DNA of 64,000 bases, taken from an uncultured Pelagibacteraceae bacterium. GTDB taxonomy: Bacteria > Pseudomonadota > Alphaproteobacteria > Pelagibacterales > Pelagibacteraceae. Both the position numbers and the translations under genes were made by a program. Positions 1 to 64,000 of this stretch are shown in pieces. The stretch's first letter is position 1, and every line of letters starts with the position of its first letter. The stretch spans positions 1-64,000 of the forward strand of contig CACJZT010000002.1 of the NCBI GenBank assembly GCA_902598015.1, read 5' to 3'. A model generated the notes under the pieces. The model was not told where the DNA came from and searched no databases. It saw only the letters and a list, made by a program, of their open reading frames with translations.

Positions 1-909
1 GCGCCTTCCTTGATGTTTGAAATATTTCCATTTATTTTTTTAATTACTATAAAATTTTCTTATTTAAATCTTGTTGAAAGAAATGAACTTGCAATTCTTA
101 ATATAAACGGAATAAGTAATCTTAAATTGATTTCATTATTAAGTTTTCTAGTTTTAATATTAGGTCTCTTTTTGCTAGTATTTTTCTATTCTTTTTCATC
201 TAATTTGAAAAGTGAATACTTAGATATAAAAAATAGATTTTCAAATACAAATGAATATTTGGCTGTGGTCAATGACGATGGACTTTGGATCAAAGAGGAA
301 TTAAATGAAAATATGTATATTATTCATGCGGAAAAGTTTGATCAGAATGAATTAAAATCTGTAACAATAACTGAGGCAGATAAATATTATAGTAACAAAA
401 ATACTATTACAGCCGAGCTTGCAAACATAATATCAAAAAATTGGCAATTAAAAAATGTTTCAATATTAAATGATAGTGGAATAAATAAAAATTTGAAAAG
501 TTTAGTTTATAATTCAACATTTAATGGGGAAATAATCTCTAATTTATTTTCTAATTTAAATGCACTAAGTATTTATGAACTGCACAATCTATCCAAAAGT
601 TATCTAAAAATTGGTTACTCAAATACTGATATTAATATTCACCTTAACAGAATTTATAGCATGCCAATATATTATATATTGATGACTATTCTTGGTTTTA
701 TAATTATTAATAAACTAAAAAAAATTAAAACAAAATTTTTTGTAATTATATTTGGAGTTTTTGTTTCGGTTATAGTTTATTATTTAAATTATTTTTCTGG
801 TATATTAGGAAATAAAGGAGCATTACCTCTATATTTATCTGTTTGGATGCCAATGTTAATTTTGTTTTTAATATGCAATATAGGATTGGTAAAAATTAAT
901 GAAAATTAA
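1..909 (+). CDS. lptG: LPS export permease LptG (5' end outside window)
   Basis: Inner-membrane permease of the LptB2FG ABC transporter that pulls lipopolysaccharide from the inner membrane towards LptA/LptD. The reading frame is open to base 1, with residues APSL in frame ahead of the TTG/ATG at 10-15, so the true start lies upstream and about 302 C-terminal residues are seen. Visible: a membrane helix near the start, another at about residues 30-55, a soluble periplasmic segment, then three C-terminal helices. This is the YjgP/YjgQ family layout. The gene ends with an 11-base overlap into lptD, the usual lptF-lptG-lptD order, which favours LptG over its paralogue LptF. Assignment between the two rests on position, not on a diagnostic residue. 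Confidence 0.8.
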   Translation, partial: APSLMFEIFPFIFLITIKFSYLNLVERNELAILNINGISNLKLISLLSFLVLILGLFLLVFFYSFSSNLKSEYLDIKNRFSNTNEYLAVVNDDGLWIKEELNENMYIIHAEKFDQNELKSVTITEADKYYSNKNTITAELANIISKNWQLKNVSILNDSGINKNLKSLVYNSTFNGEIISNLFSNLNALSIYELHNLSKSYLKIGYSNTDINIHLNRIYSMPIYYILMTILGFIIINKLKKIKTKFFVIIFGVFVSVIVYYLNYFSGILGNKGALPLYLSVWMPMLILFLICNIGLVKINEN

Positions 910-3292
910 AAATCTTATAATTATTTTATTTTTATCTTTTTTGTTTTTGGAAGAAGGTTTTTCAGATGAAATTAATTTTGAAGCATCCGAGATGGATATT
1001 AAAGATAATGGTAATATTATTTTTGCCTATAATTCAAAAACAATTATACCAAAAAAAAAAATTAATATAGTTTCTAAAAAAGTTAAATATATAAAAGATA
1101 AGAATATAGTGATTTTTTCAGAAAACGTTGTCTTTGATGACAAAGTAAACAATGTAATTATAAAAGGTCCAAAGATTACTTATGAAAGAGATAAAGACTT
1201 AATTTATAGTGACGGCACAACAAGATTTTATATCGAGGGCAAATATAGAATAAAATCTAAAAATGTATTCTTTAATAGATATGATCAAATAATTTTTGGA
1301 AACAATGAAACAACTATTTGGGATAATGCAGTAAACATATACAACTTAAAGAAGAACTTTAAATTAAACTTATCTAATGAGATTCTAACTTCAAATAAAT
1401 CAACAGTAATTGATAAAGAGAATAATAAATATTTTTTTGATGATGTAGCTGTAAATCTAAGAAATAATGAAATAGTGGGGAATGAGTTAAAAATTGAATA
1501 TGAAAGGTCCCATTTTGGAAATAAAGATAATCAACCAAAACTAAAAGGTCGAAGCTCATATTCTAATGATGAAGAGCTAAAAGTTTACAAAGGTGTATTT
1601 AGTACATGCGATACAACCAATAAAAAATGTAGAGGTTGGGAATTAAATACTAATGAGTTCAAACATGATAAAAAGAAAAAAACTTTTGAATATAAGGATT
1701 CCTGGTTAAAGATTTTTAACCATAAAGTTTTTTATTTACCATATTTTAGTCATCCAGACCCAACCGTTAAAAGAAAGTCGGGTTTCTTAACACCTACATA
1801 TTCTAGCTCTGAAAATCTAGGTACCTCGATTAATGTGCCATACTTTAAGGTTTTAGGGGATGATAAAGATATGACATTTAACTCAAGATATTATGCGGAT
1901 AAAAGTTTCATGTTGCAAAGTGAATATCGTCAGGCTTTACAATACTCAAGTGTTACTAGCGATTTTAGTTTTTTAGTTGGAAGTGATGGAACAAAATCGC
2001 ATTTTTTTTATAACCAGTTTGGTGAGTTAAATAAAAATACAAATTATGAGATAAACTTACAAGATGTTAAAGGTGACAATTATCTTAAAAGATATCAACT
2101 AGGACTAACCTCTCCGATAATAGGTAGTGAGAGTGTATTATCATCTAATTTTAATCTAAGCTGGGATTGGGAAAATGCACAGCTAAATACTTCAGCAAAT
2201 ATATACGAAGATTTATCGAAAAATAATCATGATAGATTTCAGTATATATTTCCAGACTTTAGTTTTAGAAGAGCTGTTGAAATTCCAGAGAATTACAATG
2301 GAACATTTAATTTTTATTCTGCAGGTTATAACAAAAACTATAATACAAACATAAATGAAACAGTATTAAATAACGACTTTTTATTTCAATCAAATAGATT
2401 TGTATTTAATAATGGTATAACCAGTGATTATAATTTTTTATTGAAAAATACAAATAATTATACAAATAATTCATCAGATTTTTCAGATGAGAAAAATTAT
2501 GATTTGTTTGGATCGTCAAAAATAGACTTCAGTTTACCACTACAAAAAAGAATGGAAAAATATACAAATTATCTTACGCCAAAAATTTCTTTAAGATACA
2601 GTCCAAATGGAAATAACGATATGTCATTAAAGAATTTAATTTTAAATTATGATAATGCATTTAATTTAAATAGAATTAATACAAGTTCGCAAGTTGAAGG
2701 GGATGAAGCTTTAACTATTGGTTTAGAATTTGAAAGAAAAAATAATTTTGAAGAAAATATTTTTTCTTTTAGGTTAGGTAATGTTTTAAAATCAAAAAAA
2801 AATAAAAAATTACCAAAAAAATCAAAATTAAATGAAACCAGATCTGATATCTTTGGAGATATTTATTTTAATATTAATGACATTCTTAGTGTTGGCTATG
2901 TGTTTTCTTATGATAGAGACTTAAAATACTCAAATTTAGATTCTTTAAATTTAGATTTATCAGTAAATAATTTTGTCACAAATTTTAATTATTATACTGA
3001 AAACCATGATTTTGGGGATTCGGAAAATATATCTAACTCTTTAACTTATAACCTTAGTAAAGAACATATATTTCGTTTTAATACTACAAAAAATTTAAAA
3101 GACGATTTCATGCCATATTATATAGTAGAGTACGAATATAGAACTGATTGTTTGTCCTTAAACTTTAATTATAACAAGACTTTTTACTCTGATGGAAATT
3201 TAGAGCCGGATCAAACTCTGTCGTTTCTAATTAAAATAATACCATTTACTGAACTTGGTGTTGCAAATGTAGGTAATATATTAAGTAATTAA
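899..3292 (+). CDS. lptD: LPS-assembly outer-membrane protein LptD
   Basis: Outer-membrane barrel that inserts lipopolysaccharide into the outer leaflet. 797 residues, close to the family's usual 750-800. It has a signal peptide (about residues 1-22, ending FSDE), an OstA/LptA-like beta-jellyroll region to about residue 200, then a long barrel rich in aromatic and Asn residues. A cysteine pair near residues 237 and 243 (STCDTTNKKC) and one near 750 (TDCLSL) are placed like the conserved disulfide cysteines of the family. The start overlaps the lptG stop by 11 bases and surA follows after 5 bases, so the run lptG-lptD-surA-pdxA-rsmA looks like one operon. The N-terminal and C-terminal signatures agree; confident call. 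Confidence 0.93.
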   Translation: MKIKNLIIILFLSFLFLEEGFSDEINFEASEMDIKDNGNIIFAYNSKTIIPKKKINIVSKKVKYIKDKNIVIFSENVVFDDKVNNVIIKGPKITYERDKDLIYSDGTTRFYIEGKYRIKSKNVFFNRYDQIIFGNNETTIWDNAVNIYNLKKNFKLNLSNEILTSNKSTVIDKENNKYFFDDVAVNLRNNEIVGNELKIEYERSHFGNKDNQPKLKGRSSYSNDEELKVYKGVFSTCDTTNKKCRGWELNTNEFKHDKKKKTFEYKDSWLKIFNHKVFYLPYFSHPDPTVKRKSGFLTPTYSSSENLGTSINVPYFKVLGDDKDMTFNSRYYADKSFMLQSEYRQALQYSSVTSDFSFLVGSDGTKSHFFYNQFGELNKNTNYEINLQDVKGDNYLKRYQLGLTSPIIGSESVLSSNFNLSWDWENAQLNTSANIYEDLSKNNHDRFQYIFPDFSFRRAVEIPENYNGTFNFYSAGYNKNYNTNINETVLNNDFLFQSNRFVFNNGITSDYNFLLKNTNNYTNNSSDFSDEKNYDLFGSSKIDFSLPLQKRMEKYTNYLTPKISLRYSPNGNNDMSLKNLILNYDNAFNLNRINTSSQVEGDEALTIGLEFERKNNFEENIFSFRLGNVLKSKKNKKLPKKSKLNETRSDIFGDIYFNINDILSVGYVFSYDRDLKYSNLDSLNLDLSVNNFVTNFNYYTENHDFGDSENISNSLTYNLSKEHIFRFNTTKNLKDDFMPYYIVEYEYRTDCLSLNFNYNKTFYSDGNLEPDQTLSFLIKIIPFTELGVANVGNILSN

Positions 3293-3297
3293 ATAAA

Positions 3298-4224
3298 ATG
3301 ATTAAAATGATATTTATAATTAATATATTTTTTTTTATTTTATTCTCAAACTCAAGTATCGCTAAAATTGAAATCAAATATAAAATAGGTAGTGAAGTCA
3401 TAACAAATATAGATATAGAAAATGAAAGTAAATACTTAATATTTTTAAGATCAAATTTGAAAAATCTCCCGGATAATGAGCTTAAAAAAATTTCTGAAAA
3501 TTCTTTAATTAGAGAAATTATAAAGAAAAAAGAAATAAATAAAATTTATAAAAATATTAATAAAGATGTAGTGAAGAAAAGAGTGAATGAAAAACTTATA
3601 CGATTTACTAAAGTGAGTAATGAAGAAGAATTAAAAAATTTACTAAAAAAAAACAATATTGATTATGATATAATTTTTGAAAAAACGAAATACGAACAAT
3701 TATGGAACGATTTAATAATAAGAAAGTACGACACACTAGTAAAAATAGACAGAAAAAAACTTAAAAAAGACTTAGCTATTAAAATATCAAACAATCAAAA
3801 ATACGAATATAATTTATCAGAAATTCTTTTTGATATTAATGAAAATGAAAGTCTAGAGACAAAATATGAAATTATTAGGAAATTTATAAAGAATAATAAT
3901 TTCAAGTCAGCAGCTTCAAAGTATAGTATCGCGAATAGTTCTATTAGAGGAGGCGAGGTTGGTTGGATTAAGGAAACTTTACTTTCTAAAGAATTAATCA
4001 ATTTTTTAAAAAAAATGAATATCGGGGATATTACAGAACCACTAAAATATCCTAATGGATATTTGTTATTAAAAATTAATAATAAAAAGAAAATGAAAGA
4101 AGTTATAAATATTGATAAAGAATTAGACGAATTATATAGTTATAAAAGAAACAAACAACTAAATCAATTCTCACTTTTATATTTTAAAAAGTTAAAACAA
4201 AATACAATAATAAATGAAAAATAA
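3298..4224 (+). CDS. surA: SurA-like periplasmic peptidyl-prolyl isomerase / chaperone
   Basis: Periplasmic chaperone expected to escort outer-membrane proteins, including the product of the upstream lptD, to the BAM complex. 308 residues with an N-terminal signal peptide (hydrophobic to about residue 20, then SSIAK). A Lys-rich SurA N-domain of helices follows. One parvulin domain lies at about residues 165-265, seen in the pattern GGEVGWIKETLL and the later GDITEP. E. coli SurA has two parvulin domains and about 430 residues; a single domain is common in alphaproteobacteria. The gene overlaps pdxA by 11 bases. Its position in the lptD-surA-pdxA-rsmA order supports the name more than the divergent sequence does. 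Confidence 0.85.
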   Translation: MIKMIFIINIFFFILFSNSSIAKIEIKYKIGSEVITNIDIENESKYLIFLRSNLKNLPDNELKKISENSLIREIIKKKEINKIYKNINKDVVKKRVNEKLIRFTKVSNEEELKNLLKKNNIDYDIIFEKTKYEQLWNDLIIRKYDTLVKIDRKKLKKDLAIKISNNQKYEYNLSEILFDINENESLETKYEIIRKFIKNNNFKSAASKYSIANSSIRGGEVGWIKETLLSKELINFLKKMNIGDITEPLKYPNGYLLLKINNKKKMKEVINIDKELDELYSYKRNKQLNQFSLLYFKKLKQNTIINEK

Positions 4225-5179
4225 AATAATATTAATAGTTATGGGAGAGCCATATAGCACTTTTTCAGAAATTGTAGGAAAATTTTTTTCAAAAAAAACA
4301 AATTTTAAATTCAAAATAATTTTAATAGGAAACTATGATCTTATTAAAAATCAAATAAATAAATTAGGCTATAGTTTAAAAATAAATAGAATAGATAATG
4401 TAAGAGAAGCTAAGAAAGGTTTAATAAATTTGATTAATATTAATTTTAAATTCAAAAAATTATTTTCTAAAATTTCTGATAAATCCAATAAATACATAAG
4501 AGATTCTTTCAATAAGTCTCTTGAAATAATCAAATCGGATAATAACAACATATATACCCTAATAAATGGACCCATTTCAAAAAAAACATTTTTACAAAAA
4601 AATTATCATGGCATAACTGAATATTTGTCAGAAAAGACAAATTCGATTAATGAGGTGATGTTAATATATAACGATAAACTCTCTGTTTCACCATTAACAA
4701 CTCATATTCCTTTAAAGAAAGTATCAAAAAGTTTAACCAAAAAAAAAATTATAAACAATACTTTGAGAATAGAAAATTTTTATAAAAAATTAATTAAAAA
4801 GAAACCAAAATTTGCAATTTTAGGACTTAATCCTCACTGTGAAACAACAGATAAATTTAGTGAGGAAAGCAGGATTATTTCACCATCAATTAGCATTTTA
4901 AAAAGAAAAAAGATAAAAATTGAAGGACCTTTTTCTGCTGATACCTTTTTTTTACAAAAAAATATTAATAAATATGATGTTGTGATAGGGATGTATCATG
5001 ATCAAGTCTTAACCCCTATAAAAACACTTTTCAATTTTAACGCAATCAACATTACAATTGGCCTCCCATTCATAAGAATATCTCCTGATCATGGACCTAA
5101 TTCAGAGATGTTAGGAAAAAATTTATCCGATTCATCGTCTATAAGATATGCATTAAAATTTGCTGAAAAATATATATAA
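4214..5179 (+). CDS. pdxA: 4-hydroxythreonine-4-phosphate dehydrogenase PdxA
   Basis: Oxidises 4-phosphohydroxy-L-threonine with NAD(P) in the DXP-dependent route to pyridoxal phosphate. 321 residues, the normal length. Metal-ligand histidine regions are visible: HGITEYLSEKT near residue 132, GMYHDQVLTP near 262 and SPDHGPNSEM near 290. The family motif GLNPH is present (GLNPHCETTDKF) but the following residues differ from the usual GExGxxGxEE. The sequence is unusually Lys/Asn-rich, as expected from the base composition. It lies between surA (11-base overlap) and rsmA (3-base gap), the same order as in many proteobacteria. PLP made here serves the PLP enzymes in this window, such as GcvP and threonine aldolase. 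Confidence 0.9.
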   Translation: MKNKIILIVMGEPYSTFSEIVGKFFSKKTNFKFKIILIGNYDLIKNQINKLGYSLKINRIDNVREAKKGLINLININFKFKKLFSKISDKSNKYIRDSFNKSLEIIKSDNNNIYTLINGPISKKTFLQKNYHGITEYLSEKTNSINEVMLIYNDKLSVSPLTTHIPLKKVSKSLTKKKIINNTLRIENFYKKLIKKKPKFAILGLNPHCETTDKFSEESRIISPSISILKRKKIKIEGPFSADTFFLQKNINKYDVVIGMYHDQVLTPIKTLFNFNAINITIGLPFIRISPDHGPNSEMLGKNLSDSSSIRYALKFAEKYI

Positions 5180-5182
5180 AAT

Positions 5183-5965
5183 ATGAAAGCAAAAAAAAGT
5201 CTTGGTCAAAACTTTTTAAAAGATTTAAATATATTATCAAAAATTGTTGAGCAGGGAAAAATAAGTGAAAAAGATACTGTATTGGAAATAGGACCTGGAA
5301 CTGGTTGTTTAACAGAACTTATTTTAAAAAAAAACCCAAATAAATTAATTGTAGTCGAAAAAGATGAAAAATTATCAAATTTATTATCAGAAAAATATAA
5401 CAATAAATTAGAGATTATAAATAAGGATATTTTAGATTGTTACAAAGAGTTTAAATTTAATAACCCAATTAAAGTTTTTGGAAATTTGCCATACTACATA
5501 TCAACAAAAATTTTATTATCATTTATTAAAATTAATCATTTGAGTAAATATTTTAGTAAATTTATTTTTATTTTTCAAAAAGAAGTTGCTGATAGAATAA
5601 TTGCTGCTGAAAATACTAATAACTATGGAAGATTATCAATAATAGCAGATTGGAAAATGAATATGTCAAAAATTATTGATATAAGCCCTAACTCATTTGA
5701 TCCCAAACCAAAAGTGTGGAGCACACTAATTACACTTACTCCAAAGTCAAAATATGAAAAATTATCTAAAATAAAAAATCTTGAACACGTAACTAATATT
5801 TTTTTTAATCAGAGACGTAAAATGATTAAAAAACCTATGAAGCAACTTTTCGAAAATTACGAAGATGTAGCAAAAAAATTAAATCTTAATTTAAATTTAA
5901 GACCTCAAAATATTTCAAAAAATAAGTTTATAGAAATTTGTAAATTTTACGAAAAACTAAACTAG
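5183..5965 (+). CDS. rsmA: 16S rRNA adenine dimethyltransferase RsmA (KsgA)
   Basis: SAM-dependent enzyme that dimethylates two adjacent adenines at the 3' end of 16S rRNA during 30S maturation. 260 residues. Motifs: N-terminal LGQNFL, SAM-binding LEIGPGTG at about residues 34-41, acidic VEKDEKL, and the catalytic NLPYYIS at about 101-107. Last gene of the lptG-lptD-surA-pdxA-rsmA run. Its last 9 bases overlap tail-to-tail with gmk on the other strand, leaving no room for a conventional terminator between them. Confidence 0.95.
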
Positions 5966-6580
5966 TAATTTTTTTACATGTTTATAAGTAAAATTTTTAT
6001 CTATAGGTAGGGATTTTTTATTTTTAATCAATTTCATAATATTTTTATAGCATAGATTTAGGTTATCATTTATTACTACATGATCGTATTCTTTCCATTT
6101 AGATAAATCTTTTTTGAATTCTTTCATTCTTTTTTTCACAGTTTTCATATTTTTTTTTTCTCTTTTAATCAGTCGTTTTAAAAGTTCTTTTTTTGAAGGA
6201 GGTAAAATAAAAAATGTTTTAAGTTCATATTTTAATTTTTTATTTCTAATCTGCCTTGTGCCTTGCCAATCTATATCAAATATAATATTTTTGCCTTCCT
6301 TAAGTTTTTGAACAACTAATTTTTTGGAAGATCCATAATAATTGTCAAAAACCTTAGCATGTTCTAAAAATTCATTTTTTTTAATAAGTTTCTTAAATTG
6401 ATTTTTTGATACAAAATAATAATCTTTACCATGTTTTTCATTTGGCCTTGGAAGTCTAGTTGTATGTGAAATTGAAATTGAGAAATTTTTATTTTTTGAG
6501 ATTTTTTTTACTAAAGTCGTTTTCCCAGCACCTGAAGGTGAAGAGAGCACAAAAATTCCACCTTTTTTAAAGCTGGACAT
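5957..6580 (-). CDS. gmk: Guanylate kinase
   Basis: Phosphorylates GMP/dGMP to the diphosphate, the step after guaB and guaA (both also in this window). 207 residues, normal length. P-loop [10 protein letters not shown] at residues 13-22, then the GMP-binding region with [11 protein letters not shown] and a KDYYFV element. The gene follows acpP by 12 bases. In many alphaproteobacteria fabF, mltG and yicC stand between these two genes; none is present here. It converges with rsmA with a 9-base overlap. Confidence 0.95.
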
Positions 6581-6592
6581 TTAATTTAGAAT

Positions 6593-6832
6593 TTAATTTG
6601 CTTTATTTTCAATAAATTTTACAGCATCCCCTACAGTTAGTATTTTTTCTGCATCACTGTCTGAAATTTCTGAACCAAATTCTTCTTCAAATGCCATTAC
6701 TAGCTCAACAGTATCTAAACTGTCTGCACCTAGATCATCGATGAAACTTGATTCTTCTGTTACTTTCGCTTCATCTATACCTAAGTGATCTGCTACAATT
6801 TTTTTAACTTTGCTTGAAACATCTTCTGACAT
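6593..6832 (-). CDS. acpP: Acyl carrier protein
   Basis: Carries growing acyl chains on a 4'-phosphopantetheine arm in type II fatty acid synthesis. 79 residues, acidic, with the modification motif GADSLD and Ser38 as attachment site. A clear ribosome-binding site (AGGAA) lies 4 bases ahead of the ATG. A near-consensus promoter overlaps the fabG stop codon, so acpP is probably transcribed both from the fabD-fabG run and on its own, fitting its usual abundance. gmk follows 12 bases downstream. Confidence 0.97.
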
Positions 6833-6855
6833 AATTTCCTTATCTGTTAAATTTG

Positions 6856-6883
6856 TTAATAAATATTTATATTATTTTGTCAA
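6856..6883 (-). promoter_or_regulatory. Predicted sigma-70 promoter for acpP
   Basis: On the minus strand a perfect -35 TTGACA (6883-6878) is followed by a 16-base spacer and TATTAA (6861-6856, four of six matches to TATAAT). The predicted transcript starts near 6849, giving a leader of about 17 bases that contains the AGGAA site. The -35 overlaps the fabG stop codon. Prediction only. Confidence 0.5.
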
Positions 6884-7617
6884 CTAAAATACATGCCTCC
6901 ATTAACATGTATAGTTTCTCCAGTAATGTAATCAGATAGGCTTGATGATAGAAAAAGGACAGCATTCGCTACATCCCTTGTATCCCCAAATCTATCAAGA
7001 GGAATTTTATCTCGCAATAATTGTTTAAAACTATCACTTATCTTGTCTGTCATTTCTGATTTAATAAATCCAGGAGATATACAGTTTATTTTTATATTTT
7101 TCTTTCCATACTCTAGTGCAAGACTCTTGGACATTCCAATTAAACCAGCTTTTGATGCAGTATAGTTTGCTTGTCCAATATTACCAGTATGACCAACAAC
7201 TGAAGTTATATTTATAATTTTACCATTTTTATTCTTAAGCATTTTCTTTATAGCATATTTGCTAAGCAAAAAAGAAGATGATAAATTAATACTTATAACT
7301 TTATTCCATTCTTCATCTTTCATTCTAATAGTTAAATTGTCTTTTGTTATTCCGGCATTATTAATTAATACATCTATTTTATTTTCAAAAGTTTCATTGC
7401 ATTCCTCTATAAATTTTTCTATTGAAGAGTGATCTGATAGGTCAAATTTTTTAGTAATAACATTATTATAATTTGATTTAATCTTATCTAATTTTTCCTG
7501 ATTTGTACCAGTGGCTATAATTTTTGCATTACTTTCATTTAATTTATCTAAAATAGAGTTACCAATTCCACCTGTAGCTCCAGTCAAAATTACATTAGTA
7601 TTTTTTAAATTAATCAT
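6880..7617 (-). CDS. fabG: 3-oxoacyl-[acyl-carrier-protein] reductase FabG
   Basis: NADPH-dependent reduction of 3-ketoacyl-ACP in fatty acid elongation. 245 residues, a classical short-chain dehydrogenase: cofactor loop TGATGGIG at residues 12-19, NNAG at 86-89, and catalytic Ser139, Tyr152 and Lys156 (YTASK). These match the E. coli FabG spacing within one residue. The start overlaps the fabD stop by 8 bases, and acpP follows, so the genomic context separates it from the other SDR in the window (33982-34740). Confidence 0.95.
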   Translation of the reverse strand: MINLKNTNVILTGATGGIGNSILDKLNESNAKIIATGTNQEKLDKIKSNYNNVITKKFDLSDHSSIEKFIEECNETFENKIDVLINNAGITKDNLTIRMKDEEWNKVISINLSSSFLLSKYAIKKMLKNKNGKIINITSVVGHTGNIGQANYTASKAGLIGMSKSLALEYGKKNIKINCISPGFIKSEMTDKISDSFKQLLRDKIPLDRFGDTRDVANAVLFLSSSLSDYITGETIHVNGGMYFS

Positions 7618-8536
7618 TAGTTATATTTTTAATATCAATTAAATTGTTTACCTGATTTAGTTTTACATTTCTATCAATTCTTTTAACTAATCCTGATAAG
7701 ACTTTGCCTGGTCCAATTTCTATAAAACTTTTTACACCATTGTCTATCATGTTTATTATACTTTCTCTCCATCTAACTGGATTTTCTATTTGTTTAACAA
7801 GTAATTTTTTTATTTCTTCTGATTTATTTTGAGGTGATGCTGTAACATTTGAAATAATAGGAACTAACGGATTCTTAAACTCCGTATCTAAAATCTTGTT
7901 TTTCATTTCTTGTGTTGCATTTTTCATTAGAGGACAATGAAAAGGTGCGCTGACTGGTAATTTTATAGCTTTTATATTTTTTTTTTTTAAATTTTTTTCA
8001 AATTGCTCTAAAATATCTAACTTACCACTTATCACAATTTGACCTGGAGAATTGTCATTTGCGACGAAGCACTCAAACTTGTTATTTTCATTTAATATTT
8101 CATTCAATTTATTAATTTCAATACCAAGCACTGCTATCATTCCACCCTCACCTTTTGGGACAGCATTTTGCATAGCTATACCTCTACTTTTTAACAAATT
8201 AATTGTTTGATCAAAATTAATTGACCCAGCACAACACAATGCAGAATATTCACCTAAAGAATGACCAGCATAAAATTGTGCATTTTTAAAATTTAAGTTA
8301 GTTTCTTTTTCCAATACTTTAAATATAGAAAAACTTATTAAAAAAATTGCAGTTTGAGTATTTTCAGTTTGATTTAAAAGTTCTCCTGGACCCTCTAATA
8401 TGATTTTGCTAATTTTTTTTTTAAATATTTCATCAGCATTTCGAAATAAATCTTTAACATAATCAAAGTTTTCATAAAATTCTTTGCCCATTCCAACAAT
8501 TTGTGAGCCTTGCCCAGGAAATAATAACGAAAACAT
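7610..8536 (-). CDS. fabD: Malonyl-CoA:ACP transacylase FabD
   Basis: Loads malonyl groups onto ACP to supply fatty acid synthesis. 308 residues, typical. N-terminal FPGQGSQ, nucleophile motif GHSLGEY with Ser93, and a later PFHCPLM histidine motif near residue 200. First gene of fabD-fabG-acpP-gmk. It diverges from the ribosomal rpsF operon across an 82-base region that must hold both promoters. Confidence 0.96.
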   Translation of the reverse strand: MFSLLFPGQGSQIVGMGKEFYENFDYVKDLFRNADEIFKKKISKIILEGPGELLNQTENTQTAIFLISFSIFKVLEKETNLNFKNAQFYAGHSLGEYSALCCAGSINFDQTINLLKSRGIAMQNAVPKGEGGMIAVLGIEINKLNEILNENNKFECFVANDNSPGQIVISGKLDILEQFEKNLKKKNIKAIKLPVSAPFHCPLMKNATQEMKNKILDTEFKNPLVPIISNVTASPQNKSEEIKKLLVKQIENPVRWRESIINMIDNGVKSFIEIGPGKVLSGLVKRIDRNVKLNQVNNLIDIKNITND

Positions 8537-8583
8537 AAAAAGTTTAATAAAATAAGTGTTTTTTTATATTGTATTTGAAAATT

Positions 8584-8589
8584 TATAAT
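8584..8589 (+). promoter_or_regulatory. Possible -10 element for the rpsF-rpsR-rplI operon
   Basis: A perfect TATAAT lies 30 bases ahead of the rpsF start inside the 82-base divergent region (8537-8618). I could not find a good -35 at 16-18 bases. The predicted leader is about 23 bases, too short for a full S6:S18 autoregulatory RNA structure, and I saw none. Confidence 0.35.
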
Positions 8590-8618
8590 AGTATATCCTC
8601 ATTTTTTCTATTTAATAT

Positions 8619-8957
8619 ATGAACTATTACGAACATACACTTATTGCAAGACAAGATATATCTCCAAGTCAGATTAAACAGATTCAAGAAAAATATACAA
8701 AAATAATTGAAAATAATGACGGAAGTATTGTCAAATTTGAAAGTTGGGGATTGATGCATTTATCCTATCTAATAAAAAAAAATAAAAAAGGCAACTATCT
8801 GCATTTTAAAATTGAAGGCAAAGGAAAAACCATTAGAGAGTTAGAGAAAATGGAAAAAATTGATAAAAACTTACTGAGATATTTAACAGTTAAAGTTAAG
8901 AAATTAGATTTAGAAACTGATTATTTTAAAAAAAATGAAGATACACCTAAACTATAG
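8619..8957 (+). CDS. rpsF: 30S ribosomal protein S6
   Basis: Primary structural protein of the 30S platform that binds 16S rRNA together with S18. 112 residues. N-terminal [10 protein letters not shown] and the [11 protein letters not shown] region fit the family. First gene of rpsF-rpsR-rplI, followed by dnaB, a widely conserved order. rpsR begins 2 bases after the stop. Confidence 0.95.
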
Positions 8958-8959
8958 AT

Positions 8960-9229
8960 ATGAAAAAAAGAAATATAAAGAAAAAATCTCCACAAAATAA
9001 TTTTGCTAAACTCAGCGTTTTTCAAAATCAAAAATACAAATTTAAAAAAAAATGTCCTTTATCTGGTAAAGGTGCACCAGTAGTTGATTACAAAAATGTT
9101 AAACTATTAAAAAGGTATATATCTGAGAATGGGAAAATACTCCCATCAAGAATCACCTCTGTAAGTCAAAAAAAACAACGAGAATTGTCTCTATCAATTA
9201 AAAGAGCAAGAAATCTAGCTTTGATATAA
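8960..9229 (+). CDS. rpsR: 30S ribosomal protein S18
   Basis: Small basic 30S protein, partner of S6. 89 residues with the family core [20 protein letters not shown] and the C-terminal RARNLALI. A Lys-rich N-terminal extension of about 25 residues precedes the conserved domain. Gaps to rpsF and rplI are 2 bases each. Confidence 0.96.
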
Positions 9230-9231
9230 TC

Positions 9232-9687
9232 ATGAAAGTAATTCTATTAGAAAATTTAAGAAAGATAGGTTCAATTGGTGAAATAATTGATGTGAAAAGA
9301 GGTTTTGCTAGAAACTATTTAATTGCACAAAAGAAAGCTCTTTTTGCTTCCAAAGAAAATATAAAAGAAGTAGAAAAAATTAAAATTGAGTTAAATAAGA
9401 AAGATCTAGACAAAAAAAATGAGGCTAAAACTATTAATGATAAAATTAAAAATAAAGAATATGTAATCAGCAAGCTGAGTACTGAAAATAAAGAATTATA
9501 TGGATCTGTAAAACCAACTGAGATTTCAAGAATAATCAATGAGACTGACATGTTAAATATAAATCCTTCTCAAATTCAACCTGCTGAAGAAATAAAATCT
9601 TTAGGAACTTTCAAAGTTACATTAAATTTACATTCAGAGATCCAATCGCAGATAAAAATAAAAGTAATACCTGAAGAAGAAAAATAA
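9232..9687 (+). CDS. rplI: 50S ribosomal protein L9
   Basis: Binds 23S rRNA near the base of the L1 stalk and influences reading-frame maintenance. 151 residues. N-terminal domain MKVILLENLRKIGSIGEIIDVKRGFARNYL fits the L9 signature, given here in parts: VILLEN, GEIIDVK, GFARNYL. A long charged connecting helix (about residues 45-80) is followed by the C-terminal domain. A 70-base gap separates it from dnaB; I see no clear terminator there. Confidence 0.96.
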   Translation: MKVILLENLRKIGSIGEIIDVKRGFARNYLIAQKKALFASKENIKEVEKIKIELNKKDLDKKNEAKTINDKIKNKEYVISKLSTENKELYGSVKPTEISRIINETDMLNINPSQIQPAEEIKSLGTFKVTLNLHSEIQSQIKIKVIPEEEK

Positions 9688-9757
9688 TAATTATACATAT
9701 TTTTCCCCAGTTAATTATTTGTTTTGTTATATTAGTAAATTTTAAATATCATGAAAT

Positions 9758-11173
9758 ATGTCTCAATCATTAAATGTTTTACAAAATAAAGCTGAGGAAT
9801 TGCCTAATAATATTGAGGCGGAACAATCGGTAATTGGATCAATTCTGCTATCGAATGAAATATTTGATGAAGTAAATTTAATTTTATCAAGTAAAAATTT
9901 TTATGACCCTGTTCATAGAAAAATATTTGAGGCTTTAGAGAAGCTTATTTATAGTGGTTTGCTTGCCAATCCAATTACTCTAAAAAATTATTTTGATAAG
10001 GAAAAAGATGAATTAAATATTCCTGAGTATTTAGTTAAAATTACTAAATTCTCTACTTCTTCAAGGCAAGCAATAGAATATTCAAAACTTATATTTGATT
10101 TATATGTAAAAAGAGAATTAATAAAAATTTCTGGTGAAGTAATTGACCAAGCTAAACTTAATGACTTAGAAATTGATGGAAAAAAAATAATAGAAAATTA
10201 CGAAAAATCTCTGTTTGATCTTGCTGAAAAAGGTTCTTTTAGTTCTTCTTTAATTAAATTTGATGAAGCTATGAGACAAACAATTGAAATGGCTTCGAAC
10301 GCTTATAAAAATGAAGAGGGTATTGTTGGGGTACCAACAGGTTTAAAAGACCTAGATGATAGGCTTGGTGGATTGCATAAATCTGATTTAATCATTATTG
10401 CAGGTAGACCTTCAATGGGTAAAACTGCTTTAGCTACAAATATAGCTTTTAATGCTGCAAAAAAAATTCAAGAGAGTGGAGAAAAAAGTTCAATAGCATT
10501 TTTTTCTCTTGAAATGTCATCTGAACAACTTTCTACAAGAATTTTATCAGAGCAATCGAGAATTAAGTCAAATGACATAAGAAGAGGTAAAATTTCAGAG
10601 GAACAATTTGATAAATTTATTGAAACATCTAAAGATATCTCTGAACTACCTTTGTATATTGATGAAACTCCAGCAATAACAATTGCAGCATTAAGTAATA
10701 GAGCAAGACGGATCAAGAGATTATATGGTCTTGATATGGTTGTTATAGATTACATACAGTTAATGAGAGCTTCCAACTCAAACAATGGAAGGGTTCAAGA
10801 AATATCAGAAATCACTCAAGGATTAAAAGCTTTAGCAAAAGAATTAGCAGTGCCTGTCTTAGCGCTTTCTCAGTTGTCGAGAGCAGTTGAGCAAAGAGAC
10901 GATAAAAAACCACAACTGTCAGATTTAAGAGAATCGGGATCAATTGAACAAGATGCAGATGTGGTAATGTTTGTATATAGAGAGGCATACTATCTACAAG
11001 GAAAAGAACCCAGACCTGCTACAGTAGAACATGCTGAATGGCAGGCGAAAATGAATGAAGTTTCACATTTAGCTGAATTAATTATTCAAAAACAAAGGCA
11101 TGGACCTACAGGAAATGTAATGCTTGAATTTGAAGCAATGTTTACCAAATTTAAAGATATTCAAAATAATTAA
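9758..11173 (+). CDS. dnaB: Replicative DNA helicase DnaB
   Basis: Hexameric 5'-3' helicase that unwinds DNA at the replication fork and recruits primase. 471 residues, normal. N-terminal all-helical domain (PNNIEAEQSVIGSIL near residues 16-30), linker, then the RecA-like motor with Walker A AGRPSMGKTALA at about 215-226, Walker B MVVIDYIQLM and DnaB motif SDLRESGSIEQDAD. Sits after rplI in the common rpsF-rpsR-rplI-dnaB arrangement. No intein is present in the Walker A loop. Confidence 0.97.
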   Translation: MSQSLNVLQNKAEELPNNIEAEQSVIGSILLSNEIFDEVNLILSSKNFYDPVHRKIFEALEKLIYSGLLANPITLKNYFDKEKDELNIPEYLVKITKFSTSSRQAIEYSKLIFDLYVKRELIKISGEVIDQAKLNDLEIDGKKIIENYEKSLFDLAEKGSFSSSLIKFDEAMRQTIEMASNAYKNEEGIVGVPTGLKDLDDRLGGLHKSDLIIIAGRPSMGKTALATNIAFNAAKKIQESGEKSSIAFFSLEMSSEQLSTRILSEQSRIKSNDIRRGKISEEQFDKFIETSKDISELPLYIDETPAITIAALSNRARRIKRLYGLDMVVIDYIQLMRASNSNNGRVQEISEITQGLKALAKELAVPVLALSQLSRAVEQRDDKKPQLSDLRESGSIEQDADVVMFVYREAYYLQGKEPRPATVEHAEWQAKMNEVSHLAELIIQKQRHGPTGNVMLEFEAMFTKFKDIQNN

Positions 11174-11197
11174 ATTAAATTATAAATCTAATAGTTG

Positions 11198-13573
11198 ATG
11201 TTGGCCAAATTTTATCAAAATATTGTATTAAAAAAACCAGGCTTCATTTTAGTTTTATTATTAAGTTTCTTGTGTTTTTTTGGTTATTTTTCAAAAAACT
11301 TTAGACTTGATGCATCATCTGAAACTTTATTAATAGAAGGTGATCCTGATTTAAAATATTTAAAAGAAATAAACGAAAGATACGGTGCAAAAGAATTTTT
11401 AGTTCTTACTTACACACCAAAAGGGAGAATGATAGAAGAAAATTCTATCAAAAACCTTATAAAATTAAAAAAAGAAATTCAAAAACTTAATTGGGTGCAT
11501 AATGTAATCACCCTATTAGATATTCCTTTACTAAACAGCTCCGATGAACCACTAATAGAGAGACTGCAAAACTATTCTACACTTAGCTCAAAAGGTATTA
11601 ATAAAGAAAGAGGATTTAATGAAATATTGAACAGTCCTGTTTTCAGGAATTTCGTAATCAGTGAAGATGGTAAAACATCTGGCATAATAGTTTATTTAAA
11701 ATCTAAAGATAAAATAAAAGACTTTAAAAGTAAAAAAGATGAAGAGATATATAAAGATCAATTAAAAAAACAAAACCATCAAAATATTTTAGAAATAAGA
11801 CAAGTAATAAAAAATTTTAGCACAACAAGCAAAATTCATTTAGGTGGCATTCCTATGATTGCTGATGATATGATGACTTTTATTAAAAATGATATAATTG
11901 TTTTTGGACTTGGAGTTTTTTTATTTATCGTAGCAACTCTTTGGTATGTATTTAGAAGATTGATATGGATAATTGTACCTATAAGCAGTTGTTTTTTTTC
12001 AGTAATAATAATGACAGGACTTCTTGGTCTCTTAGGATGGAAAGTTACTGTTATATCATCTAATTTTATAGCTTTAATGTTGATTTTAACAATGGCTATG
12101 AATATTCATATTAGTACAAGATATCTTCAGCTCTCAAAACAATTTCCGAAGTTAAATAAATTTAAAATTATTTCTTTAACAACGAGTAAAATGTTTTGGC
12201 CTATTTTGTATACAGCTTTGACAACTATATTTGCTTTCTTGTCTCTGGTGTTTAGTGAAATAAAACCAATAATAGATTTTGGATTTATGATGACTTTTGG
12301 TCTAATAATTTCATTTCTTATTACTTTTAGTTTATTGCCAACATTAATTAATTTATTTAATTTTAATAAAGTTGCTTTAAAAGAAGAAAAAGGTACTAAG
12401 ATTACTAATTTTTTCAGTAATATTTCAGTTTCAAATCAAAATACAATATTTGGGACAAGCTTAATAATTATATTTTTAAGTATATTAGGAATTTCAAAGC
12501 TTGAAGTAGAAAATAGTTTTATAAATTATTTTGATAAAAATACAGAAATTTATAAAGGAATGAAACTTATAGATGAAAAATTAGGGGGTACAACGCCACT
12601 TGAAGTGATTTTAAAATTTCCAAAACAAGACGATGGTGAAAAAAAATCTGAAGATGAAGAGGACGATTGGGGTGATGAAGATAAGAATGATGAAAAATAT
12701 TGGTTTACTAAAGATAAAATTGACAAAATAAAAAAAGTTCATAACTATCTAGACTCTTTGGAACCAATTGGAAAAGTGCTTTCTTTTTCCTCAATTATCG
12801 AAGTTGCCACTCAATTAAATAACAATAAGGAGTTAGGTTCTTTGGAAATGGGCGTATTGTACACCAAAATACCAGATAATATAAAAAAGGAAATTGTAGA
12901 TCCATATATTTCCATAAAAGACTCTGAAGCTAGGATAAGCTTACGAATAAAAGACTCTTTAGATAATTTACGAAGAAATGATTTACTTATTAAAATAAAT
13001 TCTGACCTTAAAAATAAATTAGATTTAAAAAAAGATGAGTTTAAATTAGGCGGTGTATTAATTCTTTTCAACAATCTTTTGCAAAGTTTATTCAAATCTC
13101 AAATTTTAACACTTGGATTTGTTATGCTCGGAATTTTAATAATGTTTATAATTCTTTTCAAAAATTTAAAATTAGCTTTAATAGGTGTAGTGCCAAATTT
13201 TATAGCAGCCTTTTTTATATTAGGTTTAATTGGATTATTGGGAATTCCTCTTGATATGATGACAATAACAATTGCTGCAATAACAATAGGTATTGCAGTA
13301 GATAATAGCATTCATTATATTTACAGATTTAAAGAAGAGTATGTAAAATTAAAAAATTATAATAAGACATTAAAACTCTGTCATTCAACAGTTGGTAAAG
13401 CTATTTTAAATACATCAATTACTATAGTTTTTGGATTTTCAATTTTAGTAATGTCTAATTTTATACCTACAATTTATTTTGGTGTTTTCACAGGTATTGC
13501 TATGTTGCTTGCAATGGTTTCCGTTTTAACACTTTTACCCTCTTTACTGCTTAAAATTAAACCATTCAATTAA
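11198..13573 (+). CDS. RND-superfamily (MMPL) exporter
   Basis: Predicted inner-membrane proton-driven exporter of lipid-like or hydrophobic substrates; substrate unknown. 791 residues from the ATG at 11198 (a TTG sits just before it). Layout is one N-terminal helix, a periplasmic domain, six helices with the MMPL/sterol-sensing pattern (residues about 230-400), a second periplasmic domain, and six more helices to the end. That is the duplicated RND fold in a single chain. The second periplasmic domain holds a striking acidic stretch, about residues 476-500, almost entirely Asp/Glu/Lys. HpnN-type hopanoid exporters have this size, but no hopanoid gene is nearby. Its stop overlaps the cvpA start (TAATG). 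Confidence 0.75.
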   Translation: MLAKFYQNIVLKKPGFILVLLLSFLCFFGYFSKNFRLDASSETLLIEGDPDLKYLKEINERYGAKEFLVLTYTPKGRMIEENSIKNLIKLKKEIQKLNWVHNVITLLDIPLLNSSDEPLIERLQNYSTLSSKGINKERGFNEILNSPVFRNFVISEDGKTSGIIVYLKSKDKIKDFKSKKDEEIYKDQLKKQNHQNILEIRQVIKNFSTTSKIHLGGIPMIADDMMTFIKNDIIVFGLGVFLFIVATLWYVFRRLIWIIVPISSCFFSVIIMTGLLGLLGWKVTVISSNFIALMLILTMAMNIHISTRYLQLSKQFPKLNKFKIISLTTSKMFWPILYTALTTIFAFLSLVFSEIKPIIDFGFMMTFGLIISFLITFSLLPTLINLFNFNKVALKEEKGTKITNFFSNISVSNQNTIFGTSLIIIFLSILGISKLEVENSFINYFDKNTEIYKGMKLIDEKLGGTTPLEVILKFPKQDDGEKKSEDEEDDWGDEDKNDEKYWFTKDKIDKIKKVHNYLDSLEPIGKVLSFSSIIEVATQLNNNKELGSLEMGVLYTKIPDNIKKEIVDPYISIKDSEARISLRIKDSLDNLRRNDLLIKINSDLKNKLDLKKDEFKLGGVLILFNNLLQSLFKSQILTLGFVMLGILIMFIILFKNLKLALIGVVPNFIAAFFILGLIGLLGIPLDMMTITIAAITIGIAVDNSIHYIYRFKEEYVKLKNYNKTLKLCHSTVGKAILNTSITIVFGFSILVMSNFIPTIYFGVFTGIAMLLAMVSVLTLLPSLLLKIKPFN

Positions 13574-14118
13574 TGACAGAAGCTATTCAGGATTTTTTAA
13601 TACAAGTAACATTATTTGATTATATTTTTTTTGTATTAACAATTTATTTTTTAATTCAAGGATCTAGAAAGGGTTTTGTTTTAAGTTTATTATCAGCTGC
13701 TAAATGGGTATTGGCTTATATTTTAACAATTTATTTGTTCCCAAAAGTAAAACCTTATTTTGATGGTATATTAGATAGTGAATACGTTCTTGATATAATT
13801 TTAGGAGTAACATTATTTATTATAATAATATTCCTTATTCTCTTAGCAAACAAAGCAATCAGTAAAGTAATTACTTACACAGGATTAGGCTCAGTTGATA
13901 AAGTTTTTGGTTTTTTCTTCGGAATCGCTAAGAGCTATGTTTTAATTGTTTGTTTGTTTACAGCTTTAGACGTTGTCTACGATAGTAAAAAATGGCCGTT
14001 AAATTTAAAAGATTCTTTAACATTTCATTGGGTTGAAAAAGGTAGTATCTATCTTATAAAGGTATTTCCAAATCAAAAACAATATGAAGACGCTAAAGAA
14101 AAAGTTCAAGATGTATAA
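13573..14118 (+). CDS. cvpA: CvpA family membrane protein
   Basis: Small inner-membrane protein of the colicin V production family; molecular role not settled. 181 residues with four predicted helices (about residues 17-35, 40-58, 75-100, 113-135). The GSRKGFVLSLLSAAKWV stretch is typical of the family. It precedes purF with an 8-base overlap, the same pairing as in E. coli, which supports the name. A TAATG overlap couples it to the upstream exporter gene. Confidence 0.82.
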   Translation: MTEAIQDFLIQVTLFDYIFFVLTIYFLIQGSRKGFVLSLLSAAKWVLAYILTIYLFPKVKPYFDGILDSEYVLDIILGVTLFIIIIFLILLANKAISKVITYTGLGSVDKVFGFFFGIAKSYVLIVCLFTALDVVYDSKKWPLNLKDSLTFHWVEKGSIYLIKVFPNQKQYEDAKEKVQDV

Positions 14119-15553
14119 TCCTAAATTGAAGGAGGAATGTGCTGTCTTTGGTATAAGCAATACACCAGAAGCATCAACTTTAACTGCTTTAGGGCTTCAT
14201 GCGTTACAACATAGAGGACAAGAGGGTTGTGGAATTGTATCATTTGATGGAGAAAAATATCACTCTGAAAAAAGATTTGGTCTGGTTGGTGACAACTTTA
14301 ATGATGAGAAAGTTTTAAAAAACTTGCCAGGAAATTATGCTATAGGTCACAATAGATATTCTACAACTGGAGGAACTGCTCTTAGAAATGTACAGCCATT
14401 CTTTGCTGATACTAATTCAGGCGGAATTGGTGTAGCACATAATGGTAATCTAACTAACGCTATAACACTCAGAAATAAAATGGTTGAGGAAGGCTCAATT
14501 TTTTACACAACATCGGATACAGAAACAATAGTAAAACTTATAGCTAAATCAAAAAGACCAAAAACAATTGATAAAGTTATTGATGCTCTGTTTCAAATTC
14601 AAGGTGGATATGCATTAGTTATGATGACACAAAATACACTTATTGGTGTAAGAGATCCTTATGGAATTAGACCTTTGGTTATAGGAAAATTGAAAAACTC
14701 TTACGTTTTTGCATCTGAAACCTGTGCTTTTGATATTATTGGTGCAAAATTTGTTAGAGAAGTTGAAAATGGTGAAATTGTTTATGTAGAAGATGATGAA
14801 TTAAAAAGTATTAAGCCATTCCCTCAAAAAAAAGTAAGACCATGTGTGTTTGAATATATTTATTTTTCAAGACCAGATAGTATTTTAAACGGTAAAACAG
14901 CATATGAATATCGTAAAAGATTTGGGGCAGAATTAGCAAAAGAAGATAATTTAGATGCAGACTTAGTTGTACCAGTGCCAGATTCTGGGAATGCTGCTGC
15001 ATTAGGTTATGCAGAAGAGAAGAAAATAAATTTTGATTTAGGTTTAATTAGAAACCATTATGTTGGTCGAACTTTTATCGAGCCATCACAACAAATAAGA
15101 AGTTTAGGTGTTAAGTTAAAATTAAATGCAAATGTTTCAGTTATAAAAAACAAAAAAATTATTTTGGTTGATGACTCTCTAGTTAGAGGAACCACTTCAT
15201 CAAAGATTGTAAAAATGTTATACGATAATGGTGCTAAAGAGATACATGTAAGAATTGCTAGTCCAGAAATAAAATATCCAGATTTTTATGGTGTTGATAC
15301 GCCTACAAAAAAAGAACTATTAGCAGCAAACAAATCAGTAGATGAAATAAAAGAATTTATAAAAGCACAATCGCTTAAATTTTTAACTTTAGATGGCTTA
15401 TATCGAGGAATGGGTTTTGATAAGAGAAATGACGCGTATCCTCAGTTAACTGATCATCATTTTACTGGCGATTATCCGGTAAAAATAATTGACGAACTTG
15501 GGGAAGATAAAGTTACACAATTATCTTTATTAAGCACAGGATCGAGTAATTAA
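14111..15553 (+). CDS. purF: Amidophosphoribosyltransferase
   Basis: First committed step of purine synthesis: PRPP plus glutamine gives 5-phosphoribosylamine. I start it at the ATG at 14111, not the longer frame from 14084, because this puts the catalytic Cys at position 10 after a short propeptide (MYNPKLKEEC), as in the family. 480 residues. Ntn-hydrolase glutaminase domain, then the phosphoribosyltransferase domain with PRPP loop ILVDDSLVRGTTSS at about 350-363. Of the four Fe-S cysteines of the B. subtilis type, one equivalent (VRPCVFEY) is seen but the position in PxFYGVDTP is Asp, so a cluster is unlikely. The stop overlaps the next gene by TAATG. Confidence 0.95.
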   Translation: MYNPKLKEECAVFGISNTPEASTLTALGLHALQHRGQEGCGIVSFDGEKYHSEKRFGLVGDNFNDEKVLKNLPGNYAIGHNRYSTTGGTALRNVQPFFADTNSGGIGVAHNGNLTNAITLRNKMVEEGSIFYTTSDTETIVKLIAKSKRPKTIDKVIDALFQIQGGYALVMMTQNTLIGVRDPYGIRPLVIGKLKNSYVFASETCAFDIIGAKFVREVENGEIVYVEDDELKSIKPFPQKKVRPCVFEYIYFSRPDSILNGKTAYEYRKRFGAELAKEDNLDADLVVPVPDSGNAAALGYAEEKKINFDLGLIRNHYVGRTFIEPSQQIRSLGVKLKLNANVSVIKNKKIILVDDSLVRGTTSSKIVKMLYDNGAKEIHVRIASPEIKYPDFYGVDTPTKKELLAANKSVDEIKEFIKAQSLKFLTLDGLYRGMGFDKRNDAYPQLTDHHFTGDYPVKIIDELGEDKVTQLSLLSTGSSN

Positions 15554-16110
15554 TGAAAAAAGTAAATTTTACTGAAATGAAAAATGGTTCAAAAGAAGAT
15601 TATGAATTATTAGAAAGGTATGAAAAAAATTTTGAACGTAAGACAGCGGATAGATTACTCAAATATCTTGCAAGTCAAACTACAACTCTTGAGGGTTATC
15701 AAATAACTAGATTAGAACATTCCTTGCAAGCAGCAACAAGAGCGTACAAGAATGGAGAAAGTGAAGAAATGGTTGTAGCAACTTTACTTCATGACATAGG
15801 AGATGACTTGGCGCCTATGAATCATTCTCAATATGCGGCTTCAATAATAAGACCATATGTTTCAGAAAAAACGTATTGGATAATACTTCATCATGGACTT
15901 TTTCAAACATATTACAGTGCTCATCATTTAGGGGGTGATAGAAACGCTAGAGATAAATTCAAGGATCACAAATACTATCAAGATACAGTTGATTTTTGTG
16001 AAAAATACGACCAGTCTTCTTTTGATCCTAACTATAAATCTATGTCTTTAGAAGAGTTTGAACCAATGGTTAAAAAGATATTTGATAGAAAACCTTTTTA
16101 TCATCACTAA
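15553..16110 (+). CDS. HD-domain protein (phosphohydrolase or PhnZ-like oxygenase fold)
   Basis: 185 residues of HD-domain fold. Putative metal ligands in order: His56 (RLEHSLQ), the His80-Asp81 pair (LLHDIGDD), His91, His113/His114 (ILHHGLF) and Asp153 (KYDQSSFDPNY). Six or more ligands fit either a metal phosphohydrolase or the di-iron oxygenase branch (PhnZ, TmpB, myo-inositol oxygenase). The HDIG then NH and HHG pattern resembles the di-iron branch, but I cannot assign a substrate. Translationally coupled to purF by TAATG, so it may act on a nucleotide-like or phosphonate-like compound; that is inference. Confidence 0.65.
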   Translation: MKKVNFTEMKNGSKEDYELLERYEKNFERKTADRLLKYLASQTTTLEGYQITRLEHSLQAATRAYKNGESEEMVVATLLHDIGDDLAPMNHSQYAASIIRPYVSEKTYWIILHHGLFQTYYSAHHLGGDRNARDKFKDHKYYQDTVDFCEKYDQSSFDPNYKSMSLEEFEPMVKKIFDRKPFYHH

Positions 16111-16125
16111 TTTTTTAAAGAAAAC

Positions 16126-18075
16126 ATGACGAATAAACTTAAGGAAGAGAAAAGTCCGTATTTAAAGCAGCACAAAGATAATCCAGTAAATTGGTTTGCT
16201 TGGAATAAAGAAAGTTTAGAACAAGCAAAAAAAGAAAAAAAACCAATATTTCTAAGCGTTGGGTATGCAAGCTGTCATTGGTGTCATGTGATGGCACATG
16301 AAAGTTTTGAAGATGATGAAACAGCTAAAATCATGAATGAAAAATTTATAAACATTAAAGTTGATAGAGAAGAAAGACCAGATTTAGATTATGTTTTTCA
16401 AAGAAGTTTATCTATTCTTACAGGAACACAGGGGGGCTGGCCCTTATCGATGTTTCTTGATGAAAATGGAGTTCCTTTTACCGGCGGAACTTATTTTCCT
16501 CCAAAAGAAATGCATGGAAGACCAAATTTTCAAAAAGTTCTAAATAATGTTTCTGACGTATATAATAAGAATAGAGAGAAAATTCTTGATCAAGCGCCCC
16601 AAATGCAAGAAATATTTGGTAAAATTAATCAAAGATCAGCAGTATTAAATCAACCTTTAGAACCGTTTTTAGAAAAAATTATACAGCACCTTGATAAAGA
16701 TAATGGAAGTTTCAAAGGGGCACCTAAGTTTCCTCAATTTTATTTATTTGACGCAATGTTTTATTTTTATTTAAAAACAGGAAAAGAAGAATACTTTAAA
16801 CCAGTTGAGATTTTACTCTATAATATTTCTTCAAAAGGAATGTATGATCATTTAGCTGGTGGTATAGCAAGATATACAGTTGATGAAAATTGGATTGTCC
16901 CCCACTTTGAAAAAATGCTTTATGATAATATTCAATATATTGGGTTGCTAAACAAGTTCTTTCAAAAAACTAATAATCTTTATTATAAGAAAAAGTTAGA
17001 GCAAACTATAGATTTTATTAATTCAGAATTTAAAAATGATTTTTATCTTTATGGGTCTGCATATGATGCCGATAGCGATGGTGTTGAGGGAAAATATTAT
17101 ATATGGAATTATGCAGAACTAAAAAATACTCTGGGTCCTAAATTTAATTTATTTGCAAAAAAATATAATTTAAGTGAAGAGGGAAATTTTGAAGGTAATA
17201 ATATTTTAACAGAAACTCATAATAAACTTTCCGATGATGAGATTAAAGAAGTCTCAAACACAGAAAAAACATTATTAGATCAAAGAAACAAACGTACTAA
17301 ACCATTATTTGATGATAAATCTCAAACTGATCAAAATTGTTTTTTATTAGAAACTCTTCTTCTTTCATCACTAGTAACTGATAATGAAGAACTAAAAAAA
17401 AATACTCTTGATAGTATAAAGATATTGGAAAAATATTTGTCAGACAAAATTTTCCATTGCTATCAAGACACAGAGATTGACGCTTTCTTGGAAGATTACG
17501 TATATTATGCCAGTCTTTTAATAACTATTTATGAATTAGATGGTGACCTTAAATACATCGAAAAAGCAAAAGATATATTAATAAAAACCTGGGAATTTTT
17601 CTTCGATAAAAAATCAGGATTAATGCAAAAAAACAAAATATTAGATAATGACCTTTTTGTTCAGCCAGTAGATCTAAATGATAATAATATACCGAATGGA
17701 AATAGTGTGTATTTAAACTTATGCAACAAGCTATATATAATAACTAGTAATAAAATATGGTTTGAAAAAATTGATATTTTAAAGAAAAGTTTCCACCAAG
17801 TTTTAAACTCAAACTTTGCACAAATGTTTAGTTTTGTTAAATCATTGGATATTTGTAATGAAAGTATATCTTTTGCAATTTATGGAAAGGAAAATTTAGA
17901 TACCGATATAAAAAAGTATTTACAAAAAAAATTTTTTACCAGGGCTACATTTAAATATCTAGATAATAAGGAAAAAGATGCAAAAATTGTTATATGTAAA
18001 AATCAAACTTGCTCTAACAAATTAAGTAATATAAAGGAAATTGAAGATTATCTAAAAAGAAACAATATAAGCTAA
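16126..18075 (+). CDS. YyaL/SSP411-like protein: thioredoxin-fold plus (alpha/alpha)6 barrel (DUF255)
   Basis: 649 residues. The N-terminal DUF255 thioredoxin-like domain carries CHWC at residues 50-53 inside SVGYASCHWCHVMAHESF, followed by KVDREERPDLD. The C-terminal half is a barrel like N-acyl-glucosamine epimerases, with YDADSDGVEGKYY. The closest known proteins are the YyaL family and human SPATA20; their reaction is unknown, although a redox role is plausible from the CxxC. The gene sits directly ahead of gshA (1-base TAATG-type overlap), followed by gshB, tying it to thiol metabolism. Slightly shorter than typical relatives (about 680). Confidence 0.85.
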   Translation: MTNKLKEEKSPYLKQHKDNPVNWFAWNKESLEQAKKEKKPIFLSVGYASCHWCHVMAHESFEDDETAKIMNEKFINIKVDREERPDLDYVFQRSLSILTGTQGGWPLSMFLDENGVPFTGGTYFPPKEMHGRPNFQKVLNNVSDVYNKNREKILDQAPQMQEIFGKINQRSAVLNQPLEPFLEKIIQHLDKDNGSFKGAPKFPQFYLFDAMFYFYLKTGKEEYFKPVEILLYNISSKGMYDHLAGGIARYTVDENWIVPHFEKMLYDNIQYIGLLNKFFQKTNNLYYKKKLEQTIDFINSEFKNDFYLYGSAYDADSDGVEGKYYIWNYAELKNTLGPKFNLFAKKYNLSEEGNFEGNNILTETHNKLSDDEIKEVSNTEKTLLDQRNKRTKPLFDDKSQTDQNCFLLETLLLSSLVTDNEELKKNTLDSIKILEKYLSDKIFHCYQDTEIDAFLEDYVYYASLLITIYELDGDLKYIEKAKDILIKTWEFFFDKKSGLMQKNKILDNDLFVQPVDLNDNNIPNGNSVYLNLCNKLYIITSNKIWFEKIDILKKSFHQVLNSNFAQMFSFVKSLDICNESISFAIYGKENLDTDIKKYLQKKFFTRATFKYLDNKEKDAKIVICKNQTCSNKLSNIKEIEDYLKRNNIS

Positions 18076-19370
18076 TGATAGAAACAAAGGAACAAATAAT
18101 AGAACATTTTAAGTCAGGCTCAAAAGATAAATCTAATTTAAAGATTGGAGTTGAGCATGAAAAATTTATTTTTGATAAAAAAACAAATACCAGAATTGAT
18201 TATTCCAAAATCAAAAAAATGTTTGAAAACTTATATGAGTTTGGCTGGAAACCTATTTTTGAGGAAAAAAATCCAATAGCGTTAACTAAGAATGGTAAAA
18301 GTATTACTTTAGAGCCTGGCAATCAAATAGAGCTATCTGGAGCTAAATTAAATAATATTCATGAAGCTTGTGCTGAATCTCATGAATATTTATTTGAGTT
18401 AAATCAGGTAATTGAAAAATTAGATTTTAAAATAGTAAGCTCTGGATATGACCCTATATCCAAACTTGAAGATATACCTAATAATCCAAAAAAAAGATAT
18501 GAGGTTATGACCAAAGATATGCCTGTTGGCGGCAAACTAAGTTTAGATATGATGTATAAAACTGCAGGTACACAATTAAATTTAGATTATACTTCAGAGG
18601 AAGATTTTATAAAAAAATTTAAGTTAGCAAATAATTTAGTTCCAATATCTATCGGACTTTTTGCAAATTCCTCTATAGTTGAAAAAAGTAATAGTGGATA
18701 CTTATCTTACAGATCTAAAGTTTGGCAAGAAACATCTAGAGGTGGGTTGCCTGAGTTTTTTTTAAAAGATGTAAATTTTGAGAAATATGCAGATTATATT
18801 ATGAATTATCCAATCTTATTTTTACAAAGTGAAGGTAATTATATATCTGGAAAAAAATATTTATTTAAAAACTTTATGAATGGAGAAATTAAAGAAATTG
18901 GAAATAAAATCCCTAGTACTAATGATCTTGATACACATTTAGGAACAATATTTACAGAGAACAGATTAAAACAATATATCGAATTAAGATCAATGGATGC
19001 GTGTGGATGGGAGTGTTTATGTGCTGGTCCTGCCCTATTTACTGGATTACTTTATGGAAATCTGGAAGAAGCTTTAGATTTAATTAAAAATTGGGAAGTT
19101 AATGAAGTGCTTTCAGCTTATAAAAATGCCCCTAAAAACGGCTTAAAAACTAATTTGATGGGCAAGGATACTTCATATTGGGCAGAGAGATTATTAGACA
19201 TATCAAAATCAGGATTAAAAAAGAGAGACTTTTTAAATAGAAAAAAATTAAGTGAAGTAAAGTTTTTAGATCACTTAGAAAAAATTGTAAAAAATAAAAA
19301 AACAAATGCTGATAATATAATAAGTAAGTATTCAAATTCCAAAAATTTGAATGATTTATATGACCAATAA
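18075..19370 (+). CDS. gshA: Glutamate-cysteine ligase (plant/alphaproteobacterial type)
   Basis: ATP-dependent ligation of glutamate and cysteine, the first and rate-limiting step of glutathione synthesis. 431 residues, near the 450 of this class. Signatures: GVEHEKF near residue 26, EPGNQIELSGA near 78-88 and the TAGTQLNLDY element. Unrelated in sequence to the E. coli GshA class, related to the GCS2 type found in plants and alphaproteobacteria. It overlaps gshB by 11 bases, so both enzymes of the pathway are coupled. Confidence 0.93.
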   Translation: MIETKEQIIEHFKSGSKDKSNLKIGVEHEKFIFDKKTNTRIDYSKIKKMFENLYEFGWKPIFEEKNPIALTKNGKSITLEPGNQIELSGAKLNNIHEACAESHEYLFELNQVIEKLDFKIVSSGYDPISKLEDIPNNPKKRYEVMTKDMPVGGKLSLDMMYKTAGTQLNLDYTSEEDFIKKFKLANNLVPISIGLFANSSIVEKSNSGYLSYRSKVWQETSRGGLPEFFLKDVNFEKYADYIMNYPILFLQSEGNYISGKKYLFKNFMNGEIKEIGNKIPSTNDLDTHLGTIFTENRLKQYIELRSMDACGWECLCAGPALFTGLLYGNLEEALDLIKNWEVNEVLSAYKNAPKNGLKTNLMGKDTSYWAERLLDISKSGLKKRDFLNRKKLSEVKFLDHLEKIVKNKKTNADNIISKYSNSKNLNDLYDQ

Positions 19371-20283
19371 AATTGTTGCTATACAAGGTGATAATTTAAA
19401 AAAAATAAATATCAAAACAGATACTACTATTTTTTTAGCTCACGAAGCTCAAAACAAGGGTTATAAATTATTTTATTATTATCCAGAAAATTTATCGAAT
19501 ATAAGAGGAAAAACTGTAAGTGAAGGATATTTTATTAAAATTGATTATTCAAAAAAGAAATTTTATAAAATTATAAAAAAAACAAAATTAGACTTATCCT
19601 ATGCAAAATATATTTTAATCAGACAGGATCCGCCTTTTAACTTGGAATATATTTCTACAACATTAATGTTAGATAGAATAAAAGATAAAACAAAAATTAT
19701 TAATGATCCTACTTCAGTAAGAAATATTTCAGAAAAATTTTATTCTCTAAATTTTAAAAATTATATGGCGGATACAATATTTACTAAAGATTTGATTGAA
19801 ATTAAAAAATTTTTCAAAAAGCATAAAAAGATAATAATTAAACCTATTCATAGCTATGGTGGCAATGATATAAATCTTATTTCAGGAAAGCTTAATTTGC
19901 TTAAAATAAAACGAATATTGAAAAAACATGGTCACATTATGTGTCAAAAATTTTTAAATAAAATTAAGTTTGGAGATAAAAGAGTTTTTATTATAAATGG
20001 TAAGGTTTGTGGAGCTATATCTAGAGTTCCAAAATCAGGATCAATATTGAGCAATATGAGCAAAGGTGCAAAACCTAAAATCGCATTTTTAAGCAATAAA
20101 GAGCTAAAAGTTTCAAATATTATTGCAAAAAAAATTAAGAAAGATGGAATTTACTTTGCGGGAATAGACTTTATTGATGGAAAATTAAATGGAGATATAA
20201 ATGTAACATCACCAACAGGTATAAAAACATACTTTGATTTATCTCAGATAAACTTGGCTAAGACTTTTTGGAAAGGTTTGTAG
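19360..20283 (+). CDS. gshB: Glutathione synthetase
   Basis: Adds glycine to gamma-glutamylcysteine with ATP to give glutathione, so it is one more glycine consumer in this window. 307 residues from the ATG at 19360; an earlier ATG at 19351 is possible, but MTNKIVAIQ begins where family members do. ATP-grasp signatures: RQDPPFNLEYI near residue 88, KPIHSYGGNDI, and the C-terminal INVTSPTGIKTY. It follows gshA with an 11-base overlap and is followed without a gap by a DMT transporter gene. Confidence 0.93.
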   Translation: MTNKIVAIQGDNLKKINIKTDTTIFLAHEAQNKGYKLFYYYPENLSNIRGKTVSEGYFIKIDYSKKKFYKIIKKTKLDLSYAKYILIRQDPPFNLEYISTTLMLDRIKDKTKIINDPTSVRNISEKFYSLNFKNYMADTIFTKDLIEIKKFFKKHKKIIIKPIHSYGGNDINLISGKLNLLKIKRILKKHGHIMCQKFLNKIKFGDKRVFIINGKVCGAISRVPKSGSILSNMSKGAKPKIAFLSNKELKVSNIIAKKIKKDGIYFAGIDFIDGKLNGDINVTSPTGIKTYFDLSQINLAKTFWKGL

Positions 20284-21150
20284 TTGAAAAACTTGTCAAA
20301 TCAGCAAAAAGGGTCATCTCTTGCATTTATAGCTGTAATGTTTATCACCCCAGATTCACTTTTTATAAGATTATCTTCTATAGATACTTGGGGATTATTA
20401 TTTTATAGAGGTGCGATACCATTTGTAGCTGTATTAATTGGACTCCTCATATTTTATAAAAAAAATTTTATTAAAGCATTTTTGAATGTTGGTTATGCAG
20501 GTATTTTTTACATAATAAGTTTTTCGATTTGTAACATCACATTTATAATTTCAATACAAAATACAAATGTAGCAAATACATTAATAATGATTGCAATGGC
20601 ACCCATGCTTTCAGCAATCCTTGGTGCAATATTTTTAAAAGAGGTTCCCGATAAGAAGACTTGGATAGCTATAGCTATTACTTTAGTAGCTGTAATATAT
20701 ATATTTTATGACTCTCTAGAGATGGGTAACTTATTTGGTGATCTTATGGGTATAACAACAGCTTTTGGACTCGCCACCAACGCGGTAATAATCAGGTCGG
20801 CAAAGGATAGAGATTTGCTACCTTCGGCAGTTGTCGGTAAGCTTACAGTAGCTCTATTTGCTCTCTTTTTCGTTGAGAGTTATGAATTAGTTGAAAAAGA
20901 CCTGATTTATATACCTTTAATGTGTATTTTGTGTGTAGCAATACCATTCGTTTTGGTGACGATTGCTCCAAGATTTATACCTGCCGAGGAAGTGAATCTG
21001 TTTTTTCTTCTTGAGACCATTTTGGGACCCATTTGGGTTTGGTTAGTTATCAAAGAGCAGCCAAGTATAGAGACAATAGTTGGTGGACTGGTGATTATAT
21101 TTACTATCGCTGTTCACTCATATCTAAAATTAAAATCTTCTTCTAAATAA
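20284..21150 (+). CDS. DMT/EamA family transporter
   Basis: Predicted ten-helix drug/metabolite transporter with two EamA repeats, 288 residues. The repeat boundary is near residue 145 and the conserved pattern ANTLIMIAMAPMLSAILGAIFLKE ends repeat one (seen as ANTLI and GAIFLKEVP). The start is the TTG directly after the gshB stop; no ATG is available until well inside helix one. One of three EamA genes in this window, each beside amino-acid or peptide enzymes. Its position after gshAB could hint at thiol or amino-acid export, which is inference only. Confidence 0.82.
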   Translation: MKNLSNQQKGSSLAFIAVMFITPDSLFIRLSSIDTWGLLFYRGAIPFVAVLIGLLIFYKKNFIKAFLNVGYAGIFYIISFSICNITFIISIQNTNVANTLIMIAMAPMLSAILGAIFLKEVPDKKTWIAIAITLVAVIYIFYDSLEMGNLFGDLMGITTAFGLATNAVIIRSAKDRDLLPSAVVGKLTVALFALFFVESYELVEKDLIYIPLMCILCVAIPFVLVTIAPRFIPAEEVNLFFLLETILGPIWVWLVIKEQPSIETIVGGLVIIFTIAVHSYLKLKSSSK

Positions 21151-21219
21151 ATTATTTTTCTTTTTGTCACAAATTTGTCTTGATTTAAAATTAGATCGCC
21201 CATAAACACCGCTAATTTT

Positions 21220-22512
21220 ATGAACAAAATTATAAAAAACTCTTGGGCTCTCTTTATGGGTATGGCATTTATAATGCTAGCTCATGGTTTTCAAGGTACT
21301 CTTTTGGGTGTTAGAGCAGTTAAAGAAAATTTTGGTCTATCATCGACAGGTTTTTTGTTTTCTGGATATTTTGTTGGATATTTTATTGGAGCAAAAATTA
21401 TACAATCATTAATTCATAGAGTTGGGCATATTAGAGTATTCGCAGCTTTTGCTTCTGTAACTTCAATTGTGGTCTTATTACACTCTATTTTTGTAAATCC
21501 TATTTCGTGGTTTGTGCTTAGAATGATTTCTGGATTTAGCATGGTTTGTCTTTATACAATTGCTGAAAGCTGGTTAAACGATAGATCTACAAATAAGAAT
21601 AGAGGTAGTGTTTTATCTATCTATATGATTGTTATGTATGCCTCTATGGCGATTGGAATGTTTTTTATAAACTTTAGTAAACCAGAAAACTTTCAACCTT
21701 TTATACTGATATCTTTATTTATGTCATTGTCTCTTGTGCCAATATTATTAACAAAAAGAAAGGCTCCAAATTTTAAAAAAATATCAGGTATGAAGCTAAA
21801 GGAAGTTTATAAATCATCACCATTTGGTGTTGTAAGTTCGTTTTTAATTGGAATATCACATTCAGCTGTTTTCTCATTGATTGCAGTTTATGCTACATCA
21901 ATGAATTTTAGTATTTTCGAAGTATCAATAGTAACCTTTTTATTTGCTATATCTGGTGCTATATCTCAATGGCCAATAGGAAAATTATCAGATATTTTAG
22001 ATAGAAGAATTGTAATTATTTATACAACTTTTGGGGCAGCTTTATTTTGTTTTTTGGCAATTATTTCTTCTGGTCAAATGTATATGCCTGAAGGTTTAGC
22101 TACATCAAAAATATTTTTTTATGTTTGTATAATGTGTTTTTCTTTTTGTAGTCTACCAATGTTTGCATTAATTTTTGCACACACAAATGATTTTATACCA
22201 AAAGAAAAATTTGTAGCAGCAGGAGCAGGATTACAATTTGTCTTTGGACTTGGTGCAATCTGTGGTCCTTTTATGTGCTCATTGTTTATGGAATTTTTAG
22301 GAGAAAATGGTTTTTTTATTTTCTTAATTATATTTCATTCATTTATTGGTTTATTTGGAATATATAGAATGCAAGTTAGAGAGTCTGGTGATAACCCAGA
22401 TTCACAATTTGCACCTATGCCTCAAACAATTACTCCAGCCGGTATAGAACTTAATCCTTCAACTGAACCAATAGATGAACCAAATAATTTAAACGAATTT
22501 AAGAAAATTTAG
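21220..22512 (+). CDS. MFS transporter (YcaD-like)
   Basis: 430-residue major facilitator with twelve predicted helices. N-terminal GFQGTLLGVRA, GYFVGYFIGAKI and the loop-2 region RVGHIRVFA fit the YcaD branch. A hydrophilic Pro-rich tail of about 40 residues (from GDNPDSQFAP) follows the last helix. Substrate unknown. The gene has its own 69-base upstream region. The next gene starts 15 bases downstream on the same strand. Confidence 0.82.
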   Translation: MNKIIKNSWALFMGMAFIMLAHGFQGTLLGVRAVKENFGLSSTGFLFSGYFVGYFIGAKIIQSLIHRVGHIRVFAAFASVTSIVVLLHSIFVNPISWFVLRMISGFSMVCLYTIAESWLNDRSTNKNRGSVLSIYMIVMYASMAIGMFFINFSKPENFQPFILISLFMSLSLVPILLTKRKAPNFKKISGMKLKEVYKSSPFGVVSSFLIGISHSAVFSLIAVYATSMNFSIFEVSIVTFLFAISGAISQWPIGKLSDILDRRIVIIYTTFGAALFCFLAIISSGQMYMPEGLATSKIFFYVCIMCFSFCSLPMFALIFAHTNDFIPKEKFVAAGAGLQFVFGLGAICGPFMCSLFMEFLGENGFFIFLIIFHSFIGLFGIYRMQVRESGDNPDSQFAPMPQTITPAGIELNPSTEPIDEPNNLNEFKKI

Positions 22513-22527
22513 TGTAAGTTCAAAATT

Positions 22528-23184
22528 ATGAAAACAGCATTAATATTCGGATCAACTGGATTAATTGGTGGAATATTACTTAAACTGTTAACTAATGATC
22601 AAAAATATAAAAAAATTAAGGTTTTTGTAAGATCTTCTACTTCAAAAATTGATCCCAAAATAGAAGTTATTCAAACAGATTTTACAAAATTAGAAAATAT
22701 TAAATCAGAAATAAAAGGCGATGATTGTTTTTTTTGCATTGGAACTACAAGAAAAAAAACGCCTAACAAACAAGATTATATAAATACCGAATACAATTTA
22801 CCTGTAACAATTGGAAAAATTTGTAGCGATAATAGTGTACAAAATTTTACTTATATTTCTTCATTGGGTGCCAGTTCAAAAAAAACAAATTTGTATTTAA
22901 AAAATAAAGGTATGGCTGAAGAAGAATTAAGAAAACTAAACTTTAAAAAATTTATTGTAATTAGACCTTCATTTTTAATTGGAAAAAGAATAGAGGAAAG
23001 ATTGGGAGAAAAAATAGGTATTTTCGCCATGAAATGTATATCGCCAATTTTAGTTGGAGATTTAAAAAAATATAAATCGATAAATGCAGAAATAGTTGCC
23101 AAATCCATGATAAATATATCAAACAGCGAAATACAAAGTGGAGTATTTGAACCACCTCAATTATTACGAATTGGACGAGAATAA
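22528..23184 (+). CDS. NAD(P)-binding Rossmann-fold protein (atypical SDR, TIP30/HTATIP2-like)
   Basis: 218 residues. The nucleotide loop GSTGLIGG occurs at residues 8-15, and the central YISSLGA and VIRPSFLIG elements place it in the atypical SDR group that includes TIP30/HTATIP2 and YwnB-like proteins. The classic catalytic YxxxK is not evident, so it may bind NADPH without a simple dehydrogenase role. It follows the MFS gene by 15 bases. Function unknown. Confidence 0.75.
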   Translation: MKTALIFGSTGLIGGILLKLLTNDQKYKKIKVFVRSSTSKIDPKIEVIQTDFTKLENIKSEIKGDDCFFCIGTTRKKTPNKQDYINTEYNLPVTIGKICSDNSVQNFTYISSLGASSKKTNLYLKNKGMAEEELRKLNFKKFIVIRPSFLIGKRIEERLGEKIGIFAMKCISPILVGDLKKYKSINAEIVAKSMINISNSEIQSGVFEPPQLLRIGRE

Positions 23185-23229
23185 ATTTTTTATAAAGTAA
23201 TAAAATATTAAAAAAAATTATTTAAGTGC

Positions 23230-23250
23230 TATAATATATTTCAAGGAGGT
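23230..23250 (+). promoter_or_regulatory. Extended -10 promoter and perfect Shine-Dalgarno ahead of the GYD gene
   Basis: TGcTATAAT (23227-23235) is an extended -10 with a perfect hexamer. AAGGAGGT at 23243-23250 is fully complementary to the usual 16S 3' end, 4 bases from the ATG. The predicted transcript starts around 23242, so the leader is little more than the ribosome site. This is the strongest initiation signal I saw in the window and predicts high expression. Confidence 0.6.
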
Positions 23251-23254
23251 ATCT

Positions 23255-23578
23255 ATGGCTAAATTTTTTTTAATGGGAAATTTTACAGAGAAAGCATTCG
23301 CAGGCTTTTTAAAAGATCCAGGATCAGATAGATCTGAGGTTGCTAGAAAGTGTTCTGAAAGTGTTGGTGCTGAAATGAAATCTTACACATATTTAAGAGG
23401 ACCCTATGACTTTATAGTTGAAACTCATGGCACATTTGAGCAAATGGCTGCTATAAAAATGGCTACTGAGGGAAGTGGTGCACTTAAAAATATCGCCATT
23501 TGTGAGGAAACACCAATGAATGAAATTGCAAATCATGCAACAAAAGTATCAAGTGGCTATAAAGCTCCTGGACAATAA
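23255..23578 (+). CDS. GYD-domain protein
   Basis: 107-residue protein fitting the GYD family (dimeric alpha/beta barrel fold): FLMGNFTEKAFAG, then RGPYDFIVETHGTFEQMAAIKM, where the family Gly-Tyr-Asp is represented by GPYDF. Members have no established reaction. Soluble, no signal peptide. A near-ideal promoter and ribosome site precede it and a long stem-loop follows it, so it is probably a single-gene, highly expressed unit. That expression level is inferred from signals only. Confidence 0.8.
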   Translation: MAKFFLMGNFTEKAFAGFLKDPGSDRSEVARKCSESVGAEMKSYTYLRGPYDFIVETHGTFEQMAAIKMATEGSGALKNIAICEETPMNEIANHATKVSSGYKAPGQ

Positions 23579-23584
23579 TATAAC

Positions 23585-23613
23585 TGGTAGCTTCATTAAT
23601 TATGGAGCTACCA
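23585..23613 (+). terminator. Stem-loop after the GYD gene, probable terminator
   Basis: A 12-base-pair stem (23585-23596 with 23602-23613, one G-T wobble) with a 5-base loop lies 6 bases after the stop codon. The following T tract is weak (ATTTAAAA), so it may act as a 3' stabiliser as much as a terminator. Confidence 0.45.
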
Positions 23614-23678
23614 ATTTAAAATCGAAACTGTCAAAATATCTCATTCAAATAAAGTAATATTGATCTATTAAGAAAGTT

Positions 23679-24137
23679 ATGAACAAAAGAAAATTTATAA
23701 AATTATCTATATTTGGATCATTATTATACAGTATTTTTCCATACAAAATTTCATTAGCTGAAACCAAAAAAATAATTAATCAAAATTTAACAGAAGCCCA
23801 AAAAAAAATAATGTTTGAGGAAGCAACCGAACGACCATTCTCAAGCCCTCTTAATTATGAGAAAAGAGAAGGTTTTTATCACTGTGCAAATTGTGGAGCT
23901 AAACTATTTAAGTCTAGCTCGAAATTTGATAGTGGAACTGGTTGGCCATCATTTACAGAGGCGCTTCCTGGAGCTTTTAAAACTAAGGTTGATTACAGCT
24001 TTGGCATGAAAAGAATTGAATACCATTGTGCAAAATGTGGTGCTCATCACGGACATGTCTTTGAAGACGGTCCTGGATCGACAGGAAAGAGATATTGTAA
24101 TAACGGCTTGTGTTTAATATTTAAGCCATCATCATAA
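23679..24137 (+). CDS. msrB: Peptide-methionine (R)-S-oxide reductase MsrB, exported
   Basis: Reduces the R epimer of methionine sulfoxide in proteins. 152 residues with an N-terminal signal-like segment (MNKRKFIK, hydrophobic core, cleavage near SLAET), then the MsrB domain. It has zinc CxxC pairs HCANCG and HCAKCG, GTGWPSF, and the catalytic cysteine in KRYCNNG. The export signal suggests a periplasmic form. MsrA in this window (30625) also has a signal peptide, so the two probably work in the same compartment. The signal lacks twin arginines (KRK), so Tat export is uncertain. Confidence 0.92.
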   Translation: MNKRKFIKLSIFGSLLYSIFPYKISLAETKKIINQNLTEAQKKIMFEEATERPFSSPLNYEKREGFYHCANCGAKLFKSSSKFDSGTGWPSFTEALPGAFKTKVDYSFGMKRIEYHCAKCGAHHGHVFEDGPGSTGKRYCNNGLCLIFKPSS

Positions 24138-24149
24138 AACGGAGGAATA

Positions 24150-24335
24150 ATGAAGATATTGAGTATATTGAAAGGGGTTGAATTAGTTATAGCAGATTTA
24201 GAAGTAAATTTGGGAGAACAAGTGAGAAGTGCACCTACGTTATGCGCAAGATACAATGGTAAGATTATACCTTTAAACACTGCTCAAGATGGTCGACCTA
24301 TTCTTATGAGAGAAGAAAACGCTTTAGAAAACTAA
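24150..24335 (+). CDS. Small conserved-looking protein of unknown function
   Basis: 61 codons, starting 12 bases after msrB. I do not recognise the family. Support for a real gene is a strong ribosome site (GGAGGA at 24141-24146, 4 bases before ATG), position in the msrB-sodB gap on the same strand, and a sensible composition (VIADLEVNLGEQV, then CARYNGKIIPLN, TAQDGRPILMREEN). No signal peptide or membrane helix; one Cys. It may be co-transcribed with msrB and have a part in oxidative defence, which is inference from neighbours. Confidence 0.6.
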   Translation: MKILSILKGVELVIADLEVNLGEQVRSAPTLCARYNGKIIPLNTAQDGRPILMREENALEN

Positions 24336-24399
24336 TTTTGTATTTAATTGCGTCAACTTAATTAAGTTTATTTACAAGAAAATATTATAAAAAATAACT

Positions 24400-24993
24400 A
24401 TGACATTTGAATTACCAAAACTAGATTATTCTAATGAGGCTTTGTCTCCAATAATGTCACAAGAAACATTAGAATTACATCATGGAAAACATCATCAAAC
24501 CTACATAACAAATCTTAACAATTTTATAAAAGATACGGACATGGCTGAAATGTCATTGGAAGATATAATTGTTAAAAGCTCAAAAGATAACTCAAAAGCT
24601 GGAATATTTAATAATGCAAGCCAGCATTGGAACCATAATCTTTTTTGGAAGTGCATGAAGCCAAAAGGTGGTGGGAATATTCCGTCAAAACTTGAGAAAA
24701 AAATTGTAGAAGATTTTGGAAGCGTTGAAAAATTTAAAGATCAATTTAAACAAGCAGGTATAACTCAATTTGGATCAGGTTGGTGTTGGTTATCTTTAAA
24801 TAATGATAAATTGGTCGTTACAAAAACAGCTAATGCTGCTAATCCTTTAATTGATAACTTAAAACCAATACTTGGTTGTGATGTCTGGGAACATTCATAT
24901 TACATTGATTATAGAAATAGAAGACCTGAATATTTAGATAAATTTGTTGATAATCTTATAGATTGGGAATTTGTTGAATCTCTATTAATCTAA
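24400..24993 (+). CDS. sodB: Superoxide dismutase (Fe type)
   Basis: Dismutates superoxide to oxygen and hydrogen peroxide in the cytoplasm (no signal peptide). 197 residues. Metal ligands: His near 27 (LELHHGKHHQTY), His in NASQHWNHNLFW, and Asp/His in CDVWEHSYY. The Gln in NASQHW is at the position that favours iron over manganese in the E. coli paralogues. Neighbours msrB upstream and a small unknown downstream suggest an oxidative-stress group. Confidence 0.95.
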   Translation: MTFELPKLDYSNEALSPIMSQETLELHHGKHHQTYITNLNNFIKDTDMAEMSLEDIIVKSSKDNSKAGIFNNASQHWNHNLFWKCMKPKGGGNIPSKLEKKIVEDFGSVEKFKDQFKQAGITQFGSGWCWLSLNNDKLVVTKTANAANPLIDNLKPILGCDVWEHSYYIDYRNRRPEYLDKFVDNLIDWEFVESLLI

Positions 24994-25036
24994 TTAATCC
25001 TAGAACTTTTTGAGATAAAACAAAGTTTGAAGCAGT

Positions 25037-25264
25037 ATGAACAAGGAAAATACAAGTAAACTCTGGAAATTTATTCAGGAAGCTGGCGATTATTTGGATG
25101 GTCAACTTCCTGATCACCCAAATCATCCAAAAGGAAGAAATCCATATGCTCATGTAGCAATATGTGTAAAAAACAAATTTAATTCTACTTATAAAGATAT
25201 TCCTGATGACAAATTTGATGAAGTAATCAACTATATTAAATTTTTAAAAGAAAATCCTAGTTAA
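25037..25264 (+). CDS. Small soluble protein of unknown function
   Basis: 75 codons, 43 bases after sodB. Not a family I can name. It has a distinctive conserved-looking core LPDHPNHPKGRNPYAHVAIC followed by a charged helix ending YIKFLKENPS. The His/Pro-rich segment might bind metal, but this is speculative. Gene structure is credible: ATG start, same strand as sodB, and a stop that overlaps the convergent threonine aldolase gene by 4 bases. Confidence 0.65.
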   Translation: MNKENTSKLWKFIQEAGDYLDGQLPDHPNHPKGRNPYAHVAICVKNKFNSTYKDIPDDKFDEVINYIKFLKENPS

Positions 25265-26310
25265 TTAGATATAGTTTTTAGAAACTCTTCTACTTCACTA
25301 CTTTTGGTATTCCAAGCTGTAACAAGTCTAACCGTCTTACCGCCTAATTCCTCATTGCTCATCATATATTCTTCTGAATTTAAATGCTCAACCATCTTTT
25401 TTGGCAGTTTAACAAAAACTTCATTTGCCTCAGTTGGATATTCAAGTTTAACTTGATTACTAGAAACTAAACCATCGCTTAATTTTTTTGCCATCAGATT
25501 TGCATGTCTTGCATTTTTTAACCAAACATCATTTGAGATATATCCATCTAATTGTGCAGAAACAAAACGCATTTTAGACAATAGATGACCGGATCTTTTT
25601 AACAAAAAAGGTAAATTGCCAACTAATTCCTTATTAAATATAATAATTGCTTCAGCTGCTATACATCCGTTCTTCGTTGCCCCAAAAGATAATATGTCAA
25701 TTCCTGATTTCCATGTCATTTCTGCAGGTGTAACATCAAGTGAAACAAGCGCATTAGCGAACCTAGCACCATCCATATGTACTTTTAATTTTTTTTTATG
25801 TGCAATTTCAGAGATATTTCTAATTTGATCTAAAGTATAAACTTCACCAGTTTCTGTTGCTTGAGTTATGCTAACAATAGATGGTTGAGTATGATGCACA
25901 ATTCCAAACCCTCCAATATTATCATTTAGCTCATCAACTGTTATTTTGCCGTCTTTACCGTTTAATGGAACAAGTTTTGCTCCACCTGTATAAAATTCAG
26001 GGGCTCCACACTCATCAACATTGATATGAGAAAATTTATGGCAATAAATATTTCCAAATGATGGAGAAATAGCAGAAAGTGCTAAAGCATTTGATGCAGT
26101 TCCTGATGCTGTGGGGTAAACAATTACATCCTTTTCGAAAATTTTAGAAAATTTTTCTTGTAACACACCTGAAATTTCATCGTTACCATACGGAGGAGCA
26201 ATACCATCATTTGCTTTGATAATTGCATCCAAAACTTCTGGACAAGCTCCTGTCACATTGTCTGAAGCAAATTTTACTCTTTTACGTTTTGTATTAATTT
26301 TTGCGTTCAT
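25261..26310 (-). CDS. ltaE: Low-specificity L-threonine aldolase
   Basis: PLP enzyme of the beta-eliminating lyase family that splits threonine (or allo-threonine) to glycine and acetaldehyde. 349 residues. PLP Lys213 in SFGATKNG, cofactor Asp180 in HMDGARFANAL, and an N-terminal FASDNVTGACPEV motif. It follows the amidinotransferase gene by 1 base on the same strand. Aldolase makes glycine and the amidinotransferase uses it, so a shared role in glycine handling is plausible. Low-specificity versus L-allo preference cannot be read from sequence. Confidence 0.88.
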   Translation of the reverse strand: MNAKINTKRKRVKFASDNVTGACPEVLDAIIKANDGIAPPYGNDEISGVLQEKFSKIFEKDVIVYPTASGTASNALALSAISPSFGNIYCHKFSHINVDECGAPEFYTGGAKLVPLNGKDGKITVDELNDNIGGFGIVHHTQPSIVSITQATETGEVYTLDQIRNISEIAHKKKLKVHMDGARFANALVSLDVTPAEMTWKSGIDILSFGATKNGCIAAEAIIIFNKELVGNLPFLLKRSGHLLSKMRFVSAQLDGYISNDVWLKNARHANLMAKKLSDGLVSSNQVKLEYPTEANEVFVKLPKKMVEHLNSEEYMMSNEELGGKTVRLVTAWNTKSSEVEEFLKTISN

Positions 26311-26311
26311 T

Positions 26312-27427
26312 TTATTGTTTTGGAAAATAATCTTTTAAAGTACCTTCTCTATAAACATCGGCTGTACAACAATGAAGGCCTCCACCAAAAGCATATGCAT
26401 CTCTCAATTCTACAGGGATAACTTCCATACCTAATTTATCTAACTGTTCAGCTTGATATTTTTCACTTTTTTCAACGCATACAGTTTTAGGGTCAAGAAC
26501 TAAAACATTCATTGATAGCCATACTGAAGAGTAACAAAGTGGTGGTGGGGTATTATGAGCAGGTTGTGCAGCATCAATAATTTCCCATCCATTATCTTCA
26601 AATAATTTTCTTTGTTCTTTTGGAAGTCTTCGTTGTGGATTATTAATAATTAACCCTTCTTTAATTGGGGTAAAGGTTGCATCAATATGAATTGGATAAG
26701 GATCTCCTGGGAAATTTACAGCATGAACTCTATGATCCTTAAAATGTCTTTTTATCCAATCAATTCCTTTTAAGTTAGTTGTAAATCCGTGTTGTACAAC
26801 CAAATCCTTTCCAAATCTTAAAATATCTGCGGCATCAAATAATGGCTCTTCCTCGGTTGTGACAAAGTATTTATTTTCTGTCCATTCAAGTCTTTTAGTT
26901 ACACCAATTTTATCTGATAAATAATCTTTTCTATAATCGGCATCTGTTAATCTGGGTTTTGGCGCTGACTCATGTCTCATATTTGGATCTTTATTATAAT
27001 AGTCTTTTAATAATGGTCTGTAACATAGGTACTCAAACCATCTGCACCTGTAGCTCATTGTAGCTTCTAATATTTCATTTCCCACAGTTAACAAAACATC
27101 TCGAGGTGGCATACATCCAAACATAGTTTCGGCTTTCCAGTCAGGAGTTGATGTTGGTTGATTAAAATCTAAAGGTGTTGGTCTATCAACTTTTATTCCC
27201 CTTTTTTCAAGCAAATTTGAAAAGTTATCTAATAGTTCATTAGCTTTATCGACAGTGTCCTTAGTTCTTGGACCATAAGTTCCTCGCATATCAGAGTCTT
27301 CTGGAACTTTAGCATCTAAAGCAGGTTCAGGTGCTGGAATACAAGTACCATCTGCTCTTCCAACAATTACATGTTTTAATGGATCCCATTCATTCCAACT
27401 ATTAACAATCTTATTATTTTGAACCAT
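26312..27427 (-). CDS. Glycine amidinotransferase (AGAT-like)
   Basis: Transfers the amidino group of arginine to glycine, giving guanidinoacetate and ornithine, if it keeps the AGAT specificity. 371 residues. N-terminal VNSWNEWDPLKHVIVGRADG is the family opening. The catalytic His region is FPGDPYPIHIDATF and the catalytic Cys is Cys353 in GGGLHCCTADV, next to the C terminus as in human AGAT. No guanidinoacetate methyltransferase is in the window, so the product's fate is unclear; related enzymes use other amine acceptors. Sandwiched between ltaE and a DMT transporter gene with gaps of 1 and 6 bases, it looks like a three-gene unit. Confidence 0.85.
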   Translation of the reverse strand: MVQNNKIVNSWNEWDPLKHVIVGRADGTCIPAPEPALDAKVPEDSDMRGTYGPRTKDTVDKANELLDNFSNLLEKRGIKVDRPTPLDFNQPTSTPDWKAETMFGCMPPRDVLLTVGNEILEATMSYRCRWFEYLCYRPLLKDYYNKDPNMRHESAPKPRLTDADYRKDYLSDKIGVTKRLEWTENKYFVTTEEEPLFDAADILRFGKDLVVQHGFTTNLKGIDWIKRHFKDHRVHAVNFPGDPYPIHIDATFTPIKEGLIINNPQRRLPKEQRKLFEDNGWEIIDAAQPAHNTPPPLCYSSVWLSMNVLVLDPKTVCVEKSEKYQAEQLDKLGMEVIPVELRDAYAFGGGLHCCTADVYREGTLKDYFPKQ

Positions 27428-27433
27428 GTAAAA

Positions 27434-28339
27434 TTAATTTAATCCAATAAATCTTCTATTAGATTGCATTATCATACTATAATAAAAAATAGCTAAAAAA
27501 ATAAAGAAGCCACCAATAATTGTATTAGTTGAAGGAATTTCATTTATTCCAAGCCATGGCAGCCAAACCCAAAATATTCCTCCTATTACTTCAGTCAAAG
27601 ACAATAGCGTTAAATCAGCTGCAGGAATATGTTTAGACCCAATTGAATAAAGAATTAAGCCCATGCACACAAGTGTTCCATGAGTGGCAAATAATGCTTC
27701 ATTTTTATTTGAAGATAAGAAATTTGCATCGTTATTTAAAAGCATAACTGTTGAAAATAAAAAACAAAATAATCCTGCTACAGCAACAGTTGTAAACTTA
27801 GGAGTTTGTTTTCTCCATCTCAGACTTACTGAAAAAATTGAAAAACCTAGTGCAGATACTAATCCAAAAATTAGACCCATTAAAGAATTTTCTTCGGTAT
27901 TACCGTAGGCCATTACTATTATACCAAATGCAGCGACTAAAATTGATATCCAAACTGTGATTGAAATTTTTTCTTTCAAAAATAGAAAACCAAGTAGCGC
28001 GGTTATAAAAGGCATTGCAGCTAAACATAATAAAGTTACTGCTGCTGTCGTGTTAGTAATTGACCAAATAAAAGTTATCATTGCTGTTCCTAAACCGACA
28101 CCACCTATAATTCCAGATATCCCAATTTTAAAATAATTTTTATAAAATGAAATTCCTTCTTCCAGAAATAAGTAAACATTCAGCAATAAAAAAATAACAA
28201 TGCCTCTTGCAAACAAGTATTGCCAAGGGACAGTTTCGGGTTGGTCTATATGTCTTACAACATATGGTCCAAATGACCAAAGTATGCCTGCAAATAAAAC
28301 AATTGGAATAGCTACTTTAGGATTTTTTAAATCAGGCAT
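27434..28339 (-). CDS. DMT/EamA family transporter
   Basis: 301-residue, ten-helix transporter with two EamA repeats, typified by FLFLKEKIS near the end of repeat one and a second pattern near the C terminus. First gene of a minus-strand unit DMT-amidinotransferase-ltaE. The tight spacing (6 bases) suggests the cargo is a substrate or product of these enzymes, such as an amino acid or guanidino compound; this is inference. It diverges from the NifU-like gene across 47 bases. Confidence 0.82.
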   Translation of the reverse strand: MPDLKNPKVAIPIVLFAGILWSFGPYVVRHIDQPETVPWQYLFARGIVIFLLLNVYLFLEEGISFYKNYFKIGISGIIGGVGLGTAMITFIWSITNTTAAVTLLCLAAMPFITALLGFLFLKEKISITVWISILVAAFGIIVMAYGNTEENSLMGLIFGLVSALGFSIFSVSLRWRKQTPKFTTVAVAGLFCFLFSTVMLLNNDANFLSSNKNEALFATHGTLVCMGLILYSIGSKHIPAADLTLLSLTEVIGGIFWVWLPWLGINEIPSTNTIIGGFFIFLAIFYYSMIMQSNRRFIGLN

Positions 28340-28386
28340 AAATTAATTTATTTTTTATAAATTTTTAGTGATATTATTAAATAAAT

Positions 28387-28788
28387 ATGGATTTAGATAT
28401 AATAAAAATTGCATCCGACACGACTAATAATAAAATATTGAAAGATTACACTCATAGATCGAAATATAAAAATAAAACTTGTGGCGATATAATTGAAATG
28501 AGAGTTAATATTAAGAAAAATATAATACAAGATATTGGGTATCAGACAAAATCCTGTGTTTACTGTCAAGCTTCTGCAAGCTTAATATCTCATAAACTTA
28601 TCAAAAAAAGTAAAAATAAAATTAATTATTTATTAAAAAATCTTATCGATTATTTTGAAAATGAAATTAAACCTTTGCCAAAAAATCTAAATAAATTTAA
28701 TAAATTGTTTAATAAAAAAAATATATCTAGAAAAAACTGTGTATTAATGCCATTAATTGCAATTAAGAAACTCAGCATTGATGAATAA
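28387..28788 (+). CDS. IscU/SufU/NifU-type Fe-S scaffold-like protein
   Basis: 133 residues of the NifU N-terminal family. Candidate cluster ligands: Cys32 with Asp34 (TCGDI), Cys57 (with Cys60; KSCVYCQAS) and Cys118 (KNCVLMPL). Spacing and the CGD/SCxxxxAS/NCVLxPL pattern fit SufU-like scaffolds. No cysteine desulfurase or other suf gene is adjacent, so it stands apart from the usual operon. Its last 8 bases overlap the HPP gene. Confidence 0.8.
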   Translation: MDLDIIKIASDTTNNKILKDYTHRSKYKNKTCGDIIEMRVNIKKNIIQDIGYQTKSCVYCQASASLISHKLIKKSKNKINYLLKNLIDYFENEIKPLPKNLNKFNKLFNKKNISRKNCVLMPLIAIKKLSIDE

Positions 28789-29245
28789 TTTAGATATTAA
28801 AAAACCTGCTATCGCTGCAATATTTTCTACTGTGACAATTGGGGTTTTGTCATTGCTTACTTATAAAACACCTTATGGATTATTTTTGATTGCTTCCTTT
28901 GGTTCTACAATGGTTTTGCTTTATGGGTATCCAGAAAGTCCTTTTGCAAAACCTAAAAATATATTTTTTGGTCATTTTTTAACTTCACTTGTTGGTGTGA
29001 TATTTGTGAATTTCGTTCCACTTCCGATATATATTATTATACCTGTTGCTGTTGGAATAGGTGTCGGATTAATGATTATTCTTAATGTAACCCACCCTCC
29101 TGCAGGAGGAAATCCTATAATTGTGATCATGGGGTCAGTTTCATTTGAATATTTAATTTCCCCAGTTATAAGCGGATCAATTATTGTGATAGTTTTTGGC
29201 ATAATCTTAAACAAATTTATTGCTAAAAGGAATTACCCAAAATAA
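28781..29245 (+). CDS. HPP family membrane protein
   Basis: 154 residues from the ATG at 28781, with four predicted helices. The motif THPPAGG near residue 108 defines the HPP family; GLFLIASFGSTMVLLYG precedes it. Some cyanobacterial and plant HPP proteins move nitrite, but the role in bacteria like this one is unsettled. The longer frame from 28757 lies inside the NifU-like gene and is unlikely. Followed by the fdh regulatory region. Confidence 0.78.
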   Translation: MNNLDIKKPAIAAIFSTVTIGVLSLLTYKTPYGLFLIASFGSTMVLLYGYPESPFAKPKNIFFGHFLTSLVGVIFVNFVPLPIYIIIPVAVGIGVGLMIILNVTHPPAGGNPIIVIMGSVSFEYLISPVISGSIIVIVFGIILNKFIAKRNYPK

Positions 29246-29258
29246 ACACAATTTGTTT

Positions 29259-29326
29259 GCTAGTCCTATTTAACTTGTGCTAGTCTTTTCAAATAATAAT
29301 TAATAATTCAGCTTAGAGAAGCTAGT
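29259..29326 (+). promoter_or_regulatory. Repeated GCTAGT(C) motifs ahead of fdh
   Basis: GCTAGTC occurs at 29259-29265 and again at 29279-29285, exactly 20 bases apart (two helical turns), and GCTAGT recurs at 29321-29326 just before the AGGAG ribosome site. Such phasing suggests a protein-binding operator or promoter elements for fdh, but the motif matches no regulator I can name. Confidence 0.3.
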
Positions 29327-29339
29327 AATAGGAGTAAAA

Positions 29340-30539
29340 ATGAAAGTACTTTGTGTATTGTATGATGATCCAAAAGGAGGAATGCCTAAATCTTATCCTC
29401 TGTCGGATTTACCAAAATTAGAGAAATATCCAGATGGAATGACATTGCCATCGCCTAAAGGAAGAGATTTTACACCAGGCCAATTACTTGGTTGTGTTTC
29501 AGGTGAACTTGGTTTGAGAAAGTTTTTAGAGAGTAATGGACACGAATTGGTTGTTACTAACAGTAAAGATGGAGATGGTTGCGAAGCGGATAAACATATT
29601 GTTGATGCTGACATTGTTATCTCTCAACCATTTTTCCCTTATTATTTAACTAAAGAAAGAATCGCTAAAGCTAAAAACCTTAAGATGGCAATAACAGCAG
29701 GAATAGGTTCTGATCACGTTGATTTACAAGCAGCAATGGATAATAAAATTGATGTTGTTGAAGTAACTTTCTGTAATTCTAGATCAGTTGCTGAACACAT
29801 AGTAATGATGATTGTTTCAATGGTTAGAGATTATCACAATCAACATAGAATAGTTAACGAAGGTGGATGGAATATTGCAGATGCTGTTCAAAGAAGTTAT
29901 GACGTTGAAGGAATGCATATAGGAACCGTTGCTGCTGGAAGGATCGGATTAGATGCACTTAGAAAAATGAAACCATTTGATGTTCATTTGCACTATTTTG
30001 ACAGACATAAATTACCTGACAGTGTTGAAAAAGAACTAAACTTAACTTTTCATGAATCAGTGGAGTCTATGGTAAAAGTTTGCGACGTTGTTACAATTAA
30101 TTGCCCACTTCATCCTGAAACTGAAAATTTGTTTGATGATGAAATGATAAGTAAAATGAAAAAAGGAGCATACATAGTTAACACTGCAAGAGGTAAAATT
30201 TGTAATCGAGATGCAATAGCTAAAGCCCTAAAAAGTGGACAGCTAAGTGGTTACGCAGGTGATGTATGGTTTCCACAGCCTGCTCCAAACGACCATGTAT
30301 GGAGAACAATGCCAAATCATGGCATGACACCACACACTTCTGGTACATCTTTATCTGCTCAAGCAAGATATGCAGATGGTGTTAGAGAAATATTAGAATG
30401 TTTCTTTGAAGGAAATGAAATTAGAAATCAATATTTGATCGTAAAAGATGGCCAATTAGCAGGAATGGGTGCGCACTCTTACAGTAAAGGGTCTGCAACT
30501 AGTGGATCAGAAGAGGCTGCTAAATATCAAAAAAAATAA
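29340..30539 (+). CDS. fdh: NAD-dependent formate dehydrogenase
   Basis: Oxidises formate to CO2 with reduction of NAD, the last step of one-carbon oxidation in the cytoplasm. 399 residues, almost the same length as the Pseudomonas sp. 101 enzyme. The NAD loop GTVAAGRIG lies near residues 196-204. Catalytic residues fall at Asn146 (CNSRSV), Arg284 (NTARGK), Gln313 (FPQPAP) and His332 (TPHTSG), matching the reference numbering. Metal-free, single-subunit type. A good ribosome site (AGGAG) precedes it, repeats lie in its promoter region and a long stem-loop follows. Supports formate as an energy source from methylated compounds or glycine and serine. Confidence 0.96.
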   Translation: MKVLCVLYDDPKGGMPKSYPLSDLPKLEKYPDGMTLPSPKGRDFTPGQLLGCVSGELGLRKFLESNGHELVVTNSKDGDGCEADKHIVDADIVISQPFFPYYLTKERIAKAKNLKMAITAGIGSDHVDLQAAMDNKIDVVEVTFCNSRSVAEHIVMMIVSMVRDYHNQHRIVNEGGWNIADAVQRSYDVEGMHIGTVAAGRIGLDALRKMKPFDVHLHYFDRHKLPDSVEKELNLTFHESVESMVKVCDVVTINCPLHPETENLFDDEMISKMKKGAYIVNTARGKICNRDAIAKALKSGQLSGYAGDVWFPQPAPNDHVWRTMPNHGMTPHTSGTSLSAQARYADGVREILECFFEGNEIRNQYLIVKDGQLAGMGAHSYSKGSATSGSEEAAKYQKK

Positions 30540-30549
30540 AATAGATTTA

Positions 30550-30586
30550 TTAAAGGTATGCTACTTAAATAAGTAGCTACCTTTAA
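30550..30586 (+). terminator. Stem-loop after fdh, probable terminator
   Basis: A 16-base-pair stem interrupted by one bulged T (30550-30566 with 30571-30586, loop AAAT) begins 11 bases after the fdh stop. Only a weak T tract follows. It would separate fdh from msrA. Confidence 0.5.
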
Positions 30587-30624
30587 TACCATAGATTTAA
30601 ACCCTCATTATTATATATTTAGAT

Positions 30625-31197
30625 ATGAGGTTATTTTACTACTTTTTACTATTATTTCTTGTATCGACATCATTCTCTCATTCAAAAGATAAAGCGTATT
30701 TTGCAGGAGGTTGCTTCTGGTGCATGGAAGAATCTTTTGAAATGTTGGAAGGTGTAGAAGAAGTTATATCAGGTTACTCAGGAGGGATCACTGCAAATCC
30801 AACATATAGAGAAGTCACCTATGGAGATACTGGTCATTTTGAGGTTGTTGAAATAATTTATGACAAAGAGAAAATATCCTATAAAGAACTCTTAAAAAAC
30901 TTCTGGCTTAATATTGATCCATTTGATGCTTATGGCCAGTTTTGCGATAAAGGATACAGCTACAGATCTGTAGCATTTTATGAAAACGATTATCAGAAAG
31001 ATTTAATTGAGAAAGATATAAAAAGATTAGAAAAGAAATTTAAAAAGAAGGTAGTCACATATGTTAAAGAATTTGAGATTTTTTACAAAGCAGAGGATAA
31101 ACATCAAGATTACTATCAAGTATATTTAGAAAATTATTTAAAATATAAGAAAGCATGCAAAAGAGAGAGAATACTTGATATTATTTGGGGATCATAA
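30625..31197 (+). CDS. msrA: Peptide-methionine (S)-S-oxide reductase MsrA, exported
   Basis: Reduces the S epimer of methionine sulfoxide. 190 residues: a hydrophobic signal peptide (about residues 1-19), then the MsrA domain with catalytic Cys30 in AGGCFWCMEESF and the later GHFEVVEI and DKHQDYYQ motifs. A C-terminal Cys in KKACKRE could be the resolving residue. The signal peptide means a periplasmic or membrane-anchored enzyme, matching the exported MsrB at 23679. No membrane or periplasmic reductant gene is next to either. Confidence 0.93.
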   Translation: MRLFYYFLLLFLVSTSFSHSKDKAYFAGGCFWCMEESFEMLEGVEEVISGYSGGITANPTYREVTYGDTGHFEVVEIIYDKEKISYKELLKNFWLNIDPFDAYGQFCDKGYSYRSVAFYENDYQKDLIEKDIKRLEKKFKKKVVTYVKEFEIFYKAEDKHQDYYQVYLENYLKYKKACKRERILDIIWGS

Positions 31198-31200
31198 TTA

Positions 31201-32208
31201 ATGCCTGTAACAAGCAAATTTGTAGCTTTAAAAAACTATATCCCTACAGGTTTACCAAAAGAAACTGACTTTGAAATAAAAACTAAGGAGATATCTTTAG
31301 ATACTAAGAACAATATATTGGTTTTAAATTTATGGATTTCAGTTGATCCTTATATGAGGGCAAGGATGACTGAAAGAAAAAACTATAAACCGCCTTTTAA
31401 TATTGGTGAAGAGATGGAAGGTTATGCTTTAGGTATAGTTAAAGAGTCTAAAGACAAAAATTTTAAAGAAGGAGATATTGTTTTTAGTAATTTCGGAATG
31501 AGAGATTACTTTGTTTGTAATTCCAATGATCTAAAAAAAATTGAGCCAATGAATATTCCTATTCAAACATATCTGGGTCCACTTGGAATGACAGGTCATA
31601 CAGCTTATATAGGACTTTTTAAACATGGTGAATTAAAACCAGGTCAAACAATCCTTGTTTCTTCAGCTGGAGGTAGTGTTGGATCTACTGTTTGTCAAAT
31701 TGCAAAAAATATGGGTTGTAAAGTAATTGCAAGTACAGGATCTGATGAAAAAGTTAAATGGCTGAAAAATGATTTAAAAATTGATCATGCGTTTAACTAT
31801 AAAAAAATTGAAAATCTTGTTTTGCATCTTAAAGAAGTTTGTCCTGAAGGATTTGATTTATATTTTGATAATGTAGGTGGCGATTTCTTAGAGTCAGCTA
31901 TTTTTCAAATGAAGAACTTTGGAAGAATTGTAATTTGTGGAAGGATATCCCAAATGAATGCAACTAATCCTGGCTCTGGTTTAAAAAATATGGCTCATGT
32001 TCTTGTAAAAAGACTAACTATTAAAGGTTTTATAATTTTTGATCATGAAGATGATCGAGAACAGTTTGAAACCGATATGGCTAAATGGCTATTAGAAGAT
32101 AAAATTAAATTTAAAGAAACTGTTTACGAGGGTATAGAAAATACGCCAAAATCATTCATTGATTTATTAGAAGGTAAAAACATAGGAAAAATGCTTGTAA
32201 AAATTTAA
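31201..32208 (+). CDS. NADP-dependent medium-chain oxidoreductase (zinc-independent)
   Basis: 335 residues of the MDR superfamily, leukotriene B4 dehydrogenase/CurA-like branch that reduces alpha,beta-unsaturated carbonyls. The cofactor loop SSAGGSVGSTVCQIAK is near residue 155, with FDNVGGDFLE and CGRISQMN later; no zinc-binding cysteines are at the usual places. Starts 3 bases after msrA, so probably co-transcribed. Clearing reactive lipid aldehydes would fit the oxidative-stress neighbours, but the substrate is not known. Confidence 0.83.
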   Translation: MPVTSKFVALKNYIPTGLPKETDFEIKTKEISLDTKNNILVLNLWISVDPYMRARMTERKNYKPPFNIGEEMEGYALGIVKESKDKNFKEGDIVFSNFGMRDYFVCNSNDLKKIEPMNIPIQTYLGPLGMTGHTAYIGLFKHGELKPGQTILVSSAGGSVGSTVCQIAKNMGCKVIASTGSDEKVKWLKNDLKIDHAFNYKKIENLVLHLKEVCPEGFDLYFDNVGGDFLESAIFQMKNFGRIVICGRISQMNATNPGSGLKNMAHVLVKRLTIKGFIIFDHEDDREQFETDMAKWLLEDKIKFKETVYEGIENTPKSFIDLLEGKNIGKMLVKI

Positions 32209-32219
32209 TTAGAATTTTT

Positions 32220-32390
32220 ATGAAATTTTTAAAGAAATTTTATAGACCCTTTTTATTAACCTATATTTTTTTGAGTATAGCTATCAGTTTTTATCCATCA
32301 TTTGATTTTTACTCACTAAAAGGTCAAATTCTTATAATTGCCGTATCTTTTTTTAATGGGATGATGGGAGTTTACGTAAAAAAATTATAA
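32220..32390 (+). CDS. Small membrane protein, 56 residues
   Basis: ATG at 32220 to TAA at 32390, found by reading the 176-base gap after the medium-chain reductase. The product starts MKFLKKFYRP, then a helix around LLTYIFLSIAISFYP, a short polar turn YSLKGQ, and a second helix ILIIAVSFFNGMMGVYV ending KKL. Two helices with flanking lysines give a credible inner-membrane hairpin. I do not recognise a family. The stop overlaps the convergent FAD oxidoreductase stop by 6 bases. It is 11 bases after the upstream stop, so co-transcription is likely. Confidence 0.5.
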   Translation: MKFLKKFYRPFLLTYIFLSIAISFYPSFDFYSLKGQILIIAVSFFNGMMGVYVKKL

Positions 32391-33488
32391 GACGTAGGGC
32401 TCGGGTCTTGCAGAACTATTTAATACTCTTTCGACTGCGAAAACACTAATATCTATAGTTTGATAACTGCCTGTAGTTATTAATTCAGTTAGAGCTCTAC
32501 CAATTCCTGGTGCTTGCATTAAACCTCTGCCAGTAAATCCTGAGGCCATGTAAACATTTTCATATTTTGGATGTTTTCCAACTACAGCATTATTATCTAA
32601 TTTGTTACAATCATAATATCCAGCCCATCCACCTGTTAATTTGAGTTCTTCAAATGCTGGTATTCTTTTTGCAAGAGCAGGCCAAACTAATTCTTCAAAA
32701 TCATTCCATGCAGGTTCGAGATCTTCTGCATCAAAAACTGAAATTGGAGAACCTGCTAAATATTCTTTTCCTTCTGGTCGCCAATATACTCCTGTTGTTA
32801 AATCTCCAGATAATGGCATCTCTGGAATATGTTTAGGACATTTAACTCTAAAGACTGTATGTTTTTGAGGTACTACAGGAATATCTTCAAGTAGTTCCTT
32901 AGTCCAGCACCCAGCTGCGGAAATAATTGTCTTTGCATTAATTTCAGATAGGCTCTTAATCTCTCCCTTAATAAATTCTGCCCCAAGATCAATTGCTTTA
33001 TGCTTTAAAGCGCTATGAAATAAAAATGGATCAATCCATCCCTCACTCTTGTTATCAGTAAATGTTGCAGTTTCAATTCCTTCCTCATTAATGTAAGGAA
33101 AATAGTTTTTCAATTCAGAACCTTTAATATTTTTTGTACCCGCTTCACATTCTTTATGATTTTCTAAAGCTCTGTATTGCTCTTCTGCATGATCTGGTCC
33201 AAACATTAGAAGATATCCATTGGGCACCATGCTAGCTGTTGGATTTGGATTTTTTTCAGTTTTCAATAATTCTGGTATTTGAAATATAAATTCCCTTGCA
33301 AATTTTCCTAAAAGAATATTTTCTTTTTGAAAAAACTGTCGTCTAAATCCACCAAGTGATAATGGGAATGATGCAGTTTTATAAGTTGGATCCCTTTCAA
33401 TGACTTTTACTTTTCTGCCTTCTTTGGACATAAAGTATGCAGTTGCAGCTCCAATTATACCACCACCTACTATTACAACATCATCCAT
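32385..33488 (-). CDS. FAD-dependent oxidoreductase (DAO family, FOXRED1/sarcosine-oxidase-like)
   Basis: 367 residues. FAD-binding loop VGGGIIGAATAYF at residues 7-19, then SLGGFRRQF typical of the FOXRED1-like branch, and a C-terminal GFTGRGLMQAPGIG. Family members oxidise N-methyl or D-amino acids such as sarcosine or dimethylglycine. Substrate here is unassigned, but SAR11 cells use methylated amines and glycine compounds, and gcv genes lie close by. It follows tspO by 1 base on the same strand. Confidence 0.8.
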   Translation of the reverse strand: MDDVVIVGGGIIGAATAYFMSKEGRKVKVIERDPTYKTASFPLSLGGFRRQFFQKENILLGKFAREFIFQIPELLKTEKNPNPTASMVPNGYLLMFGPDHAEEQYRALENHKECEAGTKNIKGSELKNYFPYINEEGIETATFTDNKSEGWIDPFLFHSALKHKAIDLGAEFIKGEIKSLSEINAKTIISAAGCWTKELLEDIPVVPQKHTVFRVKCPKHIPEMPLSGDLTTGVYWRPEGKEYLAGSPISVFDAEDLEPAWNDFEELVWPALAKRIPAFEELKLTGGWAGYYDCNKLDNNAVVGKHPKYENVYMASGFTGRGLMQAPGIGRALTELITTGSYQTIDISVFAVERVLNSSARPEPYVL

Positions 33489-33489
33489 A

Positions 33490-33957
33490 TTAGTTTATCA
33501 AAAAAATGTTTATATTTAAAAGCAATGCAAAACAACACCATAACAAATATGGAATCATCAAGTACATGCTTAATTGACTTATATTCTTATATTTAAATAC
33601 CAATAAAACAATAAATATAATTAACACAACAAGATTTAAAATTGCTAAAGAAATATTATGGAAACCAAAGAAAACAACACTCCAAGTTGTATTAAAAAAA
33701 AGATGAATGAAATATAAAAATACAATATTTAAATTTTTTGTGTTTTTATGCCACGCATTCCATATGGCTATTGTCATAAATAAATAAAGTAATGTCCATA
33801 CTGGCCCAAATATCCAATCTGGTGGATTGTATTGAGGTTTAGATAAATTTGAATACCAAGGTTCTTTAAAATTTATAGTAACCAAACCTCCAATAAATGA
33901 AGCTGAAAACGTAGTAATTGCAAAGAGAATAAAAGATAAAATTTTATTTTTTAGCAT
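33490..33957 (-). CDS. tspO: TspO/MBR family membrane protein
   Basis: 155 residues, five predicted helices, rich in Trp and Pro in the expected places (EPWYSNLSKPQYNPPDWIFGPVW near residues 32-54, shown in parts as SKPQYNPP and GPVWTLLY). The family binds tetrapyrroles and affects responses to light and oxygen in Rhodobacter. It shares a 24-base divergent region with the SDR gene at 33982 and is followed after 1 base by the FAD oxidoreductase gene. Confidence 0.9.
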   Translation of the reverse strand: MLKNKILSFILFAITTFSASFIGGLVTINFKEPWYSNLSKPQYNPPDWIFGPVWTLLYLFMTIAIWNAWHKNTKNLNIVFLYFIHLFFNTTWSVVFFGFHNISLAILNLVVLIIFIVLLVFKYKNISQLSMYLMIPYLLWCCFALLLNINIFLIN

Positions 33958-33981
33958 TTAAGTACTATACAGCAGTTAAAT

Positions 33982-34740
33982 ATGAATAAAAAAGTAATTT
34001 GGATCACCGGCGGAAGTACAGGAATTGGCAAAGCACTTGCGTTAAAATTTGCTAATAATGGATGGACAGTTGCTATTTCTGCAAGAAGAGAAAATTTATT
34101 AAAAGAAATCGAAGATAAGCATCAAAATATTAAATCTTTTCCACTTGATGTAAATGATAAGGAAAAGTGTAAGTCTGTTTTTGAAAATATAAAAAAGGAA
34201 CTTGGTGACATCGAAATTTGTTTTTTTTCTACGGGAACTTGGGATCCAAAAAAAGAAAAAGAAATTGATGTAGAGCAAATTGAAAATGTATTTAAAGTAA
34301 ATTTTTTTGGAACATTAAATTGTATAAAAGCAGTTGAAACTCATTTTCGAGAAAGAGGAAAAGGTATTATTACCATTGTATCTTCGATTGCAGGATACAA
34401 AGGCTTACCTAACTCAAGTGGCTATGGACCATCCAAAGCTGCTTTAAGTAATCTTGCTGAAAGTTTACATTTTGATTTTGGAAGATATGGCGTGAGGGTT
34501 TGTTTAGTTTCTCCAGGTTTTATCAAAACACCAATGACTGATAAGAATGATTTTAAGATGCCTTTTCTAAAAACTCCAGAATTCTCGGCAGACAAAATTT
34601 ATGATGGGCTTATTAATGGTTCTAATTTTGAAATACACTACCCAAAAGAATTAACTTTGATCCTTAAATTTTTAAAAATAATACCTGATCGATTATATTT
34701 TTATTTAATACGGAAATTAACTAAATTACAAAAAAAATAA
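33982..34740 (+). CDS. Short-chain dehydrogenase/reductase
   Basis: 252-residue classical SDR. Cofactor loop GGSTGIGKA near residue 10, catalytic YGPSK near 155 and SSIAG ahead of it. Long hydrophobic C-terminal stretch (LTLILKFLKIIPDRLYFYLI) suggests membrane association. It converges with the lipid cluster below; similar SDR genes accompany CFA/DUF1365 clusters in other proteobacteria, so it may belong functionally. Substrate unknown. Confidence 0.83.
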   Translation: MNKKVIWITGGSTGIGKALALKFANNGWTVAISARRENLLKEIEDKHQNIKSFPLDVNDKEKCKSVFENIKKELGDIEICFFSTGTWDPKKEKEIDVEQIENVFKVNFFGTLNCIKAVETHFRERGKGIITIVSSIAGYKGLPNSSGYGPSKAALSNLAESLHFDFGRYGVRVCLVSPGFIKTPMTDKNDFKMPFLKTPEFSADKIYDGLINGSNFEIHYPKELTLILKFLKIIPDRLYFYLIRKLTKLQKK

Positions 34741-34742
34741 AA

Positions 34743-35291
34743 TTAATCTTTAACAAACATCACAGTCAACTCTGCAACTTTAATTCCAAATTTTGTCATC
34801 TTAGCTCTGTTGATAGCTACTCTTTCGTCTTGCATAAATATCCAATCATCAAAAGTAATTTTGATATTTTTTCCTTTCACAGGAACTAACAAAACATACT
34901 CAAATTTAAATGCTGGGCCATATGAATACCCCCTAGCCTTACCAACTACATCGCCTGCAGTTCCCTCGTAATTATGTTCATCAATTTTATCTATTACCCA
35001 TTGCCTATTTTGTATTTCACCATCATTCCAAATAAATTTTTCGTCTAATATAAGTTGTTTGCCATCCCACTTACCGTCTAGGTCTGCTGAAAATTGTCTT
35101 GTAACTTTACCTGATCTATTTTGTAGTATACCCCAAGCTTTGACGTTTCCGCTTAAATATTCTTCAATTATTAGTCTTGGTTTTTGATCTTTAAAATCTT
35201 CTGGTTTCATAGATTGATTATTTATACAGCTTGTAATTAATCCTGTGAAAATTATCAATAAAAATACTTTAAAAAATTTTTTGTTAATCAT
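34743..35291 (-). CDS. DUF3833-family lipoprotein
   Basis: 182 residues with a lipoprotein signal peptide: charged start MINKKFF, hydrophobic core, lipobox ITSC with Cys near residue 22. The mature part fits DUF3833 (DLDGKWDGKQLILDEKF, GYSYGPAF). The function is unknown, but the family is regularly encoded with cyclopropane-synthase-like genes. Last gene of the four-gene lipid cluster, 1 base after the cfa-like gene. Ends 2 bases from the convergent SDR gene. Confidence 0.8.
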   Translation of the reverse strand: MINKKFFKVFLLIIFTGLITSCINNQSMKPEDFKDQKPRLIIEEYLSGNVKAWGILQNRSGKVTRQFSADLDGKWDGKQLILDEKFIWNDGEIQNRQWVIDKIDEHNYEGTAGDVVGKARGYSYGPAFKFEYVLLVPVKGKNIKITFDDWIFMQDERVAINRAKMTKFGIKVAELTVMFVKD

Positions 35292-35292
35292 A

Positions 35293-36474
35293 TTAAATTT
35301 TATTTTGCATGGAAAATTGAATTAAATCTATATTCTTTGATTTAAACCCAGCTTCACAATATGACAAATAAAAATGCCACATACGTTTAAATTTATTATC
35401 AAATCCATGTTTTGAAATCTCTTCCCATTTTTTTAGGAATTCATCTCTCCATATTTTTAAAGTATTGGAATAGTGAGAGCCATATGACTCGTATTTTTTA
35501 ATTTCTAAACCGTTGCTACTAGATAAATCATATAATTTTCTTTTTGATGGCAAAAAACCTCCAGGAAATATGTATTTTTGTATAAAGTCTTCTTTGGTTT
35601 TATATCTGTCAAATAAACTATCATCGATTGTTATCGCTTGTATCGCGGCCCTTCCATTCTCAGATAGATTTTTTTTAATACTTTTAAAATAATTGACTAA
35701 ATAATTTTGCCCAACCGCTTCTATCATTTCTATAGATGCGATAGAGTCATATTTGTCTTTTACATCTCTATAATCTTTAAAAAATATATTCACTTTTTCA
35801 TTCAATCCTTTTTCAAATATTCTTTTTTTTGAAAATTCAAATTGCTCTTTAGAAATTGTTATACAATCTAATTTTACATCGTAATTTTTACCCACATATT
35901 CAGCGAAGCCACCCCAACCACAGCCAATTTCTAAAATTTTATTTCCTACGTTTGGCTTTATTAATTCTGTAAGCTTTTTATATTTATTTAGTTGAGCAGA
36001 AAATAAATCGTCTTTTTGTTTTTCAAAAATTGCACTTGAATAAGTAAGTGAAGGATCCAACCATAATGAAAAGAAATCATTTCCTAAATCATAATGTTTT
36101 GAAATATTTTTCTTACTTCTACTCTTATTATTTTTTATGAAAATACTCTTTAATTTATTAATCATTGATAAATCAAAAATACCTGAAAATTTATAGACAA
36201 TTTTTATATTTTTAGCTGTTATTTCTATTAGATTAGTTAGATTATCTGTTTCAAATTCATTTCGCATGTATGCTTCTGCAAGTCCTACACTTCCCAATTT
36301 TATTATTTGAAGTGTTAAACCAGGTTTGTTAATTTTAATCTTTGCTCTTAATTGTTCACTCTCATTACCAAACTTATATATTTTGCTGTCATGATTTTGA
36401 ATTTCAAGAAATCCATGCTTTATTAGTTTTAAAGAATTAAATACGATTTTATCTGACAAAAGATTAAAATTCAT
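35293..36474 (-). CDS. cfa: Cyclopropane-fatty-acyl-phospholipid synthase family methyltransferase
   Basis: SAM-dependent transfer of a methylene or methyl group to an unsaturated acyl chain within membrane phospholipids. 393 residues, normal size. Signatures: YDLGNDFFSLWLDPSLTYS near residue 125, SAM loop LEIGCGWGGF near 178, and the C-terminal FYLSYCEAGF carrying the conserved Cys. It may make cyclopropane or, as described for homologues in Rhodobacter clusters of this composition, methylate lipids towards furan fatty acids. The two cannot be told apart here. Overlaps DUF1365 by 4 bases. Confidence 0.9.
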   Translation of the reverse strand: MNFNLLSDKIVFNSLKLIKHGFLEIQNHDSKIYKFGNESEQLRAKIKINKPGLTLQIIKLGSVGLAEAYMRNEFETDNLTNLIEITAKNIKIVYKFSGIFDLSMINKLKSIFIKNNKSRSKKNISKHYDLGNDFFSLWLDPSLTYSSAIFEKQKDDLFSAQLNKYKKLTELIKPNVGNKILEIGCGWGGFAEYVGKNYDVKLDCITISKEQFEFSKKRIFEKGLNEKVNIFFKDYRDVKDKYDSIASIEMIEAVGQNYLVNYFKSIKKNLSENGRAAIQAITIDDSLFDRYKTKEDFIQKYIFPGGFLPSKRKLYDLSSSNGLEIKKYESYGSHYSNTLKIWRDEFLKKWEEISKHGFDNKFKRMWHFYLSYCEAGFKSKNIDLIQFSMQNKI

Positions 36475-37238
36475 TTTTTTTCAAACGTAATATTATTTTT
36501 TATTTTTATGTTTTTTTTAACTAACTTAACTCCCTTTAACCATAATTTTAATGCTTCAAAATGAATTGCGGCAATAACTTTAAAGGTCATTAAAGGGTGA
36601 GAAATATAAGATATAAGCATATTTTTATTGTTAATTTCTTTTGCAACCCCATCTTGTGAAGCATATAACAATTTTCCTTCCTTATCACTTTGATCAATTA
36701 TTACGGATAACATTTTTTCAGGTTTGAGGATTCTAAAATTGTATTTACTTTTCATTTCAATAAATGGTGAAACGAAAAACTTCTTCTCGCAGCTATTTGT
36801 AATTATTTTTTCGTCGTTGACTTTAAATATATAAGTATGTTGCTCACCAAATGTATTTTTAACTTCATACAATATAGCTATAATTTTTGAATGATTATCA
36901 TAAACGAAAAAAATACTTAATGGATTAAATACGTAACCAAATATTCTAGGATAACAAAGCAATTTTACCTTTATGTTTTCAAATTGAATGTTGTTTGATT
37001 TTAAATTTTCTATTACCCAGGCTTTTAAATCACTACCATCTCTAGGTCCGTGATCTTTGTCATAAAAACTTAAAATATTAAAATTATTGTTAGAAAAAAT
37101 TTTAATTTTTTTTTGTATCAAATTAATTTCATCAAGATCTAAAAAGAGTGAGAAAACGTTGTATTTAAAAAAGTGATATTTTGGCTTAAATCTTTTATGA
37201 ATTACTTTACCTTCGTAAATATTGGAATTTTTAATCAT
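36471..37238 (-). CDS. DUF1365 family protein
   Basis: 255 residues. Family hallmarks: N-terminal YEGKVIHKRFKPKYHFF, YPRIFGYVFNPLSIFFVYD in the middle (seen as RIFGYVFNPLS) and EVKNTFGEQHTY. Function unproven; members are encoded together with an amine-oxidase-like flavoprotein and a CFA-like enzyme. Here it overlaps both neighbours (8 bases upstream, 4 downstream), a sign of tight co-translation. Confidence 0.88.
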   Translation of the reverse strand: MIKNSNIYEGKVIHKRFKPKYHFFKYNVFSLFLDLDEINLIQKKIKIFSNNNFNILSFYDKDHGPRDGSDLKAWVIENLKSNNIQFENIKVKLLCYPRIFGYVFNPLSIFFVYDNHSKIIAILYEVKNTFGEQHTYIFKVNDEKIITNSCEKKFFVSPFIEMKSKYNFRILKPEKMLSVIIDQSDKEGKLLYASQDGVAKEINNKNMLISYISHPLMTFKVIAAIHFEALKLWLKGVKLVKKNIKIKNNITFEKK

Positions 37239-38469
37239 TTAGGTTTTCAATCATATTAATTGATGATTTTATTCCATCTTCATGAAAACCGTAACCAAAA
37301 TAACTTCCACAAAACAATACATTTCTTTTATTTTGTATTTCTTTTAATAATTTTTGATTATTCAAAGCATCTTGATCAAAATAAGGATGGGTAAAAGTAA
37401 CTTTTTGTAGGATTTTTTTTTGATCTATTTCAAAAAAAGGATTTAAGGTTAAGAAAATATTTTTTTCTGTCTTCAGATTTTGTAATAAGTTCAACCAATA
37501 AGTTAATGATGTCTTACTAATATCTGATTTATCAACTGAGGAATTCCATGAAGACCAAACTTTTTTATTGTTTGGCATACATACATCGTCAGTATGTATT
37601 ACTGCTAGATTGGATTTATATTTAAAATTTGAAAGTATTTTTTTTTCATCCTCAGTCGGCTCACTCAAAATTTTCAATGCATCGTCCGCATGAGTAGCGA
37701 TGACAACTTTATCATAGTCAAAAAATTCGTTACTAGCACCGTAATATACTTGAACACCAATTTTATTTCTTTTTATCGAACTAATCTTATAATTTTTAAA
37801 ATATTCTCCACTTATTTGAGTTAATACTTTCTCTACATAAGTTCTACTTCTGTTGGTGACTGTGTACCATTGTGGTCTATTTTTTAATTTAAAAAGTCCA
37901 TGATTTTGAAAAAATTTTAAAAAAAATTTAATTGGCATTTGATTTGCTTCTACTGGGGGCATTGACCAGATAGCAGAAACCATTGGGATTAGATGAAAAT
38001 TAATAAAATTTTTTGACCATTTATTTTTTTCAAGAAATTCACCAAGAGTAATCTCTTCATTTAAACTTTTAATTTGATCACACTTTTTGTAGAAATTTAT
38101 AATATCAAAAAACATTTTTAAAAATTTTAAATTAAAAAGATTAGCTTTATTTGCAAAAATTCCGTTTAAACCTCTACCACAATATTCATAATTTGTATCT
38201 TTTACAGAAACAGAAAATGACATATCGCTTTTTTCAATTTCAATTTTTAATTCGTTAAAAAAATTTATGAGATTTGGATAAGTTTCATGATTAAAAACAA
38301 TAAAGCCAATATCTACAGGAACTTTTTTACCATTAATTAAAGTATCTAAAGTATATGAATGACCACCAAAATGATCTTCGCTTTCGAATAAATCAACATG
38401 ATGTTTTTTGGAAAGCTTTTGTGCTGCTGATAAACCAGAGATTCCTGATCCGATTACTGCAATTCGCAT
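37231..38469 (-). CDS. NAD/FAD-binding amine-oxidase-like protein of the CFA cluster
   Basis: 412 residues. Dinucleotide loop IGSGISGLSAAQKL at residues 5-18, then FESEDHFGGHSYT, a phytoene-desaturase/amine-oxidase type flavoprotein. Orthologues start the FAD-DUF1365-CFA-DUF3833 cluster in many proteobacteria, where the cluster is linked to photo-oxidative (singlet oxygen) response and, in Rhodobacter, unusual fatty acids. Here the gene begins only 5 bases after the gcvP stop on the same strand, so it may be read from the glycine-cleavage operon. Confidence 0.85.
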   Translation of the reverse strand: MRIAVIGSGISGLSAAQKLSKKHHVDLFESEDHFGGHSYTLDTLINGKKVPVDIGFIVFNHETYPNLINFFNELKIEIEKSDMSFSVSVKDTNYEYCGRGLNGIFANKANLFNLKFLKMFFDIINFYKKCDQIKSLNEEITLGEFLEKNKWSKNFINFHLIPMVSAIWSMPPVEANQMPIKFFLKFFQNHGLFKLKNRPQWYTVTNRSRTYVEKVLTQISGEYFKNYKISSIKRNKIGVQVYYGASNEFFDYDKVVIATHADDALKILSEPTEDEKKILSNFKYKSNLAVIHTDDVCMPNNKKVWSSWNSSVDKSDISKTSLTYWLNLLQNLKTEKNIFLTLNPFFEIDQKKILQKVTFTHPYFDQDALNNQKLLKEIQNKRNVLFCGSYFGYGFHEDGIKSSINMIENLND

Positions 38470-38474
38470 TAAGG

Positions 38475-41345
38475 CTATGCTGCGTCTTCTTTAAACTCAT
38501 CCATACTTGGACATGTGCAGAATATATTTTTATCTCCATAAACATTGTCTACTCGAGCAACTGGAGGCCAAAATTTATTTTGTTTTAGAAAACTTGCAGG
38601 ATATGCTGCTTCTTGTCTTGAATATTTATGTTCCCATACATCTGATGATAATTCTGTATCAGTGTGAGGAGCATTTTTAATTGGATTATCAATTTTATCA
38701 AATTCACCTGATTTAATTTTTTCAATTTCTTGTTTAATCTTAATTAAAGTGTCACAAAATCTGTCTATTTCTGACAAGCCTTCACTTTCAGTTGGCTCTA
38801 TCATCATAGTGCCAGCAACAGGCCATGACATAGTTGGTGCGTGAAATCCAAAATCTATCATTCTTTTAGCAATATCTTCTTCTGTTACCCCTGTTTCAGA
38901 TTTAATATTTCTAATATCAATTATGCACTCATGTGCAACATTGCCATTTGCACCTTTGTACAAAATCGGAAAGTGATCTTTTAGTCTGTGGGCAATATAA
39001 TTTGCGTTTAAAATTGCAACTTGAGTAGCAAGCTTTAATCCTGCTGACCCCATCATTTTAATATACATCCAAGAGATTGATAGAATACTTGAGCTGCCCC
39101 AAGGAGCTGCTGATACTGCTCCAATTCCACTTGTTGGTCCACAATCTTTTATTACTGGATGATTAGGCAGATAAACTTGTAAATGTTTTTTACAAGCTAT
39201 AGGTCCCATTCCAGGTCCGCCACCACCGTGAGGAATACAAAATGTTTTATGCAGATTAATATGACAAACATCTGGACCAAAATTTCCAGGCTTTGCAACT
39301 CCAACAAGGGCATTTAAATTTGCTCCATCCATATAGACCTGTCCACCATGTTTATGAACTAACTCACAAATATCAGTTATTTTTTCCTCAAATACTCCAT
39401 GGGTAGATGGGTAAGTTACCATTAAAGCTGCAAGATTTTCTGAATGTTGCTCTACTTTTTTCTTTAAATCATCGAAATCTACATTTCCCTCTTTATCACA
39501 ATTAACAACAACGACTTTCATTCCAACCATTTGTGCGCTTGCTGGATTTGTACCATGTGCCGAACTTGGGATTAAACATATATTACGATGAGCATCATCT
39601 CTATCTAAGTGGTACTTTCTTATAACCATTAGACCTGCATATTCTCCTTGAGCGCCTGCATTAGGTTGTAGAGAAACACCGGAAAAACCTGTTATAGATC
39701 TTAACCAATTTTTTAAATCAGTAAACAAATCTCTAAAACCTTCCATTTGTTCAACTGGAACAAAAGGATGAGGTTCTGCAAATTCTTTCCAAGAAATCGG
39801 GATCATTTCAGCGGCAGCATTTAACTTCATTGTGCACGAACCAAGTGCTATCATAGTTCTATTTAATGCTATATCCTTATCCTCTAGCTTTTTAAGATAT
39901 CTAAGCATTTCAGTTTCTGAATGATATAAGTTAAAAATTGGATGCTCTAAATATTTTGAAGTTCTTAATAAATTTTTTGGTAAATTAGGTAATTTAACTG
40001 AAGGATCCTCTTTTTTTATTGATTCTGCAGCATTAAAAATTTTTAATAATTGATTTACTCTATAAACGTTTTTTCTTTCATCGAAAGAGACAGAAAGCAT
40101 TTCAGAATTTACTTTTCGTATATTAACTTTCTGATTTAGAGCATTTTTATAAATTTGATCAGTCTTTTCTTTGGTAATAATTGTAACAGTATCAAAAAAA
40201 TAATCAGAATAAATTTCATAACCTGACTGTTTTATTTTATCAGCAAAACTTTTTGCTAATTGAGAAACTCTTTCAGAAATATTTTTAATTCCATCTGGGC
40301 CATGATAAATAGCATATGCTGCTGAAACAATTGCTAATAAAGCTTGTGCAGTACAAATATTGCTTGTCGCCTTATCTCTTCTGATGTGTTGCTCTCTAGT
40401 CTGTAAAGATAATCTATATGCCTTGTTACCATGTCTATCAACCGACACACCAACAATTCTACCAGGCATCGATCTTTTATACTCGTCTTTAGTTGCAAAA
40501 AATGCTGCATGTGGACCTCCATACCCCATTGGTATTCCAAATCGCTGAGAGCTCCCAACAGCTATATCAGCACCAAGTTCTCTTGGTGTTTTTAATTTTG
40601 CTAATGCTAATAAATCACAAGCTAATACAGCCTTACCGTTTTTTTTATGAATTTTGCTAATTGCTTCACTAGGATCTTTAATATCTCCTAAAGTTCCAGG
40701 ATATTGTAAAATTCCACAAACTAAATTCTCTTTTAATTGATCTAAAACTTCATCTTCTTTTCCAACTAAAACTTTTAAACCCATTGGTTCGGCTCTAGTT
40801 TGAATTACATTTATTGTTTGAGGATGGCAATCCTCAGACACAAAAACTAAATTACTATCTTTTTTATTTAATCTATGACTAAGACCCATGGCTTCTGCTG
40901 CTGCTGTGCCTTCATCCAATAAAGAAGCATTAGCGATATCCATTCCAGTAAAATCAACAATCATTTGTTGAAAGTTTAATAACATCTCAAGTCTTCCTTG
41001 AGCTACTTCAGGCTGATAAGGTGTATATGATGTATACCAACCTGGATTTTCTAAAATATTTCTTAAAATTACATATGGCGTATATGTTCCATAATAACCC
41101 ATTCCAATAAAATTTGAGTAAACATGATTTTTTTTTGAAATTGCTCTTAATTTTCTTAACGCCTCATATTCCGAATTAGATTCTCCGATATTAAGCTCAC
41201 CTTTAAACATTATTTTTTCTGGAACAGTGTTATTCATTAAATCATCTATTGATTGATAATTTAATTCTTTTAACATTTTTGATTGGTCTTCTTTAGAAGG
41301 TCCAATGTGTCTTTTTATAAAATCTTTTTCTGAATTTGGTAACAT
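38475..41345 (-). CDS. gcvP: Glycine dehydrogenase (decarboxylating), P protein
   Basis: PLP-dependent decarboxylation of glycine, passing the aminomethyl group to lipoyl-GcvH. 956 residues: a single fused chain, unlike the split GcvPA/GcvPB form. N-terminal FIKRHIGPS, PLP-lysine motif HINLHKTFCIPHGGGGPG near residue 700. TAATG overlap with gcvH, then gcvT upstream. Under the glycine riboswitch at 42841-42978. Together with gcvL elsewhere it yields CO2, NH3 and methylene-THF. Confidence 0.97.
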   Translation of the reverse strand: MLPNSEKDFIKRHIGPSKEDQSKMLKELNYQSIDDLMNNTVPEKIMFKGELNIGESNSEYEALRKLRAISKKNHVYSNFIGMGYYGTYTPYVILRNILENPGWYTSYTPYQPEVAQGRLEMLLNFQQMIVDFTGMDIANASLLDEGTAAAEAMGLSHRLNKKDSNLVFVSEDCHPQTINVIQTRAEPMGLKVLVGKEDEVLDQLKENLVCGILQYPGTLGDIKDPSEAISKIHKKNGKAVLACDLLALAKLKTPRELGADIAVGSSQRFGIPMGYGGPHAAFFATKDEYKRSMPGRIVGVSVDRHGNKAYRLSLQTREQHIRRDKATSNICTAQALLAIVSAAYAIYHGPDGIKNISERVSQLAKSFADKIKQSGYEIYSDYFFDTVTIITKEKTDQIYKNALNQKVNIRKVNSEMLSVSFDERKNVYRVNQLLKIFNAAESIKKEDPSVKLPNLPKNLLRTSKYLEHPIFNLYHSETEMLRYLKKLEDKDIALNRTMIALGSCTMKLNAAAEMIPISWKEFAEPHPFVPVEQMEGFRDLFTDLKNWLRSITGFSGVSLQPNAGAQGEYAGLMVIRKYHLDRDDAHRNICLIPSSAHGTNPASAQMVGMKVVVVNCDKEGNVDFDDLKKKVEQHSENLAALMVTYPSTHGVFEEKITDICELVHKHGGQVYMDGANLNALVGVAKPGNFGPDVCHINLHKTFCIPHGGGGPGMGPIACKKHLQVYLPNHPVIKDCGPTSGIGAVSAAPWGSSSILSISWMYIKMMGSAGLKLATQVAILNANYIAHRLKDHFPILYKGANGNVAHECIIDIRNIKSETGVTEEDIAKRMIDFGFHAPTMSWPVAGTMMIEPTESEGLSEIDRFCDTLIKIKQEIEKIKSGEFDKIDNPIKNAPHTDTELSSDVWEHKYSRQEAAYPASFLKQNKFWPPVARVDNVYGDKNIFCTCPSMDEFKEDAA

Positions 41346-41725
41346 TATGCTGATGTCTCCTTTGCAAATTTTTCATATTCTTCTTTACTCATAAGACTAT
41401 CCATTTCAGATTTGTCTTTTATTTTAAGTTTAAAAAACCATGCAGACTCTTCTGGGTCTTCATTTATTTTTGATGGATCATCAACTATCATTTGATTTGT
41501 ATCTATAACTTCTCCACTAACAGGAGTGTAAACATCACTAGCAGCTTTCGTTGACTCAACCACTCCAGCAGTTCCATCTTTATCGACATTTGAACCTTTC
41601 TCTGGGAGTTCAGCAAATACTATATCCCCAAGCATTTCTGTTGCATGCTTGGTTATTCCAATTGTAGCTTCTTCTCCATCTAGTTTAATCCACTCATGTT
41701 CTTTTGAATATTTAACTTCAGACAT
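41345..41725 (-). CDS. gcvH: Glycine cleavage system H protein
   Basis: Lipoylated shuttle that carries the aminomethyl intermediate between P, T and L proteins. 126 residues. Lipoyl-lysine is Lys60 in [10 protein letters not shown]-terminal YSKEHEWIK is typical. Overlaps gcvT by 8 bases and gcvP by 1 base, so the three are probably co-translated. Confidence 0.97.
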
Positions 41726-42824
41726 TAATTTCCCCTTTTACGTAATTTTTTTTATAAAACGGTAAGTTACAAATATTTGCGGGAATTTTTTTTCCTCTAA
41801 CTTCAAGAAATATTTTTGTATTTACAGTTGAATAACTATTATCGACATATCCCATTGCTATTGGATGTTCAACGCTTGGTCCAAATGTGCCACTTGTTAC
41901 TTTCCCAATTTCTTGATTTTTATCATTGTAAATTTTGGTATTTCCTCTAGCAATTACTTTGCTGTCTGGTTTTATGCCAACTCTCAATTTTTTTACTCCG
42001 CTTTGAAATTGGTTTTTTAAAACTTCTGATCCAACAAATTCAGTCTCAATTCTGCTCTTAGGTATAGCCCATTTTAGATTAGCTTCGATAGGACTTGTAT
42101 CGTTGTCTAAATCATTTCCATACAAGCAGAGTCCAGCTTCCATTCTTAATGTATCTCTTGCTCCTAAACCAATCAATTTAGATCCATTTTCTATCAAACT
42201 TTCTACAAAAGTTTCAGCATCACTATTTTTTATAGAAATTTCAAATCCATCCTCACCAGTATATCCTGATCTAGTTATGTATACTTTTTCATTTTTATAG
42301 ACATGGTTGTTTCCATTCATAAATTTTAGACTGTCACAACCAGGTATAACTTTATTTAAAACATTTTTTGCTTCAGGGCCCTGCAATGCAATTAATGACA
42401 ATGACTCGTCAAGATTTAATTTATATTGATTATCAAGTTTAGATTTTATTACTTCATAATCATTATACTTGCATGCAGCATTCAAGATAATTAAAAATCC
42501 ATCAGATGTTTTGGTAATTATCAGATCGTCCTGAATTCCTCCTTTGTTATTCATTAAAAATGAATACTTACTTTGATTAGTTTTCAATTTTTTCAAATCC
42601 GCAGGAAAAATCTTTTCAAGATCATTTGTAAGATCATCACCACCCGATATAAATAATTGACCCATATGAGAAACATCAAAAATACCAGAGTGTGAACGTG
42701 TGTATTTATGCTCTTGTATAATTCCATCTTTATATTGGATGGGCATTTGATATCCAGCAAACTCTACAAGCTTTGCGCCGTACTTAATGTGGAGATTATT
42801 TAACGATGTTTTTTTTATATTCAT
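41718..42824 (-). CDS. gcvT: Aminomethyltransferase, glycine cleavage T protein
   Basis: Moves the C1 unit from aminomethyl-GcvH to tetrahydrofolate, releasing ammonia. 368 residues. N-terminal [13 protein letters not shown] and [11 protein letters not shown] are the family hallmarks; [11 protein letters not shown] lies mid-protein. First gene of gcvTHP, with no strong Shine-Dalgarno: AGAG at 42833-42830 is the nearest. Its start codon lies in a 12-base segment complementary to the riboswitch linker (see the separate entry), which suggests translational control. Confidence 0.97.
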
Positions 42825-42908
42825 ATTAACTCTATATGCCCCCTCTGTCTTTTTGCCTGAGAGATTTGCTCCTTCGGCGAGAATTATTCTCTTTCCAGAG
42901 TTAATATG
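42822..42908 (-). promoter_or_regulatory. Predicted anti-start helix of the gcvT riboswitch
   Basis: CATATTAACTCT (minus strand 42908-42897) and AGAGTTAATATG (42833-42822) are perfect reverse complements. The second contains the AGAG element and the ATG of gcvT. The first spans the linker between the aptamers plus CTCT of the aptamer-2 P1 stem. Pairing would hide the start codon and is incompatible with P1, which uses the same CTCT with CAGAG at 42847-42843. Pairing is seen; regulation is inferred. Confidence 0.6.
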
Positions 42909-42978
42909 TACGGTCCATTTGCCTGAGAGTTTCCGGGGTGGTTGCTCCTTCGGCGCTACAAAAGTAGTCTCTCCCGTA
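42841..42978 (-). promoter_or_regulatory. Tandem glycine riboswitch (two aptamers)
   Basis: Two glycine aptamers read on the minus strand. Each has the conserved core GCCGAAGGAGCAA (42954-42942 and 42878-42866) and CTCTCAGGC (42929-42921 and 42863-42855). Aptamer 1 is closed by P1 TACGG/CCGTA (42978-42974 with 42913-42909). Aptamer 2 is closed by CTCTG/CAGAG (42900-42896 with 42847-42843). They are joined by 8 bases. It controls gcvTHP; the class is known to activate glycine cleavage when glycine is plentiful. No intrinsic terminator is seen, so control is probably translational. Confidence 0.93.
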
Positions 42979-42984
42979 TAAATT

Positions 42985-42993
42985 CTTATAACA
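42985..42993 (-). promoter_or_regulatory. Extended -10 promoter of the gcvTHP riboswitch transcript
   Basis: On the minus strand TGTTATAAG (42993-42985) resembles an extended -10 (TGnTATAAT, one mismatch). No good -35 is seen. The predicted start, around 42978, coincides with the first base pair of aptamer 1, so the transcript would begin directly with the riboswitch. Confidence 0.5.
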
Positions 42994-43015
42994 TAACTAA
43001 TATAAATTTATAGCT

Positions 43016-43888
43016 CTAATTTGTTGCACTTTTTTTTTTCATAAGTGAAAGAAATTGTATTAAAACTGCAAATATTACTATTAAACCACCAATTAAAACG
43101 CTGGTTGGAGGATTTTCATTTATAAACATCCACGCCCAAAAAGGTCCTAAAACTGCCTCTGATAACATTATGATTCCAACTAAGGCTGAAGGTGTAGATC
43201 TTGCACCGATTGTAATAAAAATAAAACCAAAACCAAGTTGGAAAAAACCAGCTAAAAATCCCAAAAAAATGTCATTTAAAGATATAAAGATCGTTTTAGA
43301 CATAAAATATCCAATGATCAAAGCAATAACACCTGCAATAAATTGTAATGGAACCATATCTACACTTGGAAATTTTCTAACTATTAAAATTAATGTTGCG
43401 AATGATATTGGCATAATAAAAGCAGCAATATTTCCACTCATTTGTCCAATTGTTAATGAGCTTCCAACCATCAAAATTATTCCTGAAATTGCTAAAACTA
43501 TAGAAGTTAATGTTATTAAGTTTATTTTTTCTTTTAAAAATATATATCCAAAGATTGCTAAAAATAATGTTTGGGTTTGAATTATAAAATTAGTATTTGC
43601 TACAGTAGTATTATACATCGCAAAAACATAACTACTAAAGCCACAGGCAAGTATAATGCCTCCAATAAGACCAGGGATTCCAGATTTATTAAATGCCGAA
43701 ATAAAATTTTGCTTATAACTAATAATTAGAAAGATCAGAACTACAATTATAAAAAAAACTGATCTCCAAAATAGAATCTGCCATAGAGTGGAGCCTTCGA
43801 AAGATTTGACTATCAACCCTCCAAAACTTAAACTGAAAGCACCAAAAAAAATCAAAAGCGGTCCTGGTAATTTTGTAATTAAATTCAT
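43016..43888 (-). CDS. DMT/EamA family transporter
   Basis: 290-residue transporter with ten predicted helices in two EamA repeats (FGYIFLKEKINL closes repeat one; a second AxxxSEAVLGPFWAW pattern is near residue 250). It overlaps the pxpC stop by 4 bases (ATGA), so it is co-translated with the 5-oxoprolinase genes. A role in moving 5-oxoproline, glutamate or a related compound is an attractive but unproven guess. The gcv promoter lies immediately downstream of its stop. Confidence 0.82.
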   Translation of the reverse strand: MNLITKLPGPLLIFFGAFSLSFGGLIVKSFEGSTLWQILFWRSVFFIIVVLIFLIISYKQNFISAFNKSGIPGLIGGIILACGFSSYVFAMYNTTVANTNFIIQTQTLFLAIFGYIFLKEKINLITLTSIVLAISGIILMVGSSLTIGQMSGNIAAFIMPISFATLILIVRKFPSVDMVPLQFIAGVIALIIGYFMSKTIFISLNDIFLGFLAGFFQLGFGFIFITIGARSTPSALVGIIMLSEAVLGPFWAWMFINENPPTSVLIGGLIVIFAVLIQFLSLMKKKSATN

Positions 43889-44841
43889 TTAATTTGAGAA
43901 ATAATATTATTAGTCTCCATCTGATAAAGTTTATATAATGTTTCAGCATCCTCTAAACTTACATCTTTAAATTTAATATTAGATCCTGGTGTTAATTGTA
44001 CCAGTCGATCATAGTCAGCAGATATGACGGTTGCAATCTTTGGATATCCACCAATAGTCCCATGATCTGATAACATAATTATTGGATCTCCAGCAGATGT
44101 TATTTGAATTACACCTTTTACCAAACCTTCAGATTTTATATTAGGATCAACGATATTTTCAATTTTTGGACCTTCTAATCTCATACCCATCCTGTCTGAA
44201 AGTTTTGTAATTTTAAAACTTTCTTTAAAGAATTTATTTTGTGAAGACTCAGAAAAATAATCATAGTTTGTGCCTTTAATGACCCTTATATTTTCAATAG
44301 TGCTACCTAAGTAATCAAGTTTTCTTTTGTTAAAAGAATTATTAATATCAATTATTTCAATTTCTAAATCTTTAGAAAATTTATTCCCGTTATTTGGTCC
44401 AATTTGAGCTTGTGTATTTATTGAACAGCTTCCCCAATAATAATCAACACCAAAAGTTCCATTAATCGAAAAATATCCATAAACAGACTTGTTGGTTGAA
44501 TGAATATCGACTTCATCACCATTTTTTAACAAATAACATTGGTAGGAATTACCATCAATAACACCTTCTTTTGTTATAATTTTAAATGATACATTTCCAG
44601 AAATACAAAAAAAAATATCTTTTCCGAAATACTTCAAATGTGGGCCTTGATAAGCAAATTCTATTACCGGTGAATTGTAATCATTTTGTAGAAGTGAGTT
44701 TAACAATTGAAAATTTCTTTTATCCATCGCTCCACTAAAAGGAATACCAATATGGTATAAATTATTTCTTCCTAAGTCTTGATATGTGGTGTTGATACCA
44801 GCTCTTAAAATTTTAAAGTAGTTTCTATCTTTTGATTTCAT
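43885..44841 (-). CDS. pxpC: 5-oxoprolinase subunit C (biotin-dependent carboxyltransferase-like)
   Basis: Part of the ATP-dependent 5-oxoprolinase PxpABC that opens 5-oxoproline (pyroglutamate) to glutamate. 318 residues with the AHS2/KipA-type pattern: GINTTYQDLGRNNLYHIG near residue 14, SGAMDKRNF and a terminal SADYDRLVQLTPGS. Older annotations call these allophanate-hydrolase or urea-amidolyase-like. The 17-base overlap with pxpB and the nearby pxpA make the oxoprolinase assignment firm. 5-Oxoproline arises from glutathione and glutamine breakdown, in line with gshAB in this window. Confidence 0.9.
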   Translation of the reverse strand: MKSKDRNYFKILRAGINTTYQDLGRNNLYHIGIPFSGAMDKRNFQLLNSLLQNDYNSPVIEFAYQGPHLKYFGKDIFFCISGNVSFKIITKEGVIDGNSYQCYLLKNGDEVDIHSTNKSVYGYFSINGTFGVDYYWGSCSINTQAQIGPNNGNKFSKDLEIEIIDINNSFNKRKLDYLGSTIENIRVIKGTNYDYFSESSQNKFFKESFKITKLSDRMGMRLEGPKIENIVDPNIKSEGLVKGVIQITSAGDPIIMLSDHGTIGGYPKIATVISADYDRLVQLTPGSNIKFKDVSLEDAETLYKLYQMETNNIISQIK

Positions 44842-45499
44842 TATATTGATCTAAAGTTATTCTATAAAATTTTATTGTATCTCCTGGATTAACAAGATTA
44901 GGGCTTGATTGATTAGATGTGTCGAAAATATTTTGTGGTGTATTTCCCAAAATATTCCATCCCCCAGGTGTTTCAAAAGTATATATGTTGCAAAATTGTT
45001 CCGTTATTCCAACTGAACCTTTTGGAACTTTAACTCTTGGTGTTTCTAATCTTTTTAATCTCATATCCTTTTCAAGATCACCGAGAAAAGGCATGCCAGC
45101 CACAAAACCTGTCATATAACAAAAGTAATTTTTGCTAAAAAATTTTTCTAGGATTATTTCTGATTTTAATTTTAATTTATTTTCAACTCTTTTAATATCT
45201 AATGCAAAATTATTATCACAACACACAGGAATTTCGATTAAGTTTTTTTCTAATTTATTGTTTTCTTTAATCTCTATATTTTCAATTTTTTTTTTTAAAG
45301 ATAAAAAAGAATGTATATTTAAATCATATGAAATTATTAATTTATTATAAGATGGAGTTAAGTTTGTAATACCTTTTAAATTTAATTTTTTTATATGGTA
45401 AAAATATTTGATAACATTTGAATTAATTTCTTGATTTACATCACTTCCAAAATCGCAATACAAAGCTGCGTCACCAAGATTTAATATATTTTTTATCAT
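44825..45499 (-). CDS. pxpB: 5-oxoprolinase subunit B
   Basis: Second subunit of PxpABC (AHS1/KipI type), which hydrolyses ATP together with PxpC. 224 residues; motifs GFVAGMPFLGDL and TPRVKVPKGSVGI near residues 130-165 and TPGGWNILG towards the end. First gene of the pxpB-pxpC-DMT minus-strand unit. Only 27 bases separate its ATG from that of pxpA on the other strand. Confidence 0.9.
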   Translation of the reverse strand: MIKNILNLGDAALYCDFGSDVNQEINSNVIKYFYHIKKLNLKGITNLTPSYNKLIISYDLNIHSFLSLKKKIENIEIKENNKLEKNLIEIPVCCDNNFALDIKRVENKLKLKSEIILEKFFSKNYFCYMTGFVAGMPFLGDLEKDMRLKRLETPRVKVPKGSVGITEQFCNIYTFETPGGWNILGNTPQNIFDTSNQSSPNLVNPGDTIKFYRITLDQYNEIKR

Positions 45500-45526
45500 A
45501 CCATGTTATACTTATGATTTATTAGT
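45500..45526. promoter_or_regulatory. 27-base divergent region between pxpB and pxpA
   Basis: Start codons of pxpB (minus) and pxpA (plus) are 27 bases apart. TATACT at 45507-45512 is a plausible -10 for pxpA (start near 45519, leader of about 8 bases). Any -35 would lie inside pxpB, and the pxpB promoter inside pxpA or overlapping this one. Such crowding implies coordinated, mutually exclusive or near-leaderless transcription. Confidence 0.35.
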
Positions 45527-46300
45527 ATGGAAATTAATATCAATTGTGATTTGGGTGAAAAATCAAAGCATCATTCAGATGAAAATGATCCAAAATTACT
45601 GGAAATTGTCAATTCAGCTAATGTTGCTTGTGGTTATCATGCTGGTGATGAAGATAGCATGAACCAAGTTGTAAAAATTTGTAAGAAAAACGGTGTGAGC
45701 ATAGGTGCGCATCCATCATTTAATGATCCAGAAAACTTTGGACGTAAAAGACTAAATTTATCGTCAGATGAAATAAATAAATTGTTAATTGATCAGTATG
45801 AAATTTTACAAAATATAGCTGAAAAACATGGTGAAATCGTTACACATATTAAACCACATGGTGCTTTAAATAATATGGCTTGCGAGGATATTGAGCTTGC
45901 AACTATCATTGCAAAATCAATCTGCAATTTTAATAAAGATTTAATCTATTTGGTACCGACAGGTTCAAAAATGGAAGAGGCTGCAAAGAAATTTGATATG
46001 AGGATAGCATGTGAAATTTTTGCCGATAGAAATTATGAAGATAATGGAAATTTAGTGTCTAGAAAAGAGCCTCATGCACTTATTACAGATCCAGATAAAG
46101 CAAAAAGTCACGTTTTAAGCATGGTTCAGAACCAGGCCATTAATTGTCACAGCGGAAAGCAAATACCTTGTGAAATAGACTCTGTGTGCATACATGGGGA
46201 TAATGAAAGTTCACTATCTACAGCTATATCTATAAAAAATAATTTAATAGATAATGGCTTAGAGCTAAAAACACTAACTAACTTAAGGAAATTTAAATAA
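45527..46300 (+). CDS. pxpA: 5-oxoprolinase subunit A (LamB/YcsF family)
   Basis: Catalytic-ring subunit of 5-oxoprolinase, which cleaves the activated 5-oxoproline ring. 257 residues, typical. N-terminal NINCDLGEKSK and ANVACGYHAGDE (residues about 28-42) are the family signature, with HIKPHGALNN near 105. Divergent from pxpBC instead of the usual same-strand pxpABC order. TAATG overlap with the following TPR gene. Confidence 0.93.
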   Translation: MEININCDLGEKSKHHSDENDPKLLEIVNSANVACGYHAGDEDSMNQVVKICKKNGVSIGAHPSFNDPENFGRKRLNLSSDEINKLLIDQYEILQNIAEKHGEIVTHIKPHGALNNMACEDIELATIIAKSICNFNKDLIYLVPTGSKMEEAAKKFDMRIACEIFADRNYEDNGNLVSRKEPHALITDPDKAKSHVLSMVQNQAINCHSGKQIPCEIDSVCIHGDNESSLSTAISIKNNLIDNGLELKTLTNLRKFK

Positions 46301-46785
46301 TGATAAAAAAAATATTTTTTTCAATGTTCTTTTTAATTTTTTTAGCAGGAACATCTTTTGCTGCTGGTTCAAGTGACTCGAGCTCAAAGGAAACGTTATA
46401 TGATAAAGCTGTACAACAAATAAAAATGGCAAAAAAATTAGAAAAAAAAGGTAAAACCGAGAAAGCGATTAAAAGATACGAAAGAGCAATTAAATTTTTG
46501 GTAAAGTCAAATAAGATGAAACCAAATAAAGCAGATACTTTAAACTATCTTGGATTTGCAACAAGAAAAATTGGTGATTTTGAAAATGGTGAGAAATATT
46601 ATCTTCAAGGTTTAGCGATTGAGCCAAATCACATAGGAATTAACGAATATTTAGGTGAATTATATGTTGCAACCAATAGAATGAATTTAGCAAAAGAAAG
46701 ATTGAATGTTCTAGAGGGATGTAATTGTGAAGAATACAATCAGCTAAAAGGTGTTATAGACGGATCTAAAAAATCAAAATACTAG
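46300..46785 (+). CDS. Exported TPR-repeat protein
   Basis: 161 residues with a signal peptide (hydrophobic to about residue 20, then SFAAGS) and a mature domain of about three tetratricopeptide repeats (KRYERAIKFL, ADTLNYLGFATRKIGDFENG, GINEYLGELYV). Periplasmic scaffold for protein interactions; partner unknown. Coupled to pxpA by TAATG, but a functional link is not obvious. The stop overlaps the convergent dctM stop by 4 bases. Confidence 0.75.
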   Translation: MIKKIFFSMFFLIFLAGTSFAAGSSDSSSKETLYDKAVQQIKMAKKLEKKGKTEKAIKRYERAIKFLVKSNKMKPNKADTLNYLGFATRKIGDFENGEKYYLQGLAIEPNHIGINEYLGELYVATNRMNLAKERLNVLEGCNCEEYNQLKGVIDGSKKSKY

Positions 46786-48092
46786 TTTATATTTTTTATC
46801 ATTTGCTCAGGCATCCAAAGAGCAATTTCTGGAAATATCACAACCAAGATAACAGCAAAAATCATTAGCAAGAAGAGTGGAAACGCGCTTCTTGCTATAT
46901 AACCCATATCTTTATTAGCCATACCCTGAAGAACAAAAAGATTAAAACCAACCGGCGGCGTGATCTGAGCCATTTCGACAACAATAACTAGAAAAACACC
47001 AAACCAAATCATATCAAAACCTGCTTGTCTAATCATTGGTTCAATTATAGCCATTGTTAAAACTACAGCAGAGATACCATCAAGAAACATTCCAAGAATT
47101 ATATAAAAGATCATTAAAACAAAAATTAAAACATAAGGAGAAAGTTCCATTCCTTCAATCCATAAAGCTAGATTTCTTGGCAATCCTGTAAAACCCATTG
47201 CCAAAGATAAAAAAGTGGCTCCAGCTAATATAAAAGCTATCATGCAAGAAGTTTTAGTAGCACCCAAGAGAGACTCTTTAAATGTTCTTAAAGACAAACT
47301 CTTTTGAAAGTATGATAAAATTAATGCACCTACTACGCCCAAAGAAGCTGCTTCGGTTGCGGTTGCTATACCAGTATAAATTGAGCCAATAACTGAAACT
47401 ATTAATAATATTACAGGTATCAGTTTTCCTGATTTCCTTACCTTTTCCATAAGTGAGAAGTCTTGTTTAAAAGCAGGCATGGATTTTTTATTTATTAACG
47501 ACCAAATCATTACATATGTCATAAAGATCAAAGCAATCATTATTCCTGGGACAATTCCTGCAATAAATAGTTTTGCTATCGACTCTTGGACAGTCACACC
47601 ATAAATAATTAAAATAATTGAAGGTGGAATTAGAAGACCCAGCGTTCCTGAACCAGCTAAACTTCCAAGCAGAATACTTTCTGGATATTTTCTTTTTCTT
47701 AGTTCTGGAATAGACATTTTCCCTACTGTGGCTACAGTTGCTGCAGAAGATCCTGAAATAGCTGCAAATAAAGCACATCCAACTACATTAACATGCACTA
47801 AGCCACCAGGTAGTTTCTGCATCCATGGAGATAATCCTTCAAATAAATTTTCAGATAACTTTGTCCGAAATAAAATTTCACCCATCCAAACAAATAAAGG
47901 AAGTGCAGTTAAAGTCCATGAAGATGAAGCTCCCCAAATTGTTGTTGCCATCGCATCACCAACTGGCCTTGTGGTGAACAGCATCATTCCTATTGATGAA
48001 ACCCCAACCATGCTTATAGCAACCCAAATTCCCGAGCCTAAAAATATCAAGAGAACACTTATGAAAAATATAGTAAGTAAAATTTCAGTCAT
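46782..48092 (-). CDS. dctM: TRAP transporter large permease subunit DctM
   Basis: Sodium-coupled membrane subunit of a tripartite ATP-independent periplasmic transporter. 436 residues, twelve or so helices. GSSAATVATVGKMSIPEL and LIPPSIILIIYG near residues 115-165 are DctM hallmarks, and the C-terminal ITPPVGFNLFVLQG is also typical. Overlaps dctQ by 8 bases. Substrate class (C4-dicarboxylate, amino acid, keto acid or other) cannot be decided from this subunit. Confidence 0.93.
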   Translation of the reverse strand: MTEILLTIFFISVLLIFLGSGIWVAISMVGVSSIGMMLFTTRPVGDAMATTIWGASSSWTLTALPLFVWMGEILFRTKLSENLFEGLSPWMQKLPGGLVHVNVVGCALFAAISGSSAATVATVGKMSIPELRKRKYPESILLGSLAGSGTLGLLIPPSIILIIYGVTVQESIAKLFIAGIVPGIMIALIFMTYVMIWSLINKKSMPAFKQDFSLMEKVRKSGKLIPVILLIVSVIGSIYTGIATATEAASLGVVGALILSYFQKSLSLRTFKESLLGATKTSCMIAFILAGATFLSLAMGFTGLPRNLALWIEGMELSPYVLIFVLMIFYIILGMFLDGISAVVLTMAIIEPMIRQAGFDMIWFGVFLVIVVEMAQITPPVGFNLFVLQGMANKDMGYIARSAFPLFLLMIFAVILVVIFPEIALWMPEQMIKNIN

Positions 48093-48576
48093 TTTTTTTT
48101 GTTTGTATTTTCAAAACTAATTGATGAGATACACATATGAAAAATATTAGCGATCCTAAAGCAACACTAGTTTGTGGTATCCAAATTAAAATTTCGTCAG
48201 CTCCTTCACTTCTCTCTTGAAATTCATAAGATATTTTTAGCATTTTCGAAAAATAAAAAGCTAGATAACCAGAAAATATAGTTGCAACTATCAAACTCCA
48301 TAATTCCAAAAATCTCTTTTTAATCCCAGTAGCTTTTTCTAAAAATAAAGTAATTCTAATGTGACCACCTTCTACGAAAGTATAAGATAAAGCAAAAAAA
48401 GATGAGGCAGCCATACAATATCCAGAATATTCAGCTAGGCCTCTTATATAAAAACCAAATATTCTTGATGAAATTCCAATTAAAATAAAAACTGCAACCA
48501 AAATAAGAAAGAATGCAGCGATATAGCCTGAGTAACTATAAAGATTATTTAGAAATTTATTGACTTTAGTAAACAT
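48085..48576 (-). CDS. dctQ: TRAP transporter small permease subunit DctQ
   Basis: 163 residues with four helices; pairs with DctM in the membrane. Typical features are the N-terminal helix with FLILVAVFILIGISSRIF, the SGYCMAASSFFALSYTF region, and the VEGGHIRITL motif. Follows dctP after a strong stem-loop, so it is probably expressed below dctP. Confidence 0.9.
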   Translation of the reverse strand: MFTKVNKFLNNLYSYSGYIAAFFLILVAVFILIGISSRIFGFYIRGLAEYSGYCMAASSFFALSYTFVEGGHIRITLFLEKATGIKKRFLELWSLIVATIFSGYLAFYFSKMLKISYEFQERSEGADEILIWIPQTSVALGSLIFFICVSHQLVLKIQTKKND

Positions 48577-48578
48577 AT

Positions 48579-48605
48579 AAAAAGGCCGTTTAACACGGCC
48601 TTTTT
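48579..48605 (-). terminator. Intergenic stem-loop between dctP and dctQ (attenuating terminator)
   Basis: Perfect 11-base-pair stem (48579-48589 with 48595-48605) with a 5-base loop and flanking A and T tracts, so it can terminate on either strand. It lies 12 bases after the dctP stop. Position between binding protein and permease genes suggests it lowers permease expression relative to DctP or protects the dctP mRNA 3' end. Confidence 0.8.
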
Positions 48606-48617
48606 AATTATAATGAT

Positions 48618-49589
48618 TTAATTATAAGCAGCAAGAACACTAGCACCTCTATCGCCAGCTTTTTTCTTCCATTCTTCTGCCATTGTAACACCAACTTTTT
48701 TGAAATGACTTTCAAGGGCTGCATTTACTTTGCCCACTTTCATTCCAGCATCAGCTAAAGCTTTTTTATCAGCAACATTTCCTTTTTTTGAAAGTGCCCA
48801 ACCTTTTTTCTCAGCAACCGCTGCCTCTTCCATAATCATTTTTTGTGTAGCTTTATCTAATTTATTCCAAGAACCTCTGTGAGCTACAATCATATTTTTT
48901 GGAAACCAAGCCGCAATATCATAAAAATACTTTACTCCATTTTCCCAAATTTTACTGTTTTTACCAGTAGTTGGTGAAGTAATCATACTTTCAACCGCAC
49001 CAGTTGAGAATGCTTGGCTTATTTCAGCTGCTTCTATTTTTGTAGGTGCCATACCTGTCAATTCAGCCATTCTAATAGTTGCAGAATTATACGCTCTAAA
49101 TTTTAAACCTTTTAAATCAGCAACACTGTTAATCTCTTTTTTACTATAAAGACCTTGCGCAGGCCATGGTACAGCGTATAAAAATACAAGACCTTTTTGA
49201 TCTAAACCTTTGATTATTGCAGACTTTGATGCTTGATACAGTTTCATAGCATCATCATAAGATGTCGCAAGAAATGGTTGCGAGTCAATCTCTAATAACG
49301 GATCCTCTTTACCTAGAGCCGACATAAATCGCTCACCAATTTGAGCTTGTCCAGTTCTAACAGCCCTAAATATCTCTCCACCTTTAAATAGAGATCCACC
49401 TGGGTGTGTTACTATTGTTAATTTTCCCCCACTTTTTTCTGAAACATTTTTAGCAAATTCAGCTGCATTAGCAGAATGGAAGTTGCTTGCACCATATGCT
49501 AGTGCCATATCCCATTTTTCTGCGGCAAAAGCATTAGCAGTTAAAAGAACAGAAAATAAAACAGAGAGCAAAATTTTGAAAAGTTTCAT
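48618..49589 (-). CDS. dctP: TRAP transporter periplasmic substrate-binding protein DctP
   Basis: Periplasmic high-affinity receptor that delivers substrate to DctQM. 323 residues with a signal peptide cut near NAFAAEKW, leaving a typical DctP fold with LKGLKFRAYNSATIRM near residue 150, whose conserved Arg contacts the substrate carboxylate. A strong ribosome site (GGAGG, 6 bases before ATG) and the downstream stem-loop suggest high expression, normal for SAR11 binding proteins. Closest class not resolvable, though the WPAQGLY and WFPKNMIV segments may help a search. Confidence 0.92.
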   Translation of the reverse strand: MKLFKILLSVLFSVLLTANAFAAEKWDMALAYGASNFHSANAAEFAKNVSEKSGGKLTIVTHPGGSLFKGGEIFRAVRTGQAQIGERFMSALGKEDPLLEIDSQPFLATSYDDAMKLYQASKSAIIKGLDQKGLVFLYAVPWPAQGLYSKKEINSVADLKGLKFRAYNSATIRMAELTGMAPTKIEAAEISQAFSTGAVESMITSPTTGKNSKIWENGVKYFYDIAAWFPKNMIVAHRGSWNKLDKATQKMIMEEAAVAEKKGWALSKKGNVADKKALADAGMKVGKVNAALESHFKKVGVTMAEEWKKKAGDRGASVLAAYN

Positions 49590-49664
49590 AAATCCTCCAT
49601 ATTTCTAAAAAACATATCTCATTATGTATTAAAACTTAAATCAATAAAAATTTTTGATGTTTTA

Positions 49665-49695
49665 TTGAAAAATAATAAATAATTACTATTATAAT
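49665..49695 (+). promoter_or_regulatory. Promoter ahead of the terC gene, possibly leaderless
   Basis: TTGAAA (49665-49670) is followed after 19 bases by a perfect TATAAT (49690-49695). The predicted transcript start falls within a base or two of the TTG start codon at 49702. No manganese (yybP-ykoY) riboswitch precedes this gene, although such a riboswitch often controls the family. Confidence 0.45.
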
Positions 49696-49701
49696 AACAT
49701 C

Positions 49702-50313
49702 TTGATCGAACAATCACTCATTTTACTGCAAATTATATTTATAGATATTATTCTTGCGGCAGATAATGCAATAATAATAGGATTAATAGCAGCTAATTTT
49801 GTACCAAAAAATAGAAAAAAAATAATATTCTGGGGAGTAGTTGGAGCGTTAGTTTTCAAAGTTATATTTGCAATATTTGCAACATATTTATTTAAATTTT
49901 ACTTTATTAAAATTCTTGGTGGATTACTTTTAATTTGGATTGTTAATGACTTAAGAAAAGATTTATTTGAAATTCAAAAAATTAAGTCTCCTAAAAAGAA
50001 ATCTATGGAACCTTCATTTATCAAAAGTATTTACAAAGTGTTATTTGCAGATATTACGATTAGTTTTGATAACGTTATTGGAGTTGTGGGTGCAGCCAAA
50101 GGTAATTTTGGTTTTATGATTTTTGGCTTGGTATTATCAGTAGTTCTTACTGGAGCCTTAGCTACTTATTTAGCAAATTATATACAAAAACATTTATGGA
50201 TAGCTTACATAGGTTTAGGCTTTATATTATTGGTTGCTATTCAATTAGTAATAGGTGGGCTAGTCGATTTAGAAATTTTAAATATTAATGAAAAATATAT
50301 AAAGTATTTCTAA
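49702..50313 (+). CDS. TerC family integral membrane protein
   Basis: 203 residues with about seven helices. N-terminal QIIFIDIILAADNAIIIGL carries the conserved acidic pair (Asp, Asp) of TerC/YkoY proteins, and the second repeat has ADITISFDNVIGVVG. Family members handle manganese or metal load in relation to membrane protein secretion. The start is TTG at 49702; no ATG occurs before the conserved first helix. It converges with gloA with a 2-base gap. Confidence 0.83.
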   Translation: MIEQSLILLQIIFIDIILAADNAIIIGLIAANFVPKNRKKIIFWGVVGALVFKVIFAIFATYLFKFYFIKILGGLLLIWIVNDLRKDLFEIQKIKSPKKKSMEPSFIKSIYKVLFADITISFDNVIGVVGAAKGNFGFMIFGLVLSVVLTGALATYLANYIQKHLWIAYIGLGFILLVAIQLVIGGLVDLEILNINEKYIKYF

Positions 50314-50315
50314 TA

Positions 50316-50735
50316 TTACCAAGTTCCAGTATTTTCCATTGATGACCAGGGCTCTTTAGGAGGAAGATTTCCTTCCTGAAGTATTTCTATTGATATTTTA
50401 TCTGGTGATTTCACAAATGCCATATGACCATCTCTAGGTGGTCTATTAATTGTATAACCCATATCCATTAGTCTTTGACATATTTCGTATATATTTTTAA
50501 CTCTATAAGCTAAGTGACCAAAATTTCTAGATCCCTCTCCTAAATTGTCACCGTCCCAATTATAAGTTAGTTCAATTTCTGCATTATTGTCGTTTGGTGC
50601 AGCTAAAAAAATTAATGTATATCTGCCTTTTTCATTTTCCATTCTTTTTGTCTCTTTTAAACCCAGTCCATCACAAAAAAATTTTAACGACTCCTGAATA
50701 TTCGAAATTCTGATCATTGTGTGTAAATATTTCAT
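50316..50735 (-). CDS. gloA: Lactoylglutathione lyase (glyoxalase I)
   Basis: Converts the hemithioacetal of methylglyoxal and glutathione to S-lactoylglutathione. 139 residues of the VOC fold. Candidate metal ligands: His5 in KYLHTMIRI, Glu near 55 (AEIELTYNW), His near 74 (NFGHLAYRV) and Glu near 121 (ISIEILQ). YTINRPPRDGHM and FVKSPD fit GloA. Depends on glutathione from gshAB. Last gene of the guaB-TPR-guaA-gloA run (20 bases after guaA). Confidence 0.9.
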   Translation of the reverse strand: MKYLHTMIRISNIQESLKFFCDGLGLKETKRMENEKGRYTLIFLAAPNDNNAEIELTYNWDGDNLGEGSRNFGHLAYRVKNIYEICQRLMDMGYTINRPPRDGHMAFVKSPDKISIEILQEGNLPPKEPWSSMENTGTW

Positions 50736-50755
50736 AGTAAAATTATAATTTATTT

Positions 50756-52315
50756 CTATTCTAGTTCAATAGTACTTGGTGGTTTAGAAGTCACATCATA
50801 AACTACTCTATTTATACCTCGAATATTATTAACTATTTTATTCGATACCATTTGCATAAATGATTTATTAAATTGAAAATAATCCGCTGTCATCCCATCT
50901 TCAGATGTTATTGCTCTAAGCAAACATAAATATTCATAGGTTCTATTGTCCCCCATGACACCAACAGTTTTAACAGGCAGTAATGCAGCATAAGCCTGCC
51001 ATATCTTATGATATAGATTGTTTTCTCTTAATGCATTTACAAAATAATTATCTGCTTCTTTTAAAATTTTTATTTTTTCTTTAGTAATTATGCCTGGCAT
51101 TCTAATTGCTAAACCAGGACCAGGAAAAGGATGTCTAGAAATAATTTCTTTACTTAAATTTAATTCTAGACCTAACATTCTAACTTCATCTTTAAATAAA
51201 TACTTCAATGGCTCAACCAATTTTAATTTCATTCTTTTCGGCAGACCACCTACATTATGATGAGACTTAATTTTTGACGTTTGACTTCCTGTTACAGATT
51301 TACTTTCAATTAAATCAGGGTATAGAGTTCCTTGAGCTAAAAATTTTACATTTTTTATTTTTTTTGCGTATTTTTCAAAAAGTTTGATAAATAAATTTCC
51401 AATAATTTTTCTTTTTTTTTCTGGATCTGTTACGTTTTTTAATTTGCTTATAAATAATTGTTCAGCATTTACATAAATTAAATTCAATTTAAATTTTTTT
51501 CTAAAAGTATTTACTACTTGTTTTTCTTCGTTTTTTCTGAGCAGGCCAGTATTAACGAATATACAAGTTAGGTTTTTTCCAATCGTATTACTAATTAATT
51601 TTGCTACTACACTGCTATCTACACCACCAGATAATGCACAAATTACTTTAGAATTTCCAACTTGTTCTTTAATTTGTTGCATAAGTTTGGATTTTTGATT
51701 TTTTGATGTCCAATTTTTTTTAATTTTACAAATTTTAATTACAAAGTTTTTTAATATTACTTTGCCTTTAACTGTATGGGAAACTTCTGGATGAAACTGT
51801 ATGCCATATATTTTTTTTTTTACATTTTCTATCATACATAATTTCGAATTTGAGGATTTTGCTATAACTTTAAAACCTTTAGGTAATTTAATTACCTCAT
51901 CTCCATGGCTCATCCATACATTGGTGGATTTTTTTGGAAAGAAATTTTCGGTTAAAGCGCTTTTTTTTAATTTTGTAACTTTTGCTAACCCAAATTCTCT
52001 TGATTTTGCTCGTTTTACTTTACCTCCTAATTCTTTAGAGATTATCTGATGGCCAAAACAAATACCTAAAATTGGAATATTTAAACTTAATATACTTCTA
52101 CTGAATTTAACTTTTTTATTTTGATAAACATTTAAGGGACCACCAGATAAAATGATGCCTTTCACATTTTTTTCATTTTTGTAGTTTTTAAGTTTGTTGT
52201 GACTTATAATTTCACAAAAAACATTTAATTCTCTTACTTTTCTTGCAATTAATTGTGTAAACTGAGACCCAAAATCGATTATTAAAATTTTATCTAGATT
52301 ATTTTCAAGACGCAT
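50756..52315 (-). CDS. guaA: GMP synthase (glutamine-hydrolysing)
   Basis: Aminates XMP to GMP. 519 residues from the ATG at 52315; a TTG at 52327 in frame is less likely. Glutamine amidotransferase domain with catalytic Cys in LGICFGHQ near residue 85 and HPEVSHT, then the ATP pyrophosphatase loop [10 protein letters not shown] near 225. C-terminal dimerisation segment ends [10 protein letters not shown] as expected. Its start overlaps the upstream TPR gene stop by 11 bases. guaB lies two genes upstream, gmk elsewhere in the window completes the route to GDP. Confidence 0.95.
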
Positions 52316-52739
52316 CTTTTTTTTCAAACTCTTTTAGGCGTTTGTTTATAGATGCGATTTTATCACAAAGGTTCGAGCATATTTTCTTAAAATCTTCTCT
52401 AAGTTCCTCTGCTTTAGAAAAGTTAGATCTTTCTAACTCAATATCTATCAATAGATACATTGCCTCTTCGTTGTTTGGCTCGAGAAGTAAAACTGTATTT
52501 ATATTTTTTTCCAGTTCTGTTTTGTTTTCTTCATTTTTAAATATTTTTGCTAAATATAGATATGACTTTGAGTCTTTGGGATTGTATACAATATTTCTTT
52601 GAAATAAAAATTTTGAATCTTCATATTTTTCATTTTCATAAAGACTTTTTGCTTCATCAAAAAAATTAACTTTTTCCGCGTTAACATTAAAAATTAAAGT
52701 AAAAAGTAAAATTATTGCTAAGGTAATTTTTTTTATCAT
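52305..52739 (-). CDS. Exported TPR-like protein between guaB and guaA
   Basis: 144 residues with a signal peptide (hydrophobic core to about residue 20, NVNAEK) and tetratricopeptide-like repeats ([52 protein letters not shown]). Presumably periplasmic. It overlaps guaB by 4 bases (ATGA) and guaA by 11, so it is embedded in a purine operon without an obvious reason. No partner can be named. Confidence 0.7.
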
Positions 52740-53800
52740 CTTTTTATTTCGTCTATGTTATGTACCATACTTTCATAAAAACCTGCTTTAGTAATTTTGA
52801 CAAATTTTGGTTTTTTTCTAAGATCTTTAATTTTTTTTGCACCTAAGTATCCCATTGATGATTTTAAACCCCCTACTAGTTGGTAGATTATTTTTTCAAC
52901 TGTGCCTTTGTATTTAACAAAACCTTCAACACCTTCTGCTACATATTTTGAAGTATCTTTTTGTTTTGATTGAAAATATCTATCTGCTGATCCTTTATTC
53001 ATTGCTCCAATAGATCCCATGCCCCTAAAACTTTTAAATAATTTACCACCTCTTTTTATAATTCTACCTGGAGCCTGATCTGTTCCTGCAAATAATGATC
53101 CAATCATCACAGCATCTGCTCCTGCTGCGAGTGCTTTTGCAATATCCCCAGAAAATTTGATGCCTCCATCAGCTATTAATGTTGTTTTACTTTTGCCCAT
53201 ACCTTTTTTTACATCTAAAATTGCACTTAACTGTGGAACTCCAATCCCGGCAACTAATCTTGTAGTGCATATAGATCCTGGTCCAATTCCAACTTTTATA
53301 ATATCTACTCCTTGCTTAATCAGAAATTTAGCTGCTTCTGCTGTAGCAATATTACCTGCACATAAAGCTGTTTTAGTTGGTTTAATTTTTTTAATTTTTT
53401 TTATTATTTCAGCTACTTTTTTTGTATGGCCATGAGCTGTATCAACAACAATTAAATCGATATTTTCTTTTAAAATCTTTTGAGCTCTTATGTGTTCGTT
53501 TAAACTTGCACCAACAGCTGCACCAACTAACATTTTTTTTGCTCTTACTTTTCTTATTTCTTTTATCTGATCATTTATTGATAAATTTCTATGTATAACA
53601 CCAATTCCACCCCTTTTACCGATTGAAATAGCCATATTAGACTCTGTTACAGTATCCATTGCTGAAGTTAGAAGGGGTATAGAAATATTTAAGTGTTTTG
53701 ATAATTTAACTTCTGTCTTTACTTCTGAAGGTAAAATTTCAGAATAATTTGGTGCTAAAGTTACATCATCGAAAGTGAGCGCTTCTTTGATAGGATCCAT
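52736..53800 (-). CDS. guaB: IMP dehydrogenase without CBS domains
   Basis: NAD-dependent IMP to XMP, first committed step to GMP. Only 354 residues against about 485-500 usually. The barrel is complete: N-terminal LTFDDVTLAPNYSEILPS, catalytic loop GPGSICTTR with Cys178, and the FRGMGSIGAM substrate loop. The Bateman (two-CBS) insert normally found after GVIHRNLSI is missing: residues about 85-90 run straight to VGAAVG. The gene is therefore intact but without the nucleotide-sensing regulatory module. Followed by a TPR gene (4-base overlap) and guaA. Confidence 0.94.
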   Translation of the reverse strand: MDPIKEALTFDDVTLAPNYSEILPSEVKTEVKLSKHLNISIPLLTSAMDTVTESNMAISIGKRGGIGVIHRNLSINDQIKEIRKVRAKKMLVGAAVGASLNEHIRAQKILKENIDLIVVDTAHGHTKKVAEIIKKIKKIKPTKTALCAGNIATAEAAKFLIKQGVDIIKVGIGPGSICTTRLVAGIGVPQLSAILDVKKGMGKSKTTLIADGGIKFSGDIAKALAAGADAVMIGSLFAGTDQAPGRIIKRGGKLFKSFRGMGSIGAMNKGSADRYFQSKQKDTSKYVAEGVEGFVKYKGTVEKIIYQLVGGLKSSMGYLGAKKIKDLRKKPKFVKITKAGFYESMVHNIDEIKR

Positions 53801-53837
53801 GTCCTTATATAAACGATTCTTAAAAAAATGAAAGTAT

Positions 53838-54449
53838 CTATCTTAAATTTTTGCAGATTAAAAAACTTTCTTTAGAGTCTTTTCTACTTGCTGGAGGCTT
53901 ATAGACATTAAATTTTACAAAATTTTTTTTTGAAAATGCAATTATCTCATTAAATGAAGTTCCCATAAATAATTTTGAGACAAAATAGCCATTTGGCTTC
54001 ATCATTTTTTTAGCGAAATCCAAAGCTTCTAAAACTAATTCTCCAGTTACCATAGAGTCTAGATTTTTATTACCCGTAGTATTGACTGCCATATCTGAAA
54101 TAATTAGGTCAATTTTTCCACCAAAATAATTATTAATTTTATTTTGTTGCTCAGTATCCGTAAAATCTCCTTTTAAAATTTTTACATTCTTTATTTCTTC
54201 TATTTCTTTTAAATCTATTGCTAAATGCTTATTACATTTTAAATTACTTGATATATATTGAGACCAGCTTCCAGGAGCAGCTCCAAGATCTATTACTGAA
54301 ATATTATTTTTTAAAAATTTAAATTTTTCGTTAATTTCCTTTAATTTATAAACGGCTCTTGATCTATATCCTTCAACTTTTGATTGTCTAACATAAATAT
54401 CTCTTCTCTGCTTATTAATCCAATTTTTTGAGATTTTATTTTTTTTCAA
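53838..54449 (-). CDS. rlmE: 23S rRNA 2'-O-ribose methyltransferase RlmE (FtsJ/RrmJ)
   Basis: Methylates the ribose of U2552 (E. coli numbering) in the 23S A loop during 50S assembly. 203 residues. SAM site VIDLGAAPGSWSQY near 55; catalytic K-D-K-E set represented by Lys in YRSRAVYKL, Asp in IISDMA, Lys in FVSKLFMG, and Glu in KESFLIC. The start codon is TTG, overlapping the glycosyltransferase stop by 4 bases (TTGA). Confidence 0.93.
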   Translation of the reverse strand: MKKNKISKNWINKQRRDIYVRQSKVEGYRSRAVYKLKEINEKFKFLKNNISVIDLGAAPGSWSQYISSNLKCNKHLAIDLKEIEEIKNVKILKGDFTDTEQQNKINNYFGGKIDLIISDMAVNTTGNKNLDSMVTGELVLEALDFAKKMMKPNGYFVSKLFMGTSFNEIIAFSKKNFVKFNVYKPPASRKDSKESFLICKNLR

Positions 54450-55360
54450 TTAGTTTTGAACCTTAAAGATTTTGAGATTTTATTATTATCCAAAGTATTT
54501 AATTCTATCTCTAGATTTTTCTCGTTTCTCATATCTTTATCATTTACTTTAATACCACTAGCCAAATGTATAATTCCAATTTTATGATTTGGTAAAAAAG
54601 GTTCCACGAAAATATTATTCTTTTCATCAAACTTTGGAAGTAGGTTGCTAGCTAACCAGTTGCAATTATGAGGAAGAAATTCAACATCTACATTATCAAT
54701 ATATACGCATATATTTATTGCTAGTTGCTCTGAACCAAATATTTGGCCATGACTAAGAGTAGTTTTTAAATTTTTTTGCCAAACATTCCAACAATTAGAA
54801 TCTTTTTCTAATGAGAAAACACCAATATTAATATGCGGAGCAAATGCTAACTTTCTTGCTTTATTAATATCAATTTTAGATTTAACAGCATGTTTAAAAT
54901 TTTGAGATTTTATAATGGCTAATTTTCCAAACAACCAATTAACGTTACTTAATATTCTATATCCAGGTGTCATTGTCTGGGTAATGCCTAGTTTGCCATT
55001 ATCACAAGCCTTAAAATATAAGTCTATTGAACTCCAATCTTGAACCCAAGCATCACAATCAATCCACAGATATTTTTTATAGTTAGGAAAATATTTTGGA
55101 AGAAATGCTCTTGATACCTGACTTTTTAGCCATTCTTTACCTTTAACTTTAGATTGTGGAACTTCAATATCCCATTCAGCTTTTTTAATCTCATCTACTT
55201 TATTTTTTAGAAGAGCAGTTTGCTCCTCTGTTAAACCCGCATCAAGTATACAAATAGCAACCTTTTCACTGTGATTGAATTGTTTAATAGAGTCTATTAA
55301 TTCATTTAGCAATTCATAGTAATTAGAATCTGCTAGAGAAATAATTGCATTCTCTTTCAT
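54446..55360 (-). CDS. Putative glycosyltransferase, GT8-like
   Basis: 304 residues. N-terminal AIISLADSNYYELLNELIDSI and the acidic DCD in WIDCDAWVQD near residue 100 fit a GT-A fold with a metal-binding DxD, like family GT8. A late HLASG (near residue 270) may correspond to the GT8 C-terminal histidine. Acceptor and sugar unknown. Its position directly after pssA (1-base overlap) and before rlmE suggests a cell-envelope role such as glycolipid or surface-polysaccharide decoration, which is inference. Confidence 0.6.
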   Translation of the reverse strand: MKENAIISLADSNYYELLNELIDSIKQFNHSEKVAICILDAGLTEEQTALLKNKVDEIKKAEWDIEVPQSKVKGKEWLKSQVSRAFLPKYFPNYKKYLWIDCDAWVQDWSSIDLYFKACDNGKLGITQTMTPGYRILSNVNWLFGKLAIIKSQNFKHAVKSKIDINKARKLAFAPHINIGVFSLEKDSNCWNVWQKNLKTTLSHGQIFGSEQLAINICVYIDNVDVEFLPHNCNWLASNLLPKFDEKNNIFVEPFLPNHKIGIIHLASGIKVNDKDMRNEKNLEIELNTLDNNKISKSLRFKTN

Positions 55361-56157
55361 TACAAAATATCTTCGTGATGATCAACGTTATCATCTTTTT
55401 CTTTATTTTGTTTTTTCAGAAATAGGTAATGAATTGAGCTTGCTGGAATCATTAGTAAATAAATAATTCCTGAAATTATAATTGTATTAAAGGTATATAT
55501 TAGCAACAAACCAAAAAATAAAATTATTCCAAATAGAAGAAATATTGAAGTACTTCTTGGAACTACGATTCTTTTTAAAGAATATGTGGGAATTTTACTT
55601 ATCAAAAGTGCAGAAATAATAATGAATAAAGATGGAACAATTATATTTTTATTAATAGTTATAAACTGAACCTCACTAAAACTATAAATCAATGGCATTA
55701 AAACTAATACCCCTCCTGCTGGTGATGGAATACCTTCAAAAAAGTTATCTCTCCATGAAGGCTCACCTCCTGTTGAAACATTAAATCTTGCAAGTCTCAA
55801 AGCAACACAAACTACATATATTAAAGATATTAACCAACCGAATCTGCCAATATTATCTAGAGCCCAAAAATACATTATGAATGCTGGTGCAACTCCAAAA
55901 CTAATTACATCAGTTAATGAGTCTAATTCTTTTCCAACTTTTGATGTGGCTTTAATTAATCTTGCAATTCTTCCATCTAAACCATCAATGATTGCGGCAA
56001 TTAAAACTGCAATAACGGATAACTCAAATCTTCCATCAAATGCAAATTTAATTGAAGTTAAGCCAATACACACACCAACCAGCGTCATAATATTTGGCAA
56101 AATAACTCTTGAATTTTTATTTGAAACCAATCTTATGTTCTTTTTTGGATTTTCCAT
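55360..56157 (-). CDS. pssA: CDP-diacylglycerol-serine O-phosphatidyltransferase
   Basis: Integral-membrane synthesis of phosphatidylserine from CDP-diacylglycerol and serine. 265 residues, about eight helices. The CDP-alcohol phosphotransferase signature DG(x2)AR(x8)G(x3)D(x3)D is complete, from Asp in DGLDGRIAR to Asp in DSLTDV near residues 59-81. This is the Gram-positive/alphaproteobacterial subclass II, not the E. coli PssA type. psd stands directly upstream. Confidence 0.94.
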   Translation of the reverse strand: MENPKKNIRLVSNKNSRVILPNIMTLVGVCIGLTSIKFAFDGRFELSVIAVLIAAIIDGLDGRIARLIKATSKVGKELDSLTDVISFGVAPAFIMYFWALDNIGRFGWLISLIYVVCVALRLARFNVSTGGEPSWRDNFFEGIPSPAGGVLVLMPLIYSFSEVQFITINKNIIVPSLFIIISALLISKIPTYSLKRIVVPRSTSIFLLFGIILFFGLLLIYTFNTIIISGIIYLLMIPASSIHYLFLKKQNKEKDDNVDHHEDIL

Positions 56158-56805
56158 TTATCTTTTAGCTATCAATGTTTCTCCAGCAACTGCTCTTTGA
56201 TTAACTTTTACTAATGGTTCATAGTTTTCAAAATATAAATCTGCTCTACTTCCGAATCTAATCATCCCTATTCTAGATCCTTGATCGACATTTTCTTCAA
56301 CTGAGGTATCTGTTACTATTCTCCGTGCAACCAGTCCTGCTATTTGGACTACAATTATGTCTTCTCCATGAGAATTTTTAATTTTATAATAATTTCTTTC
56401 ATTATCTTCGCTAGCTTTATCAAGAGATGCATTAATAAATTTTCCTGGTTTATATAAAATTTCTTCAATTTTTCCTGAACATGGAGATCTATTCACATGA
56501 CAGTCAAATACATTCATAAATATACTTACTTTCTTAAATTTTTTATTTTCAAGTCCCAATTCTTTTGGTCCGTTTGTGTCTAAAACTTGTAAAACCAATC
56601 CGTCAGCAGGACTTGTTAAATAGTTCTCATCATTTATTGGAATTCTCTCTGGATCTCTAAAAAAATAATAACACCAAATACTTAAGACCAAACCTATGAA
56701 ACCTAGAAAACCATGAATGAAATATAGAATGATCGTTGCTACTACGAAAATTACTATAAATTTATAGCCTTCGTTATGAATCTTTGGAAAAATTTTGTCT
56801 ATCAT
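56158..56805 (-). CDS. psd: Phosphatidylserine decarboxylase (short form)
   Basis: Makes phosphatidylethanolamine from the PssA product. 215 residues, the compact form found in alphaproteobacteria and archaea. It is made as a proenzyme: the self-cleavage motif FGS near residue 181 (IRFGSRADLY) yields the pyruvoyl group at Ser. Hydrophobic N-terminal segment (IVATIILYFIHGFLG) anchors it; DCHVNRSPCSG is conserved. psd-pssA adjacent with no gap. Confidence 0.93.
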   Translation of the reverse strand: MIDKIFPKIHNEGYKFIVIFVVATIILYFIHGFLGFIGLVLSIWCYYFFRDPERIPINDENYLTSPADGLVLQVLDTNGPKELGLENKKFKKVSIFMNVFDCHVNRSPCSGKIEEILYKPGKFINASLDKASEDNERNYYKIKNSHGEDIIVVQIAGLVARRIVTDTSVEENVDQGSRIGMIRFGSRADLYFENYEPLVKVNQRAVAGETLIAKR

Positions 56806-56879
56806 AATCGTTCAATTGATAATTCTGGATTAATATGTATATAAAAAGTATAAATTCAATTATTAAGATACATCAAAAA

Positions 56880-58094
56880 ATGAGCAAAATTAAGGTAAAA
56901 AATCCCATTGTCGAGCTAGATGGCGATGAAATGACAAGAGTAATTTGGGAATTCATCAAAAACAAATTAATTCTACCTTATTTAGATTTAGGCATTGAAT
57001 ATTACGATCTAGGAATGAAAAGCAGGGATGATACAGATGACAAAATTACTATCGACTGTGCTAATGCAATCAAGAAAAATGGAGTAGGCATCAAATGCGC
57101 AACTATTACTCCTGACGAGGCCAGAGTTGAAGAATTTAAATTAAAGAAAATGTGGAGATCTCCGAATGGAACAATAAGAAATATTATTGGAGGAACAGTA
57201 TTTAGAGAACCAATAATTTGTAAAAATATTCCTAAACTTGTCCCATCTTGGACGGATCCATTAATTATCGGAAGGCATGCTTTCGGTGATCAATATAGAG
57301 CTACAGATTTTTTAGTTCCAGGAAAAGGTAAATTAGAAGTTAAGTGGACATCGGAAGATGGAAGTGATGAAAAAAAATATGAAGTATTTGACTTCCCGGG
57401 ACCTGGTATTGCTCTTTCAATGTATAATTTAGATAAATCAATTGAGGACTTTGCAAGGTCATGTTTCAATTATGGCCTAATAAAAAAATGGCCAGTATAT
57501 TTATCAACTAAGAATACTATACTAAAAAAATATGATGGTAGATTTAAAGATATATTTCAAAATGTTTTTGAAAAAGATTTTAAATCAGAATTTGAAAAAA
57601 ATAACATAACTTATGAACATAGGCTAATCGATGATATGGTTGCTTGTGCAATGAAGTGGCATGGTAAATATATCTGGGCTTGTAAAAATTATGATGGTGA
57701 TGTTCAGTCAGACACGGTTGCTCAAGGTTATGGTTCTTTAGGTTTAATGACAAGTGTTCTATTAGCGCCTGATGGTAGAACAATGGAAGCAGAAGCGGCT
57801 CATGGAACTGTAACTCGACATTTTAGAATGCATCAGCAAGGTAAAGAAACATCAACCAATCCAATTGCATCTATATTTGCGTGGACAAGAGGTTTGGCGC
57901 ACAGAGGAAAGTTAGATAGCAATGATGAATTAATTAAATTTGCCAAAACACTTGAAGAGGTATGTGTTGATTCAGTCGAGTCAGGATCAATGACCAAAGA
58001 TTTGGCAATACTTATTGGTCCTTCTACAAAATATTTAACAACTAACCAGTTTTTAGATGTAATTGATGGAAGTTTAAAACAAAAGTTAAATTAA
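56880..58094 (+). CDS. icd: NADP-dependent isocitrate dehydrogenase (eukaryotic-like type)
   Basis: Oxidative decarboxylation of isocitrate to 2-oxoglutarate, a main NADPH source. 404 residues from the ATG at 56880; the frame extends up to 56835 but [15 protein letters not shown] is where family members start. Motifs: [19 protein letters not shown] for isocitrate, [13 protein letters not shown], and [10 protein letters not shown] near the nucleotide site. It belongs to the homodimeric type shared with mitochondria and other alphaproteobacteria, not the E. coli Icd type. Its stop overlaps alaS by 9 bases tail to tail. Confidence 0.96.
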
Positions 58095-60749
58095 GGTTTT
58101 TAGTTTTTCTAAAGCTTCGTCGATTTTATTTGAGTCTTGCCCTCCAGCCTGTGCAAAATCTTTACGACCTCCACCGCCCTTTCCACCAATAATTTCAGAT
58201 CCTAGTTTTGCAAATTTAACTGCATCGTATTTATTTGTTAAATTTTCTGTTACACCTACAGCAAGACCAACTTTCTCATCCTTATTTGCAAATACTACTA
58301 CTATTCCTTCACCCAATTCTTTTTTACCTGCATCAACAAGTTTTCTTAGGTCTTTTGGAGATAAATCTTGAATTTTTTGTAATCTAACTTGAGTGCCATT
58401 TATATTTTCATCTTTAATTATATTTTTTGTTTTATCAGCTAAAACTGATTGAACATTTAATTGTTCTAATTGTTTATTAAGGTCTTTAATTAATCCTTTC
58501 GTATCTTTATTGTCTAGATTTGGTTTTCCACCTAATTTAATAATTTGAGCAGACACCTCTTTAATACTGTCTTCATCCTTTTGTGCAGAAAGGTTTGACA
58601 TTTTTTCCTTATTTTTTAAGAATATTTCTAGTTGTTTGTCCCTTAAAGCTTCAACCCTTCTAACTCCAGCAGCTATTGAGGATTGGCTAACAGTTTTAAA
58701 TTTTCCAATATCACCTGTATTTTTTACATGTGTTCCACCACATAATTCTGTTGAAAAATAAGAGTTATTTTCCGCTCCCATAGAAACTACTCTCACTTCT
58801 TCTCCATATTTTTCTCCAAAAAAAGCTAAAGCACCTTTTTCAATGGCAGCTTTTGGTGTCATAATTCTTGTAGTTACATCAGTTTTGTTTTGTACGTATT
58901 CATTAACTAATTTATCGATAATTGTTAATTCATCCTCTGTAATTGGTTTCATATGACTAAAATCAAATCTTAATCTATCAGGCGCAACTAAAGATCCTTT
59001 TTGCATAACGTGTTTTCCCAATGTTCTTCTCAAAGACTCATGTAATAAATGGGTTGCAGAATGATATGCCTTAAGATTGTTGCGTCTTTCAATATCTATT
59101 TTCATTTCTACAACGTCTGTAATCTTAATCTCACCAGATTTTAGAATTCCATGATGTATAAACAGATCTCCAAGTTTTTTTTGAGTATCTGCAACCTCAA
59201 ATACTGAATTACCAGATACTATTGTTCCTTGATCTCCAACTTGTCCACCAGACTCTCCGTAAAAAGGGGTTTGATTAGTAATAATTATCCCTTCCTCACC
59301 ATTTAAAATATTTTGTGCTTCCTTATTATTTTTAATTATCGATAACACCACTCCTTCTGATTGGTTAAACTCATACCCAAGAAACTCTGTAGGTCCTATT
59401 TTATCTTTTATACCAAACCAGATTTCTTCTTCAGAGGCATCTCCGGAACCTTTCCAGTTTTGTTTTGCAAGCTCTTTGCTCTTTTTCATTAATTCATCAA
59501 ATTTATTTTGATCGACGGTTAAAGATTTATTTTTTAAAATATCTTCTGTTAAGTCTAACGGGAAACCGTAAGTATCATATAATTTAAACGCTACTTCACC
59601 TGGTAAAACTTTTTTTATTTTTGAAATTTCATCATTCAAAATTTTAATTCCTCTATCAAGTAAAACTAAAAATTTTTCTTCTTCCATTTTTAATGTTTCT
59701 TTAATTAAAGTCTCTGATCTTTCTAATTCAGGATAATTTCCTTTCATTTCATCTTTCAATGTATCAAAGATTTTATTGAAGACTGGTTCTTTAGAACCTA
59801 GCAAATGAGAATGTCTCATTCCTCTTCTCATTATTCTTCTAAGAACATAACCTCTACCTTCGTTTGAAGGTAATACTCCTTCTGCAAGAAGAAATGAGCT
59901 AGCTCTTAGGTGATCTGCAATTACTCTAAAACTTGATAAATTATTTTTATCTTGTTTTACTTTTGTAAATTCAGAAATCGAACTAATTAATTTTTTAAAA
60001 TGATCTGTTTCGTAATTATCATGTGTGCCCTGAAGTAATGCTGCAATTCTTTCTAAACCCATTCCAGTATCTACAGAAGGTTTTGGAAGATTAATTCTTT
60101 TATCTTTTGAAACTTGCTCAAATTGCATGAAGACTAAATTCCATATCTCAATATATCTATCGCCATCCTCATCTTTGGTTCCAGGTAAACCACCTTTTAA
60201 ATGATCTCCATGATCATAAAAAATCTCTGAACAAGGTCCACAAGGGCCCGTTTCGCCCATTGACCAAAAATTATCAGAAGTTGCTATCCTAATAATTCTA
60301 TCGTCGCTAAAACCCGCTATTTTCTTCCAAAAATTGAAGGCTTCATCGTCTTCATGAAATACTGTTACATATAATCTATCTTTATTTAATCCAAAATCTT
60401 TAGTAATTAAATTCCAAGCAAGTTCAATTCCCCTTTCCTTGAAATAATCTCCAAAAGAGAAATTTCCTAGCATTTCAAAAAACGTGTGATGTCTTGGAGT
60501 GTAACCAACATTTTCTAGATCGTTGTGTTTACCTCCTGCTCTTACACATTTTTGAGAGGTAGTAGCTCTTTGGTAATCCCTTTTTTCTAATCCAGTAAAA
60601 ACATTTTTAAACTGGACCATTCCTGAATTTGCAAACATTAATGTTGGATCATTATTTGGAACCAAATTGCTAGACTCAACTATCTTGTGATCATTTTTTT
60701 CAAAATAATCTAGAAAAGTTGATCTGATCTCGTTTAATGTTTTTGCCAT
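58086..60749 (-). CDS. alaS: Alanine-tRNA ligase
   Basis: Charges tRNA-Ala and edits mischarged Ser/Gly. 887 residues, full length. Aminoacylation domain ([16 protein letters not shown] near residue 60), tRNA-recognition domain, editing domain with [11 protein letters not shown] and CGGTHV near residue 665, and the C-terminal DHHA1 domain ([17 protein letters not shown]). Promoter just ahead may give a leaderless message. Separated from recA by an intrinsic terminator. Confidence 0.97.
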
Positions 60750-60757
60750 ATTTTGTT

Positions 60758-60785
60758 AAAATACAGCTTTTTCTATTGATGTCTA
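60758..60785 (-). promoter_or_regulatory. Predicted alaS promoter, possibly leaderless
   Basis: On the minus strand TAGACA (60785-60780) and TATTTT (60763-60758) are 16 bases apart. The predicted transcript start is 1-3 bases from the alaS ATG at 60749, and no Shine-Dalgarno lies upstream of it, consistent with a leaderless message. Confidence 0.4.
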
Positions 60786-60799
60786 CACCTCTGAAGGGA

Positions 60800-60827
60800 A
60801 AAAAGGCGCCCTTTCGAGCGCCTTTTT
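60800..60827 (-). terminator. Intrinsic terminator of recA
   Basis: A perfect 10-base-pair stem AAAAAGGCGC/GCGCCTTTTT (60800-60809 with 60818-60827) has an 8-base loop. Read on the minus strand it ends in six Ts, 20 bases after the recA stop. Ends the recA transcript ahead of the alaS promoter. Confidence 0.88.
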
Positions 60828-60846
60828 AATAACTAAAAGTTATCTG

Positions 60847-61971
60847 CTAATTTTTTTTAGTAGGAATTTCTTCTTCTTTTTTTTGAGCCTCTACTTTTTC
60901 CTCGCTTAATGGATTTCCCTCAATTTTCTTTGAGATCACACCAGCCTTTTCTCTGATTGCCATTTCAATTTCAGCGGCGGCTTTAGGATTTTGTTCAAGG
61001 TAAAGTTTCGCATTTTCTCTACCTTGACCAATTTTTTCACCTTTATAAGCGTACCAAGCTCCAGATTTCTCAACGATATCTGCTTTGGCACCTAGGTCTA
61101 TTAGTTCCCCTACTTTACTAATTCCTTTTCCATACATTAAGTCAAACTCAACAACTTTAAATGGTGGAGCAACTTTATTTTTCACAACTTTAACTCTTGT
61201 TGTGTTACCAACGATATTATCTTTATCTTTGATTGCTCCAATTCTTCTAATGTCCATTCTAACTGATGAGTAGAATTTTAAAGAATTTCCGCCTGATGTT
61301 GTTTCTGGGCTTCCAAACATAACACCAATTTTCATTCTAATTTGGTTAATGAAAATAACCATTGTATTAGTTCGTGAAATTGAGCCTGTTAATTTCCTCA
61401 ATGCTTGAGACATCAATCTAGCTTGCAAACCAACATGAGTATCACCCATATCGCCTTCAATTTCAGCTCTTGGCGTTAATGCAGCTACAGAGTCCACAAC
61501 AAGAACTGACATTGAGCCAGATTTAATTAATGTATCAGTAATTTCTAAAGCTTGTTCACCTGTGTCTGGTTGAGAAATTAGTAACTCTTCAGTATTTACA
61601 CCTAATTTCTTTGCATACACTGGGTCTAAAGCATGTTCTGCATCAACAAAACCACAAATTCCACCTGCCTTCTGTGCTTCTGCAACTACTTGTAATGCTA
61701 AAGTAGTTTTTCCTGAAGACTCTGGTCCGTAAATTTCAATAATTCTTCCTTTTGGTAATCCACCAATTCCTAAAGCAAGATCTAAGCTTAAAGATCCAGT
61801 TGAGATAGACTCAACATCCATAGCTTTTTGTTCACCAAGCTTCATTACTGAACCTTTTCCGAAGCTATCTGTAATTTGGCTGATTGCTGCGTCTAATGCT
61901 TTATTTTTCTCTTTGTTTTCCAATTCTTTATCTTTTGCGGTTTTCACCACTTTTAGGTTATTTTTAGTCAT
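60847..61971 (-). CDS. recA: Recombinase RecA
   Basis: DNA strand exchange and repair ATPase. 374 residues. Walker [11 protein letters not shown] near 88, [12 protein letters not shown] near 225, C-terminal Lys/Glu-rich tail. An N-terminal extension of about 20 charged residues precedes the usual ALDAAISQI start. Single-gene unit with its own promoter region and terminator. A possible SOS-like box lies upstream. Confidence 0.97.
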
Positions 61972-62021
61972 TTTTTGCCTCTTTTTTTGCTTTTTTTAAC
62001 ACTCGAATCATGGACTTAAAT

Positions 62022-62036
62022 GTACACATTTTGTTC
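62022..62036 (-). promoter_or_regulatory. Possible SOS-like (LexA-type) box ahead of recA
   Basis: The minus strand reads GAAC, seven bases, GTAC (62036-62022), one mismatch from the alphaproteobacterial LexA site (direct repeat GTTC-N7-GTTC or its complement). It lies just downstream of a weak -10 candidate TATATT (62050-62045). No lexA gene is visible in the window, so this is tentative. Confidence 0.25.
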
Positions 62037-62078
62037 TCATTGGCAATATATTTCTCAAAATAGCTTAAAATCGTTAAA

Positions 62079-63371
62079 TTACTTAAGTTTTAGGTATTCA
62101 CTATTCAATAAACCAATAGCTTTTAGAACATTATATTGGGCGATAAGATTATTTCTCTCAGATTCTGCCAGAGAAATTTTTGCAGCCAATAACAAAGAGT
62201 TTGATTGAATAACATCTAGCGTTGTTCTTGAACCTCTTTCATACTCTGCAGCTATTCCTTCGTTAGCAATTTTTGCTGCTCTAACTTGAGATCTTACCGA
62301 ATTTAAAAAACTTTTAGATGCTTCAAGATTTGACCAAGCACTTCCAACATTCTTTTCAGTAGTTTTTACAGCATCCTCAAATAACAAAATTTTTCTAGTT
62401 TTAAGATTTGTATTCTTGTTTATTTTTGCACGTTTACTTCCACCTGAATAAAATGGCCAGCTAATTGTTGCTTTAAGTGTATCCTTTTCTCTTTGGTCAT
62501 AAGTTGAACTAAAATCCTCAGCATATGATCTTTCTAAAGATAAAGATGCACTAGGTTTTAAGTCACTTTCAGCAATTGCAATATCCATTTCAGACTGATT
62601 TAATTCTATTTTAGCGATCATTATATCTGGGTTGTTCTCTCTTGCTAAATTGATTGCTGTACTAAGTTCACTTGGAACTCCTACAATTGCTCTGTTTGTC
62701 TTTTTTAATTCATTTGTATTTAAAAGTTTACCAATAATATTTTCGTAATTTAATTTATTAATCATTAATTCGCTTCTTGCTTGAGTTAGTTGAGCGCTTG
62801 CTCCCGCAAGGGAAGATTCAGTTTGTGACAAATCCGCAGTTTTTATTTGTCCTCTATCTAATCTAACTTTATCATTTTCAAGTTGTTTAATAAGTAAGTT
62901 TAAATTTTGTCTATTAATCGCAACTTTTTCTCTTGATAAAATTACAGATGTAAAAGCTTCTATTGCACTGTAAAGAACATCCTGTTCTTTTTTAAATAAT
63001 TTTGCTTTTGAAAGTTCTAAACCTATTAAATTCTTTTCATAATTAAGGTCTCTCCCAAAATCCAATAACGTTTGCTCTAATTTAATGGATGTTGTGAATG
63101 GATCTGAATCACTAATAGTTGCATCACCACCACTCTGATTTGTCAGTTTATTTGTTTCCTCAAGGCTCTTTGACCCACTTAAACTCAAGGAAGGCATATA
63201 ATCGGCTTTTGAAATATTCAGATCTTCTTCTGAGGCTTTTATATTTTCTCTCTCAGCATTTAATTGTTTATTGTTATTGTAAGTTTCATTTAATGCTTCA
63301 TATAATGTGACAGCAAGCGATTGAGCTGTTAAGCAAAAAAAACTAAAAATTATTATTAATATTTTTTTCAT
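62079..63371 (-). CDS. tolC: TolC-family outer-membrane efflux protein
   Basis: Trimeric outer-membrane channel for type I secretion or RND efflux. 430 residues with a signal peptide (about 1-20, ending SLAVT). Two OEP repeats of long coiled helices: first near residues 20-200 (TYNNNKQLNAERENIKAS), second near 225-420 (INLARENNPDIMIAKIELNQ). Typical C-terminal NLIAQYNVLKAIGLL. Its start overlaps the stop of the kinase-like gene (TAATG). No inner-membrane partner is adjacent. The RND exporter at 11198 is of a family that does not normally use TolC. Confidence 0.9.
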   Translation of the reverse strand: MKKILIIIFSFFCLTAQSLAVTLYEALNETYNNNKQLNAERENIKASEEDLNISKADYMPSLSLSGSKSLEETNKLTNQSGGDATISDSDPFTTSIKLEQTLLDFGRDLNYEKNLIGLELSKAKLFKKEQDVLYSAIEAFTSVILSREKVAINRQNLNLLIKQLENDKVRLDRGQIKTADLSQTESSLAGASAQLTQARSELMINKLNYENIIGKLLNTNELKKTNRAIVGVPSELSTAINLARENNPDIMIAKIELNQSEMDIAIAESDLKPSASLSLERSYAEDFSSTYDQREKDTLKATISWPFYSGGSKRAKINKNTNLKTRKILLFEDAVKTTEKNVGSAWSNLEASKSFLNSVRSQVRAAKIANEGIAAEYERGSRTTLDVIQSNSLLLAAKISLAESERNNLIAQYNVLKAIGLLNSEYLKLK

Positions 63372-64000
63372 TAGTTGTACTTTACAGAATTAATTTGATG
63401 ATTAGAATTTAATTTAATAATTATAGATGCGTATTTTGGCGCATATTTAAACATATTCTGCGTAATTCTCTGGTAAGTTTGCATAAATTTTAAAACTTCC
63501 TTTTTTGTCATAATTTTTTGTTTTGTTTTTTTATTCTTATTTTTTAATTTAAGTTTTTTTTCCTGAATAACTCTCCACTTTTGTAATAAACTAAAATTTT
63601 TTGCCCTTAAAAATAATAAACAATCGAGCTTACTATAAAGTTTCTTGTATCCTTTTTTTAGCTGGTCATTAACATGTTTTCTCCAAATTAATTTATTATC
63701 ATCATTTTTTTCCATCATATTTACACTTTTTTTTAATGTTTTTAAGCTTTCAGGTCTTGCTCCAACACACCAACCTTCAAAAATAATTACATCTGGTCTG
63801 CTATTTACTTTGTACCAATTTTTTTTTGTAAATCTGTCATCAATTGCCTTGTCGAACTTGGGTAATATAATTGATTTAAATTTTCTAGAGTTTGCTTTTT
63901 TAATAAACCTAGACATATAACTTATGTCATGGGTCCCGGGTACACCTCTTGTTAATAGCAATGGATGAATTTTCTTGGATAATTTTATTCTATTTTTTTT
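63371..64000 (-). CDS. Glycerate-kinase-like P-loop kinase (Tda10/GLYK family), N-terminus outside window
   Basis: The frame is open to base 64000, so the N terminus with the Walker A loop lies beyond the window; about 209 residues are seen. Signatures: HPLLLTRGVPGTHD near the window edge, LPKFDKAIDDR, and DVIIFEGWCVGARPES. These fit the D-glycerate 3-kinase/Tda10 family. The TTG at 63961 that opens a shorter frame is internal, not a start, because homology continues upstream of it. Phosphorylating glycerate would link to serine/glycine photorespiration-like metabolism, which fits the window, but the substrate is inferred. Coupled to tolC by TAATG. Confidence 0.75.
   Translation of the reverse strand, partial: KKNRIKLSKKIHPLLLTRGVPGTHDISYMSRFIKKANSRKFKSIILPKFDKAIDDRFTKKNWYKVNSRPDVIIFEGWCVGARPESLKTLKKSVNMMEKNDDNKLIWRKHVNDQLKKGYKKLYSKLDCLLFLRAKNFSLLQKWRVIQEKKLKLKNKNKKTKQKIMTKKEVLKFMQTYQRITQNMFKYAPKYASIIIKLNSNHQINSVKYN

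Follow-up and report, generated by a model that had tools for sequence, protein, structure and literature searches.

Introduction

SAR11 bacteria rank with the ocean's most abundant cells, and tandem glycine riboswitches reportedly stand before gcvT and glcB in this group (said to have been described by Tripp in 2009). These riboswitches are the system closest to the locus described here, with identical aptamers, genes and organisms, and portions of the literature at hand include their transcripts. According to the accessible text of one study, SAR11 glycine riboswitch reads begin at P1, or at most 15 nt ahead of it, and continue into gcvT, and the glcB start site lies 162 nt ahead of its start codon; its authors take extension into gcvT as a mark of glycine-replete cells (PMC5069720). 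An expression platform for the SAR11 glycine riboswitches is not described in the accessible portions of three reports (PMC2704228, PMC2211319, PMC5069720), and a helix between the inter-aptamer linker and the start region is the addition made here.

Other known switches work in related ways. The tandem glycine riboswitch of Neisseria gonorrhoeae gcvT is, in the accessible portion of its description, a translational ON switch in which aptamer-2 bases pair just upstream of the start codon in the absence of glycine (PMC13104608). A P5 pseudoknot between a C tract in aptamer 1 and a G tract after aptamer 2 is considered possible in the same partial text. The switch proposed here for SAR11 is likewise translational and ON, with aptamer-2 bases paired to the initiation region. 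However, in the gonococcal leader P3a, P3 and P1 of aptamer 2 supply the pairing bases, which meet a stretch just upstream of the start codon. In SAR11 the inter-aptamer linker and P1 supply them, there is covariation, and in 83 of 125 distinct leaders the pairing reaches over all of the start codon (compared with the accessible part of PMC13104608). The adenine riboswitch of Vibrio vulnificus add also resembles the proposal, as far as its available description goes, in that the ligand-free fold hides the Shine-Dalgarno (SD) sequence and AUG and the ligand closes P1 and releases both; unlike the SAR11 leader, it has a single purine aptamer, and its switch region is the aptamer 3′ end in place of an inter-aptamer linker (PMC5847336). 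In a SAR11 two-aptamer RNA of another ligand and fold, the partial description has the inter-aptamer linker likewise joining the structural change, but there the linker reportedly blocks the first aptamer, whereas in the glycine leader it pairs over the start codon.

A literature search whose reach excluded Tripp 2009 and Torgerson 2020 found no expression platform for SAR11 glycine riboswitches. The linker/start helix is not described in the accessible portions of PMC2258182, PMC2211319, PMC2704228, PMC6944388, PMC9481103 and PMC13273304. Its novelty is therefore relative to the literature covered, in part as partial texts, with Tripp 2009 and Torgerson 2020 outside it.

Materials and Methods

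The window (the whole stretch of DNA that was analysed, 64,000 nucleotides) belongs to a 1.16-Mb genome assembled in 25 contigs. Matches to RF00504 were found in 137 of 201 same-genus, 313 of 397 same-family, 165 of 247 order and 136 of 240 class genomes, these samples overlapping. In the family, 201 of 210 loci were parsed into linker, aptamer 2 and start, and nine unparsed loci were dropped (L059, L094, L127, L129, L131, L132, L133, L135 and L161); L275 and L276 are absent from all counts. Because some places were fetched twice among the 201 parsed loci, the 125 distinct leaders are the better base. Alignment A1 is built from 100 leaders that differ from one another in linker and start region. 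Of 49 class loci from outside the family, 36 were parsed, 35 of them with a start (an earlier parse gave 20 of 29). Folding energies exclude glycine, docking and other tertiary contacts, and pseudoknots including P5.

Results

Locus and aptamers

The regulated gene, gcvT (41718-42824, minus strand), is a 368-aa ORF with its ATG at 42824-42822 and a Pfam GCV_T match at 2e-80. It is followed by gcvH (41345-41725, minus strand, 126 aa), which overlaps it, and gcvP (38475-41345, minus strand, 956 aa), both assigned from the ORF list and Pfam. The order downstream of the riboswitch on the minus strand is thus gcvT-gcvH-gcvP, for glycine catabolism. The GcvT of the window is up to 100% identical to GcvT on Pelagibacteraceae (SAR11) contigs. 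On the other side (window 43016-46300), an EamA transporter gene stands immediately before the riboswitch, and beyond it are two minus-strand genes with carboxyltransferase domains (CT_A_B and CT_C_D) and a divergent LamB/YcsF gene.

Aptamer 1 (42914-42986, minus strand) lies within an RF00504 match at 42986-42901 (69.2 bits, above the gathering score). A leader similar in length to the transcripts in the accessible part of PMC5069720 would begin near 42986. The P1 of aptamer 1 joins TACGG (42978-42974) to CCGTA (42913-42909), and the corresponding A1 pairs (25-28/115-118) are 99.8% paired, with both-side changes in two of four. Aptamer 2 (42843-42900, minus strand) is part of a match of the whole tandem to RF03166 (glycine-GGAnGA) at 42990-42841, which scores 79.2 bits, below the gathering score of 110; the second aptamer core is visible in this match and is kept across A1. 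The P1 of aptamer 2 joins CUCUG (42900-42896) to CAGAG (42847-42843). Across the 100 leaders UCUG/CAGA is 99-100% paired, and the outermost C-G pair is present in 44. On the evidence of two conserved aptamer cores before glycine catabolism genes, the leader is identified as a tandem glycine riboswitch, as a preliminary description of this DNA had proposed, and the RF00504 and RF03166 matches ahead of gcvT-gcvH-gcvP bear this out.

In 5 of 100 distinct leaders (L072 at 463-645; L083, L089, L096 and L107, each at 1330-1512), aptamer 1 begins GGGAGAAUGG and has an altered P2 stem, the remainder being seemingly unchanged; these leaders possibly carry a variant aptamer 1. A candidate P5, after the accessible account in PMC13104608, would join CCCC in P3b of aptamer 1 (42935-42938, minus strand) to GGGG just 3′ of aptamer 2 (42839-42842, minus strand). 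In the 100 leaders 84.9% of its cells are pairable and the middle two pairs hardly vary; the end pairs fail in 25 and 29 leaders, and both-side changes occur in only six cells.

A helix over the start of gcvT

Minus-strand positions 42908-42897 read CATATTAACTCT and positions 42833-42822 read AGAGTTAATATG, which contains AGAG and, at its end, the gcvT AUG. The two are perfect reverse complements over 12 bp, so the preliminary description was exact on this point. Since aptamer-1 P1 ends at 42909 and aptamer-2 P1 starts at 42900, the entire 8-nt linker CATATTAA (42901-42908, minus strand) lies within the helix and supplies the 5′ strand of 8 of its 12 pairs. The adjoining CTCT (42897-42900, minus strand) is common to the helix and the 5′ strand of aptamer-2 P1. 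Assignment of the 3′ strand (42822-42833, minus strand) draws on complementarity, a chance test, covariation and folding.

For the chance test, positions -9 to +3 around the first ATG of the 59 window ORFs of at least 120 codons were compared with the stretch from -120 to -20. A 12-bp match was found at gcvT alone, the runner-up having 9 bp. First-order Markov simulations of the leader gave 12 bp in 0 of 20000 and at least 9 bp in 17 of 20000.

The AGAG in the helix had been described as an SD-like site. It is present there, and the 16S tail of the window genome (ACCTCCTTT) is normal, but the site is weak and its motif class is unenriched: GAG, AGG or GGA was found ahead of 10 of 60 window ORFs versus 11 of 60 in a control stretch, an approximate count, since the first ATG of each long ORF served as its start. 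A generic SD reading of AGAG is thus unsupported, and the motif may be retained mainly for pairing with CUCU.

Conservation and covariation

The helix is widespread in the Pelagibacteraceae. An unbroken helix of at least 9 bp precedes gcvT or malate synthase in 110 of 125 distinct leaders, and when mismatches are allowed 198 of the 201 loci, and 122 of the 125 distinct leaders, reach at least 9 pairs. Riboswitch relatives precede gcvT, and malate synthase was downstream in five loci scanned. Of the 125 distinct leaders, 83 have the entire start codon inside the helix and 26 have a helix that stops upstream of it, so the target is the initiation region rather than AUG as such; the earlier placement of the helix over the gcvT AUG holds in the window and in those 83 leaders, and not in the 26. 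Helix and aptamer-2 P1, which is 4-5 bp long in 124 of 125 leaders, have four bases in common in the window; among the 125 leaders the overlap is 3-4 bases in 113 and 1-2 bases in 12. In the genome at the published riboswitch coordinates of HTCC1062, inspection of the sequence found a 10-bp gcvT helix with the AUG pairs kept. This HTCC1062-like gcvT leader has lost two outer CTCT pairs, leaving a still smaller overlap with P1, and it has lost the GAG (also by sequence inspection).

The bases of the helix change while the pairing is kept. Variants across genera include CATATTAACTCT/AGAGTTAATATG, TTGTAATAACTCT/AGGGTTATTACAA, CATAATAACTCT/AGAGTTATTATG, ATTATATAACTCT/GGAGTTATATAAT and AAATAAACTCT/AGAGTTTATTT, and ahead of malate synthase CATAACACTCT/AGAGTGCTATG with one mismatch; other malate-synthase leaders (L002, L015 and L182) have the helix in different bases. 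Counted by sequence and position there are 59 helix types, two of which come from three leaders that lack the helix. The start of L191, assigned mechanically, is UUG and pairs with CAA, whereas other leaders pair AUG with CAU. The three family leaders in which no helix was found (L168, L178 and L179) are of the malate-synthase type in genus g4, L168 and L179 being assigned by Pfam and L178 by a similar N-terminus. Their tandem aptamers look intact.

In A1, helix cells are 88.1% paired (a figure lowered because malate-synthase rows and L191/L195, out of register in the helix, are counted) versus 37.6-45.8% with the partner slid by 1-3 columns. The initial part of L200 and L201 is misaligned in A1, their aptamer 1 exceeding the cut stretch. 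Both-side changes occur in 7 of 12 pairs, a number matched by 8 of 500 shuffles. Such changes occupy 62 cells versus 23.4 in shuffles, and the covariation score is 0.207 versus 0.113; neither was reached in any of 500 shuffles. Because relatedness inflates counts of this kind, a partner-swap test and a tree test were added. Partner swaps among 24 linker types, scored without CTCT, reached the observed pairing in 0 of 20000 permutations. On a tree of GcvT N-termini (84 of the 100 A1 rows, gcvT only, about 77 residues, built by a quick method), the 12 pairs require 34 changes between standard pair states, one-sided changes included. The covariation called for in the preliminary description is thus present among SAR11 leaders, as compensatory changes across genera and two genes, and the linker, which it had named as one strand, covaries with the start region. 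The start-masking helix is almost certainly a real, selected RNA structure.

In 12 same-genus genomes that lacked a riboswitch match (G004, G280, G301, G322, G054, G354, G360, G396, G428, G431, G078 and G505), the best-scoring GcvT match was only 28-31% identical. The gcvT gene itself therefore seems to be missing, and the riboswitch and gcv operon may have been lost together there, as judged from sequence similarity.

Other alphaproteobacteria

Outside the family the helix is much less frequent. An unbroken run of at least 9 was found in 2 of 35 leaders versus 110 of 125 in the family, and the pairing score averaged 5.2 versus 11.1 and exceeded 8 in 1 of 35 versus 115 of 125. The loose measure (at least 9 pairs, mismatches allowed) is reached by 8 of 35 outside leaders versus 122 of 125 family leaders and is therefore a poor test alone. 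Since the strict measures, score and unbroken run, separate the groups, the helix is typical of Pelagibacteraceae as far as sampled. Many linkers outside the family are purine-rich, of the GGGGGAUGAAA type.

A few outside leaders do pair. L264 has 14 bp between linker CGCAAGGGGATGAA and downstream TTTGTCCCTTTGTG, with no CTCT and an uncertain TTG start. L233 (GGCTCTCT/AGAGAGCC) has 8 unbroken pairs immediately upstream of its ATG, CTCT included, and 11 pairs overall. L255 (9 pairs, three of them G-U) and L256 are outside cases from one family. Related linker-based designs may therefore occur in other alphaproteobacterial families (L264, L233).

Folding predictions

In the ligand-free ensemble of 42992-42795, the helix has a mean probability of 0.994 and aptamer-2 P1 of 0.0003; the ligand-free helix is thus predicted to cover the gcvT initiation region. 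Its probability exceeds 0.8 in 110 of 125 distinct leaders. The whole-leader fold is modestly stabler than shuffles (z = -1.77).

Forcing aptamer-2 P1 in the window costs about 5.3 kcal/mol (ensemble energy from -44.4 to -39.0), and across the 125 leaders the median ligand-free cost is 5.5 kcal/mol. Only 4 of the 12 pairs are incompatible with P1, so the enforced fold frees AGAG (79-90% unpaired) and leaves the window AUG mostly paired (8-11% unpaired). The outer 8 pairs, now across a 13-nt bulge, keep a mean probability of 0.29, with alternative pairings accounting for the remainder. Accessibility rises by more than 0.5 at the AGAG site in 70 leaders and at the AUG in 21. Leaders with an AUG more than 50% unpaired number 9 of 125 in the free fold, 41 with P1 alone and 68 with P1 and the linker single-stranded; in the window this last setting leaves it 18% unpaired. 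The preliminary description had the two pairings exclude each other. With only four bases in common in the window, that picture is partly right: exclusion applies over CTCT, but P1 and the 8 linker pairs are compatible in the predicted folds.

Discussion

In this leader the helix over the start is the candidate expression platform. With good confidence we regard it as a glycine-relieved translational block on the gcvTHP mRNA, that is, an ON switch. The block of translation, the glycine trigger, the ON direction, the lock by docking and P5, and the kinetics are what we infer. When glycine is absent, the linker and the first four bases of aptamer-2 P1 would pair with the gcvT initiation region and block the ribosome. 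When glycine is present, aptamer 2 would close its own P1, reclaim CUCU and free AGAG. The 8 residual AU-rich pairs would have to open too, and the source of that opening would be something other than P1 exchange.

Transcription order would matter in this switch. P1 would be made first and the initiation strand would emerge later. Using the free linker as its toehold, that strand could nucleate there and would then invade P1 unless glycine holds it closed.

For the pairs beyond CTCT to open, either docking of the aptamers or formation of the P5 pseudoknot is probably required. A helix that fills the linker would hold the aptamers about 8 base pairs apart and so block docking; glycine-driven docking would in turn open the helix. 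P5 formation could also capture the G tract that follows P1, pairing it with the aptamer-1 C tract and so drawing away the strand ahead of the start. We tentatively suggest that the switch is gated by docking, the linker becoming single-stranded only when the aptamers dock, so that docking, more than P1 exchange, would uncover the start codon.

A plainer scheme, distinctly less likely than the glycine-relieved block, is that only CUCU against AGAG matters. The linker pairs would then act as a toehold or stabilizer, and the AUG would be paired or breathing in both states. Switching of P1 against a platform is a standard riboswitch design. In the P1-enforced fold of the window AGAG is freed and the AUG stays paired, and a helix that ends ahead of the start codon, as in 26 of 125 distinct leaders, suits this scheme as well. 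However, the part of the helix that covaries is the linker pairs, GAG-like motifs are unenriched upstream of window ORFs, and the HTCC1062-like gcvT leader lacks the GAG yet has the AUG pairs.

It is improbable that the helix is constitutive, lowering gcvT translation or protecting the mRNA and staying closed when glycine binds. The price of opening in the ligand-free model (the median of 5.5 kcal/mol) and an aptamer-2 P1 of 4-5 bp in 124 of 125 leaders point that way, but the model has no terms for ligand energy, docking or P5. The helix also takes 3-4 bases from the P1 of a conserved glycine aptamer in most leaders (113 of 125), and no alternative expression platform was seen in the leader.

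Still less credible is control of transcription, by intrinsic or Rho-dependent termination, with pairing at the start secondary. Untranslated leaders can turn into Rho targets. The glycine-replete interpretation of run-through, in the part of PMC5069720 available, is compatible with control of transcript extension too. Against this, the published SAR11 reads in that same partial text continue into gcvT (PMC5069720), and between 42650 and 43150 the single terminator-like site found lies on the plus strand and the minus strand has none, so the leader looks terminator-free on its own strand, as earlier described.

We consider it very unlikely that the long helix is itself a form of aptamer-2 P1, stabilized by glycine to turn the gene OFF: both helices enclose aptamer 2 and have CTCT in common, but the canonical P1 partner CAGA, directly after the core, is 99-100% paired, AGAG as partner would leave about 14 extra unpaired junction bases, and gcv glycine riboswitches are ON switches in the accessible text of PMC13104608. 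Chance complementarity, which the AT-rich pairing might invite, is refuted by the simulations (0 of 20000 leaders), the ORF comparison (1 of 59), the compensatory changes and the partner swaps.

For SAR11 bacteria, the riboswitch stands ahead of two central metabolic genes. With its covariation, the start-masking helix gives both genes a candidate expression platform and points to control at the level of translation. It also suggests a concrete role for the inter-aptamer linker, which bears on why glycine riboswitches carry two aptamers. If docking does gate access to the start codon, the tandem architecture would itself be the expression platform, which would explain the retention of both aptamers in streamlined genomes.
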